The translations under genes and the position numbers were made by a program. Below are positions 1 to 29,181 of a DNA stretch of 29,181 nucleotides, in pieces. Numbering within the stretch: the stretch's first letter is position 1; every line of letters starts with the position of its first letter. The notes below the pieces were generated by a model. It ran no database searches and was not told the origin of the DNA. It saw only the letters and a list, made by a program, of their open reading frames with translations. Origin of the DNA: Candidatus Schekmanbacteria bacterium (lineage in GTDB: Bacteria > CSSED10-310 > JACPHN01); contig JACPHN010000198.1 in assembly GCA_016188575.1 (NCBI GenBank), positions 1 through 29,181 of the forward strand, written 5' to 3'.

Positions 1-71
1 CGCCTGTCTTCTTCCCCTACGAAGTGATCGATGTAATGGCCAACGCCAGCTTGTTACCGCCGGCGAGATAA
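1..71 (+). CDS. 3' end of an unidentified gene
   Basis: The third forward frame is open from the window edge to a TAA at 69-71 and encodes about 22 residues beginning PVFFPYEVIDVMANA and ending LLPPAR. The residue mix (FFPYEV, DVMANAS) looks like the end of a real protein, whereas the other frames here are arginine-rich noise. The fragment is too short to assign a family. Everything after it up to 1551 is non-coding or degenerate, so this gene is probably the last of its unit. Confidence 0.4.
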   Translation, partial: PVFFPYEVIDVMANASLLPPAR

Positions 72-624
72 CGCTGATCGGAGGCAGCACCCCAAAAGGC
101 GCAAGACATCGGCGTGCATGCGGGCGCCGCGGTGGCAAGCGCAGGCCGGGCAAGCCGTCAGCGGCCGCAAAGCAGGCGGAAACGGTCCGCACGCTGCGAA
201 CACGCTGGTCCCGGTCATCGGAGATGCTTCGAGAAAAATCACGCCTGTCCCTGGAGAGCGCCCAGACACTGGATTACAACAGATATACCTCGGTTTCGAG
301 CGATGTCAAGATAAGATCTCGGTATACCTTCCTGCTGCCCAACAGCGAATTCACTTGCTTGCACCCTGGCATCACAAGAGCTCCTCATCCGAAGTCAAGA
401 ACGCCGTTTCTATCGCATTTCTCCAGTGGGTGGCAGCAGCAAGACGCGGGGGGAGCAAGCAAACCTTGCACCCAGGGGCAAGCAAATGAAGCCGTTTCTG
501 GAGCGCCGGTGGCGGCGGCCAGCGCGATCGAACGCGCGATCGGCGCCCAACGAGCTATCTGCGGCGCAACTCACGCGATGATCGTTACCATGGTCTTGGA
601 GGTTTTCTGTTTCCTGAAACGTGA

Positions 625-768
625 TCAAATTTCCAAACGGGCCGTGAACCTCCCATGCAAGATGGACCTCACCCGATCCTACGGCGTAAAAAGGTGGATC
701 TCGGGGTCCTTGAACCTTGCCAGGAGGTTGATTGCGGCCACCGTGTCCGCCTCGCCCGCGTAGCCGCA
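625..768 (-). pseudogene. Remnant of a zinc-ribbon transposase-like protein
   Basis: Read on the minus strand from 768, the frame gives CGYAGEADTVAAINLLAR followed by FKDPEIHLFTP, an in-frame TAG at 679-681, then DRVRSILHGRFTARLEI and a TGA at 625-627. The pattern CGY-x(3)-AD-x-x-A-x-NLLAR resembles the second half of the C-terminal zinc ribbon of OrfB/TnpB-type transposases and related zinc-ribbon proteins (CGY..HAD.NAA.NIL.R). The first Cys pair and the catalytic region are missing. The fragment is cut off at 769, exactly where the 11-bp inverted repeat begins. That it is a dead fragment is clear from the internal stop and the missing 5' part. The transposase assignment rests on one short motif. 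Confidence 0.45.
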
Positions 769-772
769 AGGG

Positions 773-842
773 AGTGCTGAGTGAAGATGAAGAAGGACGT
801 GCGCTTCCCTCTTGCTCTTGGTCTTTCTCAGCACTCAGCACT
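773..842. repeat. 11-bp perfect inverted repeat (AGTGCTGAGTG / CACTCAGCACT)
   Basis: AGTGCTGAGTG at 773-783 is perfectly complementary to CACTCAGCACT at 832-842, with 48 bases between. The right arm sits in a short tandem stretch (CAGCACTCAGCAC). I recall tandem AGTGCTG-type units in intergenic DNA of some uncultured high-GC bacteria, but cannot confirm this. The left arm abuts the truncated end of the zinc-ribbon remnant, so the repeat may mark a recombination or insertion junction. Confidence 0.5.
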
Positions 843-1160
843 TCTGTTTTGGGACACATTTGGGAAGAGTAAGACGCGTTGACCTGCTCTCGACGAGAAC
901 CTCTACTACAAAGAGGCGGAGCTGCGGCAAAAGGCCCGGGAATAGCGGCAAGTCCGGGGTGGCTCGAGCGCTCGGGTGCGGCGCCATGGGCGCAAGCGAG
1001 CGCGCCCGCAGCGGCGACCGCCAGATCCCGCTGCCTGCGACCGCCGGCCCCGAGTCGGCCACGTCCCGCGGCCTCGCCCCCGTGCCGGGCGCGGTCACGG
1101 CGAGCTCGTCACGACGCTCATTCATTCGTCAGCCGGTCCGAAACCCCGCCCAAACATGTA

Positions 1161-1178
1161 GCCGGCCCAGAGGCCGGC
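1161..1178. repeat. GC-rich hairpin (7-bp stem, CAGA loop)
   Basis: GCCGGCC at 1161-1167 pairs perfectly with GGCCGGC at 1172-1178 around a CAGA loop. No T tract follows on either side, so it is more like a small palindromic extragenic element than an intrinsic terminator. Confidence 0.35.
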
Positions 1179-1503
1179 ATCCTTATCGGTGTGCGCCCAC
1201 CGCCGATTTTTCACGGCTCCCGCTGCGAGCGCAACGCTTTCGGCCGGTTCTCCCGACCACCGCGCCGCCATCCGGGAGCGCCATCCGCATGGAGTGGGCC
1301 CTGCACGCGGGGGGAGGCACGATGGGGGGCACTGTCGCGTCGACGTCGCACAGGCCGTGAATTCGGGCCCATTTGGCGGGGCTGGCATCCTTGGAGCGGG
1401 GGTGCTAATCAGCTCTCCCCAATGGCCCGGTTATCGGCCTGGCGGCGATGAGCAGGCGGTGGATTCAGGAATCGTTCATACCTGGCGCTCGTTCCTCGTC
1501 ACC

Positions 1504-1512
1504 TGTTATAAT
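1504..1512 (+). promoter_or_regulatory. Extended -10 promoter for the TPR gene
   Basis: The site reads TGT followed by a perfect TATAAT at 1507-1512, i.e. the extended -10 form TG-N-TATAAT. No good -35 hexamer lies 16-18 bases upstream, which is common for extended -10 promoters. The start of transcription would fall near 1519, leaving a leader of about 33 bases before the GTG at 1552. The match is exact and stands out in GC-rich DNA. Confidence 0.55.
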
Positions 1513-1551
1513 TTGCGCATCGCTTTTTCCGTATCGCCTGAGGAAACGCTC

Positions 1552-3240
1552 GTGAAGCTGTGGCTCAATCGTATTTGTCTCCTGACCCTGGTCCTGTTGC
1601 TCGGCACCATTTCGGTGCCCGGCCTGGCCGTTGCCGGCCCATCTACCGAGAACGCCGGAGATATTGCGCCGTTTACCCTGGCGACCAACCCGCCGCCGAG
1701 CACCGCTCCGAGGCCGGAGAGAGTGCGCTATGGCGTCGAGTTGACGCTCTCCGGGGACTATCCGCAGGCGATCGAGTGGTTTGACTCACTCATCGCGGCC
1801 GAGCCAGAACATCCGTCCGGATATCTCTTCAAGAGCGCGGCATACCTCCACTGGCTCCAGAGGGACCCGGAAAACGAAGACCTGGCTGACAAGTTTCTGG
1901 CGCTGCTCGACGAATCCGTTACACGCGCCGAAGCGATGCAGCGGCAACAGCAGCGTAGCGCCGAGGCACTATTCTATATTGGCGGGGCGCGTGGGCTTCG
2001 CGCGCAGCTCATGCTCGTAAAGCGCCGGTACTTCAAGGCGGTCGGTGATGCGAAGGCCGGTAAGAAGGCGCTGGATATGGCGCAGGAAATCGACCCGAAT
2101 TTCAATGACGTCTACTGTGGGCTGGGGACGTACAACTTCTATATCGATGCCCTTCCCAAGGTGATCGGCTTGCTCAAGCACATTCTCCGTGTGCAGGACG
2201 GCGACCGGGAGAAGGGAATCGAGCAGCTTTGGCGCGCCGTCGAGCTCGGCGAGGTAGCAGGCCCGCCGTCCCTCTATCTGCTTTGGGACATCTACTGGCG
2301 CCACGAAAAGCGACTGGACGAGGCGTTTGCGGTAGGAAACCGGCTGCATGCGCGCTATCCACGCAATGCGTGGATAGCGTACTGGCTCGGGCAGATGACC
2401 GAAGAGTCCGTGCGGGACTGTGCGGCCGCTGCGGATCGGTATCGGGAAGCCATCGCCATCGCCAAGGGACGCGCGCCGGACAGGACAAGCATCGCCGCAC
2501 GCGCGGCAGGGCATGCCGAAGTTCGCCTGGCCCGGGTGCTCACTGCCGAGCTGCAGCTCACCGAGGCGCTGTCGGGCATCGAAACTTTTATGGCCACCAA
2601 TCCGACGGAGCCGCCCGGGATTCGCTCCGCCGGACAGCTCGAGATCGCCAGGATAAGAGGACTTCTCGGGCAGCGCGAGGCGGCCGTCGCGCTGCTGCGC
2701 GACGTCTTGCGCGCGCCTGACGTCAACTTCGGGCGCACCAGCAGCCTGGGGCTCGACGGGCAGGACGGCGAGCTCCACAAGCAGGCCAAGCTCGCCATCA
2801 AGGAGATCGAAAACCTGAACGCAGGCGCGTTCGAGCTGGCGGTGCGGGGCTGGGGGCTCATTCGCCGCGAAGGTTTCAGCGAGGCTCTGGACACCTTCGA
2901 ACGCGCCTTGAAGTCGGGTGGCGCGAAGTCCGTAATCGTGCAGTACGGTCTCGGAGTGTGCCGCCACCGCCTGGGCCAGGCCGAGCCCGCACTGGCGGCC
3001 CTGCGCACCGCCGCCAAGGCGGACGCGCTCGCGGACCACGAGTGGATGCGCGCGGAGGCGCTACTACTCGCGGGGCAGATCTATGATGCCCGCCGCGACC
3101 GCACCGCGGCACTGGCTGCGTATGGCGCGGTTGGTGCGAGCAGGGCCGCCCGTGAGTCGACGCGGCAAAGCGCCGAGCGATTCATGCAGGAACCGTTCGC
3201 GCCGCGCACCGGGGATTCGGCAAGCAGCGGTCGCCAGTAA
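1552..3240 (+). CDS. Secreted tetratricopeptide-repeat protein
   Basis: A 562-residue protein starting at GTG 1552, with AGGA at 1541-1544 seven bases upstream. Earlier in-frame starts reach into low-complexity sequence upstream of the promoter and were not used. Residues 1-30 form a Sec signal peptide (hydrophobic LLTLVLLLGTISVPGLAVA). The rest is helical, with TPR-like pairs (e.g. GDYPQAIEWFDSLIAAEP, EALDTFERALKSG). A central block contains GLRAQLMLVKRRYFKAVGDAK, then GLGTYNFYIDALPK and a GDREKGIEQL stretch. That block recurs in envelope TPR proteins of several phyla and resembles the TTC39/IML2 repeat region. The probable location is the periplasm or outer membrane, acting as a protein-interaction scaffold. 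The specific function is unknown. It has its own promoter, so it is probably not part of the four-gene operon that follows after 236 bases. Confidence 0.85.
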   Translation: MKLWLNRICLLTLVLLLGTISVPGLAVAGPSTENAGDIAPFTLATNPPPSTAPRPERVRYGVELTLSGDYPQAIEWFDSLIAAEPEHPSGYLFKSAAYLHWLQRDPENEDLADKFLALLDESVTRAEAMQRQQQRSAEALFYIGGARGLRAQLMLVKRRYFKAVGDAKAGKKALDMAQEIDPNFNDVYCGLGTYNFYIDALPKVIGLLKHILRVQDGDREKGIEQLWRAVELGEVAGPPSLYLLWDIYWRHEKRLDEAFAVGNRLHARYPRNAWIAYWLGQMTEESVRDCAAAADRYREAIAIAKGRAPDRTSIAARAAGHAEVRLARVLTAELQLTEALSGIETFMATNPTEPPGIRSAGQLEIARIRGLLGQREAAVALLRDVLRAPDVNFGRTSSLGLDGQDGELHKQAKLAIKEIENLNAGAFELAVRGWGLIRREGFSEALDTFERALKSGGAKSVIVQYGLGVCRHRLGQAEPALAALRTAAKADALADHEWMRAEALLLAGQIYDARRDRTAALAAYGAVGASRAARESTRQSAERFMQEPFAPRTGDSASSGRQ

Positions 3241-3345
3241 CCACGACAGTCACTGCCCGAGCTACACGCCTCCTGCCGCGCGCCGGTTGCTTGCGCGCGC
3301 TTACCTCGCTTCTCTGCGCCTCGCCCGGGCCCGCGTCTACGAGCG

Positions 3346-3374
3346 TTGACGGTGGCACCAAGAGGCTCTATGCT
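3346..3374 (+). promoter_or_regulatory. Sigma-70-type promoter of the SBP-OmpA/VWA operon
   Basis: TTGACG (3346-3351) and TATGCT (3369-3374) are separated by exactly 17 bases. This is the best -35/-10 pair in the gap between the TPR gene and the operon. Transcription would begin near 3381, giving a leader of about 95 bases. The remaining gap upstream (3241-3345) holds only a weak GC hairpin (3278-3298) without a T tract. Confidence 0.6.
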
Positions 3375-3476
3375 AGGCGCAGCGCTTCAAGCATCGTGGC
3401 CCCATAGCCGCTTTGATTCGGTGTGCGAGCGCCCTGGCACTCTGATTGCTACGGTTCCTTTTGGGAGAGAAGCGAC

Positions 3477-5219
3477 ATGAGATCTCTTGGGATGCCTCGC
3501 ACACTTGCAGCCACGCTGCTTCTCGTCGCACTTGCCGCGCCAGCGGGCCGGCTCGCTCTGGCAAAGCCCTCCTACGTCGAGCCGAGCAAGCCATTCAGCA
3601 AGCTCGTCAAGGCAAAGTCCCGGGCCTTTTCAGGAAAGACCCCCATTCCTGTGCCGCTCATTACCTGGGGCGGCGACGTCGCCACCGTCCTGGCGAACGG
3701 CGGCAGAGAGACCGCGGCCGGGTCAATCTTCGCTGCTGAAGGGCTGAAGCTGGCCCTCAACAGAGAGGACGACTTCGTCAAGCAGGTAGAATCCTATCTG
3801 AGCGGCGAGACGCCCTACCTTCGGGGCACACTTGGCATGATCAACATGGCCTCCGAGGCGTTGTCCGCGGACGCCGGCGCCCGCCCGGTGGCGGTGTACC
3901 AGATGACGTGGTCCACGGGAGGCGATGCCCTGGTGGTGCGCGGCGACATCAAGAAGGCCAGCGACCTCAAGGGGAAGACGATCGCCCTGCAGCAATACGG
4001 GCCCCACGTGGATTACATGGACACGATTCTTCGCGATGCCGGGATCTCCTGGAGCGAGGTCGGAGTGCGCTGGCTCAAGGAGCTCACCCTCCCCGGCTAT
4101 GACACCGCCGGCAGCGCCGTCGACCCGGCCTCGGCATTCCGCGAGGACAAGACCATCGATGCGGCCTTTGTAATCATCCCCGACGCGCTCGCGTTGACCT
4201 CGGGAGGAACCGTGGGAACGGGTGCAGAGGATTCCGTCAAAGGGGCTCGCATCCTGCTGTCCACAAAGACCGCGAGCCGCGTTATCGCCGACATCTACGC
4301 CGTCCGCAAGGACTATCTCGAAAAGAACCGGGGCGATGTCGAAAAATTTGTCCGTGGTCTCCTGAAGGCGCAGGAAAAGCTTGCAGACCTCGTGAAGCGG
4401 AAATCGAGCAACCAGACCGAGTATCAGCAAATGCTGGGCAATGCCGCCGACCTCCTCTTCGATACGCCGCAGGCGACCAGCGACGTGGAGGGATTGATCG
4501 CCGATTGCACGTTTGTTGGGGCATCGGGCAATGTCAGCTTCTTCGCGGATCCAAAGGAGCTGCGCAGCTTTTCCAAGCTCACCGAGACGATTCAGAAATC
4601 GCTCGTGGAGCAGAAATTTCTGACGGCTGCCAAGGGGCTGGACAGTGCGGGCTGGGATTGGGCGAGCCTGATGGGAGGGACGGCCGTAGCGCCGAAGAAG
4701 GAAGAGAAGCGCTTCGATACCCAGAAAGTGGAGAAGAAACTCGCCCAGCAAGCACCCGGCGCCACTCCCAGTGAGGCTCTTTTTTCTTTCGAGATCTACT
4801 TCAAGCCGAACCAGGACGACTTCTCCGCGGCGGAATACAAGAAGGACTTTGACCGCGCGCTGGAGCTCTCGCGGACCTACGCGGGCGCGATTCTCCAGAT
4901 CGTCGGCCACACCGATCCCATGAAATACCTGCGTGCAAGAAAAGACGGTCAGCCTGAGGCCACCGTCATGCAATTGGCACAGTCGGCCAAGAACCTGAGC
5001 CTTGCCAGGGCCAACAGCGTCCGCAAGAGCCTGATCGAGTACGCCCAAGGCCAGGCAGTCTCCGTAGATTCCAGCCAGTTCGTCGTTACCGGCGCGGGAG
5101 TCGATCAGCCGAAGCATTCCTCTCCGGCTTCCGAAGCCGAGTGGCGAGACAACATGCGTGTCGTGTTCCAGCTCATCAATGTGGAGGCTGAGCTCGAATC
5201 GTTTGCACCGCTCAACTGA
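3477..5219 (+). CDS. Periplasmic substrate-binding domain fused to OmpA-like domain (1)
   Basis: A 580-residue protein; ATG 3477 follows GGGAGA at 3463-3468. Residues 1-29 are a signal peptide. Residues about 55-405 resemble an NMT1/SsuA/NrtA-type ABC substrate-binding fold: ITWGGD near the start, the mid-domain motif DLKGKTIALQQYGPHVDY, then DAAFVIIPDA. A charged linker (about 410-435) leads to an OmpA C-terminal domain (about 440-570). This has FKPNQDDFS, IVGHTDP and LSLARANSVRKSL, and so keeps the Asp and Arg that bind diaminopimelate in OmpA. It should therefore hold a ligand-binding domain on the peptidoglycan. I recall similar fusions annotated as 'phosphate ABC transporter substrate-binding/OmpA family protein'; the ligand is not evident here. 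It is the first gene of a four-gene operon with no permease or ATPase. Confidence 0.85.
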   Translation: MRSLGMPRTLAATLLLVALAAPAGRLALAKPSYVEPSKPFSKLVKAKSRAFSGKTPIPVPLITWGGDVATVLANGGRETAAGSIFAAEGLKLALNREDDFVKQVESYLSGETPYLRGTLGMINMASEALSADAGARPVAVYQMTWSTGGDALVVRGDIKKASDLKGKTIALQQYGPHVDYMDTILRDAGISWSEVGVRWLKELTLPGYDTAGSAVDPASAFREDKTIDAAFVIIPDALALTSGGTVGTGAEDSVKGARILLSTKTASRVIADIYAVRKDYLEKNRGDVEKFVRGLLKAQEKLADLVKRKSSNQTEYQQMLGNAADLLFDTPQATSDVEGLIADCTFVGASGNVSFFADPKELRSFSKLTETIQKSLVEQKFLTAAKGLDSAGWDWASLMGGTAVAPKKEEKRFDTQKVEKKLAQQAPGATPSEALFSFEIYFKPNQDDFSAAEYKKDFDRALELSRTYAGAILQIVGHTDPMKYLRARKDGQPEATVMQLAQSAKNLSLARANSVRKSLIEYAQGQAVSVDSSQFVVTGAGVDQPKHSSPASEAEWRDNMRVVFQLINVEAELESFAPLN

Positions 5220-5234
5220 TGGGAGGGTGATGCC

Positions 5235-6035
5235 ATGAAATGCGCATCGCACCGTCTCGCGTTCGGGACGCTTCGAGCACGGTTTCTGCTCGGCGCGTTG
5301 CTCGCGGTATCCGCGGCCTGTTCCGGACCCGGTGATCAGGCAGGTACGCCGCCGGGACCGCGGTCAGCTCCGCCCGGTTCCGCCGTCGCCCCCACCACCG
5401 CCATGGTGCCGGAGGAGGACATCGAGCCGGTGGCCGAGGTCGAGGCAAAACTGGCGCGGAACTTCTACTTCGTCCTCGACGGTAGTGGCTCGATGTCAGC
5501 CGGTGACTGCGCCGGACGGCTCGGCACCAAGATTGCCGCTGCGGTGTGGGCCAGCGAACAGTTTCTCCAGTCCGTGGAGCCGGGCGCAAACGTTGGCCTC
5601 TTCGTTTTCGATCGCGCCGGCGATTCCGAGCGGGTGCCGCTCGGTGGAGACCGCGCGGCATTCTTGGGCGCGCTCCGGGAGACGGTTGCCGACGGCAAGA
5701 CCCCACTGGCGTCCGCGATCCGCGCGGGTGGCGCCGCCTTGAGCAAGCAGCGCAAGCGGCAGCTCGGTTACGGCGAGTATCACCTGATCGTCGTCACCGA
5801 TGGCCAGGCAACGGATGACAAGCCGGGTGGCACCCTGGCGCGCGCCGTGCGCGAGGCAGGGGCTGCGGGCACGCTGATCTCGACGATCGGGTTTTGCCTC
5901 GGTCGCGACCACGACCTCCGCGAGGGATCCTATGCTTACCGGACCGCGGATGACCCGGAGCAGCTCAGGGAAGCGCTTCGCGCCGTCACTGCCGAGACCG
6001 AATCCTACGACGTAAGCTCCTTCGAAGGTCTCTAA
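5235..6035 (+). CDS. Secreted VWA-domain protein, possible lipoprotein
   Basis: A 266-residue protein; ATG 5235 follows GGGAGG at 5221-5226, 15 bases after the previous stop. The N-terminus is an export signal ending in VSAAC, so Cys29 could be lipidated, although the residue at -3 is Ser instead of the usual Leu. A Pro/Gly/Ala-rich linker (about 30-70) precedes a von Willebrand factor A domain (about 75-255). The metal-ion-dependent adhesion site is complete: Asp82, Ser84 and Ser86 in LDGSGSM, Thr156 in GKTPLAS, and Asp189 in VVTDGQ. Such domains bind protein ligands through a bound Mg or Mn ion. Its place between two substrate-binding/OmpA proteins suggests it docks one or both of them. The partner is inferred, not shown. 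Confidence 0.87.
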   Translation: MKCASHRLAFGTLRARFLLGALLAVSAACSGPGDQAGTPPGPRSAPPGSAVAPTTAMVPEEDIEPVAEVEAKLARNFYFVLDGSGSMSAGDCAGRLGTKIAAAVWASEQFLQSVEPGANVGLFVFDRAGDSERVPLGGDRAAFLGALRETVADGKTPLASAIRAGGAALSKQRKRQLGYGEYHLIVVTDGQATDDKPGGTLARAVREAGAAGTLISTIGFCLGRDHDLREGSYAYRTADDPEQLREALRAVTAETESYDVSSFEGL

Positions 6036-6036
6036 C

Positions 6037-7599
6037 ATGGACCGCTCGGCGACGATCATCGGGGCGATTCTTCTCGTACTCGTCGGGATCGCGGCGCTGG
6101 TTGGCATCAAGCTCGGCCTTTCCTATTTCAGCGAGCAGGAGCGACTCACGACGTCCGACGCTGCCAAGATAAAGGAGACCATTCGCATCGCGGGTGACAA
6201 CTGGGTCGGATACTTCGGGTTGCATTCGAGCGAGTTTCAGCGGCGCATGCGCAGTCTGGGAATCGGCGTGGAGTGGATCGACGACGGTGCGCGCTACGAC
6301 GAGCGCATGGAGAAGCTCGCGGCGGGAGAATACGAGCTTGTAGTCGCAACCATCGACTCGTACCTGGTGAATGCGGCGCGCTGGAAGTATCCGGGGGTCA
6401 TCGTCGCCGTTATTGATGAGTCCAAGGGCGGCGATGCCATCGTCGCCAAGGAGGAGCTCAAGTCGATCAACGACCTGGGCAACCCGGGGGTCAAGATCGC
6501 CCTGACTCCAAGCTCTCCCAGTGACTTCCTCCTCAAGGCGGCCTCCGCGCACTTCGCCCTGGTGAGGCTCGTCGGCAGCACGGATTGGCGAGTCGAGACC
6601 GCCGGGTCCGAGGAGGCGCGGAAGCTTTTGGCGCGCGGCACCGTACAGGCCGCCGTGCTCTGGGAGCCGGACGTGTCGCTGGCGCTCGCCGAGCCCGGGG
6701 TCCACAAGCTCCTCGGCACTGAGAAGACCAAGAGATTGATCGTTGACGTGCTCGTGGCCCATCGCAAGCTGATTGCGGAGAAACCTGAGCTACTCGGGAC
6801 CTTTGTCGGCGAGTATTTCAAAGCGATGCGAGCGTACACGGTAGAGAGGGAGAAGCTGGCCGAGGAGCTGGAGGACGTGACGGGTCTAAAAAGCGATGCA
6901 GTGGTGCGGATGATGGATGGAGTGGCATGGGCGACGTTGGAGGAAAACGGCCGGCAATGGTTTGGCATCGCGACGCCGGGCCTGGCGGCCGAGGAGGGGT
7001 TGGTCGACGCCATCAACTCGACCGTCAACATCCTCAAGGATCACGGCGATTTCACCGCCGACCCGGTGTCCGGCAACGCCTACGAGCTCACCTACTCGCG
7101 TATTATCGAGGACCTGCTTCAGGTGGCCGCTGCGAAGGAGGTCGAATCGCGGTTTACCGTTGCCGGCTCGTCACCTCAACCGTCCAAGGTCGATTTCCCA
7201 CCGCTCAGCGAGGAGGAATGGGCGAAAATGCACGTCGTGGGCCGCATGAAGATCCGGCCGGTCGTCTTTCAGAGCGGCTACAGCGTCGTCACCGTCGGTG
7301 GCAAGGGCGAGGTCGACAAGGCGGTCGAGGCGCTTGCCCACTATCCGGAATTTCGTCTGCTGATCAAGGGGCACACCGCGCCGGGCGGAGAGGAGGAGAG
7401 CAATCGCGCGTTGTCACTCGATCGCGCCGACGCCGTCCGGCGATATCTGACCGAAATCCACGACATTGACCCGGATCGCATTCGTACCGCGGGGGTCGGA
7501 GGTGCCGAACCCCTGCCCAAGGAGGCGGGGGAGTCGCTTCGCGCGTACCGCGTGCGCCAGCCGCGCGTGGAGTTCTACTTGATGGAACAGGCGAAATAG
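6037..7599 (+). CDS. Membrane-anchored substrate-binding domain fused to OmpA-like domain (2)
   Basis: A 520-residue protein whose ATG lies one base after the VWA gene's stop, so translation is probably coupled. Residues 5-30 form an uncleaved-looking membrane anchor, unlike the cleavable signal of the first fusion. Residues about 45-370 are a substrate-binding fold (IRIAGDNWVGYFGLHSSEF, VVATIDSYLVNAARW, GVKIALTPSSPSDFLL, AAVLWEPDVSLAL). The last group of residues is typical of NMT1-like proteins. Residues about 400-515 are an OmpA-like domain (LLIKGHTAPGG, LSLDRADAVRRYL, GVGGAEPLP). Here the Asp of the usual HTD motif is Ala (codon 7378-7380), while the later Arg is kept, so peptidoglycan binding may be weak or altered. 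The two fusions are clearly diverged and are not a recent duplication. Confidence 0.85.
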   Translation: MDRSATIIGAILLVLVGIAALVGIKLGLSYFSEQERLTTSDAAKIKETIRIAGDNWVGYFGLHSSEFQRRMRSLGIGVEWIDDGARYDERMEKLAAGEYELVVATIDSYLVNAARWKYPGVIVAVIDESKGGDAIVAKEELKSINDLGNPGVKIALTPSSPSDFLLKAASAHFALVRLVGSTDWRVETAGSEEARKLLARGTVQAAVLWEPDVSLALAEPGVHKLLGTEKTKRLIVDVLVAHRKLIAEKPELLGTFVGEYFKAMRAYTVEREKLAEELEDVTGLKSDAVVRMMDGVAWATLEENGRQWFGIATPGLAAEEGLVDAINSTVNILKDHGDFTADPVSGNAYELTYSRIIEDLLQVAAAKEVESRFTVAGSSPQPSKVDFPPLSEEEWAKMHVVGRMKIRPVVFQSGYSVVTVGGKGEVDKAVEALAHYPEFRLLIKGHTAPGGEEESNRALSLDRADAVRRYLTEIHDIDPDRIRTAGVGGAEPLPKEAGESLRAYRVRQPRVEFYLMEQAK

Positions 7600-7621
7600 G
7601 GATCTTGGAGGCACGCCGGAC

Positions 7622-8557
7622 GTGGCGAAGGCCGAGCTCACGAGCGCGGAAGCTGACCGCATTGCCGGCAATCGCCAGGAGTTGCGCAAGGCCTTGCTCC
7701 GCGAAGTCATCGTGGGCAGCCTTGGCCATCCCGCGACGGTTTTTCCAACTGCCGCCGCGGCTCTGGCGGTGGCCTGGATGGTGATCTTCGAACCGTCGCT
7801 CGCGCCGTTCTTGACGGCGATTGGGCTTGGCGCGACGGCCGCCGCGTCGGCGGTGGTCAACTTCTTCTTTCGTGGCCCCAAGCTCGCGGAGAAATACGTG
7901 AAGCGGCTGGAGGCGGCGCGCCAGCGCCGTTCTGAGGAAGGCCGGCAGGCGCTGCGCAAGCGCCTCGCGGCGCTACCTGTTCCGGACGGCTTGCGCGCCT
8001 TCGACGAGCTGCTGGCCACCCACGAGCGCCTGGACGAAGCCCTCCCGATGCTGGAAGAGCAGGATCCGATGCGGGCCGTCGATGTGCGCATGTTTGGAGT
8101 GGAAGCGCGGGAACGGGGGCTCGAGTCGTTGGATCGCGCGGCCACCGCCCTGGAGCAGCTCGTCAAGGTGGACGTGGTGGCACTGCGAAAACAGGTGAGC
8201 GCAATCAACGCGACGCTGGCGAGCCGCGGCGCCGAGGGGCCGCTGTCCGCGGCGGGAGCGCGGCGGAATGCCGCCGACCGCGAGCGTCTGGCGGCGCTTC
8301 AGGCGCGGCTTGCAGCGTGCGACGAGGGCATGGCGCGCGTCTCTCAGATGATTGCAAGCGTCGAAAAAGCTACGGGGCTCATGGAGAGCACCGTCGTGAA
8401 ACTGGCCTCCGGATGCCCTACGGATCCGGAGTTTTGGAATACGATTTCCAGCGACAGTGGGAGTCTTGAAAAAAGCGATGATCTCCCGTTTAACCTACCG
8501 GATTTTGGCGTTACCAGCGAGTCGGAAGGATGCGATGCCCAGTATCACAAGGAGTGA
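7622..8557 (+). CDS. Membrane hairpin / coiled-coil protein, last gene of the operon
   Basis: A 311-residue protein; GTG 7622 follows GGAGG at 7607-7611, 22 bases after the preceding stop. Residues about 38-84 form two close hydrophobic segments (FPTAAAALAVAWMVIF and an Ala/Gly-rich stretch ending AVVNFFF). A long, charged, helical region (about 85-265) is rich in Arg, Glu, Ala and Leu and looks like coiled coil. The C-terminal 40 residues are acidic, Ser-rich and probably disordered. I do not recognise a family. A helical protein in this position recalls loci where substrate-binding/OmpA proteins sit beside TelA-type proteins, but I see no TelA signature. The predicted topology is a short membrane hairpin with a large cytoplasmic helical part. 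It may connect the periplasmic binding proteins to the cell interior. Confidence 0.75.
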   Translation: MAKAELTSAEADRIAGNRQELRKALLREVIVGSLGHPATVFPTAAAALAVAWMVIFEPSLAPFLTAIGLGATAAASAVVNFFFRGPKLAEKYVKRLEAARQRRSEEGRQALRKRLAALPVPDGLRAFDELLATHERLDEALPMLEEQDPMRAVDVRMFGVEARERGLESLDRAATALEQLVKVDVVALRKQVSAINATLASRGAEGPLSAAGARRNAADRERLAALQARLAACDEGMARVSQMIASVEKATGLMESTVVKLASGCPTDPEFWNTISSDSGSLEKSDDLPFNLPDFGVTSESEGCDAQYHKE

Positions 8558-8683
8558 ATCAGGGGGCTCCCGGGATATGGCGCTCGTAAGCAGAATATGT
8601 CAAAATGGGTGCCGCCACGATGCCACACTTGCCTCAGCGCACCGAGCTGACATGGCGGCAGCCTGCGAACACCGGAGATGTCT

Positions 8684-10027
8684 ATGAACAGAATAACCGA
8701 TTTCGCCGTTTCAGCACTCGTTCCATTGTGCCGCCGTTCATTCCGCGCGGGTGCAGCGATCTCTGCGCTGGCGCTTTGCTTGGGCGTAGGTGCCGCCTCG
8801 GCGCAGGTTTTTTCAGACGATGTTCGGGTCAACGATCTCGCGCCTGGGGATCAATCCGCCCCGGCAATCGCCGTAAGCAAGGAGGGTATCCTTCATGTCG
8901 CCTGGACCGACACGCGGGAAGGCGACACGAACGTCTATTCCGCGGCCAGTACCGACGGCGGCCGGACGTTCGGCGAGAATCGGCGCGCCAATGACAATGG
9001 TGCAGGCGAGCAATCGTCACCCACCCTTGTGGTTGCCGAGGATGGCACCGTTTTCGTAGCATGGGTCGATGATCGCGCCGGTTCCCTCGACGTGTATCTG
9101 GGCTCCAGCGCCGACGGTGGCGTCAGCTTTTCCGAGAGCGCACGGGCAAACTTTCGGACGCAAGGCGATCAGACGGAACCGACAATGGCCGTCGCCACGG
9201 ACGGCGATCTGTACGTTTCCTGGGCCGACAGGCGCACCGATGACGCGGACATCTACGTCACCCGTAGCACCGATGGCGGCGACACCTTTTCATTGGCGAC
9301 GCGTGCGAACCAAAAGACGAGCGGAAACCAGACCGCGCCATCCATTTTGGCGGTTGCGGGGGGTACAACCTTCGCCGCCTGGACTGACGATCGCCTCGGC
9401 ACCAAGGACGTGTACCTTGCCAGGAGCACTGACGGTGGCGAGATCTTTTCAAGCGCCGTAAGCATCAGTGACGACACCGGTGACGATCAGTCTCAGGTAC
9501 GGCTCGCCTTGCCTCAGGACGGCAATGGCACCATCCTGTACGCGACGTGGACGGATACCCGCAGCGGGAGCGAGGACATCTACTTCGGGAAGTCTACGGA
9601 CGGAGGCGCCACCTTCGGTGATTCCGTTCGCGTCAATGACTTCGGGAACACGGCGGCGCAGAATCATTCGTCGCTTGCCGTCGACAAGGATGGCGTCATC
9701 CACGTCGCCTGGGCCGACAACAAGAAGGGAACTTCGGACATCTACTACGCGCTGAGCACCGACGGCGGGCAGACCTTTTCGGCGGACGTCCGCGTCAACG
9801 TCGACTTCGGCGACGAGCAAGCTGCGCCAGCAGTCGCTCTGGACAGGGGTGGTCGCGTCTTTGTCGTCTGGCAGGACAACCGCGCGGGCTCATCTCAGGA
9901 CATCTACTTGTCGGGAGACCATTACCTCGGACCGTTGGTTCCGGCGGGGTCCGGGATCGGGCTGGCGGCAGCCGCGCTGGCTGTCGGCCTGTGCGCTCGC
10001 TTCCAGGGACGCCGGCGACAGGAGTGA
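8684..10027 (+). CDS. Secreted seven-bladed beta-propeller with Asp-box repeats and C-terminal anchor
   Basis: A 447-residue protein. Of two nearby ATGs, the one at 8684 is preferred because GGAG (8674-8677) lies six bases upstream; it would abut the ATG at 8678. A long signal peptide ends at about residue 40 (AASAQ). Seven repeats of about 55-60 residues follow. Each holds an AW-x-D-x-R-x-G turn and a D-I/V-Y strand, and six end in an Asp-box (STDGG-x-TF), as in BNR/sialidase-like propellers. No sialidase arginine triad is evident, so this is more likely a binding or structural propeller than an enzyme. The C-terminus has a hydrophobic segment (IGLAAAALAVGLCA) followed by GRRRQE, the layout of PEP-CTERM/MYXO-CTERM-like sorting tails, but I see no diagnostic motif before it. 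It stands alone between the operon upstream and the convergent glutaredoxin gene. Confidence 0.82.
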   Translation: MNRITDFAVSALVPLCRRSFRAGAAISALALCLGVGAASAQVFSDDVRVNDLAPGDQSAPAIAVSKEGILHVAWTDTREGDTNVYSAASTDGGRTFGENRRANDNGAGEQSSPTLVVAEDGTVFVAWVDDRAGSLDVYLGSSADGGVSFSESARANFRTQGDQTEPTMAVATDGDLYVSWADRRTDDADIYVTRSTDGGDTFSLATRANQKTSGNQTAPSILAVAGGTTFAAWTDDRLGTKDVYLARSTDGGEIFSSAVSISDDTGDDQSQVRLALPQDGNGTILYATWTDTRSGSEDIYFGKSTDGGATFGDSVRVNDFGNTAAQNHSSLAVDKDGVIHVAWADNKKGTSDIYYALSTDGGQTFSADVRVNVDFGDEQAAPAVALDRGGRVFVVWQDNRAGSSQDIYLSGDHYLGPLVPAGSGIGLAAAALAVGLCARFQGRRRQE

Positions 10028-10078
10028 ACCTTCTGTGACCGATGCAGTAGCTCGATTGTCAGAGGTTCACTGCGAGAT

Positions 10079-10099
10079 GCGCGGCACGAGGTGCCGCGC
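10079..10099. terminator. Hairpin between convergent genes, probable bidirectional terminator
   Basis: GCGCGGCAC (10079-10087) pairs perfectly with GTGCCGCGC (10091-10099) around a GAG loop. It lies 52 bases after the propeller stop and 30 bases beyond the end of the convergent glutaredoxin gene. There is no T tract on either strand, so it is not a textbook intrinsic terminator, but the position fits shared transcription termination. Confidence 0.45.
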
Positions 10100-10128
10100 T
10101 CCTGCCGGTGAGAGCGCGACGGCGGTCC

Positions 10129-10470
10129 TCAGGACCGGGCCAGCACGGCCTCCATTTTCTTTTGGAGCTCACCGCTCTGATAGAGCTCCAGGGCGATATC
10201 AGAGCCGCCGATAAGCTCGCCGCCCACGAAAACTTGCGGCGTCGTCGGGAAATCGCTGAATGCGCGCAGCGCCGGCCGGATGCTGTCGTGTCGGAAAACG
10301 TTCACCACGGTGAACGGATGACCACAGGCGGCGAGCACCTGGTAGGCCCGGTGAGAGAATCCGCACATGGGCGTGTCTTTCTCACCTTTCCCGAACACGA
10401 CGATGGGGTCCGCTTCGACAATCGCACGGATATCGTCCGGCGTCCAATCACGGCCTTCAGGCTGGTTCAT
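10129..10470 (-). CDS. grxD: Monothiol CGFS glutaredoxin (Grx4 family)
   Basis: A 113-residue protein of normal family length. The active-site motif CGFS (Cys36) is present, preceded by VVFGKGEKDTPM, which matches the VLFMKG..(x)..P.CGFS layout of class II glutaredoxins. Further on are the TTPQVFVGGELIGGSDIALEL elements that bind glutathione (Thr-x-Pro and Gly-Gly-x-Asp). Such proteins carry a [2Fe-2S] cluster bridged with glutathione and work with BolA proteins in iron-sulfur cluster delivery and iron sensing. GAGGTG sits just before the ATG. The bolA gene ends 10 bases upstream, so the two form one transcription unit. One small departure from the family is GKGEKD in place of the commoner KGTP-type sequence. 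Confidence 0.92.
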   Translation of the reverse strand: MNQPEGRDWTPDDIRAIVEADPIVVFGKGEKDTPMCGFSHRAYQVLAACGHPFTVVNVFRHDSIRPALRAFSDFPTTPQVFVGGELIGGSDIALELYQSGELQKKMEAVLARS

Positions 10471-10480
10471 GAGTCACCTC

Positions 10481-10765
10481 TTATTGCTCACGTGGCTCCG
10501 CGTCGCGCGGAGCGAGTGTTTGGGGGGCAGGTGGCGCGACGACCGTCTTGATCTCTACCGCGTGGATCTCGCGCGCGAGGTGGATGCCGAGCGCCTTCTG
10601 AACCATGCGGTGTTGATCCAGCAGCGACTTGCCGGCGAAAGTCGCCGCCTCGACGCGCAGCCGGAAGTGGTCCGAAGTGCCGGTCATGTCGGCAACGTCC
10701 ACTCTTGCATTGGGGATGGCGTTCTCGATGAGCGCCCTGACGTCGTCACACGATAGTCGATTCAT
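10481..10765 (-). CDS. bolA: BolA-family protein
   Basis: A 94-residue cytoplasmic protein. It has the BolA core: an N-terminal helix (VRALIENAIPNARVDV), GTSDHFRLRVEAATFAG with the conserved His, and SLLDQHRMVQKALG, the signature helix with the second conserved His. Residues 75-94 are a Pro/Ala-rich tail beyond the usual fold. AGGA lies five bases before the ATG. It is followed after 10 bases by the CGFS glutaredoxin gene; the two products are known to form heterocomplexes around a [2Fe-2S] cluster. The size and the partner fit either a BolA or an IbaG/YrbA type; the sequence alone does not settle which. Confidence 0.9.
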   Translation of the reverse strand: MNRLSCDDVRALIENAIPNARVDVADMTGTSDHFRLRVEAATFAGKSLLDQHRMVQKALGIHLAREIHAVEIKTVVAPPAPQTLAPRDAEPREQ

Positions 10766-10838
10766 GCGATTCCTACTTGCTCGGGTGGCCTCCGGTCACA
10801 CGCCGGCTGGCCCGCCAAGCGCTGTTGGACATGCTCCT

Positions 10839-10847
10839 AGCATAGCA
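10839..10847 (-). promoter_or_regulatory. Extended -10 promoter for bolA-grxD
   Basis: On the minus strand the site reads TGC-TATGCT (extended -10), directly after the stop codon of the upstream phosphatase gene (10848-10850). Transcription would begin near 10832, about 65 bases before the bolA ATG. No clear -35 is visible. The same hexamer TATGCT is used in the promoters proposed at 3369 and 15065. It would allow bolA-grxD to be expressed independently of the signalling cassette upstream. Confidence 0.4.
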
Positions 10848-12143
10848 TCATTGCGCCAACTGCAACACAACCAGGGTGCGGTCATCTTGCTGCCGCGCGC
10901 CGCCCGCATGGGCGCTGACCGCGCGGACGACGTGTGCGAGGATCATGGGCGCCGGGCTTGTCCGCACTTCTGCGGCCAGAGAGCCGATTCGCTCCTCCCC
11001 GAATTCGTCATCCTCGGCGTTGGTTGCCTCGGAGAATCCATCGGTGAATAGCGCCAGAACCGACCCCGGCGAGATGCGGACCAGCTCTTCAGAATACGAC
11101 AGGTCCGGCAGGATCCCAAGCGGCATGCCGCCCGCCTCCAGTCTGCCAACCGCAGTTTCGCCGTCGTCGGGACGAATGAGAAACGGCGGGTTGTGGCCGG
11201 CGTTGCAGTAGACGAGCTCTCCTCGACTGGGCCGCAGCAGGCCGAGAAATGCAGTAACATAGCGCCCGCTTCCGGCTGATTCCCACAGCAGAGCACTGAG
11301 CCTGGCGGCGAGCCGCGCAGGCGAGGTCGCCTCTTCCTGCAGAGCGTGATAGCTGGCACGCAAGCTCGCCATGAGCAGGGCCGCGGGCATGCCCTTTCCC
11401 GCGACGTCAGCGACGATGAAAGCCAGTTCGCCCTCGCGTCGCACAAAATCATAATAGTCACCGCCGACCTCACGGCACATCTCCAGCAAGCCCGCGACGG
11501 CAACGGCACCGTCTTGCGGGATCTTGCCAATCAGACCCTGCTGAATGTCACGCGCCAGCGCCAGCTCGCGCTCCAATCTCTGGATACGCACCGTTTCCTT
11601 CACCAGGCGGGCGTTTTCCAGGGCAATCATCGCCTGATCCGCAAGGATCGCCAGTAGTTGCAGCTCGCCTGCACCGTACGCCTGCCCGGTCCAGCGCTTT
11701 CCAAGCAGGAGCAGCCCCAGGGTGGCGTCGCTGGCCTGCATCGGAACAACGACGCCGATATCGTGTCGTGCCAGCACCTCGGCCGCGGACGAAAGTTGGG
11801 CGTCGGCCGCAAGCTCGGCGACCAGCCGCGGCCCCTCGCGGGTGTCCCACTGGCGGAGCAACGCTTCCGCGGCCCGCTCGAGCTCGCCAGATGCCTCCGG
11901 CCGTGAGCCGCGCGCAAAGACCAGCACCGGCTTCGACCCGCCCTGCGCGGTAATCACGGCCAGCCGACTGACCATCATCTGCCCCATCACGGCAAGTGAC
12001 AGCGTCTGCAGAACGACGTCCGCGTCGAGGGACGCGCTCAGACGCCGCGTCGTCTCAAAAACCGTGCGCATCTTGATGGCCATGAGACCCAACTCGTTCA
12101 ACCCGGCCTGGTCGCTACCGCTCGATATCTGTTCATTTCGCAT
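10848..12143 (-). CDS. GAF-domain PP2C/SpoIIE-type serine phosphatase (RsbU-like)
   Basis: A 431-residue protein. Two tandem ATGs exist (12146 and 12143); AAGGG is spaced six bases from the second, which I chose. Residues about 25-185 look like a GAF sensor domain (RLSASLDADVVLQTLSL near its start, LLAILADQAMIALENARLV at its end). A connecting helix (LERELALARDIQQGLIGKIP) leads to the SpoIIE/RsbU phosphatase domain (about 210-430). The metal-binding acidic motifs are GGDYYD, ADVAGKGMPAALLMA, LFTDGFSEA and QQDDRTL. The domain order is that of cytoplasmic activators of partner-switching pathways, which dephosphorylate a STAS anti-anti-sigma protein. The gene overlaps the end of the RsbW-like gene by 11 bases, so the two are translationally coupled. 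The GAF ligand is unknown. Confidence 0.9.
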   Translation of the reverse strand: MRNEQISSGSDQAGLNELGLMAIKMRTVFETTRRLSASLDADVVLQTLSLAVMGQMMVSRLAVITAQGGSKPVLVFARGSRPEASGELERAAEALLRQWDTREGPRLVAELAADAQLSSAAEVLARHDIGVVVPMQASDATLGLLLLGKRWTGQAYGAGELQLLAILADQAMIALENARLVKETVRIQRLERELALARDIQQGLIGKIPQDGAVAVAGLLEMCREVGGDYYDFVRREGELAFIVADVAGKGMPAALLMASLRASYHALQEEATSPARLAARLSALLWESAGSGRYVTAFLGLLRPSRGELVYCNAGHNPPFLIRPDDGETAVGRLEAGGMPLGILPDLSYSEELVRISPGSVLALFTDGFSEATNAEDDEFGEERIGSLAAEVRTSPAPMILAHVVRAVSAHAGGARQQDDRTLVVLQLAQ

Positions 12144-12582
12144 CATGGACCCTTTTCACCATGCGCACCGCGTTCCCGCTCACACCCTTTGTCCATTCGA
12201 CTTCGTCGAGCAGCGTCCTCATCAAATGCACGCCCAGGCCGCCGACCTTGAACACAGCAAGATGCTGTTTGAGGTCCTTGGGCGGATGCGACGCCGGATC
12301 GAAGCCGACGCCCCTGTCCCGCAGGATCACCTCTATCTCATCGGCACAGCACGTGATATCGACCTCGATCTCCTGCGCCGCGTCGCCGCCACAGGAGTGC
12401 AGCATCACGTTCGCGGCCGCCTCGTCGACCGCGAGTTGGACCTTGGCCGCCTCCGCGGCGGGAAACCCGACGCGCCCACAAAGCTCGACGACGTGCGCGC
12501 GAATGCGCTCCAAGTTGATGGTGTCGCACGCGAGGACTACCGACAGGTGTTCAACACAGTCGCTATTTGGCGAGCTCGTCAT
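12133..12582 (-). CDS. RsbW-type serine kinase / anti-sigma factor
   Basis: A 149-residue cytoplasmic protein of the HATPase_c_2 group. ATG 12582 is preferred over ATG 12594 because GGAG lies six bases upstream. The ATP-binding motifs are visible: the N box in LAVDEAAANVMLHS, the G1 box in LRDRGVGFDP, and the G2 region in VGGLGVHLMRTLLDEVEW. Proteins of this family bind and inhibit a sigma factor or other target and phosphorylate a STAS-domain antagonist. The gene overlaps the preceding membrane phosphatase gene by 20 bases and the following GAF phosphatase gene by 11 bases. It is thus translated in step with two enzymes that would oppose its kinase activity. No STAS protein or sigma factor is encoded in the window. 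Confidence 0.9.
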   Translation of the reverse strand: MTSSPNSDCVEHLSVVLACDTINLERIRAHVVELCGRVGFPAAEAAKVQLAVDEAAANVMLHSCGGDAAQEIEVDITCCADEIEVILRDRGVGFDPASHPPKDLKQHLAVFKVGGLGVHLMRTLLDEVEWTKGVSGNAVRMVKRVHDAK

Positions 12583-15025
12583 GGTGCACTCCATCCCAGG
12601 ACAGCATCAGGAGCGTTACGTCATCGTGTTGGGCGCCTGCGCCTCGATACCTGTCGAGCTCGTCCATGATCCGCTTCTCGAGCTCGTCGAGCGGCAAACT
12701 GGCCGACCTGCCCAAAAGCGCACGCAGCCGGTCCTCGCCAAACTCTTCTCGTGCCGCGTTGAAATGTTCCGTCACGCCATCGGTGTAGAGGAGAACAACA
12801 TCGCCGGGCGCGAGCTGGAGCTCCACCTCTGAGGTCGCCTGGCGAAACATGGGCGAGGGCACGAGGCCAAGTCCCAATCCCTGCGCGTGTGGCACCGCGT
12901 CGTAGACCGCGCCGCGGCGAAGCAGCAGCAGCGGGAGATGGCCAGCCCGCACAAACCGTAGCACCCCGTGCCGCGTGTCCAAAGTACAATAGAGAGACGT
13001 GATGAACATCCCCTTGCCGAGCCGCCTTCGCAACAGGTCGTTGGCGCGCGCCAGAACTTCCTTGGGAGAAGTGAGCAGCGAGCCGAACGCCTGCAAGATT
13101 CCCATTGCCTGAGCCATGTAGAAAGCGGCCGTCATGCCCTTGCCCGAGACATCTCCGATCACCAGCCCAATATGCCCATCATTCCCCTGGACGACATCGT
13201 AGAAATCTCCACCCACAATTTGTGCGGGACGACACAGTGCGCGCAGAGTTATTCCGGCCACCGCAGGCAGCTCGGCGGGTAGGAGCGCGAGCTGAACGTC
13301 CCGCGCGATGTCGAGCTCACGCTGGAGAAGCTCCCGTTGGCGCCGGCTACGCGCCTTTTCCGTCAGCAGGTCGTCGAGGTCTGCCGCGCTCTCGGGGGAG
13401 AGCCGACATCGCAACCCCCAGGCACACAGGGCGCTCAACAGGATGGCGCCGGCCACACCAGGCCAGGTCAGAGGCATGGACACGGACGCGGACTCGGGCA
13501 TCACATACGCGGTCAGGCCGTAGCTGACGTAGGCGACTGCGCAGGTCAAGAAACCGAATTGCAGAAGAACCCCGGCCAGGACCACGGAAATCCCCAGAGA
13601 TGCGGGAACGATCAACCATGGCGGGGTGATGGCCGAGTTTGCCCACAGCGGCGGAGTCAGCGCGAGCACTGCGGTGATCAGCAAGGCGACCAGCGGCCTT
13701 TTCAGAAGCGCCGTGAGCGCCCCTTGGAGGAACATGTGAAAAGTGCCCACCGTACCGCCCAGGCACAGCAGCAGCGCTCCAAACGCGTGCAGTTTCGGCG
13801 CCGGCGACTCCGCGAGCGCTTCGCAAATGAAGGGCTGGACGGGAAGTGAAATGCCCAGCGCGATCAGGGCTGACAGACCGGTGGTAACGGCGGTTCCGAG
13901 GGCGGCACCGTACGCAGCTCCGCGCAGCAGCGGACCGGCCAGGCGCCGCGAGCTGAACCGCCCGTTGATCAACGCCGTGTAGCTCGCGAACATGCCCGGT
14001 CGCGTGTCGCTCCACATGGCCTCGCCCGCCGCAAATAACGCCCAGAAGAGCAAGGCCGCGATTGGAAACACGAGCACGAAGTTCACCACCGCCATCGAGG
14101 TCGCCGCGGCGGCGTCTTGCCCGTAATACATCGATGCCTGCATGCTCTGCCACTGCTGGATCACAAAGAAGATCAGGGGCAACGTTGCAAACAGTGTCCA
14201 GCGTCCCGGCGCGAGCTCCTCGGCGCGCCATTTGCGAAAGGCCACGATCACCGCCACGAGCATCAAGAGGCCAGTCACTCCAATGCGGGCGTTAACGGCA
14301 AGTTGTGGATACTTCAGGTCGTCACTCAGTGTCTTTTCGAGGTCCTTGTCGAGCTTGAGGTCAATCGTGTAGCCATCGAATACCTCGCCCGCCAGGACCG
14401 CTTCGAGAACCAGGCGAATGCCGGGCCAGCTCGGCCGGGTCGCCTCCCAGTGAATGACCTGGTCCACGCGATTCTGTGACGGCATCGGCGACACCGTCTG
14501 GAAGACGAACGGAGCCAGGTCCAGGCCGAGATCGCGCAGCGCCGACTCGGCTCTCAGACGCGCGGCCTCGCGCTCGAGCGGCGGCGCCCCACTGCCGCGA
14601 TCGGAGCGCACCCTGCGCAGGGAGACAACCGCTCCATCCGCCGCCTGGACCTCGACGTCATATTGCTCGGCGCTACTTTGCGAGCGGTACCGCACGGCGT
14701 AAACCAGACCTCGCGCCACCAAGCCGCGCCGCAAGAGCTCGCCGCGCGGCTCGCCCAGGCCGGCCAGGTAGTTGACCTGCGTGGACGGCAGCGCCCTGGT
14801 GACCCTGGACACGCCAAAGTCGCCGGCGGACACGCCGAACCCCCGCTGCAGCGCCGCATCCGCGGCATCGCCTGCCGCCGCCGGGGAAAGCGCCACGGGA
14901 ACGAATTGGTTGCCGGAGGTTCGCGATCCCAAGGTGAACGCGATACCAATGGCCACTACTACCAGCGCCAGCAGGAGCGCCGTCTCTCGCCCCGAGGGGA
15001 ATTCTATGGATCTTGCCGCCACCAC
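12563..15025 (-). CDS. Multi-pass membrane SpoIIE-type phosphatase with extracytoplasmic sensor region
   Basis: An 820-residue protein. The GTG at 15025 is chosen because GGAG (complement of 15033-15036) is seven bases upstream; an earlier in-frame ATG at 15139 would add 38 Arg-rich residues covering the divergent promoter region. Residues about 13-33 are a membrane segment. An extracytoplasmic region (about 35-230) contains PepSY-like stretches (AEQYDVEVQAADGAVVSLRR). Eight or nine hydrophobic segments follow (about 235-525). A helical linker (RQRELLQRELDIARDVQLALLP) leads to a complete SpoIIE/PP2C domain (about 565-815) with GGDFYD, GDVSGKGMTAAFYMA, LLYTDGVTEH and QHDDVTLL. It would transmit an envelope signal by dephosphorylating a STAS protein. 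It is the first gene of the cassette and overlaps the kinase gene by 20 bases. Confidence 0.88.
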   Translation of the reverse strand: MVAARSIEFPSGRETALLLALVVVAIGIAFTLGSRTSGNQFVPVALSPAAAGDAADAALQRGFGVSAGDFGVSRVTRALPSTQVNYLAGLGEPRGELLRRGLVARGLVYAVRYRSQSSAEQYDVEVQAADGAVVSLRRVRSDRGSGAPPLEREAARLRAESALRDLGLDLAPFVFQTVSPMPSQNRVDQVIHWEATRPSWPGIRLVLEAVLAGEVFDGYTIDLKLDKDLEKTLSDDLKYPQLAVNARIGVTGLLMLVAVIVAFRKWRAEELAPGRWTLFATLPLIFFVIQQWQSMQASMYYGQDAAAATSMAVVNFVLVFPIAALLFWALFAAGEAMWSDTRPGMFASYTALINGRFSSRRLAGPLLRGAAYGAALGTAVTTGLSALIALGISLPVQPFICEALAESPAPKLHAFGALLLCLGGTVGTFHMFLQGALTALLKRPLVALLITAVLALTPPLWANSAITPPWLIVPASLGISVVLAGVLLQFGFLTCAVAYVSYGLTAYVMPESASVSMPLTWPGVAGAILLSALCAWGLRCRLSPESAADLDDLLTEKARSRRQRELLQRELDIARDVQLALLPAELPAVAGITLRALCRPAQIVGGDFYDVVQGNDGHIGLVIGDVSGKGMTAAFYMAQAMGILQAFGSLLTSPKEVLARANDLLRRRLGKGMFITSLYCTLDTRHGVLRFVRAGHLPLLLLRRGAVYDAVPHAQGLGLGLVPSPMFRQATSEVELQLAPGDVVLLYTDGVTEHFNAAREEFGEDRLRALLGRSASLPLDELEKRIMDELDRYRGAGAQHDDVTLLMLSWDGVHHDELAK

Positions 15026-15064
15026 TCCGTTTCTCCGACCAGGCCTCCGGCGGAACAGGAATCG

Positions 15065-15073
15065 AGCATAGCA
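15065..15073 (-). promoter_or_regulatory. Extended -10 promoter for the phosphatase-kinase cassette
   Basis: On the minus strand the sequence is TGC-TATGCT, placing a transcription start near 15058 and a leader of about 33 bases before the GTG at 15025. There is no convincing -35. The divergent glycosidase gene begins at 15160. I see no equally good promoter for it in the 134-base interval. Confidence 0.4.
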
Positions 15074-15159
15074 CTCGTCCTCGGCGGGCGCTACAGTCCG
15101 CTGTCGGCGATACGCCTCTCCAGCTCGGGACCCGTTCACGCATCAGAAAGGACAGCCAC

Positions 15160-16710
15160 ATGCTCTCGGAACAGGCTGCGGGCATTCCCGCCAATTTTCG
15201 CATCGGCGTCGCTACGGCGGGGTATCAGGTCGAAGGCGGTTTCAACGCACCGGGGCAGCCCGCGAACAACTGGTGCCAGCATGAAGCGAGCGGCCGCGGT
15301 GCGGTGACCGGGAGCGGCTCCAACTTCTGGGAATACTGGCCGGAGGATTGTGCGCGCGCTGCCGCCCTGGGCGCGAACGCCTTTCGCATGGGGATCGAGT
15401 GGGCGCGCGTCCAGCCGCGCCCGGAAGTTTCCCCGGCCGCCCCTCCCGCATTCGACGCCGCGGCGTTCGATCGCTACGCCGAGATCCTCGGCCACGTCGC
15501 GCGCCTGGGCATGGAACCACTGGTCACGCTGTTTCACTGGGTACATCCTGCCTGGGCAGGAGCCGACCTGTGGCTCCGCAGCGACGCCGTTGAAGAGCTC
15601 TTCGTTCCCTACGTGCGCACCACCGTCCGCGAGCTTGGCAAGCGACTGGTGCAGCGCGGTCTGGAACCCGTCGCCTACTTCATCACGATTAACGAGCCCG
15701 TGGTTGTACCTCTGGCGACGTACCTCCTTGGCGCCTTCCCGCGCGGCGGGGCGAAGCTCGGTGCCGCCAACGCCCGGCAAGCGCTCGACAGCCTGCTGCT
15801 CGCTCACTGTCGCGCCTACGAGACCGTGCACGAGGTGTATCGCGAGGAGGGTTGGCGGCGGCCCGTGGTGACGACCAACATTCTCGCGTTTTGCAGCTAC
15901 GACATCGATCGAGCGCTTGTGGACCTGTGCCTCGCCGGAGATGCGGTAACGCGGTTCGGCGATGTGCCCGGACTGCTGGCGGCGGAGCGGGCGGTGCAGG
16001 GCGCCGTGCTGCGCGCCCGGGTGGACAATCGGTCGCGCTGGCGGTGGGCGCTTGACGGCGCGGTTGCGCGGTTGCTGCGTTGGGTGCTGCGGGACGGCTC
16101 ATTTCCCCGTTTCCTGAGCCACATCGAGACACACTGGCCGGCGACGTACCTGGACGCGGTGTCGCTCGATTACTACGATCCCTTCATTGGCGACTACGTG
16201 GACCTCAACCCGCCGCGCGTGAATCGGTATCCATGGGAGTGGAGAGCGGTTCCAGGCGGGCTCCCGGCATTCCTCGAGCTCTATCACCGCAGTGCCCGAG
16301 GGCGGGACATCGACATCCTTGAAAACGGTATGGCAAAGCGCGCTACTGAGGTCGGGGGAGGGTTACACGCCCTGCCACGGGGAGATGGGTTGCGCCGGCG
16401 CCAAGCGCTTGCCGCAGCGTTGCATCACTGCCTGGTGGCACTGGACCGCGGCGTGCGGCTAAGGTCCTACCTGTACTGGTCGCTGATCGACAACTACGAA
16501 TGGGGGAGCTTTGAGCCCCGCTTTGGTCTGCACGGCGTGTGCTACGCCGATGGCGCTCGGCGGATGCCCACCGATGCTGGCGGAGAAGAAGTCGCCTCGC
16601 TCTTTCGAGAGGCAGCGCTGGCGCTCCGCGCGGCGGATCGGTCGCGACTCGAGAAAGTGCTTGGCGAAGCCTGCCAGGGGGACGGAGCTCCGAGGAGGTG
16701 GCGGCAATGA
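15160..16710 (+). CDS. Glycoside hydrolase family 1 (beta-glucosidase-like)
   Basis: A 516-residue protein without a signal peptide, so cytoplasmic. ATG 15160 follows AAGGA (15148-15152) by seven bases. GH1 landmarks in order are ATAGYQVEGG (residues 18-27), LFHW (124-127), the acid/base glutamate in TINEP (Glu179), the nucleophile in ILENG (Glu388), and the C-terminal YWSLIDNYEWGSFEPRFG. Both catalytic glutamates are present, so it should be an active retaining beta-glycosidase. Departures are WVHPAW in place of the usual HWDLPQ, and insertion-rich sequence around 195-320. Substrate (glucoside, galactoside or other) cannot be told from sequence. Its stop overlaps the start of a secreted Cys-rich protein, an unusual partner for a cytosolic sugar hydrolase. 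Confidence 0.92.
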   Translation: MLSEQAAGIPANFRIGVATAGYQVEGGFNAPGQPANNWCQHEASGRGAVTGSGSNFWEYWPEDCARAAALGANAFRMGIEWARVQPRPEVSPAAPPAFDAAAFDRYAEILGHVARLGMEPLVTLFHWVHPAWAGADLWLRSDAVEELFVPYVRTTVRELGKRLVQRGLEPVAYFITINEPVVVPLATYLLGAFPRGGAKLGAANARQALDSLLLAHCRAYETVHEVYREEGWRRPVVTTNILAFCSYDIDRALVDLCLAGDAVTRFGDVPGLLAAERAVQGAVLRARVDNRSRWRWALDGAVARLLRWVLRDGSFPRFLSHIETHWPATYLDAVSLDYYDPFIGDYVDLNPPRVNRYPWEWRAVPGGLPAFLELYHRSARGRDIDILENGMAKRATEVGGGLHALPRGDGLRRRQALAAALHHCLVALDRGVRLRSYLYWSLIDNYEWGSFEPRFGLHGVCYADGARRMPTDAGGEEVASLFREAALALRAADRSRLEKVLGEACQGDGAPRRWRQ

Positions 16711-17714
16711 TGGCAGCAGACGGCGCGGCGCGCGTTGGGCGACTCCTTGGGATGATGGCCGCGGCGCTGGTGGCGGTGGCGTGCTCGATTGGCGGCGCGA
16801 CGGCGGATAGCGGCCGGGGGTTCACCTTTCTTGGACGCCTCGCGCGGTTCGGCGAGCCGCTCTCGGGGCTGTGTGACCTGAAGTTCTCGCTATACGATGC
16901 GGAAACCGATGGCCGGCAGCTCGGCGCTGCCGTGATGCGCGCGACGGTGCCGATCGAGCGCGGTCGCTTCCAGGTGGACCTGGATTTCGGCGCGGCGAGC
17001 TTCGAGCAGTCACCGCGCTGGCTTGAGATCGTCGCCGACTGCCCCGCCGGAGATGGAGCGCCGGTGACCCTCAGTCCGCGGCAGCGAGTGGACTATGCAG
17101 CCCCCACTCCATTACAGCTTCTCGAAGGCACCGCCGTCTTCTCGCCCCCGCGCCGAGGAGAGTGCGCTCGCGACAGCGATTGCCCCGCAGGCACTTGCGT
17201 GCGCATCCCGGATGACCCCGGTGGTTGGCATACGTGCTCGACGTTTATCGCCAAGGAGCTGGCGGCGTGCCCTCCGGACACCGCGAGCAGCGGGTGTTGC
17301 CAAAGCCGCGACTGCTCCTCAGGCACCAACGGCGGCTGCTTCCCCGCCGCGATGTGGCACTGTGGTGGTGCCGCGCCGCCAGTACACAGCCGCTGTGTGT
17401 ACGATGAGTGCTCGCGGGACTCCGACTGCGTGGAAAAAGACCAGGGGCTGTGCGTCGTTGCGGGCGCTTTCGGCGAGGTGCGCAACCGCTGTGTGTATGG
17501 CCAGTGCCGGCTCGACAGCGATTGCCGCGAGCAGCCGGAGGGCAGTTGCCGGCCGTTTTTAGCCCCCTGCAATCATCGCCTCGTCGGTTTTCACTGCACG
17601 TATCCCGACTCCGCGTGCCGCGAGGATGCCGACTGTGCGAAGGCCGGCGCCGACTACTGTGCGCCCGGGGAAAACGGCGCCCCGGAGTGCCGGACTTTTC
17701 ATCCACCGCTGTAG
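16707..17714 (+). CDS. Secreted Cys-rich protein with DSDC repeats
   Basis: A 335-residue protein whose ATG overlaps the GH1 stop (ATGA at 16707-16710); GAGGAGG at 16692-16698 is well placed. A signal peptide ends near residue 35 (GGATADS); a lipobox-like AVAC at about residue 26 is possible but not canonical. Residues about 40-135 match a domain often seen at the start of secreted deltaproteobacterial and planctomycete proteins: FTFLGRL, then CDLKFSLYDAETDG, GRFQVDLDFGAASFEQ, RWLEIVADCPAGDG and LSPRQ. Residues 145-335 hold more than 20 cysteines in repeats of the form C-x-x-DSDC-x(4-6)-G-x-C, with DSDC three times and DADC once. These repeats are typical of myxobacteria-like secretomes and are probably disulfide-stabilised and possibly calcium-binding. 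Function is unknown. Confidence 0.82.
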   Translation: MMAADGAARVGRLLGMMAAALVAVACSIGGATADSGRGFTFLGRLARFGEPLSGLCDLKFSLYDAETDGRQLGAAVMRATVPIERGRFQVDLDFGAASFEQSPRWLEIVADCPAGDGAPVTLSPRQRVDYAAPTPLQLLEGTAVFSPPRRGECARDSDCPAGTCVRIPDDPGGWHTCSTFIAKELAACPPDTASSGCCQSRDCSSGTNGGCFPAAMWHCGGAAPPVHSRCVYDECSRDSDCVEKDQGLCVVAGAFGEVRNRCVYGQCRLDSDCREQPEGSCRPFLAPCNHRLVGFHCTYPDSACREDADCAKAGADYCAPGENGAPECRTFHPPL

Positions 17715-17736
17715 CGGCCGCCCGCGGCGCGGCGGT

Positions 17737-18216
17737 CTACCGCGCTGCCAGCTCGCGCACAGCTTCGAGGACCTGCGCGTCGTGGCCGTCGACAGCAACG
17801 TGCTTCCACACTCTCGCGACGACCCCAGCGTGGTCGATGAGGTAAGTAGACCGCTGAATCCCCATGTTCGTCTTGCCGTACATGGTTTTTTCCCGCCAGG
17901 CGCCGAAGAGCTCGGCGACTTCGTGCTGCGGGTCGGCGAGAAGCGCGAAGCTGAGCTGATACTTGTCCCTGAAGCGGCGGTGGCTTGCAGCGCTGTCCGG
18001 GCTGACTCCGAGCACGATCGCACCGTGAGCCGCAAGCTCGGCGTTCCCATCGCGAAAAGCGCACGCTTCGCGGGTACATCCCGGAGTATCGTCCCTGGGG
18101 TAGAAGTAGAGCACGACGGTCTGTCCGCGCAGCTCCGACAAGCGAATCCGAGAACCATCGTGAGTTTCGGCGGAAAAATCCGGTGCCGCCACACCGGGTT
18201 CGATCCAGTCGCCCAT
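17737..18216 (-). CDS. bcp: Thioredoxin-dependent peroxiredoxin, Bcp/PrxQ type
   Basis: A 159-residue cytoplasmic protein; ATG 18216 has GGGAG seven bases upstream. The frame extends 41 codons further upstream, but that part is unlike the family and lies over the promoter. The Prx fold begins at DWIEPGVAAPDFS. The peroxidatic Cys47 lies in YPRDDTPGCTREAC and the second Cys52 five residues on, the atypical 2-Cys pattern of Bcp. GVSPDSAASHRRFRDKY and the later STYLIDHAGVVARVW are also standard. It reduces hydrogen and lipid peroxides using thioredoxin. It converges with the Cys-rich gene, with only 22 bases between the two stops. Confidence 0.93.
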   Translation of the reverse strand: MGDWIEPGVAAPDFSAETHDGSRIRLSELRGQTVVLYFYPRDDTPGCTREACAFRDGNAELAAHGAIVLGVSPDSAASHRRFRDKYQLSFALLADPQHEVAELFGAWREKTMYGKTNMGIQRSTYLIDHAGVVARVWKHVAVDGHDAQVLEAVRELAAR

Positions 18217-18314
18217 GGCAATTCTCCCGGGACGATGTTTGTGCTCCTCATGATCGAGCCGACGGCCCGGCGCGCGGATGCCCACCAGGCCGGTCGTCGA
18301 GAGGATCGCCGGCA

Positions 18315-18343
18315 ATCCTATCACCTGCGCTACCGGCAATCAA
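18315..18343 (-). promoter_or_regulatory. Promoter for bcp
   Basis: On the minus strand TTGATT (complement of 18338-18343) and TAGGAT (complement of 18315-18320) are 17 bases apart. A TG is correctly placed one base before the -10 hexamer, making it an extended -10. The leader would be about 90 bases. It begins just beyond the terminator hairpin of the upstream protease gene. Confidence 0.45.
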
Positions 18344-18349
18344 CGGAAA

Positions 18350-18392
18350 CGCCGGGTGATGCCGCGGGGGTTGTTCCCGCTATCACCCGGCG
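18350..18392 (-). terminator. Long terminator hairpin after the metzincin gene
   Basis: CGCCGGGTGAT (18350-18360) pairs perfectly with ATCACCCGGCG (18382-18392). Inside it, GCGGG (18364-18368) pairs with CCCGC (18376-18380). The structure lies 20 bases after the protease stop in the direction of transcription. On the minus strand it is followed by GTTTCCGTT, a weak T-rich tail. It separates the protease unit from the bcp promoter. Confidence 0.6.
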
Positions 18393-18412
18393 GGTCTGAG
18401 ATAGGCCAGGAG

Positions 18413-19561
18413 CTATGAGCAGCTCGACTTGATCGTGAGCTGGCCCGTGAGCGGAATCCAGTTGTTCTGCGCGCTCTCCTCGGACCAGCCGTTGGTCTGC
18501 GTCGCGTTGACGATGGGCCAGTATTTGGCACCGGCGGTCACGCCGCTCGGCACGGTGAAGTAGGCGTTGAAGGCGGAGGACGCGCCGCTACCTGTAGTAA
18601 CGCTCCAGGTGTAGCCCGCCTTCAGATCGGAAGAGGTCGACAGATTCGCGTCAGCCGAAAAATACACATTGGCCTTCACGTTAGCGCTGGCGTTGCTGTA
18701 ATTCGCGACCATGAACCGCGTGTACACGAGATCGCCGGGGCAGACTGAGGTGGTGTAGCTCGTCGCACAGTAGCTGGAAAACGGGTCGCTGGAGAAGCCA
18801 CTGCCCGCAGCCGGCTTGCAGAAGTATTTCTGATACGCAGCGCCAGTGCTGGATATGTCGTCGTTATCCTGCATGGTATTGAGAGCGGCGATGTCGTACT
18901 CGGTCGCGGATCCAGGATACACGGCCCGGAGCCCGAGGCGATCGTTCGGTAGCGGGTCGATCATGTTGGCCGCATAGTACGTGTTTGCCCACGGGCGGTT
19001 ACCATAGTTCTGGAAGCTATAGTTGTCGTCCTCATGCGTAAAGCCGGCCAGATGGAACATCTCATGCAGAGCGGTCGGGCGGATATACGAGCCGCTAGCG
19101 GTCCAGTAGTTGCTGCCGTAATCCGCCGGCACGCCGCTTCGCCAGCTTTCGGCGGAATCGAAGTAGATGTCGGCTTCTTGCAGACTGCAGCCAAGAGCCC
19201 ACCAACTCGTTGTCGCCAACGTATTTCCACTGTCATCGATCGACGTCAGATAGATTTCGTTGGCGTAGTTGCCAAGACCGACCGTGTCGTTATCGGTTGC
19301 GGCAACAAAATCCAGCCAGGTGCCGCCAACGCTGTTGATGCGCTGCAGCGGTTCGTTGATGGCGTCGTACCAATCGCCGCTCGGGAAGCTGATGGGCGAG
19401 ATGTACACGGTTTCATCGCTCCCCCATGAAACACCGGAGGAGCAACCCCAGTAGGTGTTGCGCACATAGGCGCTTGCGGGCGAGCCGGCGCTGGCGAGAG
19501 CAGCCCAGCAGGTCATTAGGGTGACGATCCGAGAAGTGAGGTTCAAAGCGCGGGATTTCAT
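18413..19561 (-). CDS. Secreted metzincin (matrixin-like) metalloprotease
   Basis: A 382-residue protein. ATG 19561 is chosen, eight bases after AAGGA; a TTG two codons upstream is too close to it. A signal peptide covers residues 1-32 (cleavage near ASAYV). The catalytic domain (about 33-220) has the zinc motif HEMFHLAGFTH (His166, Glu167, His170, His176), i.e. HExxHxxGxxH. A Met-turn follows at AANMID (Met200) and then the matrixin-like LGLRAVYP. Residues about 255-382 form a beta-rich domain (VCPGDLVYTRFMVANYSNAS onward, with TVPSGVTAGAKYWPIVNATQ) resembling CARDB-type adhesion modules. It is predicted to be an exported endopeptidase, active without an obvious Cys-switch propeptide. It follows a secreted protein gene by 44 bases and is probably co-transcribed with it. 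Confidence 0.9.
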   Translation of the reverse strand: MKSRALNLTSRIVTLMTCWAALASAGSPASAYVRNTYWGCSSGVSWGSDETVYISPISFPSGDWYDAINEPLQRINSVGGTWLDFVAATDNDTVGLGNYANEIYLTSIDDSGNTLATTSWWALGCSLQEADIYFDSAESWRSGVPADYGSNYWTASGSYIRPTALHEMFHLAGFTHEDDNYSFQNYGNRPWANTYYAANMIDPLPNDRLGLRAVYPGSATEYDIAALNTMQDNDDISSTGAAYQKYFCKPAAGSGFSSDPFSSYCATSYTTSVCPGDLVYTRFMVANYSNASANVKANVYFSADANLSTSSDLKAGYTWSVTTGSGASSAFNAYFTVPSGVTAGAKYWPIVNATQTNGWSEESAQNNWIPLTGQLTIKSSCS

Positions 19562-19605
19562 TTTCAAATTCCTTGGAGCGAAGCTGTGTCTCTTGTCAGG
19601 CGCGA

Positions 19606-20412
19606 CTAGCGGGCCGCGTCGGCGCGGTTCAGGCGGGCGATGAAGTTTTCGTACAGGCTGCGGAAGGATTCCTGGTCGCCACTGATGGTCTGGGCAGGGG
19701 CGAGCTCCGTGGCGCTCCGGCGAACAGCCGCGATATGCGCATCGAGCTCCTCGACCGAAACCATTGCGTTGCGCATCTCGCGGAGGCGGGTCGGGTCCGT
19801 AATGCGCTGCTGGGTCTCCGAATCGACCAAAGCGTTGCAGCTACTGGCCACCATTGGGCTCGGTACGCAGCGAGCTCCGGCCAACGTGCCCACCGCGCCG
19901 TCCGGCTTCTTTGCGAGCGGCGTGAGCTGATGCGACATGACTCTGTTGCCGGCACCCGGAACGTCGAGAATACGCAGAGCTCCGCGGTCACCATACAAGG
20001 CGCCGTAGAGCGGCGTAATCTGATCGTTGGCGAAGACGGCCACCACATCGCCTTCCGTGTAGGAGGGCACCCCGGATACGCCGAACCACATCCCCGACTC
20101 GGGATCAAGACCGCCCGCCTGGAACAGGGTCACTTCAGCGCCGTCGCGGGTGCCGGCGTAGGCGCGCGTCACGGAAAAAGTGAGCTCCGTGTACGGGATG
20201 GCGCGCTCGGCTCCCGGGACCGCGACCGCGTGGTAGGCGATGGTGGAGACCACGCCTCGGAAGGCCAGTCTCGACGTGCGGACGAGCTCGTCGAAGGAGG
20301 GAGCAGTCTTCCATGTGGTTGCTTCTGCGAGCGCCGAGCACAGCAGGAGGAAGGTGAAGAGAGTCACCGAGAAAAGGCGACCGGAAGCAGGCGACGAGGC
20401 GGGGGATTTCAT
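19606..20412 (-). CDS. Secreted protein of unknown family, paired with metzincin
   Basis: A 268-residue protein. ATG 20412 has GGAG seven bases upstream; an earlier in-frame ATG at 20451 has none. The signal peptide spans residues 1-31 (LFTFLLLCSALAEA). The mature part starts TWKTAPSFDELVRTSRLAFRG and continues with a strand-rich region (YTELTFSVTRAYAG, EVTLFQAGGLDPESG, VVAVFANDQITPLYGALYG). The C-terminal third is helical. The pattern 'sFDELVr.S.lvfrG.V...yTe.tf.V...y.G' recurs, as I remember it, in uncharacterised secreted proteins of deltaproteobacteria, often close to matrixin-like proteases. No catalytic motif is visible. Co-transcription with the protease suggests a substrate, inhibitor or chaperone role, which is inference only. 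Confidence 0.78.
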   Translation of the reverse strand: MKSPASSPASGRLFSVTLFTFLLLCSALAEATTWKTAPSFDELVRTSRLAFRGVVSTIAYHAVAVPGAERAIPYTELTFSVTRAYAGTRDGAEVTLFQAGGLDPESGMWFGVSGVPSYTEGDVVAVFANDQITPLYGALYGDRGALRILDVPGAGNRVMSHQLTPLAKKPDGAVGTLAGARCVPSPMVASSCNALVDSETQQRITDPTRLREMRNAMVSVEELDAHIAAVRRSATELAPAQTISGDQESFRSLYENFIARLNRADAAR

Positions 20413-20598
20413 GTTTGGGCTCCGGGGAATGGGACGGTTGGGAGCATCCACTGAGAGTGGGTTGGGTTTCGCCGGTGGTCAATTGCAATCGATTGGCCAG
20501 GCCGCCCATCTCCGCGGAAGCCCGCCCCACCGCTCTTGGCCCCACGCCGCCCGCATGACCTTCCCGCTGTGAGCAAGATGTTGGCGAATCTTTGGCGA

Positions 20599-23500
20599 TC
20601 AGCGCCTCGGCGCACTCGTGCCGGCCGCTTCCGCGGCCTGGTCGACATCCTCGCGGCGCAAGCTCTCGAGTGCCGCGGCCAGCAGCTCCATTGCGATCGG
20701 TCCTGCCCGATGTCCGCCGAAGCCACCGTGTTCCAGCAGCACGGTCACCGCGACGCGCGGCGTCTCCACCGGTGCGAACGCCGTGAACCAGGCGTGCGAA
20801 GGGAGGCCCTCGACCTCCGCCGTTCCCGTCTTGGCGGCGAAGGGAAGCCACTGCGCTTCGTGTTTCGGACCCGCCAAGGAAAAGCGGGCGCCGACCTGGG
20901 CCGGACGCCTCGACAACACGCTCGGCGCCGCGGTCCCGCTTGCTGCGGCCGCCACCATGCCGCCGGCGACGCGGCGCGCGGCGAGCTTCGAAAGCACCCG
21001 CCCCAGAGCCTGCTCGTGCATCTCCAGATACGTTGCATCCGACCTTTCCAGGCGGCGCAGAAGCTGCGGAGCCACCAGCTCACCGCCTCTGGCGATGGTC
21101 GCGGTGACCAGCAGCATCTGCAGCGGGGTCACCTCCACCAGGGTCTGCCCTACGGCTGCGCGCGACAGTAGCAGGGGATGTTCGCGCAAATACGTGTCCT
21201 GCACGGGAGCGACGGTTCCCGTGTTCGCCCCTGCGCACGCCGGCAGCGCCGCGGAACCCGCGACACTGTGACACGTCGCGAAATGCGAGGGAACCGCTGC
21301 GAGATCGATTTCGCCGGGAAGCGGGAGCAGTGGGAAAGCGCGGCCAAAACCGAGCCTCCGCGCGATCCGCGTCAGCTCGTCGCCGATCACCACCCCCATG
21401 GTGGCGAAGTAGACATTGCACGATTGGGCCAGCGCCTCGCGAAGCGCGATCGCGCCGTGGCGAAACGAGTCGTTCCCGGCGGCAACCTGGTAGTCGCGAA
21501 TCCCTAGCGCAGGATCAGTCCCCTGGCACGAAACCGGTGAACGATCGGCCCCCACCTCGGCCGCCGCCGCCGCGGTCACCAGCTTGAAGACCGACCCCGG
21601 CGGATAGAGACCGTGAATGGCCCGGTTCTTCTTGAGCTGCAGCTCGGGGTCGCGAAACTGGCGGCCCCACGGTTCGCTCCCCGCTGCCGCCGGGTTGAAG
21701 GACGGGACGCTGGCGACGGCGAGCAGCTCCCCGGTGCGAACATCCATCACCAGCGCTGCAGCTCCGGCGTGGGGAGGTCGAGCCGGGTCATGGAGCTGGT
21801 TGAGCGCCTCGTCGAGCAACCGCATCGCGCGCGCCTGAAGCTCGGCATCAATCGTCAAGGTTACTTGATATGGAGCCCTTTGCCGGCGCGCCTGCGCAGG
21901 CGTTCCATCGCCGCGCACGCTGGCGGCAAGACGCCGCAGGCGCGACAGCACTGCTGTTACGGCGACGCGCGGCGGTAAGATTCCAGTCTCGATTCGTCGA
22001 ATCAGCGCCGGCAAGTCGTTTTCGAGGAAGAGCGGGGCGCCGAAGCGGCTGTGGCCGAGAACGGGGAAGAGACTCCACGCGAACGGGTACCGGCGGGTGT
22101 CGTGACTGTCCGTCACCGCAACGACGCGACCCCGGCGGTCCCGAACGGAAAACGCCGGCCGGGCGATGGTCCGTGGATTCGCTCTGCCCACCGCGGATGA
22201 AGCGAGCACGGGCTTTCCCTCGCGGACCTCGAACGCATCCGCCAGGGCGCGCAGCCGGCGCAGATCCGCCCGGACGAGCTGCCGTTGCCCCGCGGGGAGG
22301 AGCTCCGCCACAGGCTCCATCTTGTCCGCATCGAACCGGACTCTACCGGCGCGAACGCTGTAGACGCCGCCATCGGCGAGAGCCTGCAGCGCCTCGGCGA
22401 GCGGGCGATCCTGGAATGGGCGCCGTGCAGTGCTTGCGGAGAGCAGCGTCATCTGTGCTCCAAGCCACAAGAAGCAAAGCGCAAGCATCGCGTGTGTCGC
22501 CAGGCGCGCATGCCTGAGCCGGCGGTTGACCTGGACCCACCGCTCCGGTTGCGCCTCCTCCCCACCGTGATACACAAACGAAAGCTGCACGAGCACCCCA
22601 ATGCAGTACATTGTGAGAATCGCCGTCATTCCACCGCGCGAGACAAACGGCAGCGGCACCCCGGTCAGCGGCAGCAGGCCGGTGCTGCCGGCGGCAATGA
22701 CGGCGACCTGTGCTGCCAACAACAGCGTCACCGACGTTGCCAGGTGCTTGCGAAAGGGTTCCACCTCGCGGACCGCGATGTCGAAGCCGCGGTGCAGCAT
22801 GCAGGCATACAACCCGAGCACGGCGCCCGCACCGACAAGCCCCAGCTCTTCGGCGATCGTGACGAGAGCAAAATCGGAGTCGGCGTTTGGCACCGTGTAG
22901 GGCATTCCGCGCGCCAGCCCCGCGCCCCACAGGCCGCCCTCGGCCAGCGACCACCTCGCCAGCGCCAGCGTCTCGCTGTGGGCGAATGGGTCCAGCCAGG
23001 AGGCCAGGCGATGGTAGGCTCGGAACGGCTGCTCCAGCCACAGCACCACGGCTCCCATGACCGGAGCGCCGACAACGACCAGCACGGGTAGGAGCAGGTC
23101 GCCGAGACCGACAACGGCGACGGCCACGAGCAGCGCGCCACACAGGAGAACAAATCCCACGTCGCCCGTCAGAAGCCCCGCGGCACCCACCGCGAGGAGC
23201 ACGAGCAAGTGGGGAATCGTCCCCGCCGGAGCGCAGCAATAGGTGTGCTGGCGCTGACCGTTGTCGGAATCGCGTCGCCGGCGCTGTTCGAGGTCGGCGA
23301 GGTAGTAGGCGGCGTAGTAGGCGAGCAGGACTTTGGCGATCTCCACGATCTGGACGTCTTTCCCGGCGATCGTCAAGCTGAGAACGGCGCCAAAACGCCT
23401 CGTGCCGGCGATCGCGGTGCCCAGAGTCAGCGCCACCGCCGCCGCCGCGAACAGGTGGTAGACGGCCACGTGGCCGATCCGTCTCCTGAAGAAAACCTGC

Positions 23501-24255
23501 AGCCACTCGTGCCGCCCGAGATAGTGTCCGGCGATGATGGCCGCGACGAGCGCCGCCGCTCCGACGGCAGTCGCAAGCGACTGTAGCAGCGGCCAGCTCA
23601 GGCAGCTTGGGAACCTCGCCGCATAGACGCGGGGGATGTCCGGAGCGAGGCGAATCAGCAGCACCACGCCGAGACCCGAGAGAAACAGGGCGAGCGGCAC
23701 GAGCACGCCATCACTGGAGCTCGGCCGCAGGCGTCGCCGCAGCGTCGCGAGCGCCGCCACCGCACCGAGAAAAGCGCCGGCGGCGACCGCCACCGCCAGG
23801 AGACTGCTACCTCCCAGCACACTGTCGAAGACGTCGACGGGGTCGCGGTGCGGCCCGCTTCCGGCCTCGGGAAGCTGCACGGACAGTCGCTCTTCGCGCT
23901 CGCCGGTCTGCACCAGAAACCCGCGTCTCCGATAGTCTTCGCCGCGCTCGAGGCCGAGGAAGCTCGCGCGCAGAGCCATGCAGGCCGCTCCCGCAACCAC
24001 GAGCGTCAGGATCGCCACGAGGAAGGTAAAGCCGACCTCCCTGCGCCCCAACGGCAGCGCCAGCCGCAGCGGAGCCGGCGCTATCCGCGTCGCCCGGACC
24101 GCCGCGAGCAAGGCGCCCACAAGCAGCACGTGAAAGAGCGGATGATAGATCCCCGCCGCCAGCGGCGGAGGCAACAGCAGCAGCAGGCAACACAGCGCTG
24201 CTGTTGCCACAGCGAGACCCGCCGCGAGCGCGATCGCCCTTTTTTGTCCACTCAT
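20599..24255 (-). CDS. Fusion of SEDS glycosyltransferase (FtsW/RodA) and class B penicillin-binding protein
   Basis: A 1218-residue protein covering peptidoglycan polymerisation and crosslinking in one chain. Residues 1-255 are extra: about six membrane segments with an extracytoplasmic insert (about 100-145). Residues about 256-565 are the SEDS domain, with ADSDFALVTIAEELGLVG (Asp461 matches the catalytic Asp of the RodA TDF motif) and TGLLPLTGVPLPFVSRGG (525-542). A membrane helix near 590-605 enters the periplasmic PBP part: a pedestal (about 615-790) and transpeptidase (about 795-1200) with Ser888 and Lys891 in PPGSVFK, Ser945-Cys-Asn947, and Lys1142 in AKTGTAE. No GT51 domain is present, so it is class B. 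All catalytic residues are intact. The upstream QPSE-like motif of SEDS proteins is altered to QIVEIAK. There is no other cell-wall gene in the window. The ribosome-binding site is weak. Confidence 0.93.
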   Translation of the reverse strand: MSGQKRAIALAAGLAVATAALCCLLLLLPPPLAAGIYHPLFHVLLVGALLAAVRATRIAPAPLRLALPLGRREVGFTFLVAILTLVVAGAACMALRASFLGLERGEDYRRRGFLVQTGEREERLSVQLPEAGSGPHRDPVDVFDSVLGGSSLLAVAVAAGAFLGAVAALATLRRRLRPSSSDGVLVPLALFLSGLGVVLLIRLAPDIPRVYAARFPSCLSWPLLQSLATAVGAAALVAAIIAGHYLGRHEWLQVFFRRRIGHVAVYHLFAAAAVALTLGTAIAGTRRFGAVLSLTIAGKDVQIVEIAKVLLAYYAAYYLADLEQRRRRDSDNGQRQHTYCCAPAGTIPHLLVLLAVGAAGLLTGDVGFVLLCGALLVAVAVVGLGDLLLPVLVVVGAPVMGAVVLWLEQPFRAYHRLASWLDPFAHSETLALARWSLAEGGLWGAGLARGMPYTVPNADSDFALVTIAEELGLVGAGAVLGLYACMLHRGFDIAVREVEPFRKHLATSVTLLLAAQVAVIAAGSTGLLPLTGVPLPFVSRGGMTAILTMYCIGVLVQLSFVYHGGEEAQPERWVQVNRRLRHARLATHAMLALCFLWLGAQMTLLSASTARRPFQDRPLAEALQALADGGVYSVRAGRVRFDADKMEPVAELLPAGQRQLVRADLRRLRALADAFEVREGKPVLASSAVGRANPRTIARPAFSVRDRRGRVVAVTDSHDTRRYPFAWSLFPVLGHSRFGAPLFLENDLPALIRRIETGILPPRVAVTAVLSRLRRLAASVRGDGTPAQARRQRAPYQVTLTIDAELQARAMRLLDEALNQLHDPARPPHAGAAALVMDVRTGELLAVASVPSFNPAAAGSEPWGRQFRDPELQLKKNRAIHGLYPPGSVFKLVTAAAAAEVGADRSPVSCQGTDPALGIRDYQVAAGNDSFRHGAIALREALAQSCNVYFATMGVVIGDELTRIARRLGFGRAFPLLPLPGEIDLAAVPSHFATCHSVAGSAALPACAGANTGTVAPVQDTYLREHPLLLSRAAVGQTLVEVTPLQMLLVTATIARGGELVAPQLLRRLERSDATYLEMHEQALGRVLSKLAARRVAGGMVAAAASGTAAPSVLSRRPAQVGARFSLAGPKHEAQWLPFAAKTGTAEVEGLPSHAWFTAFAPVETPRVAVTVLLEHGGFGGHRAGPIAMELLAAALESLRREDVDQAAEAAGTSAPRR

Positions 24256-24392
24256 GTGTTTCTGCGCTCGTCGCTGTTGCTGGGAGGGCGACTCGACCGG
24301 CCTTACCGATAGCCGATGCTAGCGCGGCTTCCGCCCTGGATGGAACGGGTGGGCCGCGCCGGTTCCCGGCCACGCGGCAGGCTGACCAGACG

Positions 24393-24421
24393 TTGAAATC
24401 TCTGCCTTGACTCGGTACGAT
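24393..24421 (+). promoter_or_regulatory. Promoter placing the Uma2 mRNA start at its ATG
   Basis: TTGAAA (24393-24398) and TACGAT (24416-24421) are separated by exactly 17 bases. Seven bases after the -10 lies position 24428-24429, which is the ATG of the downstream gene. No Shine-Dalgarno sequence is present (the preceding bases are TTGGGTTC). Together these suggest a leaderless transcript. A second TTGACT at 24408 has no -10 at useful spacing. Confidence 0.5.
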
Positions 24422-24428
24422 TGGGTTC

Positions 24429-25016
24429 ATGGCAAGCGCCGCCCCAGCAGAACCAGTCCAGGAAGTCCGGATCTCAGGTTATTCGGCGTTTCGTGACTGG
24501 ACTGCAAGTCAGCCCGGCCGCTGGTTCCTTCTTCGAGGCATGCCCATGCCCATGCCCAGCCCGTCCCCGACGCGCATTCACCAGGAAATCTCCAAGCGCC
24601 TCGAGCTCCTCCTCATTGCCAGTATCGAACGTCCCGGACGCGGTTGGGTGTACGATGCGCCCCTCGATGTTGCGCTGTTTCCGGACACGGTCTACCAGCC
24701 CGATCTGCTCGTCGTCTTTTCCGAGCACGCCGATCGCCTCCGGGATACGCATATCGACGGTGCACCCGACATCGTCATCGAAGCTCTGTCGCCGTCCACG
24801 GCCAAGCTCGATCTGGTCGACAAGCGCTACGACTACGCCCGCGCGGGGGTTCTCGAATACTGGATCGTGGACCCCGAGACGCGCACGGTCGAGCTCTACG
24901 TGCCCGAGGGCGACGTTTTCCGCCTCCGGCGCGCGGCGCGCCAAGAGGGCAGTGTTGCCAGCGAACAGATTCCCGAGCTCCAAGTCAGCCTCGGGGAGCT
25001 TTTCAGCGATCTTTAG
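24429..25016 (+). CDS. Uma2-family (DUF820) PD-(D/E)xK nuclease-like protein
   Basis: A 195-residue cytoplasmic protein of typical family length. The family layout is clear: WFLLRGMPMPMPSPSPTRIH with the family's MSPSP..H motif, the active-site Asp in VYQPDLLVV, and the Glu in PDIVIEALSPSTAKLD. These are followed by KRYDYARAGVLEYWIVDPET. The D...E.x motifs mark a restriction-endonuclease-like fold; Uma2 proteins are abundant in cyanobacteria and in some other phyla and their biological role is unsettled. A Met-Pro dipeptide repeat precedes the SPSP motif. The gene is single, with its own promoter, no ribosome-binding site and no toxin or methylase partner nearby. Confidence 0.9.
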   Translation: MASAAPAEPVQEVRISGYSAFRDWTASQPGRWFLLRGMPMPMPSPSPTRIHQEISKRLELLLIASIERPGRGWVYDAPLDVALFPDTVYQPDLLVVFSEHADRLRDTHIDGAPDIVIEALSPSTAKLDLVDKRYDYARAGVLEYWIVDPETRTVELYVPEGDVFRLRRAARQEGSVASEQIPELQVSLGELFSDL

Positions 25017-25049
25017 AGCGATCTTCCCGCCATCCCATGAAAGGCGGCG

Positions 25050-25069
25050 ATCCCGGCGCACGCCGGAAT
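25050..25069. repeat. REP-like hairpin 1
   Basis: CCGGCG (25053-25058) pairs with CGCCGG (25061-25066) around CA, and the stem resumes for two more pairs after one mismatch. It is part of a cluster of palindromes between the convergent Uma2 and malate dehydrogenase genes. Confidence 0.5.
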
Positions 25070-25094
25070 GCAGACGGCCACCCCTGGGCACGTG

Positions 25095-25108
25095 CCGGCG
25101 AAAGCCGG
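25095..25108. repeat. REP-like hairpin 2 (CCGGC-GAAA-GCCGG)
   Basis: A perfect 5-bp stem closes a GAAA tetraloop (25100-25103). The core CCGGCGAAAGCCGG with flanking GGGTCATGAATGA resembles the widespread intergenic element CCGGC(G/T)AAAGCCGG family of REP/dRS-like sequences found in many proteobacteria. Copies elsewhere in the genome would be expected; only this one is seen in the window. Confidence 0.5.
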
Positions 25109-25134
25109 GGTCATGAATGACGCCGTCGCGGGGC

Positions 25135-25164
25135 GGCCAGGGCGTCTGCAGGCCCTGGCCTGCA
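25135..25164. terminator. Overlapping alternative hairpins at the end of mdh
   Basis: GGCCAGGGC (25135-25143) pairs with GCCCTGGCC (25152-25160). Alternatively TGCAGGCC (25147-25154) pairs with GGCCTGCA (25157-25164). The two structures share bases and cannot form together. The element lies just beyond the malate dehydrogenase stop (25182-25184, minus strand) and could end transcription of that gene or of the convergent Uma2 gene. No T tract is present. Confidence 0.4.
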
Positions 25165-25181
25165 AACGCCTTCTTCTCGGG

Positions 25182-26168
25182 TCAGAGCAAATCCGCAACT
25201 GCCGCTCGCTCGGTCTTCAGCTCCTTCACCGAGGCGTCGATCTTTGCCCGCGAGTATGCATCGATCTCATAGCCCTCGGCGATCCGCCAGGAGGTGCCGT
25301 CACTGACCACGGGAAAACCGCAGATCAGACCTGCATCGACGCCGTAACTGCCGTCCGAGCAAACCGCGGCGCTGAGGTGATCGTCTCCGGCAGTAGGCCG
25401 GGTGAGCGCCTTGACTGTGTCGATTGCAGCATTGGCCGCCGAGGCGGCACTGGAGGCGCCGCGCGCAGAGATGACCGCGGCACCGCGATTTTGCACGAGA
25501 GGAAGGAAGGTCGATGTCAGCCATTCCTCGCTGCCGATGACGTCCAGCGCTGGCCGCCCGCAAATGCGCGCGTTGTGGAAGTCGGGGTACTGCGTGGTGC
25601 TGTGGTTTCCCCAGATTGCGAGGCGCGTGACGTCCTCGACGCCGACTCCCGCGCGCCGGGCGAGCTGTGCTCGGGCCCGGTTCTGATCAAGGCGCGTCAT
25701 CGCGAACCAGCGATCTGTCGGAATCTCGGGCGCGTTGCGCATCGCGATCAGGCAGTTCGTGTTGCACGGGTTGCCCACCACCAGCGCCCGCACGTCAGCC
25801 GCGGCAACCGCTTGCAGAGCCTTGCCCTGGGCCGTGAAGATCGGGCCATTGACGCGGATGAGATCCGCACGTTCCATGCCTGCCGATCGCGGCCGACTGC
25901 CCACGAGCAGCGCCCAGCTCACGCCCTTGAATCCGTCCGTGAGGTGATCGCTGTCCGCGCATTCCACTCCGGCCAGCGTCGGGAATGCGCAGTCCACGAG
26001 CTCCATCGCCACCCCCTCGAGCGCTTTCATCGCCGGGGGAATCTCGATGAGCTGCAGTACGACCTTCTTGTCCGGACCGAAAACCTCGCCGGAGGCAATG
26101 CGAAACAGCAGGGAGTAGCCGATCTGACCTGCAGCGCCCGTTACCGCTACGCGAATGGGAATAATCAT
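25182..26168 (-). CDS. mdh: Malate dehydrogenase (NAD-dependent, cytosolic type 2)
   Basis: A 328-residue protein of the usual length for this class. ATG 26168 has AGGAG seven bases upstream. The nucleotide-binding motif GAAGQIG is at residues 11-17. Substrate-binding arginines are in RPRSAGMER (Arg92/Arg94 and Arg100), and the catalytic pair is Asp161 in TRLDQNRA with His189 in IWGNHS. It interconverts malate and oxaloacetate in the TCA cycle. The longer N-terminal loop ([18 protein letters not shown]) and the TRLDQNRA motif separate it from the bacterial lactate-dehydrogenase-like type. The commoner GARPR motif is GSRPR here. It appears to be a single-gene unit. Confidence 0.95.
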
Positions 26169-26611
26169 GGCTGAGCTCCTGGAAGAGAATAGGTCATGAC
26201 CCGAGGGCGACTCGTGTCAGGTGCAGTGTAATCCGAATATCGACAAGTGCACAAATGGCTCCAAATTCCCAACTCCGCCGCGCTTCGGTCAGGTTGAAGG
26301 GCGTGCCCCAGGGTGGGTGGGCGCGCTGGTGTAGCCCGGCGGCGCGAAGGTGAAGAGCCGGTCGCGGACCGAGTAGGTTGGCCCGATCGTTCGGCACAGA
26401 CCTCGGGCGCCGCGGCTGAGCGTCGAACCGCAAGCGCAGTCGGCCGTCGCGCTGCGCCGCGGCAGAGGAAACCTACCCATGAAAGGGGCTCCCGGCGCCT
26501 CGAGGCCGGGCCGAGCCCGGTAGCGGCCACCACGGCGGGGCCGAGCAGCGCCGCGCCCATCCCGGTTCCTCTCCGGGGTTGGAGAGCCCAACCGGCCGGC
26601 CCTACCTTTTT
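26169..26611. other. 443-base interval with no supported gene
   Basis: It lies between the stop of the minus-strand secreted protein gene and the malate dehydrogenase start. Apart from the possible mdh promoter and ribosome-binding site near its left end, I find nothing convincing. Minus-strand frames at about 26280-26400 give protein-like snippets (PPWGTPFNLTEARRSWEFG in one frame, YSVRDRLFTFAPPGY in another), but none has a start, ribosome-binding site or sustained coding character. A decayed gene is possible. Confidence 0.4.
26225..26254 (-). promoter_or_regulatory. Possible mdh promoter
   Basis: On the minus strand TTGTGC (complement of 26249-26254) and TACACT (complement of 26225-26230) are 18 bases apart, about 50 bases before the mdh ATG. 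Both hexamers are partial matches to the sigma-70 consensus, and the local DNA is AT-richer than its surroundings. Confidence 0.3.
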
Positions 26612-27685
26612 TCATTCCGGCATCGGCAACTGACAGGACGCGGGGAACTTCGGTGGTCGCGGACCCCCAGCCATGTCGTTATCCGAGGACTTGTCTCGGC
26701 GATGCACACTATGGAAGCCGAGCTCGTCCCCTAGGATGAAATGCCATTCTTCGCCCGTTTTCCCTTCGGCCCTGTAGCTCCGAAGCCGATTCAAGGAAAG
26801 CTCGATGCTCTGGGCTTGCGTGCGGCCCCAGGAGGACATGTTGCGGAACGTCCCCCCGGCCTCGACCCAGGCGAGCTTCGCCAGCAGGAGGCGCTCGACC
26901 TGGTCCCAGTCGGTCATCAAGTTGATAGCCTCGGCTACGAGATAGGGATTGGCCGGGTCTTTTTCGGCCTCCGCGAGCCAAAAACGCAAGAAGTGCTGCC
27001 AGAGGTCAACTCGCCTCATGCGCTGCCTGGTCACCTGGCGCCGAAAAAACTCGAACCGGTGCCGCGGGATGGATGCCTCCTCCGGGGTGAGGCCCACCCG
27101 CCACACGGCGGGCTCGGGCGGCGGAGGGAGCTGGGCAGCCCACGCGAGCTCCGGCACCCGCGCGATCGCCGGGTCGAGCGATGCCACCACCTCGTAGGTG
27201 CCGCGCCGCAACGGGCAGCCGTCGCGCAGGCGTACCTCGAAGGGGAACGAGGCCGAGCTGTCGCGGCGCAGCTCGGTCGGCGGGTGCAGCTTCTCGCTCT
27301 TCTCCCAGCGACGGATGCCATCGGGGAGACTATTAAAGGCCAGGCCGGCTCCGGTGGTGGTATCGACATCGAAGGTCAGCTCCAGCCACGACTCGGCGCG
27401 CTGGCCGTCGTGCCGGAGCTCTAGGCGCACGAAGTCCCGCCAGGATACGCCGCGGGCGCTCACCGGGTAGGGACCTCTCCTGCTGCTGCCATTTCTCAGG
27501 GTGACCCAACCGATAACGCGGGTGGCGAAGGCGTATTCGGGAATGACGTCAGGGCCGCTCGGCACGCCGTCATGAGCTCCGAACCTCAGATTGCGATTCG
27601 TGCGCGAGCGCCCCTGGACCGCCGGCGTCTCCGCGACCCCCGCGAGCATCGAGACCACCACGGCGATGATTCCAAGCTTGCTCAT
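26612..27685 (-). CDS. Secreted protein of unknown family
   Basis: A 357-residue protein; ATG 27685 has AGGA five bases upstream. The N-terminus is a signal peptide (LGIIAVVVSMLAGVAE). Residues about 45-190 appear beta-rich: VIPEYAFATRVIGWVTLRNG, DFVRLELRHDGQ, ESWLELTFDVD, SFPFEVRLRDGCPLRRGTYEV. This may be an immunoglobulin-like module. Residues about 200-330 are helical with many Trp, Arg and Glu (WQHFLRFWLAEAEKDPANPYLVAEA, then MTDWDQVERLLLAKLAWVEAGG), reminiscent of a solenoid repeat. I recognise no family and no catalytic motif. It lies nine bases after the stop of the frameshifted gene upstream, so the two are co-transcribed. Confidence 0.75.
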   Translation of the reverse strand: MSKLGIIAVVVSMLAGVAETPAVQGRSRTNRNLRFGAHDGVPSGPDVIPEYAFATRVIGWVTLRNGSSRRGPYPVSARGVSWRDFVRLELRHDGQRAESWLELTFDVDTTTGAGLAFNSLPDGIRRWEKSEKLHPPTELRRDSSASFPFEVRLRDGCPLRRGTYEVVASLDPAIARVPELAWAAQLPPPPEPAVWRVGLTPEEASIPRHRFEFFRRQVTRQRMRRVDLWQHFLRFWLAEAEKDPANPYLVAEAINLMTDWDQVERLLLAKLAWVEAGGTFRNMSSWGRTQAQSIELSLNRLRSYRAEGKTGEEWHFILGDELGFHSVHRRDKSSDNDMAGGPRPPKFPASCQLPMPE

Positions 27686-27694
27686 GTCATCCTC

Positions 27695-29181
27695 TCATGG
27701 GCTTGCGTGCACGCGGACCTGGCCGAGGTCCGCTGGGCCGAAGACGCGGGGCGGTGGGTACAGCAGCCCGCTGAGCATCAGCGTCGCGCCGCCGTTGCTC
27801 GGGGGAATGGCCCAGCGTTCGTAGTGCTCGACGTGGACGTAGTGCCCGCCCTCGTGCCCGATCACGGCGCGCACCTGATCGTCCTTGTGTTCCTCGGTGA
27901 GCAGAACGTAGTACTCGGTGGATCCCGGGTCCTGGAAGGGATACGCGAGCTCCGCGTAGCGGTCGGCGCCGGCCAGTGTCGACACGACTCTTGCCTTGCG
28001 GTCGAGAGGCACGATCAGCTCGAGCGGCGAGCTGCCATCGGGGAAACGAAACTCGCGCGTGGCCTCGCCGCTGATCAGCCGGTCATTGGTTTCGGGGGCG
28101 ACCACCGTGGTCAACCGCTGCCCCTGCGGTGGCACGATCGCCCCGTCGACAAAAGCGTCGAGATAGACTTCCGCGCGGTCGGTCTCGTTGGGGCTGCCCG
28201 CCCAGCGGGTGCTCGGGTCGCTGAAGGTTTCGCCGTACGTGGTATCTGGAGACCCATACCTGTCGACGACGTCAATGAAGGCGAGGCGCTGGTCGTGGTG
28301 GCCGGGAAGGACACCCATCCCGTTGCCGTTGACGAGCCTGGCCGCGTGCTCGTCAGCCTCCACGCGGTGGACGGTGACCCCGCAGCCGAACAGGAACCCG
28401 GCTCCGCAGTACGGCACGTTGTCGGGCTCCTTGACGAACAGGAACAGATCCTTCCAGTTCGGATGCATGCGCCGGTGCTGCTTGCGGACGCCGAAGCCGC
28501 GAAACTCCTCGTAGGCCGTCAGCCCGTCGCCGCGGCGGCCGGTCCAGGGAAACAGCTCATCCGGCGCCGGCAGGCCGTCCCCATCGGCGGCCGGGTCGAG
28601 CCCTTGGTCCTTTACGGGCACCGTCTGCCCGGTGTCGGAAGCCACCAGCACCGCCCAGCCGTCGTCCGGAAAACCCGTCTTGTCGTTGTCGAGGGGAAGC
28701 TGGAGCAATTCCTTCGCCGGAGCGTTCCCCCGGGCAGCGAGCCCGACGTAGCTTTTCTCGCCTCGACATCCACCTGGATGGCGAAATGCCCGTGGGCGCC
28801 GAAGTCGGTGGTGCTCGCCTCGATCGCCAGCGTCTCGAGCGCCTCCCGGTCATCCTCCGGCGTCGCCCCCCTGGCGTAGCGCATCGGCACGCGAAAGCTC
28901 GCGTCGCGAAACAGGGGAGACAGATGCCGAGCTTCGAGCTCCGGGTAGGCGAACGCCCCGGTCGGCGCGAGCGCGACCTCCATCGGCGCCGCGCTCGGAC
29001 CGTAGGTGATGCGGTAGGCGACGTCATCCTCGCTCCCCGGTGCGACCGCGGGGTAGTTGGTCGCGATGCCCGGAAAGACGGTGGACGCGGTGGCGAGGGT
29101 CAGGCTGGCGCGGTCGGCCGCGTATTTCGGCACCGCCTCGATGCGGTAGGTCAGGGCGGCGGCGGGCCGGCCCGGGTCGGC
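27695..29181 (-). CDS. Large extracellular protein, 5'-incomplete and apparently frameshifted
   Basis: The gene enters from the right edge and ends with TGA at 27695-27697. Between 29181 and about 28757 one frame is coding (LTYRIEAVPKYAADRASLTL onward, with DFGAHGHFAIQVDVEAR). From about 28753 to the stop the coding frame shifts by one (KSYVGLAARGNAPAKELLQL onward). Restoring one A in the run at 28753-28756 joins the two into at least 495 residues. The second part has Asp-rich stretches typical of calcium-binding secreted proteins (DPAADGDGLPAPDE and RRGDGLTAYEEF). Near the C-terminus is HEGGHYVHVEHY (27842-27856 for HEGGH), which fits a zinc-protease HExxH. I do not recognise the family. Whether the shift is real or a sequence error is open. 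Confidence 0.65.
28753..28756 (-). other. Apparent single-base frameshift in an A run
   Basis: On the minus strand the sequence GCG AGA AAA GCT changes coding frame here: upstream residues end QVDVEAR and downstream residues begin SYVGLAARG. One extra A would restore a single frame. The run (four A) is short for a sequencing slip but plausible. A programmed -1 shift is less likely because the bases do not form the usual X-XXY-YYZ heptamer. Confidence 0.6.

Follow-up and report, generated by a model that had tools for sequence, protein, structure and literature searches.

We analysed a 29,181-nucleotide stretch of DNA from a Candidatus Schekmanbacteria genome (the window) and found that four of its genes are one half, the receptor half, of a widespread, unnamed conserved bacterial cluster. 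The usual order of that cluster, as given by ORF searches of the loci, is SO1-VWA-SO2-CC-(TelA or PspA-like)-SBP-permease-ATPase, where SO1 and SO2 fuse a ligand-binding domain to an OmpA domain, CC is a membrane-hairpin coiled-coil protein and SBP is a substrate-binding protein that stands with the permease and ATPase of an ABC importer. We read the whole as a trans-envelope module of receptors, importer and scaffold that would serve envelope homeostasis and that is split in the source genome, a reading to which we give a probability of about 0.5. The module itself is real and widely conserved and its anatomy is well supported, while for the mechanism the odds are roughly even.

The window encodes the four genes on the forward strand, packed as the earlier note had laid them out; all the ORFs were found, and the gaps SO1/VWA, VWA/SO2 and SO2/CC are 15, 1 and 22 nt. 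SO1 (P0001, 580 aa; 3477-5219, +) is called from an ATG with a GGGAGA-type ribosome site, whereas the longest ORF of the region begins at GTG 3423. The ORFs of the VWA protein (P0002, 266 aa; 5235-6035, +) and SO2 (P0003, 520 aa; 6037-7599, +) were confirmed, and CC (P0004, 311 aa; 7622-8557, +) has a GTG start. The promoter proposed for the group (TTGACG-N17-TATGCT; 3346-3374, +) is present as described and is the sole such match in the 8 kb between 1000 and 9000, but about one match is expected there by chance, so that a true promoter at this site is no more than plausible. The GC content of the four genes, 0.61-0.68 against 0.65 for the whole window, does not mark them as foreign. Directly 3' of them lies a gene for a BNR-repeat, beta-propeller-like secreted protein (8678-10027, +), which shows no sign of module membership. 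Elsewhere the window encodes two neighbouring SpoIIE-type phosphatases (10848-12146, −, with a GAF domain, and 12563-15139, −) and a 1218-aa ORF (20599-24255, −) in which FtsW/RodA/SpoVE (PF01098) and a penicillin-binding transpeptidase (PF00905) are joined as a natural SEDS-PBP fusion.

Searching GTDB genome contigs with an SO1 profile yielded 178 encoding places, from which 80 loci were retained; the well-flanked set consists of the 44 relatives whose contigs extend at least 9 kb downstream and 3 kb upstream of SO1. In these 44 loci the VWA gene is always present, SO2 is found in 43 and CC in 41, and all four genes occur together in 41. The recurrence of the four-gene order in other genomes, which the earlier note had proposed as a check, is wide. 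Because the gene order recurs in dozens of genomes of many phyla, it is far beyond chance. SBP adjoins in 31/44 loci, the permease in 32/44 and the ATPase in 29/44, with the whole importer trio in 28/44, leaving about one-third of well-flanked relatives without a complete adjoining trio. Importer proximity is frequent, not universal. In some loci the importer genes lie upstream of SO1, and in a single locus (L103) they are divergent. A protein of about 200 aa without a Pfam match was seen near the module at L059:19052-19660 and in seven other loci.

The two fusions flanking the VWA gene are what the earlier note had taken them to be, ligand-binding domains joined to OmpA domains. P0001 matches NMT1 (1.4e-7) and OmpA (1.1e-6) in Pfam, and P0003 matches OmpA in Pfam (3.2e-14) and an SsuA-type binding domain in NCBIfam (8e-18, under that model's cut-off). 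The binding domain of SO1 spans approximately residues 53-397 and its OmpA domain residues 433-568; SO2 comprises an N-terminal membrane anchor, as predicted, an SsuA/TauA-like binding domain and an OmpA domain. The SO1 model (pLDDT 90, pTM 0.87) has TauA as the best solved relative of its binding domain (Z 26.4, rmsd 3.7 over 286 aligned residues), with SsuA, cyanobacterial NrtA, CmpA and domains of NrtC/CmpC also close. A MAFFT alignment of SO1, SO2 and SBP showed an S-x-G-x-D motif, one more Asp and one Pro to be invariant across all three families, each of which keeps its own paralogue-specific invariant residues elsewhere. Such shared and family-specific conservation makes decayed receptors less likely and argues against domains that no longer bind.

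Both OmpA domains pass the PF00691 gathering cut-off of 27.2 (29.3 bits for P0001, 53.5 bits for P0003). In Acinetobacter OmpA an Asp and an Arg bind the diaminopimelate of peptidoglycan (PMC5974059). The SO1 OmpA domain keeps the Asp in 86/86 and the Arg in 86/86 sequences (Asp480 and Arg511 in the window), whereas in SO2 the Asp is found in 0/71 readable sequences, its place being taken by G, S, A, N or T; most SO2 sequences still have the Arg. In the window the GHTA of SO2 aligns to the GHTD of Acinetobacter OmpA (3td3). Most of the other OmpA-domain matches listed from the source genome retain the Asp, which serves as a rough control. The sequence counts take in near-identical plasmids and related species. 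The two wall anchors envisaged by the earlier note are therefore reduced to one: because SO2 has lost this single residue, on which the argument turns, SO1 alone of the two fusions is probably wall-anchored.

P0002 matches VWA_2 (5e-13), and the metal site claimed for it is indeed complete: the MIDAS residues DxSxS...T...D correspond to D82-S84-S86, T156 and D189, and the motifs are conserved in 84 aligned sequences. The protein would be exported or lipoprotein-like, and anchored, as judged from its sequence. The last gene likewise encodes the membrane-hairpin coiled-coil protein described before, with a transmembrane hairpin at about residues 37-82 and a long helical bundle; a hydrophobic segment near the N terminus is present in 63/66 family members, and an AlphaFold model built on 51 sequences reached pLDDT 88 and pTM 0.76. 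Basic residues flanking the hairpin on both sides suggest that the coiled coil is cytoplasmic. CC gave no credible Pfam or NCBIfam family match, and in fold searches Foldseek gave nothing with E below 0.08, the helical matches reaching Z 10.9 at most. Homology to PspA/Snf7 was set aside for want of sequence support (hhalign probability 0.4% against three PspA proteins of the source genome, no PF04012 match), as was assignment to XpaC, there being no Pfam match to that family.

Pfam scans of the ORFs beside the four genes detected no ABC permease and no ATPase, and the ten further window ORFs scanned matched neither AAA+ nor any permease or ATPase family of ABC transporters. The observation that no permease or ATPase is present therefore holds beside the window genes, but both are encoded in the source genome, on contig C86, and in most well-flanked relatives. 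C86 carries an SBP, then a TauC/SsuC-like permease, then a TauB-like ATPase; the SBP shares 46% identity with its counterpart in the Vibrio module and scores 499 bits against TIGR03427 ('putative urea ABC transporter'; curated cut-off 333.9). Since the source genome has this trio and relatives have it adjoining, the module is split here, not transporter-free. A second genome of the phylum (G001) is also split, with SO1-VWA-SO2 on contig C102 and CC-PspA-like-SBP-permease-ATPase on C46. Among 290 genomes, full-length SO1 (E < 1e-150) occurs in 7 and TIGR03427 over its cut-off in 3, all of them SO1-positive (Fisher p ∼9e-6, a statistic that ignores relatedness among the 290). TIGR03427 was also over cut-off somewhere in 14 of 20 SO1-bearing genomes, a sample chosen largely for a missing or incomplete local importer. 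Separately, the source genome contains on contig C255 (locus L027) a second, divergent set comprising two tandem receptors, one with an OmpA domain, a permease, an ATPase and a coiled-coil protein.

The name 'urea transporter' is doubtful for the module SBP, since urea carboxylase (TIGR02712) is over cut-off in only 3/20 module-bearing genomes; the source genome has no match over that cut-off. Rfam found no guanidine riboswitch in 13 sources (the window, the C86 locus and 11 relatives). Guanidine or urea, weighed as the ligand, may still be bound, but neither the riboswitch scans nor the mostly absent urea carboxylase spoke for it. One genome (G304, locus L102) is unlike most carriers in that on contig C5 a complete urea carboxylase gene and a TIGR03427-type SBP lie within ∼3.3 kb of each other.

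The clusters of the well-flanked loci include TelA (28/44) or a PspA-like gene (9/44), never both; 7/44 have neither. In TelA-free loci the position between CC and SBP is often filled by a gene of about 276 aa. One member of this gap-gene family matched PF04012 (PspA_IM30) with E 0.0012, under the family cut-off, and a nine-sequence profile aligned with the three PspA proteins of the source genome over 210 columns (probability 66%, E 6e-5); the sequence likeness to PspA is weak, and we take it for a lead rather than an assignment. In the tree of SO1 the TelA-bearing loci fall on one side of a single branch, with the window on the PspA-like side. The 28-to-9 split is one inherited difference, not many independent swaps, and because it is a single change on that tree the counts are not independent exchanges. 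The source genome has no TelA (PF05816) match, and no match to the module PspA-like profile in a search run without a positive control. In Bacillus an envelope-stress regulon includes TelA/YaaN and pspA; Lactococcus and Listeria have XpaC-TelA pairs that react to such stress, and TelA lies in their envelope-stress regulons (PMC3498285, PMC3139573 and PMC12791056, jointly for the three genera). Genes for various types of AAA+ ATPase are repeatedly found near the module, in raw counts: among others, a divergent AAA+ gene lies directly upstream of SO1 in about 8 or 9 loci, and an AAA+ gene follows the ABC ATPase in six PspA-type loci.

Copies were also found on mobile elements. Three annotated Vibrio megaplasmids carry the full gene set intact. 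The 595-kb uncultured phage LR756511 encodes SO1, VWA, SO2, a hairpin protein at the place of CC, a PspA-like protein, SBP, permease and ATPase, and its terminase was confirmed by Pfam; PHROG phrog_2 was discarded as a terminase test, its control having matched 11/14 cellular genomes. IMG/VR gave one further viral contig with an SO1 match. Only divergent relatives of the fusion, with permease and ATPase genes nearby, occur in phage G, in Lak phages and on a 735-kb record.

The mechanism that we favour would run as follows. After export, SO1 would be fixed to peptidoglycan through its OmpA domain. SO2 would sit in the inner membrane by means of its N-terminal anchor, and its OmpA domain, which would lack the customary contact with peptidoglycan, may dock to a partner. 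The ligand of both would be a small molecule of the taurine/sulfonate/nitrate/urea class, which they would either deliver to the Tau/Nrt-type importer or signal to it. The VWA protein with its metal site may bridge the receptors or the wall. CC, crossing the inner membrane, would couple the state of the receptors or importer to a cytoplasmic membrane scaffold, either TelA or the PspA-like protein, near which an AAA+ ATPase is often encoded, such that importer and membrane would be stabilised together under envelope stress. Gene order and its conservation, domain content, the conserved receptor residues, the missing Asp of SO2 and the importer genes of the source genome are observations, from which we infer export, topology, docking, ligand handover, direction of signalling and the envelope-homeostasis role; the cluster probably serves envelope monitoring or repair. 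The core of the earlier note's reading, a trans-envelope receptor and scaffold, is retained in this scheme, consistent with the conserved receptor residues, the one fusion with intact peptidoglycan-binding residues and the predicted cytoplasmic coiled coil, but its transporter-free form and its two anchors are not. A bolder version, that this is a new trans-envelope stress system of many phyla, megaplasmids and at least one giant phage, in which wall- and inner-membrane-tethered receptors gate the importer and control a TelA/PspA-type scaffold, is possible, and we advance it tentatively.

A rival explanation is that the cluster is an elaborate importer and nothing else, SO1 and SO2 being extra receptors, tethered to wall and membrane, that concentrate a scarce nutrient for SBP or the permease, and the VWA, CC and TelA/PspA-like proteins assembling the importer or protecting the membrane. 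The adjoining trio in 28/44 relatives, three homologous and well conserved receptor domains and an SBP from a family named for urea uptake all speak for it. Yet the core of eight genes includes five that fall outside classical transport and still accompany the importer; some loci (L050, L062, L067, L100 and L107) keep SO1-VWA-SO2-CC-TelA without an adjoining importer, and the genomes of L067, L092 and L100 gave no TIGR03427-type SBP over cut-off. We consider this explanation rather unlikely. The opposite proposal, that of the earlier note, is a transport-free ligand sensor or trap whose receptors report through VWA and CC, which would make the C86 importer unrelated. It draws on the lack of importer genes beside the four genes in the window and in a minority of relatives, and on the receptor-like regulatory domains at the C termini of cyanobacterial NrtC/CmpC, which are among the best structural matches. 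However, the fusions usually adjoin a Tau/Nrt-type permease and ATPase, an arrangement that the earlier note had itself named as telling against its reading, and the same importer type often co-occurs with them, source genome included. The claim that the binding proteins cannot serve ordinary uptake did not survive the 28/44 adjoining trios and the matching trio on C86; a transporter-free sensor was for the same reasons dropped as the leading reading, and we now regard it as improbable.

We give still less credence to a conflict module, that is, mobile-element cargo that alters the host envelope and excludes other phages or toxins. The near-complete cluster on a terminase-encoding 595-kb phage record, the intact clusters on Vibrio megaplasmids and the related, more distant genes of phage G and the Lak phages would fit such cargo, as would the role in exclusion-type competition proposed for TelA in jumbo phages (PMC7824862). 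Most copies, however, lie on contigs of bacterial genomes from many phyla, and IMG/VR added a single viral contig.

Our preferred reading, the trans-envelope receptor, importer and scaffold module, can be set against several known systems. TauABC, SsuABC, NrtABCD and CmpABCD share its binding fold (TauA, Z 26.4) and its class of permease and ATPase, and NrtC and CmpC use a receptor-like domain in regulation, but the module differs in its receptors fused to OmpA and in its VWA, CC and TelA/PspA-like partners; we know of no receptor-OmpA fusion in those systems. XpaC has a membrane-hairpin coiled-coil architecture, and in the XpaC-TelA (YaaN) pairs of Bacillus and Listeria it is encoded next to TelA, as CC is in the TelA-bearing loci, within envelope-stress regulons; those pairs lack receptors and importer, and CC has no XpaC family match. 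Also close are the operons that Ravi et al. (2024; PMC11237479, section 18) mention, in which PspA and TM-bearing Snf7-like proteins stand with AAA+, an ABC ATPase, a permease and a single PBPB-OmpA protein, and for which that section suggests membrane remodelling linked to solute transport. These resemble the module in ABC ATPase, permease, fusion, PspA-like and TM coiled-coil partners, AAA+ and the same remodelling/transport proposal; on the other side, section 18 mentions one fusion protein and no VWA, TelA, second fusion with altered OmpA or split arrangement. In the open-access literature we found no paper describing the whole module, part of the association having been noted by Ravi et al. 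SO2 homologues on Vibrio plasmids are annotated as 'phosphate ABC transporter substrate-binding/OmpA family protein', a label that is silent on function and overlooks the cluster.

Generic names such as 'urea transporter', 'phosphate-binding/OmpA' and 'toxic anion resistance' conceal one conserved cluster. If our reading is correct, this defined gene set would tie the sensing of solutes at the wall to active import and to proteins of the membrane scaffold, and would open the role of TelA and PspA-like proteins beyond the classical stress operons to direct tests.
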